NCBI RefSeq assembly: GCF_029761935.1
Contig: NZ_CP121699.1
Coordinates: forward strand, 1,426,001 to 1,490,000
DNA: 64,000 nucleotides
Source of the DNA: Microbacterium testaceum
GTDB taxonomy: Bacteria > Actinomycetota > Actinomycetes > Actinomycetales > Microbacteriaceae
Direction: 5' to 3'
Part shown: piece after piece, positions 1 to 64,000 of the stretch
Numbering within the stretch: the stretch's first letter is position 1
Layout: the number at the start of each line of letters is the position of its first letter
Notes under the pieces: model-generated
Told to the model about the DNA's origin: nothing
What the model saw: only the letters and a program-made list of their open reading frames with translations
Database searches by the model: none
Program-made: the position numbers and the translations under genes

Positions 1-103
1 CTCGAGCCGTGGACGTCCCGAAGTAACCGCGGGCCGCGAAGGCACGGACGGATGCCGAGAGCAACTCGTCGTCGCGTGCGGGACGGCGCCGGGGGTGCGG
101 CAT
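1..103 (-). CDS. TetR-family transcriptional regulator (N-terminal fragment, runs off the window)
   Basis: The reverse strand from 103 reads an ATG preceded by a strong GGAGAGGA ribosome-binding site, followed by 34 codons that look like the start of a TetR HTH domain: a basic N-terminus, then DDELLSASVRAFAARGYF and GTSTAR, the usual helix 1 and start of helix 2. Only this part is present. It diverges from the ThDP enzyme operon, and a perfect inverted repeat lies between them, so it probably represses itself and that operon. The ligand cannot be inferred. Confidence 0.72.
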   Translation of the reverse strand, partial: MPHPRRRPARDDELLSASVRAFAARGYFGTSTAR

Positions 104-121
104 CCACTCTTCCTCTCCGGG

Positions 122-141
122 GTGTTATTGAACGATAACAC
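122..141. promoter_or_regulatory. Inverted-repeat operator, likely TetR site
   Basis: GTGTTATTGAACGATAACAC has perfect 7-bp arms (GTGTTAT/ATAACAC) and a 6-bp centre. It begins 19 bp before the start codon of the divergent TetR-type gene, the usual place for an autoregulatory operator. It is AT-rich against very GC-rich surroundings. Assignment to the TetR protein rests on position only. Confidence 0.65.
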
Positions 142-193
142 TGTGGTCCGCGGCCTGCGCGTCGGGATGCGCGCGGCGAAAAGCGCGATCGCA

Positions 194-199
194 TAGGAT
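194..199 (+). promoter_or_regulatory. Possible -10 box of the ThDP enzyme operon
   Basis: TAGGAT fits the actinobacterial TANNNT -10 consensus and lies between the inverted repeat and the first gene. It would leave a leader of about 110 nt. No clear -35 box is seen, so this is tentative. Confidence 0.35.
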
Positions 200-315
200 C
201 GCACCGTCAGGCGCACGAGGTCGTGCGTCGCTGCTCGAAAAAGGGGCACGTAGCGCGAGACCCGCGCGAGACACATACGGCTCATTCCCGTTCCTGTTTC
301 GCGAAAGGCTTCCGC

Positions 316-1968
316 ATGCCCATCGTCTCCGCGCACGTCGCCCACACCCTCGGCCGTCATCTCGACCACGTCTTCGGCGTGATGGGCAACGGCAACGCGT
401 ACTTCCTCGACGCCCTGCACCGTCACACTGACGCCGTCTTCACCGCGATGCGGCACGAGGCCGGCGGGGTCGTCGCCGCCGACGCGCACTATCGCGCGTC
501 GGGCCGCATCGCCGCCGCGACCGCCACCTACGGTGCCGGTTTCACCAACACGCTCACCGCCCTCGCCGAGTCGGCGCAGGCGCGCATCCCCCTGCTGCTC
601 GTGGTCGGCGACGAGCCCACCTCGGGCCCGCGCCCGTGGGGCGTCGACCAGGTCGCGCTCGCCTCGGCCGTGGGCGTGCGCACCTATACCGTCGGCGATC
701 GCGACGCCTCGGCCACCGTGCTCATCGCGCTCGAGCACGCGCTGACGTACCGCGTGCCCGTGGTGCTGGCGATCCCCTACGACGTCGTCACGCGTGAGGC
801 CGGAGAGCTGACGGATGCCGCGACCGTCACGATCCCCTCTCCCCTGGCCCCGCACGGTCCGGCTGCGCACGCCACGCTCGACCGCATCACCGACGCCCTC
901 GCCGCCGCCGAGCGTCCGTTCCTGCTCGCCGGTCGTGGAGCCTGGCTCGCCGACGCCGGCCCCGCGCTCGGGCGCCTGGCCGAGACGACCGGGGCGATCA
1001 CGGCATCCACCGCCCTCGGTCGGGGCATCTTCCCCGACACCGCCCACGACCTCGGCGTCACGGGTGGCTTCGGCGCCGCAGGGGCGATGGAGCTCGTGCG
1101 CGAGGCCGACGTCGCCGTCGTCTTCGGCGCGGGGCTCAACCAGTTCACGATGCGCTTCGGCGAGCTCTTCGCCCCGGGCACGCAGGTGTTCCAGATCGAT
1201 GTCGCGTCCACGGCGACCCACGCCCAGGTGGGTGGGTTCGTGCGGGCGGATGCCGCGGTGGCGGCCGACGAGATCGCGAACCGCCTGCGCTCTCGCGGGG
1301 CGGTCTCGTCGGGCTGGCGCGACCGCGTCGACGTCGCCCCTCTTCGCGAGCAGGAGGCCGGCGAAGGAGTGGCTCCGGATGGCCGACTCGACCCCCGCTC
1401 CGCCGCCGCACGGATCGGCGAGCTGCTGCCCGAGGACCGGGTCGTGGTATCGGACGGCGGGCACTTCCTCGGCTGGTCGAACATGTACTGGCCCGTCGCC
1501 TCGCCCGACCGCGTGATGATGGTCGGCACGGCCTACCAGTCGATCGGACTCGGCTTCCCCTCGGTCGCGGGGGCCATCGCCGCCCGCCCCGATGCCACCG
1601 TGGTGCTCACCACCGGCGACGGTGGCGGACTCATGGCGATCGCCGACCTCGAGAGCGCCGTGCGCACGGCCGGCGGTCACGGTATCGCGGTGGTGTGGAA
1701 CGACGCCGCCTACGGCGCCGAGATCAACCTGTACGGCCTGAAGGGACTCGCCCGCGAGCCGATGCTCATCCCCGAGGTCGACTTCGCCGCCGTCGCCCGC
1801 GGCTTCGGCGCCGAGGGAGTGGTCGTGCGCGAGGTCGCCGACCTCGAGGCACTGGCCGGATGGACCCGCCGCGACCCCGCCGAGCGGCCCTTCCTGCTGC
1901 TCGACCTGCGCATCAGCGGCACCGTGATCGCGCCCTACCAGCGCGAGATCATCAAGGTGAACTCGTGA
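316..1968 (+). CDS. Thiamine-diphosphate-dependent decarboxylase/acetolactate-synthase-like enzyme
   Basis: 550 residues in the three-domain ThDP architecture. The catalytic Glu that activates ThDP is E48 in MRHEAGG, and the ThDP/Mg site begins at GDG (434-436) and ends with the Asn of VVWNDAAYG. The ATG at 316 is chosen because it gives the usual N-terminus (pyrimidine-binding domain directly after MPIVSAHVAHTL). The stop overlaps the GTG of the next gene, an FAD-linked 2-hydroxyacid dehydrogenase. That pairing suggests 2-hydroxyacid to 2-oxoacid to aldehyde, as in mandelate or aryl-lactate catabolism. Acetolactate synthase is less likely because no regulatory subunit is present. Family assignment is firm; the substrate is inferred. 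Confidence 0.8.
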   Translation: MPIVSAHVAHTLGRHLDHVFGVMGNGNAYFLDALHRHTDAVFTAMRHEAGGVVAADAHYRASGRIAAATATYGAGFTNTLTALAESAQARIPLLLVVGDEPTSGPRPWGVDQVALASAVGVRTYTVGDRDASATVLIALEHALTYRVPVVLAIPYDVVTREAGELTDAATVTIPSPLAPHGPAAHATLDRITDALAAAERPFLLAGRGAWLADAGPALGRLAETTGAITASTALGRGIFPDTAHDLGVTGGFGAAGAMELVREADVAVVFGAGLNQFTMRFGELFAPGTQVFQIDVASTATHAQVGGFVRADAAVAADEIANRLRSRGAVSSGWRDRVDVAPLREQEAGEGVAPDGRLDPRSAAARIGELLPEDRVVVSDGGHFLGWSNMYWPVASPDRVMMVGTAYQSIGLGFPSVAGAIAARPDATVVLTTGDGGGLMAIADLESAVRTAGGHGIAVVWNDAAYGAEINLYGLKGLAREPMLIPEVDFAAVARGFGAEGVVVREVADLEALAGWTRRDPAERPFLLLDLRISGTVIAPYQREIIKVNS

Positions 1969-3404
1969 GCGAGCCCGCGGGGCGGGCGGGCGCGGTGCGG
2001 GACGCGGTGTCGCGCGCGAAGGCTGATGCGACAGAGGCCATCGCGGGCGCGTCGCCGAAAGACGCCCTCGCGGAGCTCCGCTCCGCGCTCGGCGATCGCC
2101 TCCTCGACGATCCCGCGAACCTCGCGGCCTACGCCGTCGACAGCTCGCGCGCGCAGCCCGAAGGCCCGCCGATCGCCGTGGTGCGGGCGACCTCGGCCGA
2201 CGACGTGTCGACGACTCTCGCGTGGGCGCACGCCCGCGGCATCCGGGTCTCCGTCCGCGGAGCGGGAACCGGGCTCTCCGGTGGCGCCGTCGCGTACGCC
2301 GGCGGGCTGGTCGTCTCGCTCGAGGCGATGAACCGCATCATCGACATCGACGTCGACAATCGCCTCGCCGACGTCGAGGCGGGGGTGATCACGGCGGATC
2401 TCGATGCCGCCGCCCTCGCGCACGGCCTGTTCTTCCCGCCCGACCCGGCGAGCGCGCAGTGGTCGACGATCGGCGGCAACATCGCCACGAACGCCGGCGG
2501 CCTGCGCTGCGTCGCCCACGGCGTGACCACCGACGTCGTCGCGGCCCTCGAGGTCGTGCTCGCCGACGGCCGCGTGATGCGCACCGGCGCGCGCACGCGC
2601 AAGAACACCACCGGCTACGACCTGACCAGCCTGTTCACCGGCTCGGAGGGCACGCTCGGCGTGATCACCGCCGCGACCGTGCGCCTCAAGCCCGTGCCAC
2701 CCGGGCAGCCGCGCACCTTCCGCGCGAGCTTCGACGACATCGAGGATGCCGGCCGCGCGGTCACCGCGATCGTGTCGGGCCAGGCCGCCCCCGAGGTGCT
2801 CGAGCTGATCGATGCGCGCAGCGTCGAGATCATCGAGGCGTTCCACCCGAGCGGCCTCCCCACGCCTGGTGCGGCGATGCTCGTCGGTCAGACCGTGGGT
2901 CTCACGGCCCTCGGCACCGCCGAGGCCATCACCGCGCTCTGCCGTGAGCACGGCGCCTCAGAGACCGAGATCAGCGACTCCGACAGCCTGCTCGAGGCCC
3001 GTCGCCTGGCGAATCCCGCGCTCACCGCGCAGGGACTGCGGGTGTCGTGCGACGTCGGAGTGCCGGTCGCGCAACTGGCGACGGTGTTCCGCGGCATCGG
3101 CGAGCTGGCCGAGCGTCACGGTCGCCGCATCGCGGTGGTCGCGCACGCGGGCGACGGCAACCTGCACCCGACGGTCGAGGCGGGCGAGAGCCCCGAGGAG
3201 TACGCCGCGGCCGAGCTCGTGATCGACGACATCACGCGCCTCGCCCTCTCGCTCGGCGGAACGATCTCGGGCGAGCACGGCATCGGATCGGTCAAGCGTC
3301 ACGAGCTCCCCTGGCAGCAGGATGCCGTGGCCCTCGACGTGCAGCGCGCGATCAAGGCCGCGCTGGATCCGCGCGGCATCCTGACGCCCGACCGCTCGAT
3401 CTGA
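1965..3404 (+). CDS. FAD-linked 2-hydroxyacid oxidase/dehydrogenase (GlcD/D-lactate dehydrogenase type)
   Basis: 479 residues starting at a GTG that overlaps the preceding stop (GTGA), indicating translational coupling. The N-terminal half is the PCMH-type FAD-binding domain, with the pyrophosphate-binding run RGAGTGLSGGA and the later TIGGNIATNAGG. The C-terminal half is FAD-oxidase_C, ending in the typical [16 protein letters not shown] and LDPRGILTPD motifs. These flavoenzymes oxidise D-2-hydroxyacids to 2-oxoacids and pass electrons to quinone or another acceptor. Coupled to the ThDP enzyme, its product is probably that enzyme's substrate. A paralogue lies at 20132-21547. Confidence 0.88.
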   Translation: MSEPAGRAGAVRDAVSRAKADATEAIAGASPKDALAELRSALGDRLLDDPANLAAYAVDSSRAQPEGPPIAVVRATSADDVSTTLAWAHARGIRVSVRGAGTGLSGGAVAYAGGLVVSLEAMNRIIDIDVDNRLADVEAGVITADLDAAALAHGLFFPPDPASAQWSTIGGNIATNAGGLRCVAHGVTTDVVAALEVVLADGRVMRTGARTRKNTTGYDLTSLFTGSEGTLGVITAATVRLKPVPPGQPRTFRASFDDIEDAGRAVTAIVSGQAAPEVLELIDARSVEIIEAFHPSGLPTPGAAMLVGQTVGLTALGTAEAITALCREHGASETEISDSDSLLEARRLANPALTAQGLRVSCDVGVPVAQLATVFRGIGELAERHGRRIAVVAHAGDGNLHPTVEAGESPEEYAAAELVIDDITRLALSLGGTISGEHGIGSVKRHELPWQQDAVALDVQRAIKAALDPRGILTPDRSI

Positions 3405-3507
3405 GGTCCGGCCCGCGCTGACCGGGATGCTGGGCCATCGGCGCGGGGGGTCTCCGTCGCGCACGCGGGACGGAAGGCGACGCGCGCGACGCTGGGCTCC
3501 GGGCACT

Positions 3508-3634
3508 CGTTTGCCGCAGATGGTCGACCCCACGCGCACGCGGCGACCATGTCAGGCAAACGACGTGGGCAGGAGATGTCGCATGCCGCAGGTGGTCGGC
3601 ACGAAGCGGACCGAACCACCATCTGAGGAAAACG
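3508..3634. repeat. Two intergenic palindromic repeats (TTTGCC/GGCAAA family)
   Basis: This 331-bp gap (3405-3735) holds no gene. CGTTTGCCGCAGATGGTCG (3508-3526) is followed by its near inverse CGACCATGTCAGGCAAACG (3544-3562). A second, more degenerate copy runs from the ATGCCGCAGGTGGTCGG segment near 3583 to the ACCACCATCTGAGG segment near 3627. The ends resemble the three tandem copies at 4748-4964, so one dispersed family flanks the nuclease-like gene on both sides. Confidence 0.7.
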
Positions 3635-3735
3635 AACCCCCGGGCAGACGGCGCGTTGCGCCGGAGACCCGCCCTGTTATCCACAGATCGCGGATGCCGC
3701 GCCGACGGCCCTGCGCGGTGTGCGATGTTTCGGGG

Positions 3736-4701
3736 GTGAGAGCTGCTCCCCTTCCCGTCGAGCTACCCGAGTCCTTCTCGGTCTCTGCGGCGAGGAATCT
3801 CGGGGTGCCGCGAAGTCGGCTTCGGGCTGCCGACCTCTCCTCTCCTTTCCACGGAGTACGGACGTGCTCTGATCGGCCGGACGGTGCGTTCGAGGCGTCC
3901 GTACGGCATCGGTCAGCCGCCTATGCCGCACGCATGCGGGAGTGCGAGTTCTTCTGTCTGGTCGCCGCGGCGGTGGCGTGGGGCGCGCCGCTGCCCTCAT
4001 CGGTTTTCCACCTCCGCGACGGGAACCGGCTCGTCGAGCGCCCCATCGATGTCGGGGTGCTCTTGCCTTCGCGCGCGAGGAGGGCGCGCGGGGTGCGCGG
4101 CATCTCGCTCACAGAGGGGATGGGCAGTGTCCGCATCGAACCCGTGAGCGGGCTGCGGGTGACGAGCCCCGCAACGACCTGGGCCATGATGGGCGCCCTG
4201 CTGCAGCGGGACGACCTGGTCGCGCTCGGCGATGCGTTGGTGCGCGAGCCCATGCGCTCCGATGACCCACCAGCGCTCGCGACGATCGCCGAGCTCACGG
4301 CAGCTCTCGAGGCAGGACGCCGGCGGGGCGCCGCCGCACTGCGGGAAGCGCTTCCGCTGGTGCGTACACGCTCTCGGTCGAGGAAAGAGACCCAGACCAG
4401 ACTCCTGCTTCTGGCCGCGGGCCTGCCCGAACCGTCGCTGAATCACCCCGTGGTCGTCGAGCGCGAGGTCGTAGCCCTCGTCGACCTCGCATATCCCCAC
4501 CGCAAGGTTGGCATCGAGTACGAGGGCGAGCAGCACCTGATCGACCCACGACAGTGGGCACGCGACATCCGGCGCTACGAGATGCTCGCCGACCTCGGAT
4601 GGCGCATCATTCGCGTGACCGCGTCCGACCTCGCGCAGCACCGGAAGGAGTTCGCGAAGAGGGCGCGCGCGGCGCTCTCCCGCGGACCGCGCCTCGGTTG
4701 A
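3736..4701 (+). CDS. DUF559-domain (PD-(D/E)XK-like) protein with AbiEi-like N-terminus
   Basis: 321 residues from the GTG at 3736; an in-frame ATG at 3694 would add 14 residues. The C-terminal third (from about residue 215) has the DUF559 endonuclease-like pattern: an Asp in VALVDLAYP, VGIEYEGEQH, then WARDIRRYEMLADLGWRI ending in a beta strand. These resemble the D...ExE...H core of Vsr/MutH-like nucleases. The N-terminus resembles the winged-helix AbiEi antitoxin region common in actinobacterial DUF559 proteins. No partner toxin adjoins it. Nuclease activity is not established; palindromic repeats on both sides suggest an accessory locus. Confidence 0.7.
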   Translation: MRAAPLPVELPESFSVSAARNLGVPRSRLRAADLSSPFHGVRTCSDRPDGAFEASVRHRSAAYAARMRECEFFCLVAAAVAWGAPLPSSVFHLRDGNRLVERPIDVGVLLPSRARRARGVRGISLTEGMGSVRIEPVSGLRVTSPATTWAMMGALLQRDDLVALGDALVREPMRSDDPPALATIAELTAALEAGRRRGAAALREALPLVRTRSRSRKETQTRLLLLAAGLPEPSLNHPVVVEREVVALVDLAYPHRKVGIEYEGEQHLIDPRQWARDIRRYEMLADLGWRIIRVTASDLAQHRKEFAKRARAALSRGPRLG

Positions 4702-4747
4702 CGCGCGCCGTCGGCCGGGCACCCCGCGTTGTTCGAGCCACGGCATC

Positions 4748-4964
4748 CGCTCACGTGCCTCGAGGGGCCGCCGGCCCGAGCAACACCGACCAACCGAGGC
4801 AAATCAATCGACAGGCCACACGCTCACTTGCCTCGAACGGCCAGCCGGCCCGAGCAGCACCGACCACCTGAGGCAAACCAACCGACAGGCCGAGCGCTCA
4901 CTTGCCTCGAACGGCCAGCCGGCCCGGGCAGCACCGACCATCTCAGGCAAATAAGCTCGCCGGG
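4748..4964. repeat. Three tandem ~73-bp intergenic repeats (TTGCCT...AGGCAA)
   Basis: The 357-bp gap 4702-5058 carries no gene. Three copies start at about 4748, 4821 and 4895 (spacing 73 and 74 bp). Copies 2 and 3 are nearly identical over CGCTCACTTGCCTCGAACGG and the following GCC/GGCCCG segment. Each begins with TTGCCT or TGCCT and ends with AGGCAA, so each can form a long hairpin. The same terminal sequence occurs at 3508-3634. The rest of the gap is GC-rich with nothing recognisable. Confidence 0.8.
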
Positions 4965-5058
4965 GCCGCTGAGCCCGGCCGCGGCCCTGAACCGCGCGCC
5001 GCACAACGCCGAACGACCCCACCGCGCCGGAGCGCGACAGGGCCGTCCGACAACCGGC

Positions 5059-6441
5059 TCAGACCTTCGACAGCCCCCGCACCGGGCTCACTTCCTGCTC
5101 GGCCTCGTGGTCGGGGCCGAGGGGGATGCCGCTGCGGTCGCGCAGCAGCAGCGTCGCGACGAGACCGAGCACGGCCATGATCGCGAGGTACACCGTGACC
5201 GACACGGTCGTTCCGGTGCTCTCGACGAGGGCGGTCGCGATGGTCGGGGCGAACGCGCCACCGAGGATCGCGCCGAGCGCGTAGGCGATCGACACCCCCG
5301 AGAAGCGGATGGATGCCGGGAAGAGTTCGGCGTACAGCGCGGCTTGCGGGCCGTAGGTCAGACCGAGGCCGACCGTGAGCAGCATGAGGCCGATCGTCAG
5401 CAGCACGATGCTGCCGGAGTTGACCAGTGGGAACAGCGCCACGATGGCCACGAGCATCGACAGCCAGCCGATGATGTAGGTGTTGCGGCGGCCGATCTTG
5501 TCGCCGAGCCACCCGCCGAGCCACGTGAAGAGCAGCCACGTCACGGCCGACAGGGTCACGGCGCCGAGCACGTCGGCGGTGGCCAGGCCCAGCGGGCCCT
5601 TCGGGTCGGTCGCGTAGCGCTGGATGTATCCGCCGGTGGTCATGTAGCCCACGGCGTTGTTGCCGGCGAACACGAACGCGGCGATGATCACGAGCAGCGA
5701 GTGCTTGCGGAACAGCTGCACGATCGGCATCCGGGTCTGCTCCTTGCGCTCGGCGAGCTCGACGAAGACCGGGCTCTCTTCGACCTTCTTGCGCACGTAG
5801 TAGCCGACGAGGATCAACACGAACGACAGCAGGAACGGCACGCGCCAGCCCCACGCGAAGAAGGCGTCTCCCGGGGCGATGACGGCCATCAGGGCGAGCA
5901 TGCCGCTGGCGAGCAGCAGGCCGAGGGGCACGCCCAGCTGCGGCGAGGCGCCGAAGAGGCTGCGCTTGGTCTTGGGGGCGTGCTCGACGGCCATGAGCAC
6001 CGCGCCGCCCCACTCGCCACCGGCCGAGATGCCCTGCAGCACGCGCAGCAGGATGAGCAGCACGGGGGCCGCGACGCCGATGACCTCGTAGGTCGGCAGC
6101 ACACCGATGAGGGTGGTCGAGGCGCCCATCATGATGAGCGTCAGCATGAGCACGACGCGGCGGCCGTACTTATCGCCGAGGTGGCCGGCGAGGAAGGCGC
6201 CGAGCGGGCGGAAAAGGAAGCTCAGACCCACCGTGAGGAACGACAGGATCTGCGCGATACCGGGACCGGCGGGCGCGAAGAACAGCTGGCCGAACACGAG
6301 ACCGGCGGCCGAGGCGTAGAGGAAGAAGTCGTACCACTCGACGGTGGTGCCGACAACGGTGGCGAAGACCACGCGGCGGCGGTCCTTCGGGGTGGAGATG
6401 GTGCCGGTGGGCGTGAAGCCCTGCGGCTGAGAGCGGGACAT
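5059..6441 (-). CDS. MFS transporter, metabolite:H+ symporter (MHS) type
   Basis: 460 residues with 12 predicted membrane helices. An aromatic-rich first helix (VVGTTVEWYDFFLYASAAG) and the loop 2-3 motif GHLGDKYGRR are typical of the MHS branch, which imports aromatic and carboxylic acids such as shikimate or benzoate analogues. The ATG at 6441 has AAGGAG seven nt upstream. It diverges from the homoprotocatechuate genes across a 118-bp region holding a GntR-type palindrome, so it probably imports the pathway substrate (for example 4-hydroxyphenylacetate or homoprotocatechuate). Family clear, substrate inferred. Confidence 0.85.
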   Translation of the reverse strand: MSRSQPQGFTPTGTISTPKDRRRVVFATVVGTTVEWYDFFLYASAAGLVFGQLFFAPAGPGIAQILSFLTVGLSFLFRPLGAFLAGHLGDKYGRRVVLMLTLIMMGASTTLIGVLPTYEVIGVAAPVLLILLRVLQGISAGGEWGGAVLMAVEHAPKTKRSLFGASPQLGVPLGLLLASGMLALMAVIAPGDAFFAWGWRVPFLLSFVLILVGYYVRKKVEESPVFVELAERKEQTRMPIVQLFRKHSLLVIIAAFVFAGNNAVGYMTTGGYIQRYATDPKGPLGLATADVLGAVTLSAVTWLLFTWLGGWLGDKIGRRNTYIIGWLSMLVAIVALFPLVNSGSIVLLTIGLMLLTVGLGLTYGPQAALYAELFPASIRFSGVSIAYALGAILGGAFAPTIATALVESTGTTVSVTVYLAIMAVLGLVATLLLRDRSGIPLGPDHEAEQEVSPVRGLSKV

Positions 6442-6522
6442 GGGGACTCCTTCGAGACGTCATCGTCAGACCCCGGGACGTCGTCGTCGGCGACGAGGCG
6501 TGGTGTTGCTGGGGCGTTCGTC

Positions 6523-6534
6523 ATCGTATACGAT
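6523..6534. promoter_or_regulatory. GntR-type operator ATCGTATACGAT
   Basis: A perfect 12-bp palindrome in the divergent promoter between the transporter and the hpa genes, followed by a half-site (TCGGATACGA, 6536-6545). The centre GTATAC is characteristic of FCD/FadR-type GntR operators. The GntR gene at 8020-8706 is the obvious candidate to bind it. Confidence 0.72.
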
Positions 6535-6559
6535 TTCGGATACGACGCAAGGGAGCTTC

Positions 6560-8023
6560 ATGAACGACACCACCGACCCCCGGTTCACCGTCCTCGGTGC
6601 ACGCCCGGGCAAGATCGTGGCCGTCCACCTCTCGTACGGCTCGCGCGCCGACCAGCGGGGTCGTCGACCGGCCGCCCCGTCGTATTTCTTCAAGCCGTCG
6701 AGCTCGCTCGCGGCATCCGGGTCCGAGATCGTGCGCCCCGCGGGCACCGAACTCCTCGCGTTCGAAGGTGAGATCGCCCTGGTCATCGGCGAGCCGGCGC
6801 GGTGGGTGGCTCCGGATGCCGCGTGGTCGCACGTGGCATCCGTCACCGCCGCCAATGACTTCGGTCTCTACGACCTCCGCGCGAACGACAAGGGCTCGAA
6901 CGTCCGCTCCAAGGGCGGCGACGGCTACACGCCGCTCGGCCCCGCGCTCATCGACGCCCGTCAGGTCGACCCCGCCGCCCTGCGCCTGCGCACGTGGGTG
7001 AACGGCGACCTCGTGCAGGACGACTCCACCGCTGGCCTCATCTTCTCGCTCGCCCAGATCGTCGCCGACCTCTCGCAGCACTTCACCCTCGAGACCGGTG
7101 ACGTCATCCTCACCGGCACCCCCGCCGGCTCCTCGGTGGTCGTGCCCGGGGATGTGGTGGACGTGCAGGTGGATGCCGGCGCTCACTCGACCGGCCGGCT
7201 CCGCACGACCGTGACCCAGGGCGCGCAGTCCTTCAATCCCGCGATCGGCTCGCTCCCCGCGGTCGACGACACCCAGCGCACCGAGGCCTGGGGCTCGGCC
7301 GAGGCGGCCGGGCTCACCCCTCCGGCCCCCGTCCTCTCCCCCGCCCTGCGCGACAAGCTCTCGCGCGTCCCGGTCGCCGCCCTCAGCGGACAGCTGCGCA
7401 AGCGCGGCCTCAATGACGTCACCATCGACGGCGTGCACCCGCTCACCCCGGGCAGCCGCTTCGTCGGCACAGCCCGGACGCTGCGCTTCGTCCCGCACCG
7501 CGAGGACCTCTTCGCCTCGCACGGCGGGGGACAGAATGCCCAGAAGCGCGCGTTCGACGCGGTCAGCGAGGGCGAGGTCATCGTCATCGAGGCCCGCGGC
7601 GAGACCGGCTCGGGCACGCTCGGCGACATCCTCGCGATCCGCGCGCACGCCCGCAGGGCCGCCGCGATCGTCACCGACGGCGGGGTTCGCGACGCCGAGG
7701 CCGTGGCCGCGGTCGGCATCCCCGTCTTCACCGCTGGTCCCCATCCGGCCGTCCTGGGTCGCCGTCACGTGCCGTGGGAAACCGACGTGGCCGTCGGCTG
7801 CGGCGGCACCACCGTCGAACCCGGCGACATCCTGGTGGGCGACGGCGACGGCGTGATCGTCATCCCGCCCGCGATCGCCGAAGAGGTGGTCGACGCCGCC
7901 CTCGCGCAAGAGGCCGAAGACGCGTGGATCGCCGGTCAGGTGGCATCCGGTCATCCGATCGAGGGACTGTTCCCGATGAACGCGGAATGGCGCGCCCGGT
8001 ACGAGAGCGAGGTCACCCGATGA
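6560..8023 (+). CDS. Fumarylacetoacetate-hydrolase-fold / RraA-fold fusion protein (HpaG-like)
   Basis: 487 residues with two folds. Residues 1 to about 245 are an FAH domain: FEGEIALVIGEPA carries the metal-binding glutamates, then NDFGLYDLR and ILTGTPAGSS. Residues about 255-487 are an RraA/aldolase-like domain with GDILAIRAHARRAAAIVTDG and TDGGVRD (372-378). The FAH half fits 5-oxopent-3-ene-1,2,5-tricarboxylate decarboxylase/isomerase (HpaG) of the homoprotocatechuate pathway. RraA-fold enzymes include HMG/CHA aldolases and oxaloacetate decarboxylases, so the second half may also act in decarboxylation. ATG 6560 is preceded by AAGGGAG. The stop overlaps the start of the GntR gene (ATGA). 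Confidence 0.78.
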   Translation: MNDTTDPRFTVLGARPGKIVAVHLSYGSRADQRGRRPAAPSYFFKPSSSLAASGSEIVRPAGTELLAFEGEIALVIGEPARWVAPDAAWSHVASVTAANDFGLYDLRANDKGSNVRSKGGDGYTPLGPALIDARQVDPAALRLRTWVNGDLVQDDSTAGLIFSLAQIVADLSQHFTLETGDVILTGTPAGSSVVVPGDVVDVQVDAGAHSTGRLRTTVTQGAQSFNPAIGSLPAVDDTQRTEAWGSAEAAGLTPPAPVLSPALRDKLSRVPVAALSGQLRKRGLNDVTIDGVHPLTPGSRFVGTARTLRFVPHREDLFASHGGGQNAQKRAFDAVSEGEVIVIEARGETGSGTLGDILAIRAHARRAAAIVTDGGVRDAEAVAAVGIPVFTAGPHPAVLGRRHVPWETDVAVGCGGTTVEPGDILVGDGDGVIVIPPAIAEEVVDAALAQEAEDAWIAGQVASGHPIEGLFPMNAEWRARYESEVTR

Positions 8024-8706
8024 GCGACGTCACCGCCAGCAGGAGCAAGTCGCAGCAGGCTTACCACTGGATCAAGCAGCGCATCGCCTCGCAGGACTTC
8101 ACCCCCGGCTACCGCCTGGTGCTCGGCTCGATCGCCGGTGAGCTCGCTATGAGCGTCGTGCCGGTGCGCGAGGCGATCCGCCAGCTCGAGGCCGAGGGTC
8201 TGGTGATGTTCGAGCGCAACGTCGGCGCGCGCGTGTCGATGGTCGACGACACGGCCTATCGCTTCAGCATGCAGGCCCTCAGCCTGCTCGAGGGGGCCGC
8301 CACCGCCCTGTCGGCGCGCGCGCTCACCGCCGACGACGTGCGCCGTGCCCGCCAGGTCAACGAGCTGATGGTCGAGACGCTCGAGCACTTCGACCCGCGT
8401 GCTTTCACCGCGCTCAACCAGGAGTTCCACGCGATCCTGTTCGAGAAGTGCGCCAACCCGCGCATGCTCGAGCTCGTGCAGGCCGAGTGGGCGCGCCTCG
8501 GGCACCTGCGCGATTCCACGTTCAGCTTCGTGCCGGGCCGTGCCGCGGAGTCGGTGCGCGAGCACGAGAACATCCTCGTCCTCATCGAGAACGGCGCTCC
8601 CCTGGCCGAGATCGAGAAGGTCTCGCGCCGACACCGCTCGGCCACCCTCGACGCGTACATGATCCACGAGCACCCCGACGAAGTGCTCGGCCTCCCCGCT
8701 TTCTGA
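8020..8706 (+). CDS. GntR-family (FCD/FadR subfamily) regulator of the hpa cluster
   Basis: 228 residues. The N-terminal winged helix is typical of GntR: YHWIKQRIASQDFTPGYRL, then MSVVPVREAIRQLEAEGLV. The C-terminal all-helical FCD domain has the metal/ligand pattern HxxFHxxL-like in FTALNQEFHAIL and later SVREHENIL and RRHRSATLDAY. It sits inside the operon, overlapping the upstream gene by 4 bp, and the divergent promoter 1.5 kb upstream has a matching palindrome. It most likely represses the cluster until a pathway intermediate binds. Confidence 0.88.
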   Translation: MSDVTASRSKSQQAYHWIKQRIASQDFTPGYRLVLGSIAGELAMSVVPVREAIRQLEAEGLVMFERNVGARVSMVDDTAYRFSMQALSLLEGAATALSARALTADDVRRARQVNELMVETLEHFDPRAFTALNQEFHAILFEKCANPRMLELVQAEWARLGHLRDSTFSFVPGRAAESVREHENILVLIENGAPLAEIEKVSRRHRSATLDAYMIHEHPDEVLGLPAF

Positions 8707-8810
8707 CCTCGAAAGACCCTTCCGGATGCCATGACCTCGCGCCCGACGACATCGCCGTCGCGGTTCGCCTGCCACCCGGCATCCCCCCCCTCTTCACCGA
8801 AGGAGCACCC

Positions 8811-10331
8811 ATGACCACCCCGCTCACCACCGCCCGCCGGATCCCGGCCGATCTGCCCGAGCGCATCCAGCACTACATCGGCGGCCGGTTCGTCGACTCG
8901 GTCGACGGCGACACCTTCGACGTGCTCGACCCGGTGACCAACCAGACCTACCTGCAGGCCGCCGCCGGCAAGAAGGCCGACATCGACCTCGCCGTCGCGG
9001 CCGCACGCAAGGCCTTCACCGAGGGACCCTGGCCCCGGATGCTGGCGCGCGAGCGCTCGCGCGTGCTGCACCGCATCGCCGACATCGTCGAGTCGCGCGA
9101 CGAGCGCCTCGCCGAGCTCGAGTCGTTCGACTCGGGCCTGCCGATCACGCAGGCGCTCGGTCAGGCCCGGCGCGCGGCCGAGAACTTCCGCTTCTTCGCC
9201 GACCTGATCGTGGCCCAGACCGACGACGCCTTCAAGGTGCCGGGCCGTCAGCTCAACTACGTCAACCGCAAGCCGATCGGTGTCGCGGGCCTCATCACGC
9301 CGTGGAACACCCCCTTCATGCTCGAGTCGTGGAAGCTCGGTCCCGCGCTCGCCACCGGCAACACCGTGGTGCTCAAGCCCGCCGAGTTCACCCCGCTGTC
9401 GGCGTCGCTGTGGGCCGGGATCTTCGAAGAGGCGGGCCTGCCCGAGGGCGTGTTCAACCTCGTCAACGGCCTCGGCGAAGACGCCGGCGACGCGCTCGTG
9501 AAGCACCCCGAGGTGCCGCTGATCTCATTCACCGGTGAGAGCTCGACGGGCCAGCTGATCTTCGCCAACTCGGCGCCCTTCCTCAAGGGCCTCTCGATGG
9601 AGCTGGGCGGCAAGAGCCCGGCCATCGTCTTCGCCGACGCCGACCTCGACGCCGCGATCGACGCGACCATTTTCGGCGTCTTCTCGCTCAACGGCGAGCG
9701 CTGCACCGCGGGCAGCCGCATCCTCGTGGAGCGCTCGGTCTACGACGAGTTCGTCAAGCGCTACGCCGCTCAGGCCGACCGCGTGAAGGTCGGCTTCCCC
9801 GACGACCCCGACACCGAGGTCGGCGCCCTCGTGCACCCCGAGCACTACGCCAAGGTCATGTCGTACGTCGAGCTCGGCAAGACCGAGGGACGCCTGGTCG
9901 CCGGCGGCGGCCGCCCCGAGGGCTTCGACGAGGGCAACTTCGTGCGCCCCACGGTGTTCGCCGACGTCGCCCCCGACGCCCGCATCTTCCAGGAGGAGAT
10001 CTTCGGACCCGTCGTGGCGATCACCCCCTTCGACACCGACGACGAGGCCCTCGCATTGGCCAACAACACGAAGTACGGCCTGGCCGCCTACGTCTGGACC
10101 AACGACCTCACGCGCGCGCACCTGTTCGCGCAGAACGTCGAGGCCGGCATGGTGTGGCTGAACTCCAACAACGTCCGCGACCTGCGCACGCCCTTCGGCG
10201 GCGTGAAGGCCTCGGGCCTGGGCCACGAGGGCGGCTACCGCTCGATCGACTTCTACACCGACCAGCAGGCCGTGCACATCACGCTCGGCGGCGCCCACAA
10301 CCCGACCTTCGGCAAGGCGCAGGCGCACTGA
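8811..10331 (+). CDS. hpaE: 5-carboxymethyl-2-hydroxymuconate semialdehyde dehydrogenase
   Basis: 506 residues, full-length aldehyde dehydrogenase. Catalytic Cys is C298 in NGERCTAGSR and the general base E264 in MELGGKSP. The coenzyme region GLITPWNTPF is intact, and the C-terminal FGGVKASGLGHEGG matches the HpaE/HpcC group. It oxidises the semialdehyde released by ring cleavage of homoprotocatechuate to the dicarboxylate with NAD+. ATG 8811 has a good AAGGAG at 8800. The order hpaE-hpaD-hpaH-hpaI supports the specific assignment over other aromatic semialdehyde dehydrogenases. Confidence 0.88.
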   Translation: MTTPLTTARRIPADLPERIQHYIGGRFVDSVDGDTFDVLDPVTNQTYLQAAAGKKADIDLAVAAARKAFTEGPWPRMLARERSRVLHRIADIVESRDERLAELESFDSGLPITQALGQARRAAENFRFFADLIVAQTDDAFKVPGRQLNYVNRKPIGVAGLITPWNTPFMLESWKLGPALATGNTVVLKPAEFTPLSASLWAGIFEEAGLPEGVFNLVNGLGEDAGDALVKHPEVPLISFTGESSTGQLIFANSAPFLKGLSMELGGKSPAIVFADADLDAAIDATIFGVFSLNGERCTAGSRILVERSVYDEFVKRYAAQADRVKVGFPDDPDTEVGALVHPEHYAKVMSYVELGKTEGRLVAGGGRPEGFDEGNFVRPTVFADVAPDARIFQEEIFGPVVAITPFDTDDEALALANNTKYGLAAYVWTNDLTRAHLFAQNVEAGMVWLNSNNVRDLRTPFGGVKASGLGHEGGYRSIDFYTDQQAVHITLGGAHNPTFGKAQAH

Positions 10332-10377
10332 GCCCGCCCGACCCCGAGACGCCGACACACACGCAAGGATGCGAACC

Positions 10378-11532
10378 ATGTCAAAACACACCGAAGAGCA
10401 GAAGACCTCCTCCGGGTTCTGGGTGACCGAAGAGGCACCGATCCAGTCGGACAACCCCATCCCCACGCCTGCCTCACCCGCACCCGACATCCTGCGCTGC
10501 GCGTACATGGAGCTCGTGGTGACCGACCTCGCGGCATCCCGTGTCTTCTACGTCGACATCCTCGGGCTGCACGTCACCGCAGAGGACGACGAAGCGATCT
10601 ACCTCCGCTCGACCGAGGAGTTCATCCACCACAACCTGGTGCTGCGGAAGGGCCCGGTCGCGGCCGTCGCGGCGTTCTCGTACCGCGTGCGCGCGGCGGA
10701 CGACCTCGACAGGGCCGTCGCGTTCTACACGGAGCTCGGCTGCGAGGTGCGCCGCGAGCCGAACGGCTTCACGAAGGGCATCGGCGACTCGGTGCGCGTG
10801 GTCGACCCCCTCGGCTTCCCGTACGAGTTCTTCTTCGACACCGAGCACCAGGAGCGCCTGTCGTGGCGCTACGACCTGCACTCCCCCGGCGAGCTCGTGC
10901 GTCTCGACCACTTCAACCAGATCACCCCCGACGTGCCGCGCGCGGTGAACTTCATGCAGTCGCTCGGCTTCCGCGTGACCGAGGACATCCAGGACGAAGA
11001 GGGCACCGTATACGCGGCCTGGATGCGCCGCAAGCCCACCGTGCACGACACCGCTATGACGGGCGGCGACGGCCCCCGCATGCACCACGTGTGCTTCGCG
11101 ACGCACGAGAAGCACAACATCCTCGCGATCTGCGACAAGCTCGGCGCCCTTCGTCGATCGGATGCCATCGAACGCGGCCCCGGTCGCCACGGCGTCTCGA
11201 ACGCGTTCTACCTGTACCTGCGCGACCCCGACGGGCACCGCGTCGAGGTCTACACGCAGGACTACTACACCGGCGACCCCGACAACCCCGTCATCACCTG
11301 GGACGTCCACGACAACCAGCGCCGCGACTGGTGGGGCAACCCCGTCGTGCCGTCGTGGTACACCGAGGGCTCGCTCGTGCTCGACCTCGACGGCAACCCG
11401 CAGCCGGTGCGCGCCCGCACCGACTCGAGCGAGATGGCCGTGACCATCGGCGCCGACGGCTTCAGCTACACCCGCGCCCCCGAGCCCGCGGCATCCGCCC
11501 CGGCCGAGTTCAAGCTCGGCAACCAGCTCTGA
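10378..11532 (+). CDS. hpaD: 3,4-dihydroxyphenylacetate 2,3-dioxygenase (extradiol)
   Basis: 384 residues, two-module vicinal-oxygen-chelate extradiol dioxygenase. The metal ligands are H178 (LDHFNQ), H237 (MHHVCF) and E290 (HRVEVY); their spacings (59 and 53) equal those of the characterised Brevibacterium enzyme (H155, H214, E267). It opens the ring of homoprotocatechuate using Fe(II) or Mn(II), as in Arthrobacter MndD. ATG 10378 is preferred over ATG 10369 because AAGGA sits 10 nt upstream of the former and touches the latter. Extra acidic, Pro-rich residues at both ends are not catalytic. Confidence 0.93.
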   Translation: MSKHTEEQKTSSGFWVTEEAPIQSDNPIPTPASPAPDILRCAYMELVVTDLAASRVFYVDILGLHVTAEDDEAIYLRSTEEFIHHNLVLRKGPVAAVAAFSYRVRAADDLDRAVAFYTELGCEVRREPNGFTKGIGDSVRVVDPLGFPYEFFFDTEHQERLSWRYDLHSPGELVRLDHFNQITPDVPRAVNFMQSLGFRVTEDIQDEEGTVYAAWMRRKPTVHDTAMTGGDGPRMHHVCFATHEKHNILAICDKLGALRRSDAIERGPGRHGVSNAFYLYLRDPDGHRVEVYTQDYYTGDPDNPVITWDVHDNQRRDWWGNPVVPSWYTEGSLVLDLDGNPQPVRARTDSSEMAVTIGADGFSYTRAPEPAASAPAEFKLGNQL

Positions 11533-11546
11533 CCCGCCCCACCGTG

Positions 11547-11772
11547 ACACAACGCAGGAGTTCTCACCGCGCCGCCGCAGGTGGCCGCGTCGGTGTGCCC
11601 ATCGCACGCGGCATCTCCTGCGGTGTGTCCGGGCGGGCTCCCGCACCGACTCCGGCGGCGAGCGCCCGCCGGCACCGACCGCGCCGAGGCACAACGCAGG
11701 AGATCCGTGCGGCGAAAGGGCCGGCAGCGGCCGATTCCGCTCGCGGCACGGTCGATCTCCTGCGTTGTGTCC
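11547..11772. repeat. Two intergenic hairpins of the ACAACGCAGGAG family
   Basis: The 259-bp gap between hpaD and hpaH holds two palindromes. In the first, ACACAACGCAGGAG (11547-11560) pairs with CTCCTGCGGTGTGT (11615-11628). In the second, ACAACGCAGGAGATC (11691-11705) pairs perfectly over 15 bp with GATCTCCTGCGTTGT (11754-11768). The loops are about 50 bp and GC-rich. Degenerate arms recur at 23163-23304. They interrupt an otherwise tight operon and could act as processing or attenuation sites. Confidence 0.85.
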
Positions 11773-11791
11773 GCCGCACCGAGAGGAACAC

Positions 11792-12577
11792 ATGCTCACC
11801 GACGCACAGATCGACGCCATCGCGGCCGAGCTCGCCGAGGCCGATCGCGCGCACGCGGTGATCCCGCGGATCACGGCGAGGTATCCGGATGCCGTGGTCG
11901 AAGACTCCTACGCAATCCAGGGCCGCTGGCGCGATAGGCAGATCGCCGCGGGTCGCACCCTCGTCGGGCGCAAGATCGGCCTGACGTCGAAGGCGATGCA
12001 GCAGGCGACGGGCATCACCGAGCCCGACTACGGCGTGATGTTCGACGACACGGTCTACCGCTCGGGAGACGAGATCCCGGTCGCCCTGTTCTCGAACGTA
12101 CGCATCGAGGTCGAACTGGCGTTCGTGCTGAAGACCCCGCTCGAGGGTCCCGATTGCACGCTCGACGACGCCCTCGCCGCGATCGACTACGCCGTACCTG
12201 CGCTCGAGGTGCTCAACTCGCACATCGAGCTCGAGGGCCGCACGATCGTCGACACGATCAGCGACAACGCCGCCTACGGGGCGATGGTGCTCGGCGATGT
12301 GCACAAGCGCCCCGACGAGATCGACCTGCGGTGGGTCCCGGGCGTGCTGAGCCGCAACGGCGAGATCGAAGAGACCGGCGTCGCCGCGGGCGTCCTCGGC
12401 CACCCGGCGACCGGGGTGGCGTGGCTGGCGAACAAGTTCCACCAGCACGGCGCGCGCCTGGAGGCGGGCGAGATCATCCTGGCAGGATCGTTCACGCGCC
12501 CGATGTGGGTGTCGCAGGGCGACGACGTGCTGTGCGATTACGGACCGATGGGAACGATCTCGTGCCGCTTCGTCTGA
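11792..12577 (+). CDS. hpaH: 2-oxo-hept-4-ene-1,7-dioate hydratase
   Basis: 261 residues, FAH-superfamily hydratase of the HpaH/MhpD type, close to the usual ~265. Features include VGRKIGLTSKAMQQATGI, DYGVMFDD, the metal-binding glutamates in IRIEVELAFVLK and the C-terminal ILAGSFTRP. It hydrates 2-oxohept-4-ene-1,7-dioate to 2,4-dihydroxyhept-2-ene-1,7-dioate, the substrate of the downstream aldolase. ATG 11792 follows GAGAGGA. The 3' end overlaps hpaI by 16 bp. Confidence 0.92.
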   Translation: MLTDAQIDAIAAELAEADRAHAVIPRITARYPDAVVEDSYAIQGRWRDRQIAAGRTLVGRKIGLTSKAMQQATGITEPDYGVMFDDTVYRSGDEIPVALFSNVRIEVELAFVLKTPLEGPDCTLDDALAAIDYAVPALEVLNSHIELEGRTIVDTISDNAAYGAMVLGDVHKRPDEIDLRWVPGVLSRNGEIEETGVAAGVLGHPATGVAWLANKFHQHGARLEAGEIILAGSFTRPMWVSQGDDVLCDYGPMGTISCRFV

Positions 12578-13362
12578 CCCCGACTTTCCGGGCCGCCCTC
12601 GCGGCATCCGATCGCCCCCTCGCGGGCATGTGGGTGTGCTCGGGAAACGCCACGATCACCGAGATCGCCGCGGGCTCGGGCCTCGACTGGCTGCTGCTCG
12701 ACATGGAGCACTCCGCGACCTCGCTGGAATCGGTGCTGACTCAGCTGCAGGTGGCCGCCGCCTATCCGGTCACCCCGGTCGTGCGCGTGCCGTGGAACGA
12801 CCCCGTGACCATCAAGCGGGTGCTCGACCTGGGCGCGCAGAACCTCATCGTGCCGATGGTCTCGACCGCCGACGAGGCACGCGCCGCGGTCGCCGCCACG
12901 CGCTACCCGCCCCAGGGCGTGCGCGGAGTCGGCAGCGCCCTCGCCCGCAGCGCCCGCTGGAACCGGGTCGACGGCTATCTCGCCGAGGGCGCCGAGCACG
13001 TCTCTCTCACGGTCCAGATCGAGACGACGACGGGCGTCGACAACGCCGCCGCGATCGCGACGGTCGAGGGAGTGGATGCCGTCTTCGTCGGCCCCAGCGA
13101 CCTCTCGGCCTCGATGGGCCTGCTCGGGCAGCAGTCGCACCCCGACGTCGTGGCCGCGGTGCATCGCGTGTTCGCCGCCGCGACGGATGCCGGGACCCCG
13201 GTCGGCGTGAACGCCTTCGACCCCGCGGTGGCCGAGGCTTACCTCGACGCCGGCGCGGACTTCGTCGCGGTCGGCGCCGACGTGGCTCTGCTCGCCCGCG
13301 CGTCGGAGGCGCTGGCGGCACGCTTCGTCACCGCCCGCGCGGAGCAGCGCGAGAGCTACTGA
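12562..13362 (+). CDS. hpaI: 4-hydroxy-2-oxo-heptane-1,7-dioate aldolase
   Basis: 266 residues, class II HpcH/HpaI aldolase. It closely tracks the Escherichia coli enzyme: LDWLLLDMEH (H50), TRYPPQGVRGVGSALARS, VQIETTTG with the metal-binding Glu, and VFVGPSDLSASMG with the metal-binding Asp. It cleaves the pathway's last C7 acid to pyruvate and succinic semialdehyde. The start is a GTG inside the end of hpaH, indicating coupling. The gene ends tail-to-tail with the regulator on the other strand (7 bp overlap). Confidence 0.93.
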   Translation: MPLRLTPTFRAALAASDRPLAGMWVCSGNATITEIAAGSGLDWLLLDMEHSATSLESVLTQLQVAAAYPVTPVVRVPWNDPVTIKRVLDLGAQNLIVPMVSTADEARAAVAATRYPPQGVRGVGSALARSARWNRVDGYLAEGAEHVSLTVQIETTTGVDNAAAIATVEGVDAVFVGPSDLSASMGLLGQQSHPDVVAAVHRVFAAATDAGTPVGVNAFDPAVAEAYLDAGADFVAVGADVALLARASEALAARFVTARAEQRESY

Positions 13363-14195
13363 GCGCGCGCCGTCCCGAGGGCCGCGAGCTCGGCGCGGGT
13401 CGAGACCCCGGCTTTGCGCAGCAGATTCGACACGTGGAACTTCGCGGTGTTCTCGCTGATGCCGAGGCGTTCGGCGATCGCGCGGTTGCGTGAGCCGGCC
13501 ACGACCAGGCTGAGTACCTCGCTCTCGCGGGGGCTGAGATCGACCGCTTCGTCGAGGAAGTCGGGTCGCGGCGGCGGATCGAGCGGCAGGACGACCGAGA
13601 GCTCCGACCCCCACCCGGGGGTCGAAGCGACGTCGAACGCCCCGTTGAGCGCGCTGACCCGCTCGACGATCGGTCCCAGCGAGTCGTCGTGAGCGGTGAG
13701 GGTGCCTGCTCCGTCGTCGCGGATGCCGATGAGCAGGTTGAGCCCGTCGCAATCCCATTGGATGCGCACGCGGTGCGGAGTACCCCGGTCGAGCAGGGCG
13801 AGCACGGCGCTGCGAACGATCGCCCGGGCCTCGTGCGCGACTTCACCCGGCAGGGCGCGCCCGGTCGCCGGCGGCTCCACGAATTGCACGTCGAGGTCGC
13901 CGTGTCGAACGAGCGGGCGAAGGTCGGTGCGCAACCGGGCGAAGGCCCCGGTGACGGGCTCGAGCAGGGCGCTGCGATGTTGATCGGTGGAGGTCCGCAG
14001 CACGACGAGGGCGGCGGCCGCGGTCTCCACGGCCAGGGCGCGTGCCGCGCGGTCGTCGAGGCGCGTGGACCGCAGGATCGCCAGCACCGATTCGAGGGTC
14101 ACGGCGTGGCGGTCGGCCTGCTCGGCGACGATGCGTTCGTGCTCGATGACGAGGGCGCGAGACGCGGGGGACGACAACTCGACGGACGGCTTCAC
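13356..14195 (-). CDS. LuxR-type HTH regulator with a histidine-kinase-like ATPase domain
   Basis: 279 residues from a GTG. The C-terminus (about 215-275) is a canonical LuxR/NarL HTH: LSPRESEVLSLVVAGSRNRA, then SENTAKFHVSNLLRKAGVST. The middle resembles a HATPase_c domain of DesK-type kinases (LLIGIRDDGAG, SLGPIVERVSALNGAFDV, GWGSELSVVLPL) but the N-box is degenerate. There is no receiver domain and no clear phospho-acceptor His. Input-like and output modules are therefore on one chain. It diverges from hxlB-hxlA across a perfect 20-bp palindrome, so it likely controls formaldehyde fixation and itself. Confidence 0.75.
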   Translation of the reverse strand: MKPSVELSSPASRALVIEHERIVAEQADRHAVTLESVLAILRSTRLDDRAARALAVETAAAALVVLRTSTDQHRSALLEPVTGAFARLRTDLRPLVRHGDLDVQFVEPPATGRALPGEVAHEARAIVRSAVLALLDRGTPHRVRIQWDCDGLNLLIGIRDDGAGTLTAHDDSLGPIVERVSALNGAFDVASTPGWGSELSVVLPLDPPPRPDFLDEAVDLSPRESEVLSLVVAGSRNRAIAERLGISENTAKFHVSNLLRKAGVSTRAELAALGTARAQ

Positions 14196-14222
14196 CCGCC
14201 CAAACCTAGCCGACGGATCGGC

Positions 14223-14242
14223 ACCTACCCGATCGGGTAGGT
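14223..14242. promoter_or_regulatory. 20-bp perfect palindrome, likely operator of the LuxR-type regulator
   Basis: ACCTACCCGATCGGGTAGGT is a perfect inverted repeat midway between the regulator start (14195) and hxlB. LuxR/NarL proteins bind such dyads. Placement suits control of both divergent transcripts. Confidence 0.78.
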
Positions 14243-14297
14243 CGACCTGTGCCGTCGACCGGCCATGAGCGCCGCTCCGCCGGCGAAGCATGGGGCC

Positions 14298-14870
14298 ATG
14301 ACTTCCCCCGACGCCGGCATCGCGGCATCCCTCTCCCGCATCGCGGGCGAGCTGACCTCGGTCGTCGACCGCCTGGCCACCGGCGACAGCGTGGACGACG
14401 TGCTCGAGGTGCTGGGCGGCGCCGACCGCGTGTTCGTCCTCGGCGCCGGCCGCTCGGGCCTCGCGCTGCAGATGACCGCGATGCGCCTCATGCACCTCGG
14501 CCTCGCCGTGCACGTCGTCGGCGAGACCACCGCCCCCGCGATCCGCGCCGGGGATGTGCTGCTCACCGCCAGCGGCTCGGGAACGACGACCGCGATCGTC
14601 CGCGCCGTCGAGACGGCCACCGAGGTCGGCGCCCGCATCGTGGCGATCACCACCGCTCCCGACTCGCCCCTCGGGCAGGCGGCGGACGCCCTCGTCGTGG
14701 TCCCCGCCGCGACGAAGCTCGACCGCTCGGGCACGGCCTCCACCCAATACGCCGGCGGCCTGTTCGAGCAGGCCGTCGTGCTCGTCGGCGACGCGATGTT
14801 CGACGCGCTCTGGCGGCGCTCGGGCCTCTCGGCCGACGACCTGTGGCCCCGCCACGCGAACCTCGAATGA
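14298..14870 (+). CDS. hxlB: 6-phospho-3-hexuloisomerase
   Basis: 190 residues, SIS (sugar isomerase) domain. FVLGAGRSGLALQMTAMRLM is the conserved phosphosugar-binding start, followed by LTASGSGTTTAIV and a C-terminal VGDAMFDALW. It isomerises 3-hexulose 6-phosphate to fructose 6-phosphate in the ribulose monophosphate route. ATG 14298 is preferred; ATG 14265 would add 11 residues, lacks a ribosome-binding site and lies close to the operator. It is followed after 28 bp by hxlA. Confidence 0.88.
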   Translation: MTSPDAGIAASLSRIAGELTSVVDRLATGDSVDDVLEVLGGADRVFVLGAGRSGLALQMTAMRLMHLGLAVHVVGETTAPAIRAGDVLLTASGSGTTTAIVRAVETATEVGARIVAITTAPDSPLGQAADALVVVPAATKLDRSGTASTQYAGGLFEQAVVLVGDAMFDALWRRSGLSADDLWPRHANLE

Positions 14871-14898
14871 CCCTCCACCCCGACAGTCAGGACACCCA

Positions 14899-15522
14899 AT
14901 GAAGCTGCAGTTCGCCATGGACACCCTCTCCACCGAGGCCGCCCTCGACCTCGCCGCCGCCGCGGCCCCGCACGTCGACATCCTCGAGCTCGGCACCCCG
15001 CTCATCAAGAGCGAGGGCCTGTCGGCCATCACCGCGATCAAGAAGGCGCACCCCGACAAGATCGTCTTCGCCGATCTGAAGACGATGGATGCCGGCGAGC
15101 TCGAGGCCGACATCGCCTTCGGCGCCGGAGCCGACCTCGTGACGGTGCTCGGCAGCGCCGGAGACAGCACGATCATCGGAGCCGTCACCGCCGCCAAGAA
15201 GCACGGCAAGGGCGTCGTCGTCGACCTCATCGGGGTCGCCGACAAGCCGGCCCGCGCGAAGGAGGTCATCGCCCTCGGCGTCGAGTTCGTCGAGATGCAC
15301 GCCGGCCTCGACGAGCAGGCCGAGGAGGGCTTCACCTTCGCCACGCTGCTGCGCGACGGAGAAGCCTCGGGCGTGCCGTTCTCGGTCGCCGGGGGCGTCA
15401 ACGCGTCGAGCATCGCCGACGTGCAGAAGGCGGGCGCGCAGGTCGCCGTCGCCGGCAGCGCCATCTACAGCGCTTCCGATGTGGGCGCCGCCGCGGCCGA
15501 GCTCCGCGCCGCGATCGTCTGA
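14899..15522 (+). CDS. hxlA: 3-hexulose-6-phosphate synthase
   Basis: 207 residues, orotidine-5-phosphate-decarboxylase-like TIM barrel. MKLQFAMDTL, ELGTPLIKSEGL, KIVFADLKTMDAGELEADIA and DLVTVLG are diagnostic of HPS. With hxlB it condenses formaldehyde with ribulose 5-phosphate and yields fructose 6-phosphate, either for detoxification or assimilation. The size equals the usual ~207-210 residues. AGGA lies 7 nt before the ATG. A strong hairpin terminator follows 20 bp downstream. Confidence 0.93.
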   Translation: MKLQFAMDTLSTEAALDLAAAAAPHVDILELGTPLIKSEGLSAITAIKKAHPDKIVFADLKTMDAGELEADIAFGAGADLVTVLGSAGDSTIIGAVTAAKKHGKGVVVDLIGVADKPARAKEVIALGVEFVEMHAGLDEQAEEGFTFATLLRDGEASGVPFSVAGGVNASSIADVQKAGAQVAVAGSAIYSASDVGAAAAELRAAIV

Positions 15523-15541
15523 GCGCCGACCGCGTCCTGAG

Positions 15542-15587
15542 AACGGCGATGGGCCGGACGATCACTCGTCCGGCCCTTCGCCGTTTC
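15542..15587 (+). terminator. Hairpin terminator after hxlA
   Basis: GGGCCGGACGA (15551-15561) pairs perfectly with TCGTCCGGCCC (15566-15576). The stem is extended by AACGGCG/CGCCGTT on either side and followed by a short T run. Confidence 0.85.
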
Positions 15588-15632
15588 GAGGGCGAGTCCT
15601 CGTTTCGTCCGTGCGATCCCGAGCGACCGGTC

Positions 15633-15638
15633 TAGCGT
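15633..15638 (+). promoter_or_regulatory. -10 box TAGCGT, leaderless promoter
   Basis: TAGCGT ends 6 nt before the GTG at 15645, so transcription should begin at or next to the start codon. There is no ribosome-binding site. Confidence 0.6.
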
Positions 15639-15644
15639 GGAGCG

Positions 15645-16376
15645 GTGACGACTTATCCGACTCTCCGGGCTCTCGCCGACCGCGCCTCGTTCTTCACCGC
15701 CCTCCGCCAGGACGCACTGGGCCAGGCGGCCGAGGAGCTCGGCGACCACCGATGGGACGTCGACCTCGCGACGGGGACGTTCGCGTTCTCGTCGACCACC
15801 GACCCGACCCGCCGATTCGTCTGCGGCGCGCACCTCATCGCGTCGATCGCCCCCGGTCCCCGCTCCGTGCTGTGGGGGTGGGCGCACCCCGCGGGAGGCG
15901 GCGATCAGGGAGTAGCCGCGCAGCTGCGCGCCTACGGCGAGACCCACGGGATCGCCGAGCTCACCTCACCCGAGGTTCCGTTCCCCGCGGATGCCCCGGG
16001 CGACGCCGACTGGATCGCGCAGGTCTCGCACGAGATCGCCGGAGCCGCCGTCGACATCACCGGCCGCTCGGCGTACTACTCCGCACCCTCGGGTGAATCC
16101 GGCACGCGCGCGGTGCTGCTTCTCGATGCCCCGTTGCCCGCGCTGACCGTCGCCGAAGCGATGATCCGGATGCCACGCATCCTGTCGACCACGACGCCCG
16201 CCGATCCGCGCGGAGCCGTGTGGAACCTCGCGCGCTTGGCCGGGTGGAGCATGACGTGGACCGACGAGGCGTTCTCGGGCGCCGTCGTCACCGACTCGTC
16301 CGGCTCGGTCACCTTCGACTTCGACGAGCAGGCGCGGATCACGTCGATGAAGGGCTCCCTCGGCGGCACCGCCTGA
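15645..16376 (+). CDS. DUF6882-like hypothetical protein
   Basis: 243 residues, soluble, no signal peptide. The opening ALADRASFFTALRQDALGQA and the aromatic GPRSVLWGWAHP segment resemble DUF6882 proteins of Microbacteriaceae, whose role is unknown. The start is a GTG with a TAGCGT box 6 nt upstream, indicating leaderless expression. It sits between two hairpin terminators, so it is monocistronic. Confidence 0.72.
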   Translation: MTTYPTLRALADRASFFTALRQDALGQAAEELGDHRWDVDLATGTFAFSSTTDPTRRFVCGAHLIASIAPGPRSVLWGWAHPAGGGDQGVAAQLRAYGETHGIAELTSPEVPFPADAPGDADWIAQVSHEIAGAAVDITGRSAYYSAPSGESGTRAVLLLDAPLPALTVAEAMIRMPRILSTTTPADPRGAVWNLARLAGWSMTWTDEAFSGAVVTDSSGSVTFDFDEQARITSMKGSLGGTA

Positions 16377-16381
16377 GAACG

Positions 16382-16416
16382 CGAAAGGGCCGCGCCGATG
16401 CGGCGCGGCCCTTTCG
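16382..16416. terminator. Bidirectional hairpin terminator
   Basis: CGAAAGGGCCGCGCC pairs perfectly with GGCGCGGCCCTTTCG around a short GATGC loop. A/T runs at the base make it work for the plus-strand gene ending at 16376 and the minus-strand gene ending at 16425. Confidence 0.88.
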
Positions 16417-16424
16417 AACGGGAG

Positions 16425-16916
16425 TCAGTCCTCGTCGGCGTCTTCGTCGTCGTCTTCGTCGTCGTCGCCGATGATCTCGATGTCCTCGACCTCGAGCTCG
16501 GGCGTGAGCTGCACGTGCACGAGAGCGTCGGGGAACGAGGTCTGACCGGCGAAGACCACGATGATCGCGTCGGCGAACACGCCCACGCCGATCGCCTCGA
16601 GGTCGGTGCGCAGGTCGACGTCGGCATCGAGCTCGTCGTCATCGAGGGCGTCTTCGATGTCGCTCGAGATCTCTTCGACGATGGCGCGCCAACGCTCCTC
16701 GCCGACCGAGAGCACGTCCTTGAGGTTGCTCATGATCGCGTCGAGGTCGGGGGCTTCGTCTTCGTCGATCTCGGGGTCGAGGTCGACCTCCACCTCGACG
16801 CCGGCGGCATCCAGGTGTCCGGAACCGATGACGCTGTCTTCGTCGATCTGGGCGTCTTCGAGCAGGCCGCTCTCGGTGACGCGGCGGAGGAGGTCGTTCA
16901 GCACGGACTCAGTCAT
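16425..16916 (-). CDS. Small very acidic protein of unknown function
   Basis: 163 residues, rich in Asp and Glu, ending in a long acidic tail (IIGDDDEDDDEDADED). The start MTESVLNDLLRRVTESG is helical. There are no membrane segments. I do not recognise the family. The reading frame has typical GC-rich third positions, and AAGG precedes the ATG. It lies between a terminator and folD. The acidity may reflect a cytosolic regulator or chaperone-like protein, but nothing specific supports that. Confidence 0.75.
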   Translation of the reverse strand: MTESVLNDLLRRVTESGLLEDAQIDEDSVIGSGHLDAAGVEVEVDLDPEIDEDEAPDLDAIMSNLKDVLSVGEERWRAIVEEISSDIEDALDDDELDADVDLRTDLEAIGVGVFADAIIVVFAGQTSFPDALVHVQLTPELEVEDIEIIGDDDEDDDEDADED

Positions 16917-17006
16917 GAGAAAACCTTGCCACGTCGCACGCGCTCGCGCCTCCCCATTGCGTGCGACGCTCCGTCTGTTCAACCGGCGGCATGCCGTGGT
17001 TCACCG

Positions 17007-17891
17007 TCAGGGGGTGGTGGCGCGCTCCGCCGCCTCGACGACGTTGGTCATCAGCAGGGCCACGGTCATGGGTCCAACCCCGCCGGGGTTCGGCGAGACG
17101 AAGCCGGCTACGTCGGCGACGTCGGGGTGCACGTCGCCGTACACGCGCGACTTCCCGGTCTCGGGATCGGTCTCGCGCGTGACACCCACGTCGAGGACGG
17201 CCGCGCCGGGCTTGACGTCCTCCGCGCGCACGATGTGCTTCACGCCGGCGGCGGCGACGATCACGTCGGCCTCCCGCAGGTGCTTCGCCAGGTCGGCGGT
17301 GCCGGTGTGGGTGAGGGTCACGGTGGCGTTGATCTCGCGGCGGGTCAGCAGCAGCCCGATAGAGCGGCCGATGGTCACGCCGCGTCCAACGACGACGACC
17401 TCTTTGCCCTTCAGGTCGTAGCCGTTGCGAAGCAGCAGCTCGATGACCCCGCGCGGCGTGCACGGCAGGGGCGTGTGGATCGCGGCGTTGACGTTGAGCA
17501 CCAGACGACCGAGGTTCGTGGGGTGCAGGCCGTCGGCATCCTTCGCCGGATCGATGCGCTCGAGGATGGCGTCGGTGTCGATGTGCTTCGGCAGCGGCAG
17601 CTGCACGATGTAGCCGTGGCACGCGGGGTCGGCGTTGAGCCGGTCGATGACGGCCTCGACCTCGTCCTGCGTGGCCTCGGCGGGCAGCTCGACCTGGATC
17701 GAGTTCATGCCGATCGCCTCGGACTGCTTGTGCTTCATGCCGACGTACAGCTGCGAGGCGGGATCGGCGCCCACGAGCACCGTCGCGATACCGGGGACCA
17801 CGCCCTTCGCGCGCAGGGCCGCGACGCGCTCGGTGAGCTCCGCCTTGATCGCCGCCGACGCGGCCTTACCGTCGAGAATCGTCGCCGTCAT
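17007..17891 (-). CDS. folD: Bifunctional methylene-THF dehydrogenase/methenyl-THF cyclohydrolase
   Basis: 294 residues, the normal FolD length. The substrate-binding lysine lies in [17 protein letters not shown], the active-site region is [10 protein letters not shown], and [17 protein letters not shown] plus [12 protein letters not shown] form the NADP site. It interconverts 5,10-methylene-, methenyl- and 10-formyl-tetrahydrofolate in the cytosol. It lies just downstream of glyA on the same strand, which feeds it methylene-THF. The two are separated by a 268-bp gap with a palindromic repeat, so they may not be strictly co-transcribed. Confidence 0.95.
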
Positions 17892-17955
17892 GGCATCCCT
17901 CGTTCTGTGTCTGTCGTTCGTGGTGTCGCGAAGTCGCCGCCCCGCAACCCCCTCA

Positions 17956-18025
17956 GCGATAAACGCCGATCCTGTCGAGACACGCCGCCTCGCACCGTGT
18001 TTCGGAAGGAAGAGCGTTTGTCGCG
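17956..18025. repeat. Palindromic repeat (GCGATAAACGC...GCGTTTGTCGC)
   Basis: In the folD-glyA gap, GCGATAAACGC (17956-17966) is mirrored by GAGCGTTTGTCGC (18012-18024), with related inner arms (GAGACACG versus CGTGTTTC). It matches the repeat array at 35310-35500 and a half-copy near 60600. Confidence 0.68.
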
Positions 18026-18159
18026 GCTGGGCGCCGCGCGAATGCGACGCGCGGGCTGCGCGGCGGGAAGCGGGGGCCGGATGCCGGGACCCGGCGCCGC
18101 GCGAAGAGCGGCCGCCCACCGGGACGGGGCCGCCTCAGCAGCCCCGCCCCGGCCGGGGG

Positions 18160-19434
18160 TCACTGCTGCAGGTCGGGGTACAGCGGGAAGGCGTCGGCGA
18201 GGGTCGCGACGCGCGCGCGCAGGGCCTCGACGTCGGTGCCGGGGATCAGCGCGAGCGCGATGATGTCGGCCACCTCGGTGAACTCCGCGTCACCGAAGCC
18301 GCGGGTCGCGAGCGCCGGGGTGCCGATGCGCAGGCCCGAGGTCACCATCGGCGGCCGCGGGTCGTTCGGCACCGCGTTGCGGTTGACCGTGATGTGGATG
18401 TCGTGCAACAGGTCTTCGGCCTGCTTGCCGTCGATCTCGGCCTCGCGCAGGTCGACGAGCACGAGGTGCACGTCGGTGCCGCCCGAGCGCACGGCGATGC
18501 CGGCGTTCTTCACGTCGTCCTGCGTGAGGCGGTCGGCGAGGATCGCTGCTCCGCGCAGGGTGCGCTCCTGGCGTTCTGTGAACTCGGGCGTCATCGCGAG
18601 CTTGAACGCCGTCGCCTTCGCGGCGATGACGTGCATGAGCGGTCCGCCCTGCTGGCCGGGGAAGACCGCGGTGTTGATCTTCTTGGCCAGGTCGGCGTCG
18701 TTGGTGAGGATGAGGCCCGAGCGGGGGCCGCCGATCGTCTTGTGCACGGTGGTCGAGACGACGTGGGCGTGCGGGATAGGCGAGGGGTGCACGCCCGCGG
18801 CGACGAGACCGGCGAAGTGCGCCATGTCGACCCACAGCAGCGCGCCCACCTCGTCGGCGATCGCGCGGAAGGCGGCGAAGTCGAGCTGGCGGGGGTAGGC
18901 CGACCAGCCGGCGATGATGACCTTCGGCTTGTGCTCGAGGGCGAGGCGGCGCACCTCGTCCATGTCGATGATGCTGGTCTCGGGGTCGACGCCGTAGGCG
19001 ACGATGTCGTACAGACGGCCCGAGAAGTTGATCTTCATGCCGTGGGTCAGGTGACCGCCCTGGTCGAGGGCGAGGCCCAGCAGCGTGTCACCGGGGCGGG
19101 CGATCGCGTGCAGCACCGCGGCGTTGGCCGAGGCGCCCGAGTGGGGCTGGACGTTGGCGAACTCGGCGCCGAACAGCTGCTTGGCGCGCTCGATGGCGAG
19201 CGACTCGGCGACGTCGACCTCTTCGCAACCGCCGTAGTAGCGACGACCGGGGTAGCCCTCGGCGTACTTGTTCGTCAGCACCGAGCCCTGCGACTGCAGC
19301 ACCGACACGGGCACGAAGTTCTCGGACGCGATCATCTCGAGGAAACCGCGCTGGCGGTTGAGTTCGCGCTCGAGGACCTCGGCGATCTCGGGGTCGACCT
19401 CGGAGAGGGGGGCGTTGAAGTACGGATCGGTCAT
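18160..19434 (-). CDS. glyA: Serine hydroxymethyltransferase
   Basis: 424 residues, the standard bacterial SHMT length. The PLP lysine is in [14 protein letters not shown]. Other hallmarks are [25 protein letters not shown] and [13 protein letters not shown]. It converts serine and tetrahydrofolate to glycine and methylene-THF, supplying one-carbon units to FolD and purine synthesis. The ATG at 19434 has AAGGAG just upstream. The leader contains a ZTP riboswitch, so expression should rise when ZTP signals 10-formyl-THF shortage. Confidence 0.96.
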
Positions 19435-19489
19435 GCGATCTCCTTGACGATGGTTCCGGATGCCGCGGGCTCGGCGAGCCCGCGTAGAT

Positions 19490-19578
19490 ACCGCATCGAC
19501 CCAGGCGTGCGGTCGAATACCGTCAAGCGGTCGCTCCCCGGTGGTTCCCCACCTCAACGCCAGTCGCGACGGTGCCAC
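19490..19578 (-). ncRNA. ZTP (pfl) riboswitch upstream of glyA
   Basis: Read on the minus strand, the leader has the conserved elements in order: CGCGACTGGCG, a hairpin GGTGGGGAACCACC followed by GGGGAGCGAC, then a variable linker and CCGCACGCCTGGGTCG. The CGCCTGGG segment is the ZTP-binding/pseudoknot strand. The class senses ZMP/ZTP and controls folate and purine genes. glyA is a common target. A GC-rich hairpin (CGCGGGCTCGCCGAGCCCGC, about 19463-19482) between the aptamer and the start codon may be the expression platform. The rest of this 314-bp gap (19579-19736) shows nothing recognisable. Confidence 0.9.
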
Positions 19579-19736
19579 TTTAGCGGGTAAACCCCTCCGG
19601 GCCCCACGCGTCGTGGCATCCACCGTTCCTCCACAGGTTCCGCCCCACCGGGGTCCGGTCCCTTCGGCCGGGCCTCGATCGCGGCGCCGTCGGCTCGACG
19701 CCGAGGGATCGCGGATGCCGCGGCCCGAGGCCCGCG

Positions 19737-19742
19737 TAAAAT
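19737..19742 (+). promoter_or_regulatory. -10 box TAAAAT, leaderless promoter
   Basis: TAAAAT ends 6 nt before the GTG at 19749. This is the closest match to the sigma-70 consensus among the leaderless promoters here. Confidence 0.65.
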
Positions 19743-19748
19743 GGCGGG

Positions 19749-20135
19749 GTGACCGACTCCCGCAACGTCCGCGCCCAGGCGCCTCTCGCTCCCGGCATGC
19801 GCCCCCGGCCGTCGGCGTGGGAGATCGGCAGCGTCGTCTGCGGCCTGTTCGCCTTCGTGACCCTCGCGGTCTGGGGCTTCCTGGCCTGGCCGTTCCCCTG
19901 GAACATCGTGGCCGGCATCGGCGCCCCGGCCCTGGCGATCTTGGTGTGGGCGCTCTTCGTCTCGCCGCGCGCCGTTCTCGCCGTGCACCCCTTCGTGCGC
20001 GCCCTCGTCGAACTGTTCGTCTACGCCGCCGCCACGGTGGCCTGGTGGAGCATGGGGCAGGCCTGGATCGGCCTCGTCTTCGCGATCGTCGCCGTCGTCC
20101 TGGGCGCTTTGAACGGCCGCCGGCGCCTGGCATGA
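19749..20135 (+). CDS. DUF2568 (YrdB-like) membrane protein
   Basis: 128 residues with four hydrophobic segments (about 27-48, 53-72, 85-105, 107-122). The pattern [20 protein letters not shown] and [11 protein letters not shown] is typical of YrdB/DUF2568 proteins, of unknown function. It starts with GTG, directly after a TAAAAT -10 box. The stop overlaps the ATG of the next gene (ATGA), so the two are coupled. Confidence 0.8.
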
Positions 20136-21547
20136 CGCCCGACGGGACGGCGGATTCCGCGCCGTCCGCGCGCTCCCGGGCGGCGGCTGACCGCACGCTC
20201 ACGCTTCTGCGGGCCGAGCTCGGCGAGCGTGTCGACACCTCGCCCGCGGCCCTCGACGCCGCGCGGGCCGACAAGTCGGGCCACGCGGCCGAGGGACTCC
20301 CCCTCGGCGTCGTGCACGCGGCATCCGTCGCCGATGTCCAAGCGGTCATGCGCGTCGCCACGGCCACCCGCACTCCGGTGGTCCCTCGCGGAGCGGGCAC
20401 CGGCCTCGCCGGAGGCGCGAACACCGGCGGCGGCGAAATCAGCCTGTCGCTGCGCGGCATGGACCGCATGCTCGAGGTACGCCCCGACGATCTGCTGGCA
20501 ATCGTCGAACCCGGCATCCTGAACGCCGATCTCAACGCGCAGCTCGAACCGTACGGGGTGTGGTGGGCGCCGGATCCCGCGAGTCGGGCCATCTCGACCG
20601 TCGGCGGCAACATCGCCACCGGCGCGGGCGGCCTGCTGTGCGCGAAGTACGGCGTGGTGCGCGACGCGGTGCTCGGCGTCGACCTGGTGCTCGCCGACGG
20701 ACGCCTCCTCCACCTCGGTCACCGCAGTGTGAAGGGCGTGACCGGCCTCGACCTGACCTCCCTGGTCATCGGGTCGGAGGGCACGCTCGGCGTCGTCGTC
20801 GGCGCGACCCTGAAGCTCCGTCGCCTCGTCGAGGGCGAGCGCGTGACCCTCACGGCTCTGTTCGAGGGCGTGCGGGCCGCCGCCGTCGCGTCGGCCGCGG
20901 TCTCGGCATCCGGTATCCAGCCCGCGATCATGGAGCTGATGGATGCCACGAGCCTCGCGGCCGTGCACCGCCTGCTGTCGCTGCCGGCCCCCGTCGCCGG
21001 CGCCGCCCAGCTGACCGTGCAGACCGACGGACCCGTTGCCGTCGACGAGGCGCGCGCGGTCGCCGAGGTGCTGCGCGCCGCCGGAGGCACGGTGACCGTC
21101 GCCGCGGACGCCGCCGAGGGCGAGGCGCTACTGGCCGTCCGCCGCGCGATGCATCCCGCGATGGAGACCCTCGGCACGACCCTCATCGAAGACGTGTCGG
21201 TGCCGCGCAGCGCCCTGCCCGACATGTTCGACGAGATCGCGCGGATCGAGCGCGAGTTCGGCCTCGTCATCCCCGCGGTCGCCCACGCGGGCGACGGCAA
21301 CCTGCACCCCAACTTCGTGTTCGAGGGGCCCGAGGTGCCGCCGATCGTGTGGGAGGCGGCCGAGGAACTCTTCCGCGCGGCACTGGCGCTGGGCGGCACC
21401 CTCACCGGAGAGCACGGGATCGGCGTGCTGAAGCGGCGCTGGCTCGCCGACGAGCTCGGCGACGACCAGTGGGCTCTGCAGCGCGACATCGCGCGGGTCT
21501 TCGACCCGCTCGGCATCCTGAATCCGGGCAAGGTCTTCACCCCCTGA
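20132..21547 (+). CDS. FAD-linked 2-hydroxyacid oxidase/dehydrogenase (GlcD family), second copy
   Basis: 471 residues. An FAD-binding PCMH domain ([25 protein letters not shown]) is followed by FAD-oxidase_C ([32 protein letters not shown]). It resembles glycolate oxidase GlcD or D-lactate dehydrogenase and is a distant paralogue of the enzyme at 1965-3404. The start ATG overlaps the stop of the DUF2568 gene. No GlcE/GlcF partner is nearby, so a stand-alone D-lactate or D-2-hydroxyglutarate dehydrogenase role is more likely. The substrate is not readable from sequence. Confidence 0.85.
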
Positions 21548-21598
21548 GCGGTGCGTTGCGTGGCCGCTCCGGCCGCGTCGCGCCACCGACGTGATCAG

Positions 21599-21618
21599 AC
21601 CGTGATATTGCTCACGGT
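21599..21618. promoter_or_regulatory. Inverted repeat upstream of the L,D-transpeptidase gene
   Basis: ACCGTGATATTGCTCACGGT has perfect 7-bp arms around TATTGC. It lies 57 bp before the gene start and 52 bp after the preceding stop. It could be an operator or a short terminator; no T run follows. Confidence 0.45.
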
Positions 21619-21674
21619 GTACGCGCAACATCCGCTCGTAGCATGGGAAGACTGACTATCGGGGGGTTTGACTT

Positions 21675-23075
21675 ATGACCGACGGCGCACCTGGCACCGA
21701 CGGCGCGACCTACGCCTGGGCACCGCCCGAGCCGACGAAGCGCAAGAACCGTTCCGGCCTCTGGATCGGCATCCCCGCCGGCGCGACGGCCGTGGCTCTC
21801 ATCGCCGCCTCCCTCGTGCTGATCGCACCGGGTGCATCGGTCGCGGGCGTACAGATCGGCGGCCTGACCGCCGGCGCCGCCGCCCAGGCGATCTCGAACC
21901 GCCTGGCCGAGACCGCGATCACCGTCGACTCCCCCGCCGGCGCTGTCACCGTCACGGGAGCCGACCTCGGCGCGACCGTCGACGCCGCCGCCCTCGCCGA
22001 CAAGGCCTTCGCCGACAACCCCATGTGGAAGCCCGCTTCGTGGTTCCCCGAGGGAACCGGCGTGCAGGTGCAGGTGAACGCCGACGAGGCCGCCACCGCG
22101 CTGAAGAGCCGCGCCCCCGGCACCTACCGCGCGCCCGTCGACGCCTCCATCGCGTACGACGCGGGCTCGCAGGCGTACGTCGCCACCCCCGCCGAAGCCG
22201 GCGAGGGCATCGACGTCGCCGCCGTGACAGCGGCCCTCCAGTCCGCGTTCGACGCGGGCCAGAGCACCGCGACCGTCACCGCGAGCCTCGTGCCCGTCGA
22301 CGCCCCCGTCTCGACCGACGAGGCCGGTGCCGCTGTCGCCACGCTCAACGGCATCCTGGATTCGGTCGGCTTCTACGTCGGCGAGGAGCGCACCGTCCCC
22401 GTCGACCGCGCGACCGCCGCTTCGTGGCTCACGGTCACCCCCGACGGCAAGGGCGACTTCGCCATCTCGGCTGATCAGGCCGCGATCCAGTCCGCCGTCG
22501 CGGGCCTCCCGGGCGCGGTCGACCGCGCCGCCGTCAACGCCGACGTGATCGTCGACACCGGCGGAGAGGTCATCAAGGCGCTCACCGAGGGGCAGACGGG
22601 CCGCGCGCTCGGCGACACCAGTGGGGTGGCCGCAGCCTTCGCGAAGCAGCTCACCGAGGGCAACGGTCGCTACGCCCTGCCCGTGACCGAGACGCCGTTC
22701 GACACCACCAAGACCGAGCGCCGCATCGACGTCAACCTCAGCACGCAGACCACCACGCTGTGGCAGAACGGCCAGGTGTACCGCACGTACACGATCTCGT
22801 CGGGCGCGGGCGATCACGCCACCCACACCGGTAACTTCCGCATCGGCTGGAAGACCGCGATGCAGGACATGGGCTGCGTCCCCGGCTACGACTACTGCAC
22901 CAAGGACGTCCCCTGGGTCGCGTACTTCAACGGCGACGAGGGCTTCCACGGCACGTACTGGCACAACAACTTCGGCACGCCGATGAGCCACGGCTGCATC
23001 AACATGACCATCCCGCAGGCCAAGGAGCTGTACGACTGGGCCTACCGCGGTACCGAGGTCTCGGTCCACTACTGA
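21675..23075 (+). CDS. L,D-transpeptidase with N-terminal anchor and PG_binding_4-like repeats
   Basis: 466 residues. A cytoplasmic basic segment (KRKNR) precedes one membrane helix (about 32-55), so the rest is extracytoplasmic. The middle has two Ala-rich beta/alpha domains of the PG_binding_4 type found in actinobacterial Ldt proteins. The C-terminal YkuD domain has HGTYWHNNFG and SHGCINM with catalytic C441, H439 and its arginine-equivalent environment. A pair of cysteines in DMGCVPGYDYC could form a disulfide. It would make 3-3 crosslinks in peptidoglycan. A terminator follows. Confidence 0.9.
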   Translation: MTDGAPGTDGATYAWAPPEPTKRKNRSGLWIGIPAGATAVALIAASLVLIAPGASVAGVQIGGLTAGAAAQAISNRLAETAITVDSPAGAVTVTGADLGATVDAAALADKAFADNPMWKPASWFPEGTGVQVQVNADEAATALKSRAPGTYRAPVDASIAYDAGSQAYVATPAEAGEGIDVAAVTAALQSAFDAGQSTATVTASLVPVDAPVSTDEAGAAVATLNGILDSVGFYVGEERTVPVDRATAASWLTVTPDGKGDFAISADQAAIQSAVAGLPGAVDRAAVNADVIVDTGGEVIKALTEGQTGRALGDTSGVAAAFAKQLTEGNGRYALPVTETPFDTTKTERRIDVNLSTQTTTLWQNGQVYRTYTISSGAGDHATHTGNFRIGWKTAMQDMGCVPGYDYCTKDVPWVAYFNGDEGFHGTYWHNNFGTPMSHGCINMTIPQAKELYDWAYRGTEVSVHY

Positions 23076-23093
23076 GCCCGGATCCCTGGAGAG

Positions 23094-23117
23094 GGGCGGA
23101 TGCTTCGGCATCCGCCC
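23094..23117 (+). terminator. Hairpin terminator of the L,D-transpeptidase gene
   Basis: GGGCGGATGC TTCG GCATCCGCCC is a perfect 10-bp stem with a UUCG-type tetraloop, followed by GTCTGCCTTTC. The stem uses the locally abundant GGATGC/GCATCC word. Confidence 0.88.
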
Positions 23118-23162
23118 GTCTGCCTTTCTCCCTGTGCGCCTCGCGTCTCGCGTCGCCCCGCC

Positions 23163-23304
23163 GTGACCGAACGCAGGACTTCCGTCCTCAAGCTCGCCCC
23201 GACACCCCGCTTCCGGGGCCCGGCGCGCACAACTCCTGCGCGCTGGCCCGTCCGGGCCCTCCCAGGGGCCCGAAACCAGCGGATTGCAGGAGGTGTGCGG
23301 CGCC
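23163..23304. repeat. Degenerate ACAACGCAGGAG-family intergenic repeats
   Basis: Between two terminators in the 304-bp gap 23076-23379 there are arms related to the hpaD-hpaH palindromes: CGAACGCAGGACTTC (near 23168), GCACAACTCCTGCGCG (near 23227) and TTGCAGGAGGTGTGC (near 23284). No coding sequence is evident. Confidence 0.5.
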
Positions 23305-23334
23305 GACGAGCCGAGCCGCGGCCCGGACATGCAG

Positions 23335-23366
23335 AAGGGGCGGATGCCGTGTGGCATCCGCCCCTT
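23335..23366 (-). terminator. Hairpin terminator of icd
   Basis: AAGGGGCGGATGCC GTGT GGCATCCGCCCCTT is a perfect 14-bp stem with a 4-nt loop, 13 bp beyond the icd stop. Confidence 0.9.
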
Positions 23367-23379
23367 CCGGGTTTCAGGA

Positions 23380-25599
<2,220 letters not shown>

Positions 25600-25659
25600 G
25601 TCAGATCTCTCCGTAGAGGCGGCCAGGGTTGCGATTCAGCCTATCGCACGTGGACAAAG

Positions 25660-25675
25660 TCTCTTGATATCGAGA
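25660..25675. promoter_or_regulatory. Near-palindrome shared by icd and sucCD
   Basis: TCTCTTGATATCGAGA lies about 60 bp before the icd start. Its exact reverse complement is at 50748-50763 before sucC. The core GATATC is flanked by imperfect TCTY/RAGA arms, as expected for a dimeric regulator site. Confidence 0.75.
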
Positions 25676-25713
25676 TAGTTCTCGGCATCCCTCCGCCGTC
25701 CCGTGCGGACTTT

Positions 25714-26247
25714 TCAGCCCCGGATGCCGTGCTCTCGCGCGGTCCGCGGGTGCCCCAGGCTCTCGCGGGGAACGTCGACCGCCCGCGCCCAGCCGGGTCC
25801 CTCGACGACGACGCCACGAGCGACGAGGTCGTCGATGGCGGCATCCACCTCTCGGGCGATCTCGGGCGCGACCTCTCCCCCGACCACCATCGACACGATG
25901 ACGCGGCTGAGATCGTTCACCGTGCGCGTCGTGAGGACGACGACCGCCTGCATCGAGAGGGGTCCGACACGGGTGGTCAGCAGGGACAGACCGGTCCCGT
26001 TGAAGAGTGTTTCGGCGAGGAAGCTGCCACGTTCGTAGACGGTGAGCGTCTCTCCCGTCGCACCCGGGTTCGCGTGGGCCGCTCGCTCCGGCGCGGCACG
26101 CAGGTGCGCGCGCTGCAGAGCCTGCTCGAACGCGAGCAGAGCGGCATCCTGAACGCCTTGCGGAACGTGCACCGTGCAGGACAGGGCGATCCGGTGACGC
26201 CCCGCGCTCGTCTCGGGCGCTCGCAGGGGCCGGTCAGCATCGTGCAC
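25714..26247 (-). CDS. Hypothetical protein
   Basis: 177 residues from the GTG at 26247, chosen because a TACGCT -10 box ends 6 nt upstream (leaderless). It is soluble with no signal peptide. Segments such as RIALSCTVHVPQGVQDAALL and FNGTGLSLLTTRVGPLSMQA suggest an alternating beta/alpha fold. Ser/Thr- and Val-rich strands are followed by a helical C-terminus that could be a small regulatory domain. I do not recognise the family. It diverges from the GNAT gene. Confidence 0.6.
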   Translation of the reverse strand: MHDADRPLRAPETSAGRHRIALSCTVHVPQGVQDAALLAFEQALQRAHLRAAPERAAHANPGATGETLTVYERGSFLAETLFNGTGLSLLTTRVGPLSMQAVVVLTTRTVNDLSRVIVSMVVGGEVAPEIAREVDAAIDDLVARGVVVEGPGWARAVDVPRESLGHPRTAREHGIRG

Positions 26248-26253
26248 CCGCCC

Positions 26254-26259
26254 AGCGTA
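26254..26259 (-). promoter_or_regulatory. -10 box TACGCT (minus strand), leaderless promoter
   Basis: On the minus strand TACGCT ends 6 nt before the GTG at 26247. This supports that start codon. Confidence 0.5.
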
Positions 26260-26322
26260 TGCACAGGTGACGAGAACCGCATGCGACGGCATGCGATCTT
26301 GGGGGCGGGGTCGGGGTGCCGC

Positions 26323-26328
26323 TAGCCT
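26323..26328 (+). promoter_or_regulatory. -10 box TAGCCT, leaderless promoter
   Basis: TAGCCT ends 6 nt before the ATG at 26335; no ribosome-binding site is present. Confidence 0.55.
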
Positions 26329-26334
26329 GGGCCC

Positions 26335-26787
26335 ATGGCTGACCTGCGTCTCGTCGAACTGTCCGCCGCCACGATCGTGGCCGTGAACACCCTGTCGCTC
26401 AAGCCCGGGCAGGAGCAGTTCCTCGCGCCGGTCAGTTACGGCATCGCGGCGACCGTCAGCAACCCGCAGACGTCGTGGCAGCGCGTCGTGCTCGACGGCG
26501 ACGAGGTCGTCGGCTTCGTCAGCGCGAACTTCGACCCGGACGCGCACGAGGAGCACTTCCGCTCGGTGCTATGGCGCATCAACGTCGACGCCGACGAGCA
26601 GGGCCGCGGTGTCGGCAGCTACGCGATCGCCGCTGTCCTCGAAGAGGCCCGTGGCCGCGGCATGGACCACGTCGATGTCATCTACGAGCCCGGCGTCGGC
26701 GGCCCCGAGGCGTTCTTCCAGCGCGTGGGCTTCGAGCCCGTCGGCGAGACCGAGTACGGCGAGATCATCGCCCGTGCCAGCGTCTGA
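26335..26787 (+). CDS. GNAT-family N-acetyltransferase
   Basis: 150 residues, one GNAT domain. The acetyl-CoA-binding motif A is visible as INVDADEQGRGVGSYAIAAV (about 81-100), followed by the motif B region EAFFQRVGFEPVGE. The N-terminal segment around VVGFVSANFDPDAHEEHF resembles the spermidine/PaiA-like subgroup. The acceptor is unknown. Expression is probably leaderless. A strong hairpin lies between this gene and the ABC exporter genes. Confidence 0.85.
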   Translation: MADLRLVELSAATIVAVNTLSLKPGQEQFLAPVSYGIAATVSNPQTSWQRVVLDGDEVVGFVSANFDPDAHEEHFRSVLWRINVDADEQGRGVGSYAIAAVLEEARGRGMDHVDVIYEPGVGGPEAFFQRVGFEPVGETEYGEIIARASV

Positions 26788-26918
26788 CCCGTTCTCGGCC
26801 GCACCCGCTGTCCCCCGCTGACTGTTCTCGGGTAGACCCGCTGTGCCCCGGTGAGGGGCGCCGCCGCGCGAACGCGTCGCGCGCGGTCGCAGAGTGCTCC
26901 CGGCGATGTTCGGCAGAA

Positions 26919-26959
26919 ACACGGATGCCACGCCCCCGAGGGAACGTGGCATCCGGTGT
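26919..26959. terminator. Hairpin terminator between GNAT and ABC exporter genes
   Basis: ACACGGATGCCACG pairs with CGTGGCATCCGGTGT around a 12-nt loop, an almost perfect 14-bp stem. It lies 12 bp beyond the minus-strand ABC gene and about 130 bp after the plus-strand GNAT gene. Confidence 0.8.
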
Positions 26960-26970
26960 GCGGTGCCGGC

Positions 26971-28788
26971 TCAGACGAGGGACTCGCGCCAGGCGGCGTG
27001 CAGCTGGGCGAACTTGCCCGTCCCCGCGATCAGTGCGGCGGGGGTGTCGTCCTCGATGATGCGGCCGTGCTCCATCACCAGGACCCGGTCGGCGATCGCC
27101 ACCGTGGACAGGCGGTGGGCGATGATGATGGCCGTGCGGTCGGCGAGGAGCGTCTGCAGCGCGTTCTGGATCTGGCGCTCGCTCGGGATGTCGAGAGAGG
27201 CCGTGGCCTCGTCGAGGATCAGAACGGCCGGGTCGGCCAGGAATGCGCGGGCGAACGAGATCAGCTGACGCTGCCCCGCCGAGACGCGGCCACCGCGCTT
27301 GTTCACGTCGGTGTCGTAGCCGTCGGGCAGCTTCGAGATGAACGCGTCGGCACCCACGGCGCGAGCGGCGGCGCGGATCTCGTCCATGGTCGCGTCGGGC
27401 TTTCCGAGGGCGATGTTGTCGGCCACCGTTCCGCTGAACAGGTACGCCTCCTGCGTGACCATGACGATCGCGCGCCGCAGATCCTTGGGGTGCAGGCGGC
27501 GGAGGTCGATCCCGTCGAGGGTCACCGCCCCCTTCGAGGGGTCGTAGAACCGCGAGACCAGTTTCGCCAGCGTCGACTTTCCGGCACCCGTCGTCCCGAC
27601 GAGGGCGACGGTCTGCCCCGCCGGGAGGTCGAGCGAGAAGTGCGGCAGGATGACGCGGTCGTCGGAGTACCCGAAGGTCACCTCGTCGAACCGCACGTGC
27701 CCCTTCGCGGTCCACAGGTCGATGGGGTCGGTCGGGTCGGGAACCGTCGGCTCCTCTTCGAGAACTCCCGAGACCTTCTCGAGCGCCGCCGTCGCCGATT
27801 GGTAGGAGTTGAGGAAGAACGCGACTTCCTGCAGCGGCGAGAAGAAGTTGCGCACGTACAGCACCGCCGCGGTGAGCACACCGATCTCGAGGGGCCCGGC
27901 GATCACGCGACCGCCACCCCAGAGCAGGACGACGGCGACCGAGACCGCGGCGACCGCCATGATCCCGGGCTCGAACGTGCCGAACAGCTTGATCGAGCGC
28001 ATGTTGACGTCGCGGTAGTCGGCGGCGAGCTTGCCGAACTCCTGATCGTTGCGCGGCTCCTTGCGGAACGCCTTCACCGCGCGAATGCCGGTCATCGACT
28101 CGACGAACTTCACGATGACCTGGGCACTGATCACGCGCGACTCGCGGTAGATCACCTGCGAACGCGAGTAGAACCAGCGCATCAACAGGTACATGGGGAT
28201 TCCCATGACCGTCAGGATCAGCCCCGACTGCCAGTCGATCAGGAAGAGCGCCCCGAGGGTGAACAGGCCGTAGAGCACGCCGGACACGAGCTCGTTGAGG
28301 CCACCGTCCAGCAGCTCGCGGATCGTGTCGAGGTCGCTCGTCTGACGCGAGATGATGCGGCCCGAGGTGTACGACTCGTGGAACTCGAGGCTGAGCTTCT
28401 GCGTGTGCAGGAAGATCCGCTTGCGCAGGTCGAGCATGACCGCCTGCGTGAGCCGAGCGGCCACCACGACGTACCACCCGATGAGGACGGCACCGCCGAT
28501 CCCCGCGAACAGGTACACGCCCACGACGCCGATGGTCGGCATCCAGTCTGATCGTTCGATGACGGCGGGCAGGGCATTGTCGATACCGAAGGCGATCAGC
28601 GCGGGACCGGCGACGCGCAGAGCGGTCGACACGACGAGGACGGCACCGGCGAGGACGAGCTGCCAGCGCAGGGGCGACACGAGCGTGCCGAGGAGGCGCA
28701 GCGAACGCTGGCGGATCGACCGGCTCTCGTCGCGCGTGTAGTCGGAGCGGTCTTCGCCGCTGGTTCCGGAGACGGTGGCGGTGCTCAT
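26971..28788 (-). CDS. ABC exporter half-transporter, catalytically competent Walker B
   Basis: 605 residues: six membrane helices (about 30-320) followed by an ATPase domain. Walker A is GTTGAGKST (about 396-404), Walker [12 protein letters not shown] carries the catalytic Glu (about 525), and the H-loop is AHRLST. The signature is VSAGQRQ rather than LSGGQ, i.e. degenerate. Its partner has the opposite defect, as in heterodimeric exporters such as TM287/288 and BmrCD. The gene overlaps the partner by 4 bp (ATGA). The substrate (drug, lipid or peptide) cannot be read from sequence. Confidence 0.9.
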
Positions 28789-30650
28789 CGGGTCGCCTCC
28801 TTGTCGGCCAGGGCATCATCGGTCATGACGGGAATGGCCCCGGTGCGGGCTTCGCGTTCGGCCTGCTCGGCCTCTTCGAGGCTCGAGATCACGTAGCGGT
28901 AGTGGTCGCTCTCGCGCAGCAGATCGGAGTGCGTGCCGACCGCGGTGATGCGGCCCTCTTCGAGAAGGGCGACCCGATCGGCGAGGGTGACCGTCGACGG
29001 GCGGTGCGCGACGACCAGGGCGGTCGTCTCGCTGAGGACCTCGCGCAGGGCGTCCTCGACGAGCGCCTCTGTGTCGACGTCGAGTGCCGACAGCGGATCG
29101 TCGAGCACGAGCACGGCCGGGCGCGCGGCGACGGCGCGCGCGAGGGCGAGACGCTGACGCTGCCCGCCCGAAAGGCTGAGCCCCTCTTCGCCGATGACGG
29201 TGTCGAGTCCGTCGGGCAGGTCGTAGACGAACTGGGCCTGGGCGACCTGCAGGGCTTCGCGCAGGATGTCCTCGGCCTCGTCCGACCCGGGCGTCAGGTC
29301 TTCTCGACCCAGCAGCACGTTGTCGCGCACGGTCTGCGAGAACAGCGTCGCGTCTTCGAAGGCCATACCGACGTGACGCCGCAGCTCGGCGAGCGTGAGG
29401 TCGCGGACATCGACGCCGTCGATCAGCACGCGCCCGCCCGTGGCGTCGTACAGGCGACCGGGCAGGGTCGTCAGCGTCGTCTTTCCCGAACCCGTGAGGC
29501 CGACGAGGGCCATCGTCTCACCGGGGTGCAGGACCAGGTCGACGCCGTCGAGCAGGTCGCGCTCGGTGTCGGCGGCATCCTGGTACCGGAAGTGGGCGTT
29601 CTCGAACGTGAGTTCGCCGCGGGGTTCGGTGACCGTACGGGGGTTCTCGGGGTCGACGATGGTGTTCTGCTCGTCGAACACCTCGAAGATGCGATCGGTC
29701 GCGGTGCGCGCGTCGAGGAGGAACGAGAACAGGAAGCCGATCGACTCCATCGGCCACCGCAGCACCGTGGCCATCGCGAAGAACGCGACCAGCTCGGGCA
29801 CCTGCAGCTGGCCCAGCTGCGTCAGCACGATGCCCGCCCCGAGGCACACCGCGAAGGCGATGTCGGGCAGAAGAACCAGCCAGAACCAGATCCATCCGAT
29901 GGCGCGGGCTTTGTCGATCTCGGTCTCGCGCAGCGACTCGGCCTGGCGGGTGAACTTCCTGAGCGCGTGCGCGCCCCGCCCGAACGCCTTGAGGACGCGG
30001 ATGCCGTGGACGCTCTCTTCCACGGACGTGGCGAGGTCTCCGGCCTGGTCCTGGCTCTGGCGCGTCAGCGCGCCGTAGCGCTTCTCGAAGCGGAAGCCGA
30101 CGTAGATCACGGGCGCCGAGGTGACGAGGAACAGCGCGCCGAGGAGCCAGTGCCAGCGGAAGAGCAGGACGGCGCCGATGGCGATCGTCAGCATGTTGAC
30201 CACGAGGAGGATGACGCCGAAGGCCAGCCAGCGGCGGAGCATACTGATGTCCTGCATCATGCGCGAGAGCAGCTGACCGGACTGCCACCGGTCGTGGAAC
30301 GCGACCGGCAGACGCTGCAGGCGCGAGTAGAACGACTGACGGAGGTCGTACTCGACCTTGGTCGCCGGCGCGAGCACGAACCAGCGGCGCAGCCACACCA
30401 TCGCGGCCTCGGCGAGACCGAGACCGAGCACGGCGAGCGAGCCCCACACCAGGGCTGCAGGATCGAGCGAGGCGATGGGACCGGCGACGATCTGCTCGAG
30501 CACCAGCGGGATCGCCAGCGCCAGGAGGCTCGCGATGAGGGCGGTCACGGCACCCGCGATGAGACGCGGGAGCACGGGCCGAGCGATGGGGAGAAGCCGC
30601 GCGAGCGCGCGCGGTGTCGAAAGACGGGGCGGAGGCGTAGAGGGAGTCAT
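28785..30650 (-). CDS. ABC exporter half-transporter, degenerate Walker B
   Basis: 621 residues with a type IV ABC exporter membrane domain and a C-terminal ATPase. Walker [10 protein letters not shown] (about 385-393) and the signature LSGGQRQ are canonical, but Walker B reads [11 protein letters not shown], with Asp in place of the catalytic Glu. H-loop AHRPST. It pairs with the downstream gene so that one composite ATP site is canonical and the other degenerate. The ATG at 30650 follows GAGGATC. A possible 25-codon leader ORF lies 115 bp upstream. Confidence 0.9.
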
Positions 30651-30764
30651 GATCCTCGTGGGGTCGAAGCGGGCGCCGGGATCGGGCGCGGAAAGAGGTG
30701 CCAGGGGCGCGACGAAGGTCGTCGATCGGGGCGGAGCGGGGCGCCGGAGCGCGGACGCGGAGCC

Positions 30765-30842
30765 CTAGGGGCGTCGGCCGGGTCGTGCAGCACGGGAGGG
30801 TGCGGCGGCAACAGGGGCGACGGGGGCGTCGGTCTGGTCCAT
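30765..30842 (-). CDS. Possible 25-residue leader peptide upstream of the ABC exporter
   Basis: On the minus strand an ATG at 30842 has an almost ideal AAGGAGGA ribosome-binding site. It opens 25 codons (MDQTDAPVAPVAAAPSRAAR and a short basic tail) ending in TAG, 114 nt before the exporter start. The product is Ala/Pro/Arg-rich. A good ribosome-binding site on a short open frame in front of an exporter suggests a regulatory leader, but it could also be a chance or decayed start. The rest of the 295-bp gap has nothing recognisable. Confidence 0.4.
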   Translation of the reverse strand: MDQTDAPVAPVAAAPSRAARPGRRP

Positions 30843-30945
30843 GGCATCCTCCTTGTTCGGTGAAGCTTCCGCGGGGGGACGGCAGCCCTCCAGGATATCC
30901 CTGAGAAAACGCTGGAGGCAAGAGCGTCTTGTGACGACGGGCCGG

Positions 30946-31443
30946 TCAGACGGCGGATTCGCGTGCCAGCAAGCTCTCTTTCACGTGCGTGCCCCAGGCG
31001 AAGCCGCCCATCGACCCGTCGCCGCGCAGCACGCGATGACAGGGCACGAAGAGCGCGACCGCGTTCCGCGCGCAGATGGACGCCGCCGCCCGCACGGCCG
31101 ACGGTGAGCCGAGCGCCGCGGCGAAGCCCGTGTAGGTGAGGGGCGTTCCCACCTCGATCGCTCGCAGCGCCTCCCACCCGGCGAGCTGGAGGGGTGTCCC
31201 CCACTGCGAGACGGCGACGGCGTCGATCGCGGCGAGGTCACCGCTGTAGTACCTGCGCACCGCCTCGGCCGCCGAGGTGTCGCCGGGGCGGATGTCGGCG
31301 GGTCGTCGCTCAGGGCGGAGGCGCGCGAGGACGGCGTCGGTGTCGTCGGTCCAGCCGGATACGAGCACCCGGTCGGCCTCATCGGCGAGGATCGCGAACG
31401 GCCCGTCGGGGGTCTCGACGAACTGGAGGGTGGCAGCGGTCAT
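30946..31443 (-). CDS. ogt: Methylated-DNA-protein cysteine methyltransferase
   Basis: 165 residues. The acceptor cysteine is C135 in VPCHRV, preceded by the HTH-containing region [20 protein letters not shown] with the arginine finger. It removes O6-methyl groups from guanine by suicidal transfer. The start overlaps the stop of the upstream Ada-AlkA gene (ATGA), so both belong to one alkylation-repair operon. The length is normal for a stand-alone Ogt. Confidence 0.94.
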
Positions 31444-33047
31444 GCGAGATTCTCGCTCTCGGTCTCGGGTGCGGGTGAGGAAGGCAGGACGATGTCGGTG
31501 CGGAGGCGGGGGCTTCGCCGGCGGGTCGGCGCCGCGGCGACCGCGGCCCCGGACTCCGCCGGCGCGCGCCAGGCCTGCGTCACGGGCGCGGCGTACCAGT
31601 AGTGCGCCATCGCGTAGCTGCGCCAGGGCGCCAGCCGCTGCGACCAGCTCGTGAAACCGGCCGGATCGGAGGGGAGGCCGAGGGCCGCCGCACCGGCGCG
31701 GGCGGCCACGTCTCCGGGGAGGAGGACGTCCGGGTCGCCGAGCACGCGCATCCGCACGTAGTCGGCGGTCCACGGGCCGATCCCCCGCATCGCCAGGAGC
31801 CGCTCCCGTTGCTCGGCACCGTCGTCGCCGGCGCCGAGCTCGAGGCTGCCGTCGGCCAGCGCCGCCGCCGTCTCGACGATCGCCCGCATGCGCGCGGCGG
31901 GGCCGCGCAAGACCTCGAGCCCGCGCTCGGCGATCACCGCCGGCGAGGGGAAGAGCGTGAACGGCCGAGGACCGACGGCGGTCTGCTCGCCGAGTTCGGT
32001 GGTCAAACGCCCCTGCATCGTGCGGGCCGAGGCCACGCTGATCTGCTGCCCGATCATGGCGCGAAGCAGCATCTCGTCGGCGTCGATCGCCCCGGGCACC
32101 CGGACGCCCGGGATCGCCGCGGCGGCGGGAGCGAGTTCGGGATGCCGTGCGAGGGCCTCGTCGATCGCGAGCGGATCGGCGTCGAGGTCGAACAGCCTCC
32201 GAACGCGGGCGATGAGGGTACCCAGATCGGCCAGGGCCGAGAGCCGGGCGCGCAGGCGAAGGCGCCCGTCGTCGGCGAGACGCACCTCGAACCACGCCGG
32301 CCCCGCCGGAAGACGCGCGACCCGCGCGAACGAGCGGTCGTCGCCCTCTTCGACCCCGGGGATCGCGTGGGCCCTCATCCATCCGAACAGACCGGTCGTA
32401 TCGATCGGCCCGCGGACGGGGAGGGCGAGGTCGATCTCGCCCGCCGAGGCTTCGAGCCCCGAGTCGCGCGAGCGCCGCGCGCGGAGGTCGCGTGGCGGCA
32501 TGCCGAACACCTCCCCGATGGTGTCGGTGAACTGTCGGACGCTCGAGAATCCGGCCGAGAACGCGACATCGGCCGACGACAGATCGGTGCCGACGAGCAA
32601 CGCCCGGGCCGTGTGGGCCCGGTGTGCGCGGGCGAGGGCGAGAGGACCGGCCCCCAGCTCCGCGGTGAGCAGGCGCGTGAGGTGACGCGAGGAGTAGCCC
32701 AATCGGCGGGCGAGTCCCGGAACCCCTTCGCGATCGACGACACCGTCGGCGATGAGGCGCATGGCGCGCGCCACGACGTCACCGCGGACGTCCCACAGGG
32801 GCGAACCGGGAGCAGCCTCGGGCAGACATCTCTTGCACGCGCGATAACCGGCCTCGTGCGCGGCCGCCGAGGTGGCGTAGAACGTGACGTTCTCTTCCTT
32901 CGGCGTGCGCGCGGGGCAGCTCGGACGGCAGTAGATGCGCGTGGACCGGACCGCGGTGACGAACTGTCCGTCGAAGCGTCGATCGCGCGACTGGATGACG
33001 CGGTAGCGCTCGGCGAAGCCCGGGAGCTGGGGGACGGCGGTGGTCAT
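31440..33047 (-). CDS. Ada/AlkA fusion: alkylation-responsive AraC activator with 3-methyladenine DNA glycosylase
   Basis: 535 residues in three parts. Residues 1-80 are the Ada zinc domain with ligands C40, C44, C71 and C74 ([15 protein letters not shown]), where one Cys accepts methyl from phosphotriesters. Residues about 90-175 are an AraC-type HTH. Residues about 185-510 are an AlkA-like glycosylase with an HhH-GPD region ([18 protein letters not shown]) and catalytic Asp in the downstream PDVLLPGD. The protein should sense methylation damage, activate its own operon and excise alkylated bases. ATG 33047 is preferred over an upstream ATG at 33098. Confidence 0.93.
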
Positions 33048-33177
33048 GGCATCCACCCTGCCACCGACCTCCGACATCGGCTGGCGGAAATCGGACACGG
33101 CCGTGGGACGCCCGCCCCCCGGACTTCTCCCTCTACCCGCCCGGGCGCAACCCCGATGCGATGTCGGAGGTCGTCGG

Positions 33178-33183
33178 TACCGT
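33178..33183 (+). promoter_or_regulatory. -10 box TACCGT, leaderless promoter
   Basis: TACCGT ends 7 nt before the ATG at 33191, which supports that start over one 30 nt upstream. Confidence 0.5.
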
Positions 33184-33190
33184 GAACACC

Positions 33191-34618
33191 ATGAGCGAAC
33201 GCGAATACGACCTCATCGTCATCGGCGCCGGCCCCGTCGGCGAGAACGTGGCCGACCGAGCCGTCCAGGCCGGCCTCACGGCTGCCATCGTCGAATCCGA
33301 GCTCGTCGGCGGCGAGTGCTCGTACTGGGCCTGCATGCCGTCGAAGGCTCTGCTGCGCAGTGCTGCCGCGCTGCGGGCCGCTCGCGACGTCGACGGCGCG
33401 AAGCAGGCGGTCACCGGCGACCTCGACATCGCCGCCGTACTGCGTCGGCGCGACACCATGACCAGCAACTACGACGACTCCGGCCAGGTGCAGTGGTTGC
33501 AGGGCGCGGGCATCGATCTCGTGCGGGGCCACGGCACGCTCAGGGGCGAGAAGACGGTCCGCGTCACCGCCGCCGACGGCACGACCACCGACCTCGTCGC
33601 GCGCCACGCGGTCGCGGTGTGCACCGGGTCGGCTGCGCTCCTTCCCGACATCCCGGGCCTGGCCGACATCTCGCCGTGGACCAGCCGCGAGGCCACCGCG
33701 GTCGAGCAGATCCCCGCATCCCTCGCGATCATCGGCGGCGGGGTCGTCGGCGCCGAGATGGCCACCGCGTTCCAGAGCCTCGGCAGCGAGGTCACGATCA
33801 TCGCCCGCTCGGGTCTGCTCGGCGGCAACGAGCCGTTCGCCGGAGAGCTCGTCGCCGACTCCCTGCGCGAACGCGGCGTCACGGTCAAGACGGGCGCCGA
33901 CACCACCTCGGCTCGTCGCGACGACGACGGTCGCGCCACCCTGGAGCTCTCCGACGGAACAGCGGTCACGGCCGACGAGGTGCTCGTCGCGATCGGGCGC
34001 ACGCCCCGCACGCAAGACCTGGGAGTGGATGCCGTGGGTTTGACGCCGGGCGCCTGGCTCGACGTCGACGACACCCTCCTCGTCCGCGGCTTCGACTGGC
34101 TGTACGCCGTCGGCGACGTCAACCACCGCGCGCTGCTCACCCACCAGGGCAAGTACCAGGCTCGCGCGGCCGGAGACGTGATCGCCGCCCGGGCGAAGGG
34201 CGACGAGATCGACGACGCGCCGTGGGGCGCGCACGTGGCGACCGCCGATCACGACGCGGTGCCCCAGGTCACCTTCACCGATCCCGAGGTGGCCTCGGTG
34301 GGCCTCACCGCGAAGAAGGCCGAAGAGAAGGGCCTGAACGTGCAGGTCCTCGATTACGACCTCGCGAGCGTCGCCGGCTCGAGCGAGCAGTCAGACGACT
34401 ACGTGGGCAAGGCCCGCGCGATCGTCGACCTCGATCGGGGCGTGCTGGTCGGCGCGACTTTCGTCGGCCCCGACATCGCAGAGCTGCTGCACTCCGCGAC
34501 CATCGCGATCGTCGGCGAGGTGCCGGTGAAGCGGCTCTGGCACGCCGTCCCGTCGTACCCGACGGTCAGCGAGGTGTGGCTGCGCCTGCTCGAGACCCTG
34601 GGGCGCGACTCGGCCTGA
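33191..34618 (+). CDS. NAD(P)/FAD-dependent disulfide-reductase-fold oxidoreductase
   Basis: 475 residues with the layout of class I flavoprotein disulfide reductases. The FAD site is [16 protein letters not shown]. The redox pair is in [17 protein letters not shown], where the cysteines are separated by four residues as in lipoamide dehydrogenase, though the surrounding sequence is unusual. The NAD(P) site is [15 protein letters not shown]. The C-terminal dimerisation domain ends in [13 protein letters not shown], so the His-Glu pair of true lipoamide dehydrogenases is altered. Likely a quinone, mercuric-reductase-like or mycothiol-related reductase. The partner is unknown. Confidence 0.8.
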
Positions 34619-34721
34619 GTCGGGGCGGGCGTGAGACGCCGATCGGTGCTCGACCGGGCCGGGGCGTGGCCTGTCGCGTCTCACTCGTCGCCCCGCCCTC
34701 TCCCGAGGGAGTCCCACGGAA

Positions 34722-34727
34722 TAAGGT
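34722..34727 (+). promoter_or_regulatory. -10 box TAAGGT, leaderless promoter
   Basis: TAAGGT ends 6 nt before the ATG at 34734. Confidence 0.6.
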
Positions 34728-34733
34728 CGCTTC

Positions 34734-35255
34734 ATGTCACTCTCCGTCGCCCTGATCCGTGGAGTAGGTGGACCCACGGCGATGAGTATGCCCGCGCTGC
34801 GCGAAGTGCTGGCATCCGCCGGTCTGGGCGAGGTCGAGACGCTGCAGGTCGCGGGCAACCTCGTGCTCGATGACGGCGGGCGCTCCCCCGACGAGATTGC
34901 CGGGGTCGTGCGCGACGCAGTGCTCGATGCGTTCGGCTTCGACCTCCCGGTCGTCGTACGGACCCACGTCGAGCTCGCGGACGCCCACGCACGGAACCCG
35001 TTCGCCGGCACAGCCGAGGGTCGGTGGGTGCAGACGGTGTTCCTCGCCGAACCGCCGTCCGTGGGAACGACGCTCGACGTGCCGGCCCCGTACCCCGAGG
35101 AGGCCGTTCTCGACGGTCGCGAAGTGTTCGTGCGCTATCCCCAGGGCATCGGCGGGTCGAAGCTGCAGGCCGCCTGGTTCGAGAAGCGCCTCGGCGTCAC
35201 CGGCACGGCGCGTAACGCCAACACGGTCGCCAAGCTCGTCGCGATGAGCGCCTGA
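34734..35255 (+). CDS. DUF1697-family protein
   Basis: 173 residues matching DUF1697: [20 protein letters not shown] at the N-terminus, [11 protein letters not shown], and a C-terminal [18 protein letters not shown]. The family is cytosolic and functionally uncharacterised. In most members the first segment is LLRGINVGGKN-like; here it is diverged but aligned. The gene is probably monocistronic and leaderless, and it is followed by a palindromic repeat array. Confidence 0.88.
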
Positions 35256-35309
35256 GGATGGCGGCACCCCTCAATCGCAAGAATTCCCCGGCTCCGGCTC
35301 CCGCCCCTC

Positions 35310-35500
35310 GCGCGATAAACGCGCGCGGCACCCAGAAACGCCGGGGGACACCGTTTCTCGTCGCAGCGAGCGTTTATCGCGCTCCGGCGCCGGCCCTCAG
35401 CCAGGCGAGACCGGTTCTCGACGCAGCGAGCGTTCACCGCGTCCCGCGCCCCACCCCCCGCCAGCTGACACCGTTTCTTCTCCCAGCGAGCGCCCACCGC
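35310..35500. repeat. Array of one inverted and three direct ~40-bp repeats, 60-bp period
   Basis: The 342-bp gap 35256-35597 has no gene. Direct copies lie at 35341-35380, 35401-35440 and 35461-35500, exactly 60 bp apart, each containing a CACCGTTTCT-like start, CAGCGAGCG and a CCGC or TCGC end. An inverted copy (CGCGATAAACGC...AGAAACG, 35311-35340) precedes them and can pair with the first direct copy. The same family is in the folD-glyA gap and, as a half-copy, near 60600. Confidence 0.85.
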
Positions 35501-35549
35501 AACCCCGGCGAGCGTCATCACGCCCCACGCGCCCCCACCAGAAACCCCA

Positions 35550-35583
35550 CACCGCCCCCGCGACCGAGGTCGCGAGGGCGGTG
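35550..35583 (-). terminator. Hairpin terminator of purH
   Basis: CACCGCCCCCGCGACC GA GGTCGCGAGGGCGGTG forms a 16-bp stem with a single mismatch, 15 bp beyond the purH stop. Confidence 0.8.
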
Positions 35584-35597
35584 CGAAGCGCGACGGG

Positions 35598-37208
35598 TCA
35601 GTGGAAGAAGTGGCGCTCTCCCGTGAAGAACATCGTGACGCCGGCGGCGCGCGCGGCGTCGACGACCTCGGCATCCCGAACCGACCCGCCGGGCTGGATG
35701 ATCGCCGAGATGCCGGCGTCGATCAGCACCTGCGGGCCGTCGGCGAAGGGGAAGAAGGCGTCGGATGCCGCGATGGAGCCGGCGGCGCGGTCACCGGCGC
35801 GCTCGACCGCGAGGCGGCAGGAGTCGACGCGGTTGACCTGGCCCATGCCGATGCCGACCGTGGCCGAGCCCTTCGCGAGCACGATCGCGTTCGACTTGAC
35901 CGCGCGGCACGACTTCCACGCGAAGATGAGGCTCTCCATGTCCTCGTCGGCGGGGCGCTCACCCGAGACGAGCTCCCAGTTCTTCGCGACCGACTCGATG
36001 TCGTCGGGGAAGCGGTCGGCGTCCTGCAGCAGCAGGCCGCCCGACACGAGGCGGACGTCCATGCGCTCCTGCTGCCAGTCGTTCGGCAGGCGCAGCACGC
36101 GGAGGTTCTTCTTGAGCTTGAACACCTCGAGCGCCTCGGGCTCGAAGTCGGGCGCGATGATCACCTCGGTGAAGATGTCGCGCAGGTTCTCGGCCATCTT
36201 GAGCGTCACGGTCCGGTTCGCGGCGATCACGCCGCCGAAGGCCGAGACGGGGTCGCACTCGTGCGCGCGCAGGTGCGCCGAGGCGATCGGGTCGAGGGCG
36301 TTGGGGGCGGCGACGGCGATACCGCAGGGGTTCGCGTGCTTGATGATCGCCACGGCCGGCTTGACCATGTCGAAGGCGGCGCGGAGGGCCGCGTCGGCGT
36401 CGACGTAGTTGTTGTACGACATCTCCTTGCCCTGCAGCTGCGTGGCCTGGGCGATGCCGTGACCGCCGACGCGCGTGTAGATCGCCGCGCGCTGGTGCGA
36501 GTTCTCGCCGTAGCGCAGGGTCGACAGACGCTCGGCCTGGATGGTGAGGTGCGCGGGCAGGTCGATGTCGTCGGCGAGGGTGCCTTCGGCGAACCAGGTC
36601 GAGACGGCGGTGTCGTAGGCGGCGGTGTGCGAGAAGGCGCGGGCGGCGAGTTCGCGGCGCTGCACGAGGTTCGTGCCGCCGTTGGCCTGCAGGGCGTCGA
36701 TGATCGCGGGGTACGACTCGGGCGAGACGACGATCGCGACGTTCGCGTGGTTCTTCGCCGAGGCGCGCACCATGGCGGGGCCGCCGATGTCGATCTGCTC
36801 GACGACATCGTCGCCCTCGGCACCGGATGCCACGGTCTCGACGAACGGGTAGAGGTTCACGACGACGAGCTCGAAGGGGCGGATGTCGAGTTCTTCGAGC
36901 TGCGCCTCGTGCGAGGCCAGACGCAGGTCGGCGAGGAGGCCCGCGTGCACGCTCGGGTGCAGGGTCTTCACGCGTCCGTCGAGCGACTCGGGGAAGCCGG
37001 TCACCGACGAGACGTCCGTGACGGCGTATCCGGCGTCGCGCAGGAGGGTGGCCGAGCCGCCGGTCGAGACGATCTCGACGCCCGCGGCGGCGAGGGCCGC
37101 ACCGAGTTCGAGCAGACCGGTCTTGTCGCTCACCGACACCAGTGCGCGGCGGATCGGGACGATGTCTCGGGGGCGGTAGTCGGCGGGGTCGTGGCGGGGT
37201 CCGGCCAT
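35598..37208 (-). CDS. purH: Bifunctional AICAR formyltransferase/IMP cyclohydrolase
   Basis: 536 residues, the expected PurH length. The N-terminal MGS-like cyclohydrolase domain has [20 protein letters not shown] and [13 protein letters not shown]. The C-terminal formyltransferase carries the catalytic KH in IIKHANPCG and [12 protein letters not shown]. It performs the last two steps of IMP synthesis using 10-formyl-THF, linking to FolD/GlyA and to ZTP as a signal. It follows purN on the same strand with a 65-bp spacer. Confidence 0.96.
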
Positions 37209-37273
37209 GGCGTTCGGCTCCTGTGTCTCGAGTCGGGTTCGGATGCGCGACGGGCCGGCGCCCGTCGAGCGGG

Positions 37274-37873
37274 TCAGGCTGTTCGGGATGCCGCGGCGGC
37301 GAGGTCGAGCTCGCCTTCGGCGATCCGTCGGACGACGTCGATGAGCAGACGTCGTTCGACGGGCTTGATGCGGTCGTGCAGCGAGTCCTCGTCGTCGCCG
37401 GGGAGCACGGGGATGCGCTCCTGGGCGAGGATGGGCCCGGTGTCGACGCCGGAGTCGACGACGATCACGCTCGCGCCGGTCTGGGTCACACCCGCGGCGA
37501 GGGCGTCTCGCACGCCGTGCGCTCCGGGGAACTCGGGCAGGTAGGCGGGGTGGGTGTTGATGATGCGCGGTTCCCACGCGGCGACGAGGTCGGCGGGGAG
37601 CAGACGCATCATTCCGCTGAGCACGACGAGGTCGGGGTTCCACACCGACAGCTGGGCCCCGAGCTCGGCGCCCCACTCTTCGCGTGACGCGAAGGCGCTG
37701 AAGGGAACGAGGAAGGTCGGGATGCCGAAATGCTCGGCGTGGGCGAAGCCGTCGGCCTCGCGATCGGCACCGACCGCGATCACGCGCGCCGGAAAGTCGG
37801 GGGCGGATGCCGCCTCGAGCAGGGCGCGGAGGTTCGAGCCGGCGCCGGAGATGAGGACGGCGACCGTGAGCAC
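37274..37873 (-). CDS. purN: Phosphoribosylglycinamide formyltransferase
   Basis: 199 residues. [15 protein letters not shown] opens the formyl-transferase fold, and the catalytic Asn-His-Asp set is in [13 protein letters not shown] and [12 protein letters not shown]. It formylates GAR with 10-formyl-THF. The start is a GTG with a TAGACT -10 box 6 nt upstream, so it begins the purN-purH operon without a leader. The order PerM-purN-purH is typical of actinobacteria. Confidence 0.95.
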
Positions 37874-37879
37874 GCGCTC

Positions 37880-37885
37880 AGTCTA
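37880..37885 (-). promoter_or_regulatory. -10 box TAGACT (minus strand), leaderless promoter of purN
   Basis: On the minus strand TAGACT ends 6 nt before the GTG at 37873. Confidence 0.6.
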
Positions 37886-38013
37886 CGCAGGTGCGCTCGG
37901 GCGCGCGGGCCCGCCGGACAGGACGCCTGAGGGCGCGGCGCGGTCCGAGCGACCAGTCCGACCGACCCTGTCGCCGTGAGCACGGGAACCTCCGCGGTGC
38001 GCAGTGGTGGTCG

Positions 38014-39636
38014 TCAGTGCTTGCCGCCGGGCTCTCCGCCGTGCTCCGACCAGGCCGCGCGGATGCGCGCGCGCACCTCGTCGTCGGTGAGGTCGTCCGA
38101 CGCCCCCGCACTCTCCGCCGACGTCACCGGGGCGGACGGCGTCGGATCGGAAGCGGGGGGAAGGGGCACCGAGAGGGACACTCCCGCGCCGGCCCGCGAG
38201 GACGACGTGTCGGCGTCCGCGGCGCCTCTCCGTGTCCCGAGCGCGGTGTCGGTCGCCACGGCATCCGGATCGCGGTACGAGCTCGGCCACACGTCGTGGG
38301 CGATCCCCGCCCCGAGCCGGGACCCCGTCGGGGTCGGACCCGTCGCGTGTTCATCACGGTCGAAGGGCACGTGCTCGCGAGCGGCGAAAGAGAACCCGCG
38401 GTGCTCGCGCTCCTCGAATCGGTCGTCACCCTCGTCGGCCCCGAACCTCGGGCTCAACAGCAGGATCGCGAGGCCCACGAGCACCTCGAGACCGAGGGTC
38501 AGCGCGAGCGGTCCCGGCTGCGGGCCCGTGTCGACGAGCCGGCCGGGTCCGATCGACCCCGACGAGACGACGGCGGCGAGCGCCCCCATCCCGCCGGTGA
38601 GCGCGGCGACCGCGACCGCCAGCACCAGCCGGGGCCCGAGGGGCTCGGGGCCGGTGGTGAACGGCATCCGGGATCGGAGGATCCACCCCGTCAACGCGCC
38701 GACGGCAATGGGCAGCAGGGCGAGGAGCAGCAGCCACGACGACGTCGAGTCGGGCACCGCCCCGAGCACCGGGATGCCGGGGAGCGCGCCGACCTGCGTC
38801 GCGGCCGGGGTGACCGCGGTGTCGGTGCCGAGGGCGAATCCGGGACCGGCGGCGAACGACATGCCCCAGAGCACGAGGGTCGGGAGGTAGAACAGTTGAC
38901 CGAGCGCGATGACGGTCGCGCCGATGAGGTCGGCATTGCTCGCCTGGTAGAGGCCGATGACCTGCGAGGCGCGGGCGATGAGCCCGGCCACCACGACCAC
39001 GGCGCCCACGCCGACGAGCCCGAGGGTGGTGAGCGCGAGTCCGCGCAGCGCGAGTCCGGGCACGGGCGCCCAGGCGGTCGGCATCCGCTCGATCCTCTCG
39101 CGGAGGGCGTCGACCGGACCGTCGTCGCCGACGCGCCACGCGCCGACCAGGGCGCCGATGAGCGAGGGGACGAGGAAGATCAGCGAGGGCAGGAGGATCG
39201 CGAGCCAGGTCTCGGAGGACACGAGGGCTGCGCCCGAGGTGAGCGCGACGCCCGCGGAGAGAGCCGCGAAAACGAGCGATCCCGAGATCCACCCGGTCAG
39301 CCCGGCACCCGCCTCGGCGGCGCGTGCCCCCGAGCGAGCCGCGAAGAGCCCGGTGAACGCCGCGAAGGCGAGGGGCGCGAGCGAGAGCGTCAAGGTCGCG
39401 AAGGTCGGGTCGATGCCGGTGACGGCCAGATACGCGTCGGGCAGCGTGATCGTCACGGGGACGAGGTGGCCGAGGTGCCACACCGCAGCGGCCGCGGGCC
39501 AGAGCGCTCCCCAGTCGGGGCTGCCGACTCCGAAGACCCAGAGCAGAGTGAGAGGTGCGAGCACGACCGCGATGCCACCCGCGGCCGCCAGGACGGCGTC
39601 GAGGGCGGCGAGGAGTGCGATGAGAAGGCGATGCAT
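38014..39636 (-). CDS. PerM/DUF6350-family integral membrane protein
   Basis: 540 residues. About ten hydrophobic helices fill residues 1-400; the last 140 residues are a charged Ser/Asp/Arg-rich cytoplasmic tail. The membrane part matches DUF6350, whose mycobacterial member PerM is needed for cell division and persistence. It keeps the usual neighbourhood beside purN. The ATG at 39636 lacks a strong ribosome-binding site. The specific role in this organism is inferred from the family. Confidence 0.82.
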   Translation of the reverse strand: MHRLLIALLAALDAVLAAAGGIAVVLAPLTLLWVFGVGSPDWGALWPAAAAVWHLGHLVPVTITLPDAYLAVTGIDPTFATLTLSLAPLAFAAFTGLFAARSGARAAEAGAGLTGWISGSLVFAALSAGVALTSGAALVSSETWLAILLPSLIFLVPSLIGALVGAWRVGDDGPVDALRERIERMPTAWAPVPGLALRGLALTTLGLVGVGAVVVVAGLIARASQVIGLYQASNADLIGATVIALGQLFYLPTLVLWGMSFAAGPGFALGTDTAVTPAATQVGALPGIPVLGAVPDSTSSWLLLLALLPIAVGALTGWILRSRMPFTTGPEPLGPRLVLAVAVAALTGGMGALAAVVSSGSIGPGRLVDTGPQPGPLALTLGLEVLVGLAILLLSPRFGADEGDDRFEEREHRGFSFAAREHVPFDRDEHATGPTPTGSRLGAGIAHDVWPSSYRDPDAVATDTALGTRRGAADADTSSSRAGAGVSLSVPLPPASDPTPSAPVTSAESAGASDDLTDDEVRARIRAAWSEHGGEPGGKH

Positions 39637-39676
39637 GGGCGAGAGGAACCCTACCCGCGACGCCCCAGCCCGCCCC

Positions 39677-40534
39677 TCAGGCGCGGCGGCGAGCGCCCGA
39701 CACGAGCTCGCGCACTGTGGCGAGCAGCCCTCGGGGCGAAGACCCTGCGCTCGTCGAAGGGTCCGGCGTCAGCGCACGCCCGGGGGCTTCCGCAGCCTCA
39801 GTCACCGCGCCCGGCGCCGACGCACGACCGGGGGCTTCGACGGGCTCAGCCACCTCACGACCGGCGCGCGCCGCGGCCCACCGCTCCCACACCACCGTCG
39901 CCAGGCGCGGGTCGGCACCGATCGGGGCGGTGGTCAGGTCGGCATCCGCCTTCTCGATCACGCGCGAGAAGTGCCCCGGAGCGAGCACGTAGCTCGCGGC
40001 GACCGTGCGGCGACCGTCCGCGCGTGCCGTCGCCACGGCATCCGGAATGCGGGGATCGGACGCCGCGGCGTAGGCCGTGACGACGGGACCGGTGACCCCG
40101 GCATCGGCCATCAGCTCCGCCATGCGTTCGACGTCGACCACGGCGCCCGGGCGGGTGGACCCGGCCGCGGCGAGCACGACGGTGTCGTCGGGACCGGCTC
40201 CGGCGGCGCGCACGCGATCGGCGAGGATCTCGGCCAGCACCGGGTGAGGTCCGAGTGCGGAGGCGACGGGCAGTCCGTCGGCGGCCTCCACCAGGTCGAC
40301 CTCGGTGTGGTAGCCGGTCGAGAGCAGCAGCGGCACGATGACGATGTCGTCGGTGCGTTCGCGGGCTGCGGCGACCACGTCGGTGACGTACGGACCGTGC
40401 ACGTCGACGTAGGCCTCGTGCACCTCGACGTCGGCGGGAGCTGTCGCGCGCAGCACCTCGAGCAGCTCGCGCACGACGACGCGGCCCTCTTCGAACCTCG
40501 TGCCGTGGGCGCAGGCGATCAGTACGGCGGTCAT
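39677..40534 (-). CDS. Sirohydrochlorin chelatase (CbiX/SirB type)
   Basis: 285 residues. Two CbiX half-domains span residues 1 to about 225. ACAHGTRFEEG contains the metal-binding His and VPLLLSTGYHTEVDL the second. The last ~55 residues are a low-complexity tail in which APGRA occurs twice (VEAPGRASAPGA, AEAPGRALTPDP). At DNA level the tail resembles interspersed CTTCGACGGGCTCAG-type repeats. The enzyme would insert Fe(II) into sirohydrochlorin as the last step of siroheme synthesis. It is the 3'-most gene of the nirB operon, overlapping hemD by 4 bp. Confidence 0.85.
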   Translation of the reverse strand: MTAVLIACAHGTRFEEGRVVVRELLEVLRATAPADVEVHEAYVDVHGPYVTDVVAAARERTDDIVIVPLLLSTGYHTEVDLVEAADGLPVASALGPHPVLAEILADRVRAAGAGPDDTVVLAAAGSTRPGAVVDVERMAELMADAGVTGPVVTAYAAASDPRIPDAVATARADGRRTVAASYVLAPGHFSRVIEKADADLTTAPIGADPRLATVVWERWAAARAGREVAEPVEAPGRASAPGAVTEAAEAPGRALTPDPSTSAGSSPRGLLATVRELVSGARRRA

Positions 40535-41670
40535 GCGTCCTCCTCATCGATCACGTCGAGCCGGTATCCGCGCTTGTAGACGGTACGGATCAGGTCGACC
40601 CCGCCGAGCGCCTCGCGCGTGCGGGCCACCGCCACCTCGACAGCGTGGCCACTGGCCTCCGCGCTCGACAGAGCGGCGATCAGGTCGGCGCGAGAGACGA
40701 CCGCCCCGGGGTTCTTGGCGAGCGCCCGCAGGATCTCGACTCCGGTACGCGGCAGGGGCGTGAAATCCCCGTCGAGCACGATCCCCGATGAGCGGATGCC
40801 GAGGCGCCCGACCGTCGTGGGAATGAGCGCCGCGTCCGCCCCGCCGTAGTGCGTCACGACCGCGCGCACGAGCGCGCCGAGTCGCCCGCGGTCGGGGATG
40901 AGCGGGGTGATGCCCACCTCGAGGAGGGGACCCGCGGTGATGGGCCCGACAGCGGCGACGAGCGCGTGCCCGCGGGCCGCTCGCGAGGCCACTCCGTCGA
41001 GCGCGTCGGCTCGCTCTGCGGCGAGGATCCACTCGCGCGCGGCGGGGGCCGAGGTGAACAGCACCGCGTCGATCTCCCCGCGCGCCACCTGCTGGGTCGA
41101 CGCGGCGACGACCTCGGGGTCGGGCGGCGGACCCCAGCGGTAGATCGTGAGGCTGGTCACGCGCGCGCCGGCCGCCTCGAACGCCTCGTCGAGACCGTCG
41201 GCGCCGGAGCCGTGGTGCTGGACCGCGACGTGAAGTCCCTCGATGCCCTCGGCCACGAGGAAGTCGCGCAGCTCGGCGGCCGTCTCGCTCTCGGCGACCC
41301 AGTCGGCCTCGAACCCGGCCTGCTGGATCGCCCCGCGCGCCTTGGGACCGCGCGCGACGATCCGTGCACCGTCGAGCACGGGCGCCAGAGCGTCGTGCAG
41401 GCCCGCTTCGTCGGCGGTCTCCATCCACGCGCGGAACCCCACGCCGGTGGTGGCCACGACGACGTCGGGCGGATCGTCGACCAGCGACCGCGTCTGCGCG
41501 ATCAGCTCGTCGTCGTCGACGTGCGGGACGATCGTGAGCGCCGGAGCCACGCGCACGCGCGCTCCATGCCGCTCGAGCGCGGCCGACAGTTCCCCCGACC
41601 GTCGGTCGACGGGAAGCAGCACGGTGCACCCCTGGAGCACCGTGCTGATCGTCCGCGCGGGTGTGGTCAC
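40531..41670 (-). CDS. hemD: Uroporphyrinogen-III synthase fused to an OmpR-type winged helix
   Basis: 379 residues. Residues 1 to about 270 are a HemD domain (TVLLPVDRRSGELSAALERH at the start; VVVATTGVGFRAW; VLFTSAPAAREWI). Residues about 285-375 are a Trans_reg_C winged helix (FTPLPRTGVEILRALAKNPG, VARTREALGG, IRTVYKRGYRLD). This HemD-wHTH fusion occurs in actinobacterial nitrite/siroheme operons and could act as both enzyme and regulator. GTG start overlaps the upstream cobA-like stop. DNA binding is inferred. Confidence 0.87.
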   Translation of the reverse strand: MTTPARTISTVLQGCTVLLPVDRRSGELSAALERHGARVRVAPALTIVPHVDDDELIAQTRSLVDDPPDVVVATTGVGFRAWMETADEAGLHDALAPVLDGARIVARGPKARGAIQQAGFEADWVAESETAAELRDFLVAEGIEGLHVAVQHHGSGADGLDEAFEAAGARVTSLTIYRWGPPPDPEVVAASTQQVARGEIDAVLFTSAPAAREWILAAERADALDGVASRAARGHALVAAVGPITAGPLLEVGITPLIPDRGRLGALVRAVVTHYGGADAALIPTTVGRLGIRSSGIVLDGDFTPLPRTGVEILRALAKNPGAVVSRADLIAALSSAEASGHAVEVAVARTREALGGVDLIRTVYKRGYRLDVIDEEDA

Positions 41671-42944
41671 CCGATGCCCTCGCTCCGGGCGACCGCGACC
41701 GCGCCCGATGCCGCGGGCGCCTGAGCCGCCGCGGGCGCCGCGACCGGCAGCAGCAGGTCGGCCCGAGCGACCTCACCGAACACCAGCACCGCGGGGTTCG
41801 CGAGGCGGTGGGTCTCGGCATCCGCCATCGCCGTCCCGAGCGTGGTGCGGATCGTACGCTGAGCGGGCGTGTGGCCGTTCTCGACGAAGGCGACGGGGCG
41901 TGACTCAGGAGCACCGACGGCGCGGGCCGCGGCGACGAAGCGCGGCAGGGCGCTGACACCCATCAGCGCGACGACCGTGGCACTGTCGTCGCGCAGGGCG
42001 GCGAGGGTCGCTTCGCTCGGGGTGTCCTGACCGTTCACGACATGCAGGGTACCGGCGGCGCCCCGGTGCGTCACGGGAATGCCCGCGGATGAGGGAACGG
42101 CGATCGCGCTCGAGATACCGGGCACGACCTCGACCGCGATGCCGGCCTCGCGGCACGCGATGACCTCTTCGCCGCCGCGGCCGTAGACGAACGGGTCGCC
42201 GCCCTTGAGTCGGACGACGCGCAGCCCGCGAGCCGCGCGGTCGACGAGGATCGCGTTGATCTCGTGCTGCGGCACCGGGTGGTGCTGCGGCCGCTTGCCC
42301 ACGTCGATCAGCTCGACGTCGTCGCCGAGTTCGGCGAGCACGCCGGTGGGTCCGAGCCGGTCGTGCACGACGACGTCGGCCTCGGCCAGCAGCGCGCGGG
42401 CGCGCACCGTCAGCAGGTCGACCGGGCCGGGACCGCCGCCGACGAGCGCCACGCTCCCCACGAGCGGGCGACGTCGGCGGCGGAGCGGAAGGGCGCCTTC
42501 GGCGAGGCGCTGGGCGATGGCGTCGCGCACGGCGACGCTGCGGCGGGGGTCGGCTCCCGCGGCGGAGACGACGCCGACCATGACGTCGCCGCTCGTGGTC
42601 TCGGCGGCGAGGCGCGCGGTGCCCTTGCCGCCGTGGCCCGCGTTGACGCACCACACGCGGCGCGCTTCGGCTGCGGCGACGACGGCGGCGTCGACGGATG
42701 CCGCGCCCGTGGCCGTGTGGCAGAACCAGGCGTCGTCGAGGTCGGTGTCGGCGAATCCCCTGGCGTGCCACTCGATGTCACCCGCGGCGGCGAGCGCGGC
42801 GAGACCCGGCGTCGTCACGGGTGCGACCACCCGCACCCGGGCGCCGGCGGCGCGCAGCCGAGCGATGCGCTTCTCGGCGACGGAGCCGCCGCCCACGCAC
42901 ACGACGAGCTTGTCGGTGAGATCGAGTCCTGCGAGAGCGATCAT
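41667..42944 (-). CDS. cysG: Siroheme synthase: precorrin-2 dehydrogenase fused to uroporphyrinogen-III C-methyltransferase
   Basis: 425 residues. The N-terminal ~150 form the SirC/Met8 dehydrogenase with LVVCVGGGSVAEKRIARLRA (NAD site). The C-terminal SUMT domain has VALVGGGPGPVDLLTVRARA, VRLKGGDPFVYGRGGEE and VPGISSAIAVPSSAGIPVTH. Together they make sirohydrochlorin from uroporphyrinogen III. The Met8-type chelatase function is probably left to the CbiX-like gene. The C-terminus is Ala-rich and poorly conserved. It overlaps neighbours by 4 bp on each side. Confidence 0.93.
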   Translation of the reverse strand: MIALAGLDLTDKLVVCVGGGSVAEKRIARLRAAGARVRVVAPVTTPGLAALAAAGDIEWHARGFADTDLDDAWFCHTATGAASVDAAVVAAAEARRVWCVNAGHGGKGTARLAAETTSGDVMVGVVSAAGADPRRSVAVRDAIAQRLAEGALPLRRRRRPLVGSVALVGGGPGPVDLLTVRARALLAEADVVVHDRLGPTGVLAELGDDVELIDVGKRPQHHPVPQHEINAILVDRAARGLRVVRLKGGDPFVYGRGGEEVIACREAGIAVEVVPGISSAIAVPSSAGIPVTHRGAAGTLHVVNGQDTPSEATLAALRDDSATVVALMGVSALPRFVAAARAVGAPESRPVAFVENGHTPAQRTIRTTLGTAMADAETHRLANPAVLVFGEVARADLLLPVAAPAAAQAPAASGAVAVARSEGIG

Positions 42945-43429
42945 CGGGCGTCTCCTTCTGCGGGTGCGGCGTGCGCGGGGTCGGCGTGCGCGCTGCCCGC
43001 CGGCACCGAGCCGGTCACGAGCTTCACGAACACGTCGCCGTCGGCGACCGCGACGGGGTGCACGGTCACGGTCAGCGACTCTTTGCCCTGCGTGTCGAGG
43101 CAGGCTCCCGTGCGCAGGTCGAACACCTGCTTGTACATGGGCGAGGCGACGGTGGGCACTCCCCCGCGATCGCCGACGATCCCGCGCGAGAGCACGGCCG
43201 CCCCGCTGAACGGGTCGATCTGGTCGGTCGCGAAGATGCGGCCGTCGAACGTGCGGAACAGCGCGATCTGCCCACCGCCGAGCAGGGCCGCTGCCCCGCG
43301 CTCCACGAGCAGGTCGTCGACGCGGCAGACGCGGATCCAGCCCTGTGCCGCCGGCCCGTCGGGAGCGCCGGCCGAACCCGACGTCATGGCCGGCTTTCCG
43401 GCATCCGGAGTCGCCTGCATCAGGGTCAT
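42941..43429 (-). CDS. nirD: Assimilatory nitrite reductase small subunit
   Basis: 162 residues. A Rieske-like NirD domain (about 30-140) contains WIRVCRVDDLLVERGAAALL, IALFRTFDGRIFATDQIDPF and VASPMYKQVFDLRTG. As in other NirD proteins the Cys/His cluster ligands of true Rieske proteins are absent. The flanking 28 N-terminal and 25 C-terminal residues are Ala/Pro-rich linkers. It assembles with NirB to reduce nitrite to ammonium with NAD(P)H. It overlaps nirB and cysG by 4 bp each. Confidence 0.92.
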   Translation of the reverse strand: MTLMQATPDAGKPAMTSGSAGAPDGPAAQGWIRVCRVDDLLVERGAAALLGGGQIALFRTFDGRIFATDQIDPFSGAAVLSRGIVGDRGGVPTVASPMYKQVFDLRTGACLDTQGKESLTVTVHPVAVADGDVFVKLVTGSVPAGSAHADPAHAAPAEGDAR

Positions 43430-46005
43430 GACCGCACCGCCAGCGTCGTTCCGCCGATGAGCACCGCGCCCGACGCGCGCTCCTCTGCCGTGGCGGGTCG
43501 GGCCTGGCCGCGCTCAGCGACGTAGGCGAGCGAGGGGTCGGCGACCTCGGGCGCGTTCACGAAGCTCTGGAAGCGCTTGAGCTTCTCGGGGTCGGCGAGG
43601 GTCGCGGCCCACTCGTCTTCGTAGGCGTCGATATGGGATGCCATGGCCCGGTCGAGATCGTCGGCGATGCCGAGCGTGTCGTCGAACACGACGCCCTTCA
43701 GCGCCTCGAGGCCGCCCTCGTACTCCTCGACCCAGGGGGCGGTGCGCTGCAGCCGGTCAGCGGTGCGGATGTAGAACATGAGGAACCGGTCGATCGCCCG
43801 CAGCAACCCCTCGTCGTCGAGGCCCTCGGCGAACAGCACCGCGTGGCGCGGGGTGAAGCCGCCGTTGCCGCCGACGTAGAGGTTCCACCCGGCCTCGGTC
43901 GCGATCACCCCGATGTCCTTGCCGCGGGCCTCGGCGCACTCGCGCGCGCAGCCCGAGACGCCGAACTTGAGCTTGTGCGGCGAGCGCAGGCCCCGGTAGC
44001 GCAGCTCGAGCTGCACCGCCATGCCGACCGAGTCCTGCACGCCGTAGCGGCACCAGGTCGAGCCGACGCACGACTTCACGGTGCGCAGCGACTTGCCGTA
44101 GGCGTGTCCGGATTCGAAGCCGGCGTCGACGAGGCGCTTCCAGATGTCGGGCAGCTGGTCGAGGCGGGCACCGAACAGGTCGATCCGCTGTCCGCCGGTG
44201 ATCTTCGTGTACAGCCCGAAGTCGCGCGCGACCTCGCCGATCACCACCAGCCCCTCGGGCGTGATCTCACCGCCGGGAATGCGCGGGACGACGCTGTAGC
44301 TGCCGTCGCGCTGGATGTTGGCCATGACGTGGTCGTTGGTGTCCTGCATCGTCGCGAGCTCGCCGTCGAGCACGTGCCCCGAGTAGAGGCTGGCGAGGAT
44401 GCTCGCGAGGGCCGGCTTGCAGATGTCGCAACCGCGGCCGGTGCCGAAGCGCTCGACGATCGAGGTGAAGGTGCGCAGCCCCGAGACCCGGACGGCGTCG
44501 AACAGCTGCGCCCGGGTGAACGAGAAGTGCTCGCACAGTCCGTTCGATACTTCTTTTCCGGATGCCGCCAGCTCGGTCGCCACGAGCTTCTTCACGAGCG
44601 TGAAGCACGAGCCGCACGCGGCCCCGGCCCTGGTGCAGGCCTTGACCTCGGCGGCATCCGCGCACTGGTGTTCGGTGACGGCCTCGCGCACGGTTCCGGC
44701 GGTGACGCCGTTGCACGAGCAGACGATCGCGTCGGCGGGCAGGTCGCCTTGCGGGGCGGGGGCGAGGTCGGAGGGCATGAGGTAGGCCGCAGGGTCGCCG
44801 CCGAGGGCACGGCCGACGAGCGGACGCAGCGAGGTGTACGCCGAGGCGTCGCCGACCAGGATGCCGCCGAGAAGCGTCTGCGCGTCGTCGCTCAGCACGA
44901 GCTTCTTGTAGACGCCCGACACCGGGTCGGCGTAGGTGACGTCGAGCGCGTTCGGCGTCTCGGCGAACGCGTCGCCGAAGCTCGCGACCTCGACGCCCGA
45001 GAGCTTGAGCTTGGCCGAGGTGTCGAAACCGGGGAAGGCCGCCTCGCCGCCGAGCAGGCGGGTCGCGGCGACCTCAGCCATCGCGTAGCCGGGGGCAACG
45101 AGGCCGATGCACTGTCCGTCGAAGCTCGCGACCTCACCGATCGCCATGATCGTGGGGTCCGAGGTGTCGCAGCCCTCGTCGATCACGACGCCGCCGCGGG
45201 CGTCGACCCGCAGCTCGGCGGCACGGGCGAGCTCATCGCGGGGCCGGACGCCGACCGTGAAGACCACGATGTCGACGGCCTCCCACGTGCCGTCGCGCAG
45301 CTCGAGGCCGCACACGGCGCCGGTCTTGTCGGCATCCACCCGGGTCGTCACCGAGCTCGTGCGCACCTCGATGCCCCGCGCTTCGATGAGCCGCTGCAGG
45401 GTGCGCGCCCCGCCCAGGTCGAGCTGGGCCGACATCAGACGCTCGTTCGACTGCAGCACGAACGGCGAGACGCCCTCGGCCTGCAGGGCTCCCGCGGCTT
45501 CGAGTCCGAGCAGACCGCCGCCGACGACCGCTCCGCGCAGGGGGCGGCCGAGCTGGGCCGAGCGCTTCGCGACCCAGGCGCGCATGCCGGCGACGTCGTC
45601 GAGCGTGCGGTAGACGAAACACCCCTGGTGGTCGAACCCGTCGAGGGCCAGACGAGCGGCGAACGAGCCGGTCGCCAGCACGAGGCGGTCGTACGCGTGG
45701 GTCGAGCCCCCCGCCGTGGTGACGGTGCGCGCCGCGCGGTCGATCTTCGTGACGCGGGCGTCGGTCTTCACCCGCACCCGCTCGTGGGCGAGTACCGCGG
45801 GATCGAGGGCGAGGTCGTCGGGGGTCCTGCCGCTGAAGATGCCGGTCAGGCCCACGCGGTCGTACGGCCCGCGGGCCTCGTCGCCCAGCACCGTGACCGA
45901 CCAGCGGCCCTCGGTGTCGCGGCTCGTGAGGCTCTCGACGAAGCGGTGGGCCACCATTCCCGCACCCACGACCACGACGGATCCGGATGGAGCGGGGTGG
46001 AGCAT
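43426..46005 (-). CDS. nirB: Assimilatory nitrite reductase large subunit
   Basis: 859 residues from ATG 46005. An FAD/NAD(P) module opens with SVVVVGAGMVAHRF, followed by a BFD-like [2Fe-2S] domain (IVCSCNGVTAGTV, CTRAGAACGSC). The siroheme/[4Fe-4S] part has cysteines in SCVGSTWCRYG and GCARECAE (about 644-686). It reduces nitrite to ammonium. An in-frame ATG at 46083 would add 26 residues, but they have poor third-position GC, and a TACGGT box ends 6 nt before 46005, so the shorter form is preferred. First gene of the siroheme operon; no nitrate reductase or transporter is adjacent. Confidence 0.94.
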   Translation of the reverse strand: MLHPAPSGSVVVVGAGMVAHRFVESLTSRDTEGRWSVTVLGDEARGPYDRVGLTGIFSGRTPDDLALDPAVLAHERVRVKTDARVTKIDRAARTVTTAGGSTHAYDRLVLATGSFAARLALDGFDHQGCFVYRTLDDVAGMRAWVAKRSAQLGRPLRGAVVGGGLLGLEAAGALQAEGVSPFVLQSNERLMSAQLDLGGARTLQRLIEARGIEVRTSSVTTRVDADKTGAVCGLELRDGTWEAVDIVVFTVGVRPRDELARAAELRVDARGGVVIDEGCDTSDPTIMAIGEVASFDGQCIGLVAPGYAMAEVAATRLLGGEAAFPGFDTSAKLKLSGVEVASFGDAFAETPNALDVTYADPVSGVYKKLVLSDDAQTLLGGILVGDASAYTSLRPLVGRALGGDPAAYLMPSDLAPAPQGDLPADAIVCSCNGVTAGTVREAVTEHQCADAAEVKACTRAGAACGSCFTLVKKLVATELAASGKEVSNGLCEHFSFTRAQLFDAVRVSGLRTFTSIVERFGTGRGCDICKPALASILASLYSGHVLDGELATMQDTNDHVMANIQRDGSYSVVPRIPGGEITPEGLVVIGEVARDFGLYTKITGGQRIDLFGARLDQLPDIWKRLVDAGFESGHAYGKSLRTVKSCVGSTWCRYGVQDSVGMAVQLELRYRGLRSPHKLKFGVSGCARECAEARGKDIGVIATEAGWNLYVGGNGGFTPRHAVLFAEGLDDEGLLRAIDRFLMFYIRTADRLQRTAPWVEEYEGGLEALKGVVFDDTLGIADDLDRAMASHIDAYEDEWAATLADPEKLKRFQSFVNAPEVADPSLAYVAERGQARPATAEERASGAVLIGGTTLAVRS

Positions 46006-46011
46006 GCCGTC

Positions 46012-46017
46012 ACCGTA
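46012..46017 (-). promoter_or_regulatory. -10 box TACGGT (minus strand), leaderless promoter of nirB
   Basis: On the minus strand TACGGT ends 6 nt before the preferred nirB ATG. A second box, TAGCGT, ends 6 nt before the alternative ATG at 46083. Confidence 0.45.
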
Positions 46018-46242
46018 CGCGGCGGACTTTGCCGACGCGTCAGCGGCGTGTTTCGTTCCGATTGCGGGGTTCGAGCGGGCCATGCCCCGACGCTAGGCAG
46101 CCGAGGTTTCCCCCGCCCTCGCGCCCGCGTTACCCCCGGCGAACGTTTCTCTCACGCGGCCGAGGGCTCGGTGTGAGGTTTGGATCCCGGCATCCCGACC
46201 TCTGCTCCACGTTGCGCGTCGGCCCACGCCGTCGTGTGCCAA

Positions 46243-46277
46243 GACACCCGGACGAGTGCTCGATCCGTCCGGGTGTC
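46243..46277. terminator. Perfect 12-bp hairpin between nirB and the deazaflavin-dependent reductase gene
   Basis: GACACCCGGACG (46243-46254) pairs with CGTCCGGGTGTC (46266-46277) across an 11-nt loop, 34 bp beyond the minus-strand gene ending at 46312. No U run follows. The rest of the 306-bp gap 46006-46311 is the nirB promoter region with no gene. Confidence 0.6.
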
Positions 46278-46311
46278 GTGGACACTCACGCGGATGAGCG
46301 ACCGAGAGGAC

Positions 46312-46749
46312 TTACTCGACCGGCTCCAGCACGAACAGCTCGATGCGGCGGTCGGTCTTCTTCTGGTACTCGTCGTAGTCGGGCCAGACCTCGGTCGCGT
46401 AGCCCCACCACTCCTCGCGCTCGGCACCCTCGGCCTGGTGCGCGTCGTACTCCTTCTTCACGTCGCCGTCCTGCAGGGCGACGCGGGGGTTCTTGACGAG
46501 GTTGTAGAACCAGGCGGGGTGCTCAGGGGCGCCGCCCTTGGATGCCACAACCGCGTACTTTCCGTCGTGCTCGACGCGCATCAGCGCGGTCTTGCGCAGG
46601 CCGCCCGTTTTGGCACCGACGGTGGTGAGGACGATGATGGGTACGCCCCGCATGTCGGCGGACTCTTTGCCCCCCGTGGCTTCGAAGGTCTCCGCCTGCT
46701 GGCGGGCCCATTCGCTGGTGCTGGGTAGATACTCTCCTGAGAGTGACAT
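46312..46749 (-). CDS. Nitroreductase-family deazaflavin (F420)-dependent oxidoreductase
   Basis: 145 residues of the Ddn/FDOR-A family. [20 protein letters not shown] is the characteristic phosphate-binding region for F420, followed by [20 protein letters not shown] and [10 protein letters not shown]. Such proteins reduce quinones, nitro compounds or other substrates with reduced F420. The organism must therefore make or import F420, but no cofactor gene lies in this window. A TATCGT -10 box lies 7 nt before the ATG, pointing to leaderless expression. Confidence 0.9.
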
Positions 46750-46756
46750 AGCTCAC

Positions 46757-46762
46757 ACGATA
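46757..46762 (-). promoter_or_regulatory. -10 box TATCGT (minus strand), leaderless promoter
   Basis: On the minus strand TATCGT ends 7 nt before the ATG at 46749. Confidence 0.5.
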
Positions 46763-46815
46763 CGTCGGCGTCTTCCCCTCCGGTCTAGTCCCTCCCCCTT
46801 TTTTCTGGAGCCTTC

Positions 46816-48267
46816 ATGAGCGCTTCCGCTCCCGAGACCACGGCCGTCCCCGAACCGAAGAACGCCTTCGACAGGTTCTTCGAGATCACCGCCCGCGGTT
46901 CGACCGTCGGCGGAGAGATCCGCGGCGGCGTCGTCACCTTCGTCACGATGGCGTACATCGTCATCCTGAACCCGATCATCCTGTCGGGCACCCCCGACGT
47001 CGCGGGCAACGCGCTCGGCTTCTCGCAGGTCGCCGCGGTCACCGCACTCACCGCGGGCGTCATGACGATGCTCTTCGGACTGGTCACGCGCCTGCCGTTC
47101 GCGTTCGCCGCGGGTCTCGGCATCAACTCGTTCCTCGCGGTCGGCATCGTGGGTCAGGTCACCTGGCCCGAGGCGATGGGCCTCGTGGTCATCAACGGCC
47201 TCATCATCGTGCTGCTCGCCGTCACCGGCCTGCGCCGCATGATCTTCGAGGCCGTGCCCCTCGCGCTCAAGACGGCGATCACCGTCGGCATCGGCCTGTT
47301 CATTGCGTTCATCGGCTTCGTCGACAGCGGCCTGGTCACCTCGACCGGCCTCAGCTCTCCCCCGGTCGGTCTCGGCGTCGGCGGCTCGATCACCACGATC
47401 CCCACCGCCCTGTTCGTGCTGACCCTCGTCATCACCGCCGTGCTCCTCGTCCGCAAGGTGAAAGCCGCCCTGCTGATCGGTCTGCTCTCGGGCACCGTCA
47501 TCGCCGTGATCGTCCAGGCCGTCACCGGTCTCGGGGCCAAGGCCGACGGCAACCCCGGCGGTTGGGGCCTGAGCGTCCCGACCCTCCCCGCGCAGTGGGT
47601 GAGCCTCCCCGACCTGTCGCTCGTCGGTCAGGTCGACCTGGTCGGATCCTTCGGGCGCATCGGCGTGCTCGCCGCGCTCATGCTCGTCTTCACGCTCGTG
47701 TTCACGAACTTCTTCGACGCCATGGGCACGATGACCGGCCTCTCGCGCGAGGCGGGCCTCGCCGCTCCCGACGGCACCTTCCCGCGCCTGCGTTCGGCGC
47801 TGGTGATCGAGGGCATCGGCGCCGTCGCGGGTGGAGCGACGTCGTCGTCGTCGAACACCGTGTTCATCGAGTCGGGCTCCGGCATCGGCGAGGGTGCCCG
47901 CACGGGTCTCGCGAACGTCGTCACCGGCGGCCTGTTCCTCCTCGCGATGTTCTTCACACCGCTGACGAGCATCGTCCCCACCGAGATCGCCGCCGCGGCC
48001 CTCGTGATCGTCGGGGCGCTGATGATGGCGCAGATCCGCCACGTCGACCTGAGCGACATGTCGGTGCTGATCCCGGTGTTCCTCACCGTCACCGTGATGC
48101 CCCTCACCTACTCGATCGCCAACGGCATCGGCGCGGGCTTCGTCAGCTGGGTGCTGATTCAGGCGCTGTCGGGTCGCGCGCGCCGCATCAGCCCGCTGCT
48201 GTGGATCGTCGCCGCCGGCTTCGTGGTCTTCTTCGCCCGCGGTCCGGTCGAGGCCCTGCTCGGCTGA
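46816..48267 (+). CDS. NCS2-family purine permease (AzgA/GhxP type)
   Basis: 483 residues, about 13-14 membrane segments. GGVVTFVTMAYIVILNPIIL, PFAFAAGLGINSFLAVGIVG, DAMGTMTGLSREAGL and the serine-rich GATSSSSNTVFIESGSGIGE are hallmarks of the AzgA-like branch that imports adenine, guanine or hypoxanthine with protons. GGAG precedes the ATG. A strong terminator follows. Substrate class is well supported; the exact base is not. Confidence 0.92.
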   Translation: MSASAPETTAVPEPKNAFDRFFEITARGSTVGGEIRGGVVTFVTMAYIVILNPIILSGTPDVAGNALGFSQVAAVTALTAGVMTMLFGLVTRLPFAFAAGLGINSFLAVGIVGQVTWPEAMGLVVINGLIIVLLAVTGLRRMIFEAVPLALKTAITVGIGLFIAFIGFVDSGLVTSTGLSSPPVGLGVGGSITTIPTALFVLTLVITAVLLVRKVKAALLIGLLSGTVIAVIVQAVTGLGAKADGNPGGWGLSVPTLPAQWVSLPDLSLVGQVDLVGSFGRIGVLAALMLVFTLVFTNFFDAMGTMTGLSREAGLAAPDGTFPRLRSALVIEGIGAVAGGATSSSSNTVFIESGSGIGEGARTGLANVVTGGLFLLAMFFTPLTSIVPTEIAAAALVIVGALMMAQIRHVDLSDMSVLIPVFLTVTVMPLTYSIANGIGAGFVSWVLIQALSGRARRISPLLWIVAAGFVVFFARGPVEALLG

Positions 48268-48282
48268 GCCCGGTGCTCTGAA

Positions 48283-48317
48283 GGGGCTCGGATGCCACGG
48301 CATCCGGGCCCCTTTTT
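48283..48317 (+). terminator. Rho-independent terminator of the purine permease gene
   Basis: GGGGCTCGGATGCC pairs with GGCATCCGGGCCCC around a 2-nt AC loop (one G-T pair), followed by TTTTTG. Confidence 0.92.
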
Positions 48318-48575
48318 GATCGCCGCCGCGGGCCGGGTGCGCGTCGCGGCCCCACGTGTCGCCGCCCCGTGCCCAGCCGTCGTCGCGCGCCTGGCCGCCG
48401 TCGCGCGCCGCGCGGCGGAGCGACCGACCCGTAGCCCGAAGACGCACCCGTTCGCCGAGACCGCACCCGTTTGCCGCCCATCCGATACGTCCTCGTCGAA
48501 TCAGTGCGTCCTCGCGCGGCCCACCCCGCCGCCCGACGCCCCGCCGCCCAGCCCGCGCCCTCCGCACACGAGAAA
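48318..48575. other. GC-rich spacer between two terminators
   Basis: No convincing gene. Two short direct repeats, CGCACCCGTTCGCCGAG (near 48443) and CGCACCCGTTTGCCG (near 48463), recall the start of the TTTGCC palindrome family but lack inverted partners. Confidence 0.4.
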
Positions 48576-48603
48576 GGGCCCGGATGCCATGGCATCCGGG
48601 CCC
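48576..48603 (-). terminator. Hairpin terminator of sucCD
   Basis: GGGCCCGGATGCC AT GGCATCCGGGCCC is a perfect 13-bp stem, and on the minus strand TTTCTCG follows. It lies 15 bp beyond the sucD stop. Confidence 0.9.
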
Positions 48604-48618
48604 CGCGGAGAGTGCTGC

Positions 48619-50702
<2,084 letters not shown>

Positions 50703-50747
50703 GGACAATCCTTCGCTGGGCGATCGGTGGTGGGAGGAGGCGAACTC

Positions 50748-50763
50748 TCTCGATATCAAGAGA
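50748..50763. promoter_or_regulatory. Near-palindrome shared by sucCD and icd
   Basis: TCTCGATATCAAGAGA is the exact reverse complement of the 16-mer at 25660-25675. It lies about 46 bp before the sucC GTG, where a bound protein would overlap the promoter. Confidence 0.75.
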
Positions 50764-50942
50764 TCTTCGCCAGTCGACAACCCTACTAGACGGGGCTGGA
50801 GACCCCCGACCCTTGCCCCTTCGATGGGAGGGGCACAGAGCACAGAACATGCCGCGGCGCCAGTGCCCCCTCCCGCTGGATGAGCGCCGATATACCTCGA
50901 GAGCATCGGTTGCCCCGCAGCACCCTCCGAGATCGAGAAATC

Positions 50943-51824
50943 ATGAACGCCAACGCCCTGTGGAACGTCACGCTGACCGACGGTCAGCACTCGCTCGTCT
51001 TCTATGCCCTCTCGGTCGCCGGGCTCGCCCTCGCCGCGTTCGCCCTCCGATCGTTCGCCACTCAGCACGAAGTGTCAGTCCGCTACCGACCCGCGATCAT
51101 CGCGGGCATGTGCGTGGCCGCCGTCGCCTTCCTCTCGTACGTCGTCCTCGTGCTGAAATTCGATGCGGGTTACACGCAGACGAGCGAGGGGTGGGTCGCC
51201 ACTTCGAACGCGGTGTTGAGCTGGGCGCCGCGCTACTTCGACTGGACCGTCACGGTTCCGCTGCTGATCACGGAGTTGATCGCGGTGTCGACGCTCGTCG
51301 GCTCCACCGCCTCGCGCTACCGGACGATCGGCGTCTCGCTCGCCGTGGGCATGATCGTGACGGGCTTCATCGGCGGCGTCGCGATCGACGACGGCGCGAA
51401 TCTCACCGCCCTGTGGATCTGGGGCACCCTGAGTGCCCTGTGCATGGTCGGCCTCTACGTGATGTTCATTTTCATGATGATGCGTGCCCGTCGAGACATG
51501 GCCGGCTCATCGGCCCTTCCGACCTTCAACCTCACCATCGCCCTCCTCTGCGTGATCTGGTTCGCCTACCCCATCGTGTTCGCCCTGCAGGGGTTCACCG
51601 TCACCTCGGGGAGCTACGTGACGGCGCAGGTGTTGCTGAGCGTGGCGGACATCATCGCCAAGATCGGCTTCGGTGCTCTCATCCACAAGATCGCGAAACA
51701 GCGCACGGCCGAGGACATCGCGGCGGGCATCGACACCGGTCACACCGGTCCGATCTGGATGAACGGCGAGCAGGTCATGGGCCCCCGCGCCGGACGCCAG
51801 AACACCCGCTCTTCGCGTCGCTGA
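50943..51824 (+). CDS. Microbial rhodopsin, predicted light-driven proton pump
   Basis: 293 residues with seven membrane helices. Helix C reads [17 protein letters not shown]97, counter-ion D100, T104 and E111 match R82, D85, T89 and D96 of bacteriorhodopsin, giving a DTE proton-pump motif. Helix F has WFAYP, and helix G has [10 protein letters not shown] with D236 and the retinal Schiff-base lysine K240. Helix B has no His, unlike proteorhodopsin. In helix E, G161 of WGTLS aligns with bacteriorhodopsin W138, the position that is Gly in antenna-binding xanthorhodopsin. ATG 50943 gives a normal N-terminus; an in-frame ATG at 50880 is possible. No retinal-synthesis gene is in the window. Confidence 0.93.
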
Positions 51825-51847
51825 ACACCTGTGCCAGGTTGGAGGGC

Positions 51848-52381
51848 ATGCCCCCTCGCCCGTACCCGCGCACGACGCTCGCCGTGCTGGCATCCTTCTC
51901 CGCTCTCGGCTTCGTCGGTTGCACGGCGCCGACTCCGAATGCCACTTCCTCACCGACCTCGACGCAGGCGGTGCCCGCGGCGATCGACAGCGTGGAGATC
52001 ACCTTCGTCGCGGACGGCGATAAGCGCACCGTCTCGGCGAGCGTCGGCGACGGGTTGCGCGCGTGCGATGACGCGCGTACGCGGGTGACGGCTGATTCGC
52101 CGAGTCCGAATGCCGGGGTGATGGTGCCCCAGCTCAGGGACCGCGAGGAGGCGACCTCCGTCTCGGCCTGGGCGATCGACGGGTACGCCGTGCAGTTCCT
52201 GGGCGAGGGAGAGGTCACGGTCACCGGTGACGCTTTCCGCGGCACCGAAATCCACGGCACCGCGAACGCCCTCCCCGTCGGATCCGACCCCGCGCTGAAG
52301 ATCGGCGACCTGGATCTGCGAAAAGCTCCCCCCGTCGACGCGACGCTGACGTTCGCCGTCGCCTGCGGCCCGACCCGCTGA
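51848..52381 (+). CDS. Putative secreted lipoprotein
   Basis: 177 residues. A lipoprotein signal peptide ends in the lipobox-like FVGC at about residue 25, followed by a Thr/Ser/Pro-rich linker. The remainder is a soluble beta-rich domain (VEITFVADGDKRTVSASVGD; LTFAVACGPTR) with one further cysteine pair candidate (RACDDAR and VACGP). GGAGG lies only 2 nt before the ATG. It starts 23 bp after the rhodopsin gene and may be co-transcribed. I do not recognise a family. Confidence 0.75.
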   Translation: MPPRPYPRTTLAVLASFSALGFVGCTAPTPNATSSPTSTQAVPAAIDSVEITFVADGDKRTVSASVGDGLRACDDARTRVTADSPSPNAGVMVPQLRDREEATSVSAWAIDGYAVQFLGEGEVTVTGDAFRGTEIHGTANALPVGSDPALKIGDLDLRKAPPVDATLTFAVACGPTR

Positions 52382-52407
52382 CCGCATCCGTCGTGAAAGG
52401 ACCCGAG

Positions 52408-52815
52408 ATGCCCTCCGCCGTCACCCTCATCCGCGCGACCGCACTGTCCGACGCGGCGGAGTACGCGTACGCCGCCACCGCTCCGGCGAACGCGCGGCTG
52501 ATCTTCCTCGCCGGATCGTGTCCCCTGAACGACGACGGCTCGACCGCCGGCATCGGCGACTATGCGGCGCAGGCGGCGAAGTGTATCGGGACGATGACCG
52601 GCGCCTTGCGAGCGGCGGGTGCGAAGATCACCGACGTGATCAGCACGCGCGTGCTCGTGGCATCCACCCGTCAGGCGGATCTCGTCACGGCCTGGGAGGT
52701 CGTGCGCGACGCCTTCGGCGACCACGACGTCCCGAGCACGCTGATGGGTGTCACCGTCCTCGGCTACGACGACCAGCTGGTCGAGATCGAGGCGGTGGCC
52801 GCGGTCGTGGACTGA
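52408..52815 (+). CDS. RidA-family (YjgF/YER057c/UK114) protein
   Basis: 135 residues. LIFLAGSCPLNDDGSTAGIG and the C-terminal MGVTVLGYDDQLVEIEAVAA are typical. The canonical C-terminal IEARA/arginine that binds imine substrates is replaced by IEAVA, so this may belong to an Rid subgroup without enamine deaminase activity. ATG 52408 is chosen because AAAGGA lies 7 nt upstream. Role unknown. Confidence 0.82.
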   Translation: MPSAVTLIRATALSDAAEYAYAATAPANARLIFLAGSCPLNDDGSTAGIGDYAAQAAKCIGTMTGALRAAGAKITDVISTRVLVASTRQADLVTAWEVVRDAFGDHDVPSTLMGVTVLGYDDQLVEIEAVAAVVD

Positions 52816-52986
52816 CCGTCGGACGTCGGCCCTCCATCGCGTCCACCACGGGGGACGATCTGCGGCGTCACTCTCCTTGACGCCGATTCGACCCCACTGC
52901 GCGACCACCGTTCACGCGGCTCCGACGTCGACGAGTTACCGCCGCCTGGCGCCGCCACCGAGGCGCGGCTGCCTGACGACCGCCCC

Positions 52987-53478
52987 TCAGCGCTCGGAGC
53001 ACCTCCGCGTGGAGATGGGGCGGGAGCCGAACCACGCGAAGGCGATGAGCACCAGCGCCCCTCCAGACAGCACACCATCAGCGATACCCGCCGGGAGCAT
53101 GAACACCATCAGGACGAGGGTGACGACGCACATCACAAGGGTGATTCCGAGACCCCAGAGACGGTCGCACAGGATGCCGACACCCCCGAGAACCCGCAGG
53201 GTTCCGAAGATGCCGCTCATGATCATGAGCAGGTAGAGGTTGTTCTGCAGATACGGCAGGGCGAACGAGAAATGATCGCCGACGTCATCCTGATCGAGGC
53301 CGGTCGCCACGAGAACCGGGAGTGCCAGCAGCGCACCCAGCTCCATCACCACGCCTTGAGCAGTGACGAGCCACGCCGCGATACGGAAGCGCGCATCGAC
53401 TCGGCCCGCGACGTCGGTCGGCGATGCCGTCTCCGTCCCGGGCGTCCGCTGCTCGGGGGCCGACGGACCTCTGCTCAT
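52987..53478 (-). CDS. Small membrane protein of unknown function
   Basis: 163 residues with four predicted helices (about 34-57, 76-95, 98-117, 120-143). A Pro/Thr-rich cytoplasmic N-terminus precedes the first. Segments such as NNLYLLMIMSGIFGTLRVLG and LPAGIADGVLSGGALVLI do not match a family I recognise. ATG 53478 is preferred; an in-frame ATG 30 nt upstream overlaps the inverted repeat at 53503-53520. Confidence 0.65.
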   Translation of the reverse strand: MSRGPSAPEQRTPGTETASPTDVAGRVDARFRIAAWLVTAQGVVMELGALLALPVLVATGLDQDDVGDHFSFALPYLQNNLYLLMIMSGIFGTLRVLGGVGILCDRLWGLGITLVMCVVTLVLMVFMLPAGIADGVLSGGALVLIAFAWFGSRPISTRRCSER

Positions 53479-53502
53479 GAAACAACGGCGGAAGGTAGCG
53501 TT

Positions 53503-53520
53503 TAGCATGTTTGCATGCTA
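53503..53520. promoter_or_regulatory. Inverted repeat TAGCATG-TTTG-CATGCTA
   Basis: Perfect 7-bp arms around TTTG, 25 bp upstream of the minus-strand membrane-protein gene. The shape suits a dimeric repressor. No dedicated regulator gene adjoins it. The rest of 53521-53749 shows no gene. Confidence 0.5.
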
Positions 53521-53749
53521 GGCGGCCAGTGTCACCGCAATCGCCCTCAGAGCGCGTGAAGTTGCGATTCACCGCGCCCAGCCGTCGGAATTTCACCCGC
53601 GGGCGAGTGTGGAGCAGTCGCGTCAAAACCGGCCACCGCTCGCACGGTTTGCGGCGTTGGCTCCACGTGAACGCCACCATCGACCGCTCGACGAGCACCA
53701 CATCATTCGGCCGCGGGGCGCGCTACCATCATCGTCGGGAGGACCTCAC

Positions 53750-54457
53750 ATGTACACATGCTCTATCCGGCGACTGCAGATCGGCGCAGCTTTGTGGGCG
53801 GTCACTCTTGTTCTGCTCCCGCTGCAGATGGCGGTCGCTCTGCAGTGGCCGCGCCGGTACTCGATCGCCGACAACGCGATCAGTGATCTCGGCGTCACAA
53901 GCTGCGGAGTCTTCTCGGATTACGCCACCACCGCGCGCCTCATCTGCTCGCCGTGGCACGCGGTGTTCAACGGCGGGATGGTCGTATCGGGTGCGTTGAT
54001 CACGGCGGGGGCGGTTCTGCTCGGCGGCTCGTGGGGCGGCCGCACAGGCCGAACGGGCTCGGTGCTCGCCGCGGTGTCGGGAGTCTTCGTCATCCTGGTG
54101 GGCTGCTTCCCCTGGAACACGTTCCCCGAACTCCACGATGCCGCAGCCCTCGGGCAGGCGCTGACGCAATGGTCGGCCATGATTCTCCTGGCGGCCGCCG
54201 CGGGCCGAGGTGCTTTCCGGGCGCTCACGTTCGCCACCGTCGCTGTGTCTCTCGCGTCTTTCGTGGTGTTCGTCGATGGCCTCGAAGGCGGACGATCGCC
54301 GCTCCTGCCCCTGGGGATAGCGGAGCGGCTCGCTTTCGACACGCTGACGTTGTGGACGGCAGCCGTCGGTGTCAGCGTGGCGGTTCAGGTCGCGCGCCGA
54401 ACTCCGACGACGAGGGGTCTGCGGCCGTCGTCTGCCGCGCCGGAGGCGACCCCCTAG
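53750..54457 (+). CDS. DUF998-family membrane protein
   Basis: 235 residues with six predicted helices. RRYSIADNAISDLGVTSCG is the DUF998 hallmark (after the first helix, 'S..D..IS.LG'), and HAVFNGGMVVSGALI follows. The family is uncharacterised, and a few members are linked to lipid or carotenoid loci. GGGAGGA precedes the ATG with good spacing. It ends convergently with the response-regulator gene (4-bp overlap). Confidence 0.88.
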   Translation: MYTCSIRRLQIGAALWAVTLVLLPLQMAVALQWPRRYSIADNAISDLGVTSCGVFSDYATTARLICSPWHAVFNGGMVVSGALITAGAVLLGGSWGGRTGRTGSVLAAVSGVFVILVGCFPWNTFPELHDAAALGQALTQWSAMILLAAAAGRGAFRALTFATVAVSLASFVVFVDGLEGGRSPLLPLGIAERLAFDTLTLWTAAVGVSVAVQVARRTPTTRGLRPSSAAPEATP

Positions 54458-55056
54458 ATCCACCCCCGCTCACGCGCATGAATCGTCGCCTGCTGCCGAC
54501 TCGCGAGCCCGAGTTTGCCGAGCACCGACGACACGTGGTTGCGCACCGTCCCCGCCGACAGGTGCAGTGACGAAGCGATCTCCGCCACCGTCTGCCCCCG
54601 CGCCCCCGCGCGCAGCACGTCCAGCTCCCGGTCGGTGAGCGGGCTCCGCTCGTCGCTCAGTGCGTCGGCCGCGACCTCGGGGTCGACGTACCTCCGCCCG
54701 GCCGCGACTTCACGGATCACGGCCGCCACGTCATCCGCGGGCCGCGACTTGGGGAGGAACCCGCTGACCCCGGCGCCGAGCGCGCGCCGCAGCACTCCGG
54801 GCCGCGCGTGCCGCGTGACGATCACGCAGCGCGAGGGCACGCTCCGCAGGATCTTCGCCGCGGTGTCGACGCCGTCGAGCCCGGGCATCTCGAGGTCGAG
54901 CAGGCACACGTCGGGCTTGAGCCGCTGCGCCTCGGTCACGGCGCTCTCGCCGTCGCGGCATTCGGCGACGACCTCGAGGTCGTCCTCCAGTCGCAGCAGC
55001 GCGGCGAGCGCGGTACGGATCATGTCCTCGTCGTCGGCGATGAGCACGCGGATCAT
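54454..55056 (-). CDS. NarL/DesR-type response regulator
   Basis: 200 residues. A receiver domain carries acidic residues DDED (8-11), phospho-acceptor Asp in VCLLDLEMPGLDG, Thr in VIVTRHAR and Lys in GFLPKSRP. The C-terminal LuxR HTH reads LTDRELDVLRAGARGQTVAE, then AGTVRNHVSSVLGKLGLASR. It overlaps the sensor kinase by 4 bp. Copies of TGACATTCGTCACGGGTG before the kinase and 420 bp further on are its probable binding sites. Confidence 0.93.
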   Translation of the reverse strand: MIRVLIADDEDMIRTALAALLRLEDDLEVVAECRDGESAVTEAQRLKPDVCLLDLEMPGLDGVDTAAKILRSVPSRCVIVTRHARPGVLRRALGAGVSGFLPKSRPADDVAAVIREVAAGRRYVDPEVAADALSDERSPLTDRELDVLRAGARGQTVAEIASSLHLSAGTVRNHVSSVLGKLGLASRQQATIHARERGWI

Positions 55057-56240
55057 TCGGAAACCTCCTCGGGCACGCGAACCGTCACGCGGAAGCGGTC
55101 GCCGAGGCGGGTGGCATCCACCGTTCCTCCCACCGAACCCACGCGCTCGGCGATGCCCGACAGGCCCGCCCCATCGCCGACGGGAGACGCGGCACCCCGC
55201 GAGTCGTTCTCGACGGTCAGCACCCACGATCCGTCGTGGCGGGCGAGGGAGAGGGATGCCGACACCCCACCCCCGTGTTTCAGCACATTCGTCGTGGACT
55301 CGCGGACGACGGGTCCGAGCACGTCGGCGGGCGCGCGGTCGGCCTCCGTGTCCACGAGCAGGTCGACGGTCAGGCCCGCCGCGCGCAGCAGATCTGCGGC
55401 GTTCGCGAGTTCGTCGGGCAGGGGCACCCCGCGGAACCGTGCGGCCAGATCCCGCGTGCCGCGTCGCGCCTCATCGACGCTCGCACGAGCCGCGCGCACC
55501 TGTTCGACCGCGGCATCCGGATCCCTCCCCATCATCTTCTCGGCGAGCTCGAGCTGCAGCGCGATCACCTGCAGGTGGTGGCCCTGCAGGTCGTGCAGGT
55601 CGCCGGCAAGGCGCAGGCGCTCTTGGGCTGCGGCGAGACGCCCCTCGGCGCGGCGGGCGCGGTCGAGTTCGCGCACGATGTCCCACCACCACAGCGAAGT
55701 GGCGGTGAGCGGCGCAAGCATTGTGACGAACAGCGGCAGCGCGAACGTCAGCGAGATGTAGCCGTCGGGGCTCAGCCGCGTCGCCTCGATCACCCACACC
55801 GCGATGACGATGACGAGCATCAGCGCGACGAGCCGCACCCGGATGCCACCCCGCCACCGCACCGTGCACAGCGCCTGCGCCGCGAGGGCTGCGGCGAGAA
55901 GCACCGACCCGGCACCGATGCCGAGCACGACCGCCGACCCGACCCCGAGCAGCACGAGGGGCCACACCGGCCTGCGCGCGGAGTCGTCACCGTCGTCGAG
56001 GGGTTCGCGTCGGTAGTGGATGAGAAGAAGGACTCCGGATGCCACCGACCCGGCCGCCCCGATCAGCACGAGGACGATGTCGAGCGTCGTCCCCCGCAGC
56101 ACGACCACCAGCGCCCACATGAAGACCGCGAAGACGTGGAGGAACAGGATCGACGACGCCGTGTACCACCAGGTGACGCGGACGTCACGGGCGTACGTGG
56201 CCGCGGGCGTGCGGACGGATGCGGGTGCGGGGGCGCTCAC
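55053..56240 (-). CDS. DesK-like sensor histidine kinase
   Basis: 395 residues from the GTG at 56240, which follows a TACAGT -10 box by 7 nt. Four to six membrane helices fill residues 25-180. The HisKA_3 motif RLRLAGDLHDLQGHHLQVIA has its phospho-accepting His at about 213, and the ATPase domain ends with VENDSRG and GLSGIAERV. The short loops suggest sensing in the membrane, as in DesK (lipid state) or LiaS. It is coupled to the response regulator downstream. Confidence 0.92.
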   Translation of the reverse strand: MSAPAPASVRTPAATYARDVRVTWWYTASSILFLHVFAVFMWALVVVLRGTTLDIVLVLIGAAGSVASGVLLLIHYRREPLDDGDDSARRPVWPLVLLGVGSAVVLGIGAGSVLLAAALAAQALCTVRWRGGIRVRLVALMLVIVIAVWVIEATRLSPDGYISLTFALPLFVTMLAPLTATSLWWWDIVRELDRARRAEGRLAAAQERLRLAGDLHDLQGHHLQVIALQLELAEKMMGRDPDAAVEQVRAARASVDEARRGTRDLAARFRGVPLPDELANAADLLRAAGLTVDLLVDTEADRAPADVLGPVVRESTTNVLKHGGGVSASLSLARHDGSWVLTVENDSRGAASPVGDGAGLSGIAERVGSVGGTVDATRLGDRFRVTVRVPEEVSE

Positions 56241-56247
56241 ACCCGCC

Positions 56248-56253
56248 ACTGTA
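56248..56253 (-). promoter_or_regulatory. -10 box TACAGT (minus strand), promoter of the kinase/regulator operon
   Basis: TACAGT ends 7 nt before the GTG at 56240. The TGACATTCGTCA dyad sits 6 bp further upstream, over the -35 region. Confidence 0.55.
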
Positions 56254-56259
56254 CGGGCG

Positions 56260-56277
56260 TGACATTCGTCACGGGTG
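56260..56277. promoter_or_regulatory. Operator copy 1 (TGACATTCGTCACGGGTG)
   Basis: The core GTGACATTCGTCAC is a dyad with 5-bp arms. An identical 18-mer occurs at 56679-56696. Its position just upstream of the kinase -10 box implies autoregulation by the response regulator. Confidence 0.75.
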
Positions 56278-56315
56278 GGGCGGAGAATCGTCCCGCGGGG
56301 CGGCGTGCGCGGCGG

Positions 56316-56597
56316 TCAGCGGTAGCTGTCGGGGAGTTCCGGCGGCACCCGATCGCGGTCCTGCGCGGTCTCGACCGACGTGGGCTCCGCCCTCAGTTGC
56401 AACGAGGTCGACGGCGGCCACCCGTAGAAGGCCGACTCGACGGCGCCCGCGTCGATGACGGGGCGGATCGCCTGTCGCACGGCGTCCTTCCGTCGGCCTG
56501 CGCGACGGCGTCCGAGCACCATCCCGAGACGCACGAGCACCCCGACCGCGATGGTTGCCCAGAAGAGGTATTCGACCCACATGAAGAAGCTCGGCAT
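56316..56597 (-). CDS. Small single-span membrane protein
   Basis: 93 residues. One N-terminal helix (about 5-27, FFMWVEYLFWATIAVGVLVR), then a basic stretch (GRRRAGRRK) and a polar tail. AGGAGG lies 6 nt before the ATG. No family recognised. It lies between the kinase promoter and the second operator copy, and it may be a small partner or target of the two-component system. Confidence 0.65.
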   Translation of the reverse strand: MPSFFMWVEYLFWATIAVGVLVRLGMVLGRRRAGRRKDAVRQAIRPVIDAGAVESAFYGWPPSTSLQLRAEPTSVETAQDRDRVPPELPDSYR

Positions 56598-56678
56598 CGT
56601 TCCTCCTTCGGATCGACCGCGGTCTCTCGCGGGGGTTGCGACGATACGCCACGCGCGCGGCGCCCGAAAGGGCGGCCC

Positions 56679-56696
56679 TGACATTCGTCACGGGTG
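56679..56696. promoter_or_regulatory. Operator copy 2 (TGACATTCGTCACGGGTG)
   Basis: Identical 18-mer to 56260-56277, in the divergent region between the small membrane protein (minus) and the small efflux-like protein (plus). TATCCT at 56704-56709 on the plus strand and TATCGT (about 56641-56646, minus strand) are candidate -10 boxes on either side. Confidence 0.75.
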
Positions 56697-56810
56697 CGCC
56701 CACGTATCCTCCCGCTCGCTCGTGACACCACGACACTGCCGCCGCGAACCGCGCACCGCTGGGATGGAATCACCGCGGGACACGCCGCGAACTCACCCCC
56801 AGGAGTCTTC

Positions 56811-57311
56811 ATGTCGAACCCCGTCTCCGATCTCATCCTCGGTTTCCAGGGCCTCGTCGCCGACGTGCCCGACCTCGTCCAGCCGCTCATCGTCGCCCTC
56901 GCCGGGGCCGTGCCGTTCATCGAGGGTGAGGGTGCGGCGGCGATCGGCATCCTGGGCGGCATCCCTCCCGTCGTCGCCGCTCTCGCCGGCGCGATCGGCA
57001 ATCTGCTCTGCGTGGCCGTGGTCGTCGTCGTGTCGTCACGCGTGCGCACCGCCGTGACCACCCGCCGCGGAGTCCCCGGAAAGCCTACGTCGGCCCGCCG
57101 CGAGAAGTTCGAGAAGGCGTACCACCGCTACGGGACCCCGGGCGTGAGCCTGCTCGGCCCGCTGCTGTTGCCGACGCAGTTCACCGCCGCAGCCCTCACG
57201 TCCACCGGCGTCCCGCCGATGCGCGTCATCGCCTGGCAGGCCGCCGCGATCGTGCTGTGGACGACGGTGATCACGCTGATCATCACGGGCGTGATCCGCG
57301 CGGTGGCGTGA
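56811..57311 (+). CDS. Small multidrug-export-like membrane protein
   Basis: 166 residues with four to five helices. VALAGAVPFIEGEGAAAIGI and GTPGVSLLGPLLLPTQFTAA resemble the Sm_multidrug_ex family (PF06695), which shares DedA-like features such as re-entrant Pro-rich loops. Transport activity has not been shown for most members. AGGAG precedes the ATG with ideal spacing. The operator for the neighbouring two-component system lies upstream, so it is a likely target. Confidence 0.75.
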   Translation: MSNPVSDLILGFQGLVADVPDLVQPLIVALAGAVPFIEGEGAAAIGILGGIPPVVAALAGAIGNLLCVAVVVVVSSRVRTAVTTRRGVPGKPTSARREKFEKAYHRYGTPGVSLLGPLLLPTQFTAAALTSTGVPPMRVIAWQAAAIVLWTTVITLIITGVIRAVA

Positions 57312-57356
57312 CGAGACCGGCAGGGTGGAGGCCGCAACTGAGTTCTCGAACGACTC

Positions 57357-57382
57357 AGCGAGGTCATAGCGAAGACCTCGCT
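57357..57382 (+). terminator. Short hairpin after the small efflux-like gene
   Basis: AGCGAGGTC pairs with GACCTCGCT around ATAGCGAA. There is no T run; it is probably a weak terminator. Confidence 0.55.
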
Positions 57383-57458
57383 CCGCGTAATCGGGGCCCG
57401 AGGCCCGTATGCCTGGATGGAAGGGACCCCGCCCGGATTCGAGAGGACCCTCAGCCCG

Positions 57459-57929
57459 ATGCCGCAGCAGACCGTGACTCTGACTCTCGGAGAGCCGATC
57501 TACGCGCAGGCCCTCCATTACACGGCGATGTTCTTGCAGAAGCCGTTCCGCGAGGCGCTGCTCGTCTACCGCCGGGGCGGGACGTACACGATCCTCTCCC
57601 CCGGCGAGGATCACCACGGGTGCTGGGTCTCGGCCACGGCCCCTCTCGATCCCCCGCGGCACGTCTCGTTCATGTCGTGGCCGTCCGCCGACTGGGACCA
57701 CGACATCGCCGCCCACACCCTCACCTTCGCGCCCGATACCGGCGCGTTCACGCAGGAGCTGCGCCTGCCGGGCGAGCCCGTTCCGCGCGCGCAGCACGGG
57801 TACGCCGTCGCCGTGCCGTCGCCCAGCGAGATCGATCCGGGTCTCGGGTGGGAGGCCCTGCGGGAGCGGTACGCGGCGACCTTCGCTGCGCTCCACGACC
57901 TCGTCGGGGTGCGGGGGTCGGGCGGCTGA
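57459..57929 (+). CDS. Hypothetical protein
   Basis: 156 residues from ATG 57459, chosen because GAGAGGA lies 11 nt upstream; an in-frame ATG at 57417 would add 14 residues. Soluble, rich in aromatic residues (VYRRGGTYTILS, HHGCWVSA, SFMSWPSADWDHD) with a predicted beta-rich core and helical C-terminus. I do not recognise it. The next gene follows after 29 bp with its own -10 box. Confidence 0.6.
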   Translation: MPQQTVTLTLGEPIYAQALHYTAMFLQKPFREALLVYRRGGTYTILSPGEDHHGCWVSATAPLDPPRHVSFMSWPSADWDHDIAAHTLTFAPDTGAFTQELRLPGEPVPRAQHGYAVAVPSPSEIDPGLGWEALRERYAATFAALHDLVGVRGSGG

Positions 57930-57946
57930 CAAGCAGCCAGCCCCGT

Positions 57947-57952
57947 TAGTCT
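57947..57952 (+). promoter_or_regulatory. -10 box TAGTCT, leaderless promoter
   Basis: TAGTCT ends 6 nt before the ATG at 57959. Confidence 0.6.
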
Positions 57953-57958
57953 CAAGGC

Positions 57959-58300
57959 ATGACCTGCTCCGCTCGCCCCACCTTCGCCGAGATCCACGAG
58001 TGGGTGACCGAGTACGAGAAGCACGACCGTGTCGCCCACGCCACGGTGCACGTCCTTCGCCAGGACGACCCCGAGCACCTCGAGTCCGGCATGGTGGCGA
58101 TCCATCTCAACCACGGCCCCGCATCGATCTCGTTGAACGTGGACTGCGAGCGGACGTGGACGGCCTCGCTCTCGGAGCGCTCCGGCGAGTTCCCCCTGTC
58201 GGGCGGCAATCTCATCGCCCTCGGCGAGGAGCTCTACACGACGGGCAAGCTGTGCGAGTACCTGCAGGCGCGCACCGACGAAGCCGTCGCGGCCTCGTGA
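57959..58300 (+). CDS. Small hypothetical protein
   Basis: 113 residues, soluble and acidic. It opens with MTCSARPTFAEIHEWVTEYE and has a central GMVAIHLNHGPASISLNVD segment that is probably a beta sheet. No family recognised. Leaderless start; its stop overlaps the GTG of the DUF1653 gene, so the two are coupled. Confidence 0.65.
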   Translation: MTCSARPTFAEIHEWVTEYEKHDRVAHATVHVLRQDDPEHLESGMVAIHLNHGPASISLNVDCERTWTASLSERSGEFPLSGGNLIALGEELYTTGKLCEYLQARTDEAVAAS

Positions 58301-58533
58301 CCGACGCCGAGCTGCCGCACATCGAGCCCGGCATCTACGAGCACTTCAAGGGCCAGCGGTACGAGGTCTTCGGCATCGCGCGCCACTCCGAGACCGAAGA
58401 GGTCTTCGTCTCGTACCGCACGCTCTACGGCGACCACTCCCTGTGGGTGCGCCCGATCGCGACGTTCACCGAGCACGTCGAGCGGGACGGGTACTCGGGG
58501 CCGCGGTTCCGGCGCGTCGGCCCTTCGAGCTGA
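58297..58533 (+). CDS. DUF1653-domain protein
   Basis: 78 residues. GIYEHFKGQRYEVFGIARHS, FVSYRTLYGDHSLWVRP and the following FTEHV match the small beta-barrel DUF1653 domain almost entirely. Function unknown; the fold is thought to bind nucleotides or RNA-like ligands. GTG start overlapping the upstream stop. Confidence 0.9.
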   Translation: MTDAELPHIEPGIYEHFKGQRYEVFGIARHSETEEVFVSYRTLYGDHSLWVRPIATFTEHVERDGYSGPRFRRVGPSS

Positions 58534-58618
58534 CATCGCGCCCGGTGTGCTCCGTCGGGTTCACGGCATCCGTTCGACGTTCCCCTCGACGGCAGCTCTC
58601 CCGTGACAGAGTGACGGC

Positions 58619-59221
58619 GTGAAACTGTATTCCGACTTCGCCGTGCAACGCGGGCGTCAGGTGATCGCCGACATTGTCGCTCTCGCGCTCATCGCGGTGA
58701 GCATTTTCGCGGGGATCACCGTCTTCTCCGCCGTCGACCAGTTCTCTCAGCTCGGCCGTCAGCTGCAGACCACCGGCGTGGACTTCCGCACGTCGATGAC
58801 CGACGCGGGCACGCGACTCGGAGGAGTTCCTTTCATCGGAGAAGGGATCAGCAGCCCGTTCACCACGGCGAGCTCCGCGGGCGACACCCTCACGGCGGTC
58901 GGCCAGACGCAGCAGGACATCGTTCGCCAGGCGGCGATCGCGCTCGGCGTCGGAGTCGCGGCGCTACCGATCCTCATCGTTCTGTTGGTGTGGCTGCTCC
59001 CGCGCCTGCGGTTCGCCACGCGTGCAACCCGCACGCGTCGGCTCATTCGCGGAGGCCTCACCACCGATCTGCTGGCCCTGCGCGCCCTCACCAACCAGAA
59101 GGTCGGAGCCATCGCGAAGGTCTCCCCCGACGCCGTCTCCGCGTGGCGACGGGGAGACGCCGAGGTCATGAACCGCCTCGCCGGACTCGAGCTGAGGTCG
59201 GTCGGCATCCGGCCCCGATGA
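58619..59221 (+). CDS. Conserved two-helix membrane protein
   Basis: 200 residues from a GTG. Helices lie at about 17-40 and 107-130. The segment between them (VDQFSQLGRQLQTTGVDF and onward) would be outside the cell. The C-terminal ~70 residues, beginning RLRFATRATRTRRLIRG, are basic and cytoplasmic, with an HTH-like VGAIAKVSPDAVSAWRRGDA. Similar proteins of unknown function occur in Microbacteriaceae. Short gap (59222-59279) then a convergent gene. Confidence 0.65.
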   Translation: MKLYSDFAVQRGRQVIADIVALALIAVSIFAGITVFSAVDQFSQLGRQLQTTGVDFRTSMTDAGTRLGGVPFIGEGISSPFTTASSAGDTLTAVGQTQQDIVRQAAIALGVGVAALPILIVLLVWLLPRLRFATRATRTRRLIRGGLTTDLLALRALTNQKVGAIAKVSPDAVSAWRRGDAEVMNRLAGLELRSVGIRPR

Positions 59222-59279
59222 ATTTTCCCGGCACTCGGGCCGCGGGGTGATCTGCAGAGACTTATGCGTCCCTCTGAGC

Positions 59280-59891
59280 TCACCGACTCTCGAGTGCGAG
59301 GCGACCCGCCAGCAAGACATAGGTGGCGGCGAAGGTGCGGCGCAGCCACGCCATGACCTTCGGCCGGGTGATGACCTGGGTGCGCATGGTCGCAGCGAAA
59401 GCGCCGTACAAGGCGAAGACGACGAACGTCAGCGCCATGAACACGAGGCTGAGCCACACCATGTGCCAGGTGCCGTTGGCTTCGCCCGCGGGAACGAACT
59501 GCGGGAGGAAGGCGAAGAAGAAGATCGTGAGTTTCGGGTTAAGCAGGTTGATCAGGATGGCGGTTCGGATCACGCGCCAGAACGAGACGGGCTCCGCGCT
59601 CGCGTCTACGTCTATCAGCGACATGTCGCGGAACGTCTGCCAGGCGAGATAGAGCAGGTAGGCGACTCCCAACCACTTGATCGTCTGAAAGGCGATGGCA
59701 GAGGCGTTCAGGATCGCCGCTAGTCCTGTGATGGCCGCAATCATGTGGGGGACGACACCGAGCGTGCAGCCGAACGCGGCGATGATCCCGGCCTTCGTAC
59801 CGCGCGAGAGTCCCGCAGCGATCGAGTACACGGCACCGGTGCCGGGCGTAGCCACCACCACCAGGGTTGTCAGCAGAAAGGCAATGCTCAT
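59280..59891 (-). CDS. LysE/RhtB-family amino-acid exporter
   Basis: 203 residues, six helices. TPGTGAVYSIAAGLSRGTKA is the family hallmark after helix 1, followed by AYLLYLAWQTFRD and NPKLTIFFFAFLPQFV. It would export amino acids or related metabolites. The ATG at 59891 has GGAG four nt upstream, within GGAGCAACG. The proline-rich first helix (VVVATPGTG) is intact. Substrate unknown. Confidence 0.9.
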   Translation of the reverse strand: MSIAFLLTTLVVVATPGTGAVYSIAAGLSRGTKAGIIAAFGCTLGVVPHMIAAITGLAAILNASAIAFQTIKWLGVAYLLYLAWQTFRDMSLIDVDASAEPVSFWRVIRTAILINLLNPKLTIFFFAFLPQFVPAGEANGTWHMVWLSLVFMALTFVVFALYGAFAATMRTQVITRPKVMAWLRRTFAATYVLLAGRLALESR

Positions 59892-60094
59892 CGTTGCTCC
59901 TCCGAGAGTCGTTGCTCCCGCACAGTACAGCTTCTGCGGGTCGCGGTGAGAACGAGCTGCGCAAGCCGAGACGGGGTTAAGAGTCAGCCGGAGACCTGTC
60001 GGGCACGGGCATCCGCGGCGTAGCATCGCCGGTACGCCGGAGTCCCTCCGCGGCATCCGGTCCCTCCGAACCGACGAGAACACGGGAGATCCAG

Positions 60095-60496
60095 ATGGAC
60101 ACGATGGCGATGATGAAGTCGATGGACATGGGCGAGATGACCATGGACATGGATGCCATGCAGGAATGCATGCAGTCTCTCAACGCGTGCGCGATGGCCG
60201 CGGCGATGTGCGCCGGGAGCGACATGATGCACGGCGCCGAGATGGCCACGTGCTGCGCCATGTGCTCGAACATGGTCGAGATGGCGCAGGCGACGATGCA
60301 CATGATGATGCGTCCCGCCGGCATGAACATGGACGTGATGAGCGCCATGATGACCGCCTGCAAGACCATGGGCAAGGCATGCGCTGCCGAGTGCCGTGCG
60401 CACGGCGACATGGACGAGATGTGCCGCTACTGCGCCATGGCCTGCGACGACATGGTCATGAAGTGCGAGGCGATGATGGCCTCGATGACCGCCTGA
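60095..60496 (+). CDS. Met/Cys-rich Csp-like (DUF326) four-helix copper-storage protein
   Basis: 133 residues of which 37 are Met and 13 Cys, with hardly any aromatic residues. The C-terminal half keeps the Csp/DUF326 spacing: ACAAECRAHGDMDEMCRYCA followed by MACDDMVMKC. The N-terminal half has MQSLNACAMAAAMC and MATCCAMCSNM. Csp proteins are four-helix bundles whose Cys line the core and bind many Cu(I). Here much of the lining appears to be Met instead. There is no signal peptide, so it is cytosolic. GGGAG precedes the ATG. Copper binding is inferred. Confidence 0.8.
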   Translation: MDTMAMMKSMDMGEMTMDMDAMQECMQSLNACAMAAAMCAGSDMMHGAEMATCCAMCSNMVEMAQATMHMMMRPAGMNMDVMSAMMTACKTMGKACAAECRAHGDMDEMCRYCAMACDDMVMKCEAMMASMTA

Positions 60497-60510
60497 GTTC
60501 TCTTCTTCGC

Positions 60511-60548
60511 GCGGCCGCTGACGTGTCGTCGGCGGCCGCTCGGCTTTT
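60511..60548 (+). terminator. Hairpin terminator of the Met/Cys-rich gene
   Basis: GCGGCCGC (60511-60518) pairs with GCGGCCGC (60532-60539), followed by TCGGCTTTT. Confidence 0.6.
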
Positions 60549-60581
60549 CAGCCATCAACCAGGGAGCGGGCGAGGTGCTTC

Positions 60582-60968
60582 TCAGCGCGATGCTCGCGCC
60601 GGCCGAGCGTTAATCGCGCGGAAGATCAGGTAGAAGCTCGACCAGAGGACGAATCCCACAAACAGAAACAAGCTGATAACAAGAAGAACGCCAGCGGGAG
60701 TATCTATCGCAAACCATCCGCTGAGAAAAAGGGCAGGCAACACGGTCACCGCCATGATCGCGAAGTGAAGAATTGACTGCCGTCGCAGCGACCAGCGGTC
60801 GATCTGATAGATGACCGAGGTACCGGCAACCGCAGCGCTTATGACGGCGACCGCGAGCGTCGCGCGTCCGTTCTCCGCTTGCCCTTGAAGAAGGAGCGCA
60901 CTTCCGATTCCGCCCATGATGACGAGCGGGATGCCACCTCGAAGGGCGGCCTGCGCAATGGGGCTCAT
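60582..60968 (-). CDS. DUF3021-like membrane protein
   Basis: 128 residues with four helices. VIYQIDRWSLRRQSILHFAI and WFAIDTPAGVLLVISLFLFV match the layout of DUF3021, including the Ser/His before helix 3. DUF3021 genes usually sit next to a LytTR regulator; none is here. The gene is visibly poorer in GC than its neighbours, which suggests transfer. Its last codons (AINARPARASR) are encoded by DNA resembling a half-copy of the CGTTTATCGC palindrome, so the 3' end may have been replaced. ATG 60968; a GTG 6 nt upstream is possible. Confidence 0.65.
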   Translation of the reverse strand: MSPIAQAALRGGIPLVIMGGIGSALLLQGQAENGRATLAVAVISAAVAGTSVIYQIDRWSLRRQSILHFAIMAVTVLPALFLSGWFAIDTPAGVLLVISLFLFVGFVLWSSFYLIFRAINARPARASR

Positions 60969-61113
60969 AATCACGAGTCAATCACGGGCCTCGGACTCAA
61001 ACCCGCAACCGCGACAAGCATCAACTCAGTCGCGACCCGACTTCGCCAAGGCGCAATCGCCTGCAGCGGTTCGCGAAGCACCACCCACCGAACTCACGTC
61101 GACGGGCGCTCCG

Positions 61114-61371
61114 TTATGCGGCGCGCGCGGTCGTGATGATCGCGGACGCGCTGAGCAGTTCGGCGACCGGGTGGTACGCCACCGGCTCCCCCGCCTCGAT
61201 ATCGACGGCCGGACCGACGATCCGCAGCTGAACCGTTGTGCCGTTCAGCAGGGCGACCGTTGCGGTCGAGCCGTTGGCCTCGATGACGAGGCCGTCCCAC
61301 CACGCAGACGGGTTCGAGGCTGCCATGCAGCGCTGGATCGGGTGGACAGTCGACGAGATCGTGCGGGACAT
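61114..61371 (-). CDS. Small hypothetical protein
   Basis: 85 residues. A predicted SH3-like beta barrel spans WWDGLVIEANGSTATVALLN to VDIEAGEPVAYHPVAELL. AAGGCAGG lies upstream of the ATG. No family recognised. The name of a translation- or nucleic-acid-binding small barrel would be speculative. Confidence 0.55.
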   Translation of the reverse strand: MSRTISSTVHPIQRCMAASNPSAWWDGLVIEANGSTATVALLNGTTVQLRIVGPAVDIEAGEPVAYHPVAELLSASAIITTARAA

Positions 61372-61497
61372 GGCTTCACCTGCCTTCGGAGTGGTTGGTG
61401 TGATGAAGCTACGGGATGCCGCGGGGGCGGGCGATCTGGGGCGTAGCGGGGCGTAACACCGCACGTGACGACGTAGGTCAACGACAGAGTCCGGGCG

Positions 61498-61860
61498 TCA
61501 CTCGGCGACGATCCCCCCGTCGTCGTCGTCGAAACGAACACCCTCGGCTTCGAGCCGCTCACGTGCCGCGTGATGCACGACGCCGCGCCGCCGCGGATCG
61601 GTCTCCAGGAGACGTAACAGCGTCTCACGCGTGGTCGACGGATGCTCGGCCACGGCGATCCTGACGCTCCAGAAACGGTCGTCGGCGAAACGATCCAGCA
61701 CGGCAGCACTGGCGTTCGGATTCAGGGCGGCGACGTTGCGGATCGCCTGGTTCGGATCGGTGAAGAACGGCTCGAACTCGTCATCGGAACTCGCCGCCGA
61801 CGCCCTCGCGTACCGGCGCTCCTCGTCGGCTCTTTCCTCCGGAGTCTTGCGCTTTCCCAT
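61498..61860 (-). CDS. Leucine-rich-repeat-variant-like small protein
   Basis: 120 residues from ATG 61860, selected because GGAGAGG lies 7 nt upstream; an in-frame ATG at 61881 is weaker. A charged N-terminus (MGKRKTPEERADEERRYARA) is followed by alpha-helical repeats: NVAALNPNASAAVLDRFADD, WSVRIAVAEHPSTTRETLLR and a partial third. These resemble LRV repeats found in uncharacterised bacterial proteins. The C-terminus is acidic. Function unknown. Confidence 0.65.
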   Translation of the reverse strand: MGKRKTPEERADEERRYARASAASSDDEFEPFFTDPNQAIRNVAALNPNASAAVLDRFADDRFWSVRIAVAEHPSTTRETLLRLLETDPRRRGVVHHAARERLEAEGVRFDDDDGGIVAE

Positions 61861-62090
61861 GTCGAGCCTCTCCGTCTGCATCGTGTTCCCGCGAGAAAGC
61901 TCGCGGCTCGCGACCGGGGTCGGCGGGTTCTCCGTCGCCCTCGCAGCACACCGTTCAGCGAGCACGTCACCCGCGCGATCACGACGATAGCCCCCGCCAC
62001 CGACACCCGGGAGGCTGGGGCAGCACGCCGAGGCGCACGCTGGTGGCGAAAGTCGAAGGCGCATGGACACGCCGAGCGGCGCAACGCCCG

Positions 62091-63380
62091 TCACGTGTGG
62101 CGCGCGTCGGCTCCCTCGAGCAGAAGGTCGTCGTAGATCCGCAGGGCGAGCGCCACCTGCAGGGGATCGACTCCCCGCGCTCCCACCGAGGCCTCGAACC
62201 GGTCTACGCGCTGGCGCACCGTATTGCGGTGGACGCCGAGCTGCTCCGCCGTGCGCACCGCGTTCTTGTCGGCGGCGTAGTAGGCCGCGACGGTGTCGCG
62301 CATCACGCGCGCCTGCTCGCCGGCACCGGCGTAGTCGCCCAGAACCTCGCGCACCCACGTCGCCGTCGCCGTGGCATCCTTTGTCAGCAGCTGGACCAGC
62401 GCGACCTGGGGGTCGGCGTACGACACCACCGCTCGGTCCCGGTAGCGGGGCGACGACAACGCCACGAGCCGTGCGATCGCGGCCTGCTCGTGCGTTCGGC
62501 GAAAACCCTCGACGTCGTGGCCCGGCTCGCCGAGGGCGGTCCGCACGCCGGGCACCGTCGCCACGAGTTCTTCCACCCGTGCCAGCGCTCCCGCGTCGAG
62601 CCGAGCCCCGCCGAACCATGCCCAGGCCGTGGATCGATCGACCACGGTGATGAGCGGCGCGACGGACGAGTGCACCACCGTGGCCAGTCGGCGCAGCAGG
62701 AGGTCGATCTCGTGCTGGCGCGCCGCGTCCTCGGCATCCACGTCGGACCAGGCCATCACCCCGAGGTGCGTCTGTGCGAGCGTGTATCCGGTCTCCGAGA
62801 CGAACCCGCGGATCGGCAGGGAGTCTCCGCGCAGCACCTTGAGGATGATGCTCGCGTTGAGGGTCGCTCGGGTGGTCCACCAGCGCCGACGTTCCTGCTC
62901 GTGCACGCCGGTCACGAGCTGAAGGATCCAGTCGATGTAGCGGTGCACGACGTCGGCGATGTCGCGGACGACGTCGATCTTGACGCGGTCGGTCACACCC
63001 AGGCGTTCGGCCTCGTCCATGCCGAGCCTCAGGAACATGCTCTGACCCAGGTAGTAGGCGCGCGTCAGGGCCGCCAGGGGCACATCGCGCTGCGCGAGAC
63101 GCGCCGCGTATTCGACGGCGGCCGTGGTCGGCTGCAGGCTCTCGAGATCGATGCCGTTCGCGAGGATGTGGCAGATCGTCGTGACGTTGCCCTCGATGCT
63201 CGCCTGCAGCATCTCCACCAGCTGGGGGTCGCCGCCCAGGTCGTCGATGCGGAATGCCAACAGGTCTCGCATCTCGCGGACGATCTCGGGCATGCGCAGG
63301 TCGAGCTGCCGCGCGACGAGCGCGAGGAGCTCGGAAACGTCGCCCGTGTGCTCTTCGGCGGAACCGGATGCCGTCGTCAC
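62091..63380 (-). CDS. PucR-family (CdaR-like) transcriptional regulator
   Basis: 429 residues from a GTG. The N-terminal ~190 are helical, the middle resembles a GGDEF-like regulatory domain (TYGL-type GYTLAQTHLGVMAWSD and VVDRSTAWAWFGGARLD), and the C-terminal PucR HTH reads NAVRTAEQLGVHRNTVRQRV. It overlaps the downstream oxidoreductase by 4 bp (GTGA). These regulators often activate catabolic genes beside them, so it probably controls the adjacent flavoenzyme. Effector unknown. Confidence 0.88.
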   Translation of the reverse strand: MTTASGSAEEHTGDVSELLALVARQLDLRMPEIVREMRDLLAFRIDDLGGDPQLVEMLQASIEGNVTTICHILANGIDLESLQPTTAAVEYAARLAQRDVPLAALTRAYYLGQSMFLRLGMDEAERLGVTDRVKIDVVRDIADVVHRYIDWILQLVTGVHEQERRRWWTTRATLNASIILKVLRGDSLPIRGFVSETGYTLAQTHLGVMAWSDVDAEDAARQHEIDLLLRRLATVVHSSVAPLITVVDRSTAWAWFGGARLDAGALARVEELVATVPGVRTALGEPGHDVEGFRRTHEQAAIARLVALSSPRYRDRAVVSYADPQVALVQLLTKDATATATWVREVLGDYAGAGEQARVMRDTVAAYYAADKNAVRTAEQLGVHRNTVRQRVDRFEASVGARGVDPLQVALALRIYDDLLLEGADARHT

Positions 63381-64000
63381 GCGGGCTGCGCCTCCCTGGC
63401 CCGTCTCGCGGGCGCAAGGCCCCGCAGCGCGCGCCGGGCGGCGTTCACGCCGCACAGTCCGTGGATTCCCGGCCCCGGCGGCGTCGCAGCGGAACAGAGG
63501 TAGAAGCCCGGCACCCCCGTATCGTACGGCTGCGCCGAGATTCGCGGGCCGAGCGTGAACTGCAGCGGTGTCTTGGCGCCGGTGAGGATGTCTCCCCCGA
63601 CGAAGTTCGGGTTCCGCCGGCTCCACTCCGTCGCGGTGATGACCCGCATCGCCAGGATGCGGTCCCGGAATCCGGGCGCGAACCGCTCGATCTGCGACAC
63701 CACGGCTTCGGTGGCATCCCCCGTGTATCCGGCGGGCACGTGGGCGTACGCGTACAGCGGGTGAATGTCGCCCGCCGAGCGCTGCGGGTCGGCGACGTGC
63801 TGCTGACCGACGAGCACGAACGGGCGTTCCGGCATCCGCCCCTCGGCGACGGCGCGCTCGGCCGCCGCGATCTCGCGCGCCGAGCCCGCCAGATGCACGG
63901 TGCCGGCACGACCGGTCTCTTCCGCGCGCCACGGCACGCCGCCGGCGACCGCGAACTCCACCTTGAAGGCGGCGGGGCCGGGACGGAAGCGGCGGAACGC
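63377..64000 (-). CDS. CrtI/phytoene-dehydrogenase-like FAD-dependent oxidoreductase (C-terminal part)
   Basis: The last 207 residues of a gene that continues past the window edge. QPYDTGVPGFYLCSAATPPG and GIHGLCGVNAARRAL are the C-terminal FAD-contact region of COG1233 enzymes. The interior matches the PYROXD2-like branch (FKVEFAVAGGVPW, AYAHVPAGYTGD) rather than carotenoid desaturases. The FAD-binding N-terminus is not visible. It is translationally coupled to the PucR-type regulator gene, whose GTG start overlaps this stop, although on the minus strand this gene comes first only if read from outside the window. Substrate unknown. Confidence 0.75.
   Translation of the reverse strand, partial: AFRRFRPGPAAFKVEFAVAGGVPWRAEETGRAGTVHLAGSAREIAAAERAVAEGRMPERPFVLVGQQHVADPQRSAGDIHPLYAYAHVPAGYTGDATEAVVSQIERFAPGFRDRILAMRVITATEWSRRNPNFVGGDILTGAKTPLQFTLGPRISAQPYDTGVPGFYLCSAATPPGPGIHGLCGVNAARRALRGLAPARRAREAQPA

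Follow-up and report, generated by a model that had tools for sequence, protein, structure and literature searches.

The nearest solved relatives of the rhodopsin that we describe here, whether judged by sequence, trees, or predicted structure, are the cryorhodopsins. CryoR1 and CryoR2 (PDB 8r0k and 8r0p; PMC12227055) carry a defining Arg at the position of bacteriorhodopsin (BR) T46 and a Glu at that of BR D85, adjoin a gene for a DUF7882 protein, and end in a C-terminal strand segment proposed to dock DUF7882. CryoR1, the closest characterized kin, behaves as a very slow photoswitch that moves H+ weakly inward, and the CryoR photocycle has been likened to the photocycle reported for DSE rhodopsins (PMC12227055). 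A second set of described systems, xanthorhodopsin (XR), Gloeobacter rhodopsin (GR), and Kin4B8 (PDB 3ddl, 6nwd, and 7ytb/8i2z), combines the pump residues of the DTE motif with a Gly at a carotenoid fenestration. In Kin4B8, the key fenestration residues are Gly153, Thr157, Tyr204, Ser208, and Tyr209, according to the accessible part of PMC13093654.

The window, a stretch of 64,000 nucleotides from Microbacterium testaceum, contains a gene that the original prediction described as a proton-pumping rhodopsin with a carotenoid-antenna glycine. The gene and its diagnostic codons are as follows.

50943..51824, + strand: rhodopsin gene, 293 amino acids, Arg-less cryorhodopsin-sister (P1) type with motif DTE (PF01036; trees; AlphaFold2)
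51105..51107, + strand: codon of G55, at the BR T46 position, the site of the defining Arg in cryorhodopsins (alignment)
51240..51242, + strand: codon of D100, at the position of the primary proton acceptor, BR D85 (alignment)
51423..51425, + strand: codon of G161, at the BR W138/XR G156 fenestration position (alignments)
51660..51662, + strand: codon of K240, at the position of the retinal Schiff-base lysine, BR K216 (alignment)

The window encodes an intact type 1 rhodopsin with the residues of a proton pump

The 293-residue open reading frame is intact and matched PF01036 with 94.1 bits (cut-off, 24.6). We chose the ATG at 50943 as the start over an upstream ATG at 50880, since close homologues begin with M-N-x-N-A-L-W. 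The AlphaFold2 model (mean pLDDT, 94.8; pTM, 0.91) showed the helices of a rhodopsin together with a short pair of C-terminal strands (residues 271-273 and 276-279), with low confidence for the last ∼15 residues. The PF01036 fold and the Schiff-base lysine K240 identify the protein as a microbial (type 1) rhodopsin.

The residue register was taken from a MAFFT alignment with BR, XR, GR, Kin4B8, and thermophilic rhodopsin. R97, D100, T104, E111, D236, and K240 aligned with BR R82, D85, T89, D96, D212, and K216, respectively, exactly as had been predicted, and the residue set of an outward proton pump is complete, with acceptor, donor, and counterion (D100, T104, E111, D236, R97). The His of helix B had been claimed to be absent, and indeed S65 occupies the corresponding position of XR, while G55 corresponds to BR T46. 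In helix E, the alignment by eye had left a doubt of one residue. This doubt is now settled, as W160 aligned with BR W137, hence not with W138, and G161 aligned with BR W138 and XR G156. An HMMER alignment also set W160-G161 on the W-G of GR, and a family profile set them on the W-G of both XR and GR.

The rhodopsin belongs to a clade sister to the cryorhodopsins

We built two quick trees with SH-aLRT support only, the first leaving out four fragments (P0092, P0097, P0098, and P0113) and the second leaving out 16 named rows and about two-thirds of P0005-P0045. In both trees, the fork uniting the clade of the window with the cryorhodopsins had a support of 93, and XR, GR, and Kin4B8 formed a separate, distant clade. 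The rhodopsin thus falls in the P1 group, in the clade sister to the cryorhodopsins; we use the label P1 after PMC12227055, and the placement is from our own trees. CryoR1 and CryoR2 are its best matches in sequence and structure over nearly the full length, sharing the C-terminal strand segment, E111, D236, and K240, with H248 of the window corresponding to H249 of CryoR1. In contrast to them, the window protein lacks the Arg at the BR T46 position, has D100 instead of their Glu, has the C-terminal Glu replaced, and is encoded without an adjacent DUF7882 gene. With G55 at the Arg position and no DUF7882 neighbor, we rejected its membership in the cryorhodopsins themselves.

What is new here is a Microbacterium-linked branch that stands on a long stem (1.44 in the first tree, 1.26 in the second) and has lost the C-terminal Glu. 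The branch comprises eight rows but seven distinct sequences, since L004 and L017 are one contig of 5.6 kb; only L016 and P0002 are named Microbacterium, and L004 is placed at the genus level only (same genus). Relatives from Curtobacterium and Clavibacter annotated as "bacteriorhodopsin" belong with it to one well-supported Microbacteriaceae clade and share ∼50 to 55% identity, the DTE motif, and the Gly, but the branch of the window differs from them by P86A, F167C, E269G, and an insertion at 266. In the comparison sets, position 86 is Ala in 2 of 26 Arg rows and otherwise Pro in all three sets, and position 167 is Cys in 2 of 97 rows of the sister set, which was picked by rank (P0005-P0087 and L018-L031, without Arg rows) and not cut from the tree. 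The residue table was compiled without L005 (the window copy), L093 (a broken copy with Arg and a weak DUF7882-like neighbor), and the loci from L096 on. Three rows with a DSE motif (L033, L044, and L072) share the Arg-less Microbacteriaceae clade with the window.

Of the 198 genomes of the genus, 5 contained a rhodopsin of one kind or another, and the present kind occurred in the window's genome and in G044. The key residues are kept across the eight-row branch, and dN/dS was 0.053 against L016 and 0.16 against L017 and L004; between L016 and the window, the rhodopsin proteins are 96% identical and sucC 99.5%. Elsewhere in the genus, three loci (L001, L002, and L003, from genomes G086, G131, and G139) have different rhodopsins: those of L002 and L003 cluster with GR and possess the His of helix B, and L001 has a Phe at the BR W138 position and lies on a long branch with BR. 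Genomes G086 and G139 gave an RPE65-type match and no Blh match.

The rhodopsin gene stands alone next to sucCD

The surroundings of the gene are as follows.

48619..49521, - strand: sucD (Pfam CoA_binding, Ligase_CoA)
49539..50702, - strand: sucC, divergent neighbor (sucC locus comparison)
50703..50832, no strand: region upstream of sucC, 88 to 91% identical in L118 and L122, both without a rhodopsin gene, as well as in L016; the matching part ends before the rhodopsin gene
50888..51809, + strand: block with 89% identity that the window has in common with L016 (M. testaceum DE0422 by its label) and that consists essentially of the rhodopsin gene
51848..52381, + strand: small putative lipoprotein without a Pfam family, 23 bases downstream of the rhodopsin gene and without a match in L016
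52408..52815, + strand: RidA/L-PSP-like protein

The rhodopsin gene does lie between sucCD and the lipoprotein gene, as originally described, but sucCD is transcribed away from it, so they do not form one operon. The energy-related use that this position had been taken to hint at was not supported. L118 and L122 lack the rhodopsin gene and keep the same region upstream of sucC; their ridA genes lie 300 and 653 bases, respectively, from the start of sucC, with no rhodopsin gene and no clear rhodopsin remnant between. L016 retains the sucC side, and its other common block is the rhodopsin gene alone, while the 5.6-kb contig of L004/L017 showed neither sucC nor sucD beside its rhodopsin gene by tblastn. 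We examined 30 sucC loci, with 1.5-kb flanks, from the 58 genomes with a match, and only the window's own had a rhodopsin gene of this kind within the flank. The flanks of L001 to L004 and L017 are short, and absent neighbors there are weak evidence. We rejected a functional link to sucCD, because these 130 upstream bases are kept in L118 and L122 and the L016 block is the rhodopsin gene alone. Comparison of L016, L118, and L122 suggests that the rhodopsin gene is gained and lost by itself, at a location that varies. A scan of positions 50600 to 53000 detected no promoter-like sigma-70 site, with 0.1 expected, and a single terminator-like site, with 0.8 expected. A putative membrane protein encoded nearby (52987-53508) has no Pfam family.

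Proposed function as an outward proton pump

We lean toward reading the protein as a P1-type, Arg-less rhodopsin that pumps protons outward and would work with retinal from outside or from an unknown retinal route. The gene is intact and under purifying selection, it carries the pump residues and no cytoplasmic Arg, and it stands alone, without a crtY-blh cassette and in a genome where neither of the two known families of retinal-forming enzymes was matched. In such a pump, light would isomerize the retinal bound at K240, a proton would then pass to D100, E111 would re-supply it, and H+ would be moved outward; the retinal would come either from neighbors or, in small amounts, from the cell's own synthesis by a new route. 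The slow photoswitching and weak inward H+ movement of CryoR1 count against this reading, as do the likeness of the CryoR photocycle to that of DSE rhodopsins, the DSE-motif rows in the window's clade, and the missing known source of retinal. DSE proteins are generally poor pumps.

The Arg type is linked to DUF7882, and the C-terminal segment also occurs without it

In the 84 loci that we tabulated, a DUF7882 gene adjoins the rhodopsin gene in all 21 Arg-bearing loci and in none of the 63 others; the latter include three from outside this group and a few whose flanks are short, and L093 was left out. One origin of the Arg suffices on the tree, and the link counts as one evolutionary origin and not as 21 independent ones. 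A DUF7882 gene was looked for in the 64,000-nucleotide window and none was found. Elsewhere in the genome, there were 11 DUF7882 matches at nine places (including G000:C1:1717158-1718208), three of them side by side.

These matches would accommodate a slow light sensor like the cryorhodopsins or the DSE rhodopsins, perhaps signaling via a DUF7882 protein in trans. CryoR being the nearest solved kin, the DSE-motif relatives in the same clade, and the persistence of the C-terminal segment also speak for such a sensor.

51735..51779, + strand: C-terminal segment, residues 265-279, with Gly269 in place of the relatives' Glu and a one-residue insertion at 266 (alignment, AlphaFold2 strands)

Glu269 is conserved in every row of the sister (97 of 97), Geodermatophilaceae (32 of 32), and Arg (26 of 26) sets (155/155 together), although it is less constant beyond these three sets (∼90% in the outer set), and all eight rows of the window's branch have Gly. 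In the Geodermatophilaceae, Trp272 is kept together with Glu269 in 32/32 rows. We searched 18 non-Microbacteriaceae rhodopsin genomes for DUF7882, 13 of them from the Geodermatophilaceae set, and obtained no match in any; the genome of Curtobacterium ammoniigenes (L021), whose rhodopsin has the segment, gave no match either; the search took in all but one (L066) of 28 handles. The segment is therefore independent of DUF7882, at least there, and a segment proposed to dock DUF7882 is present in actinobacteria for which the genome search returned no such protein. Accordingly, we rejected the segment as proof of a DUF7882 partner. Given also that the buried Arg is missing (G55), that the window has no DUF7882 gene, and that the segment's Glu is lost in the window's branch, we regard a sensory function as rather doubtful. 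In Subtercola boreus P27479, a cryorhodopsin-like copy (L093:9974-10834) is broken by an in-frame stop.

Glycine 161 is inherited and does not by itself predict an antenna

Although G161 does occupy the fenestration position, its reading as the mark of a carotenoid-antenna pump is not supported. Of 200 collected nonreference sequences, 193 have Gly where BR has W138 (the rest being three Ala, three Trp, and one Phe), a collection that takes in the window itself as well as P0116 and L001 to L003, which lie outside this rhodopsin group. It is present in 8/8 rows of the window's branch, 97/97 of the sister set, 32/32 of the Geodermatophilaceae set, and 23/26 Arg-bearing rows, CryoR1 among them. 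Gly161 is thus inherited across this branch and is no sign of a dedicated antenna; alone, it does not predict one, which removes an unsafe rule. At the positions of Kin4B8 T157, Y204, S208, and Y209, the window has A165, F213, G217, and F218. XR holds T, Y, M, and F there, so A165 and F213 depart from XR too. The trees, the missing helix-B His (S65), and the contact positions (A, F, G, F) led us to reject membership in the xanthorhodopsins.

Carotenoid binding is not confined to xanthorhodopsins, since a myxol-bound chloride pump from outside them has been solved (PDB 9jow, going by the available part of its description). This structure and the Gly at the BR W138 position would be compatible with a pump that holds a carotenoid, perhaps a C50 one, at the G161 fenestration. 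We consider such an antenna pump improbable, because the Gly is family-wide, the anchoring positions are changed, the protein groups with the cryorhodopsins and apart from the xanthorhodopsins, and the carotenoid cluster of the genome looks C50 type more than a C40 hydroxy-carotenoid route to lutein or zeaxanthin. The residue-level description in the original prediction is correct, and its antenna claim is unsupported beyond the family-wide Gly; as far as the sequence indicates, G161 may leave a fenestration, without good sign of a dedicated carotenoid. A literature search on rhodopsin fenestration in Microbacteriaceae found nothing. The Geodermatophilaceae set, which keeps the Tyr in 32/32 rows and the Thr in 27/32 at the anchoring positions, might be a better place to begin a carotenoid test. 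P0094, P0101, and P0108 have a Trp at the BR W138 position, where nearly all others have Gly, perhaps representing a closed fenestration inside the group.

Retinal genes accompany part of the Arg-less rhodopsins

A crtY-blh cassette follows the rhodopsin gene in 11 loci, namely, 10 of the 12 labelled Curtobacterium and one from Amnibacterium; Pfam confirmed one crtY and one blh of these cassettes. Nine further Arg-less loci have blh nearby and no crtY match, one of the nine being weak. Altogether, blh lies beside the rhodopsin gene in 20 of 63 Arg-less loci (plus one remnant) and in none of 21 Arg-bearing loci; in S. boreus, one Arg-bearing case, blh is elsewhere in the genome. One rhodopsin group thus has two nonoverlapping settings, the Arg type with DUF7882 and the Arg-less type in part with blh. 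This split, the orphan state of the window's gene, and the altered C terminus of its branch are the features worth keeping.

Unlike the Curtobacterium genes, the window's gene is alone. The original prediction had noted the lack of blh/brp and crt genes in the window, and our check for crtY and blh agreed: a tblastn search with one crtY from Curtobacterium and three blh proteins as queries detected neither gene there, and the crt cluster of the genome lies elsewhere. We also searched the whole genome (one contig, 99.94% complete), which gave no match to Blh with PF15461 or TIGR03753 and none to the RPE65 family (PF03055). In the controls, the PF15461 search was silent and TIGR03753 matched only below the cut-off. 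Among rhodopsin-bearing genomes, TIGR03753 had matches in 15 of 33 (above the cut-off in 14) and PF03055 in 4 of 25. An intact Blh and an RPE65-type match were both absent from 14/25 rhodopsin genomes, and from 13/23 of those from Microbacteriaceae, counts in which G204, with only a blh remnant, is scored as lacking and G044 is 88% complete.

In Curtobacterium sp. MCBA15_009 (L026:10924-11124), the rhodopsin frame is open and, of the blh gene behind it, just the final portion remains, with no crtY match; this is a rhodopsin outliving its retinal genes. That parallel, the missing cassette, and the long stem (1.44, 1.26) would suit an opsin that has been idle or decaying since the crtY-blh cassette was lost, a reading that the dN/dS of 0.05 to 0.16 and the key residues kept in the eight-row branch make very unlikely.

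The carotenoid cluster of the window's genome comprises a prenyltransferase (PRK13105, matched in 22/25 genomes), two CarR-domain cyclase halves, crtI, a crtB-like gene, and a polyprenyl synthase, and by its gene content it is apparently of the C50 type (crtEb, crtYf, crtYe). PF05834 gave 25 matches in this genome, the best with 28.6 bits over 139 positions and three over the cut-off, but the model also matched in 14/14 control genomes, so a separate lycopene beta-cyclase is unlikely.

Two Microbacteriaceae described in PMC7734400, as far as its accessible part goes, resemble the window's organism in having a rhodopsin without blh and the C50 genes crtYe/Yf and crtEb. For Aurantimicrobium minutum, which has no blh/diox1, Nakajima et al. 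2020 (PMC7734400) report that retinal is made by an unknown route, and in work cited there, Rhodoluna lacicola was active only when retinal was supplied; blh-less Luna-1 bacteria are treated as retinal auxotrophs in the accessible part of a 2025 survey (PMC12422013). The rhodopsin of A. minutum is xanthorhodopsin-like and that of Rhodoluna is an actinorhodopsin, unlike the family of the window, and retinal was measured in A. minutum. The gene set of the window's organism would be compatible with either case. A literature search on Curtobacterium rhodopsin with retinal and carotenoid found nothing, one on a Microbacterium rhodopsin gene and retinal returned none on the present gene by title or start of abstract, and the accessible parts of PMC10284914 and PMC7979833 hold nothing on these proteins. 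By analogy with what has been suggested for Aurantimicrobium, the retinal for a Microbacterium pump could conceivably come from an enzyme of neither known family that draws on the C50 pathway, a proposal that we consider unlikely. If it were true, the same route would serve many rhodopsin-bearing Microbacteriaceae, including 4 of the 5 cryorhodopsin carriers that we checked. Microbacterium, for which an isolate is available (L016), joins the organisms in which retinal without Blh can be tested.
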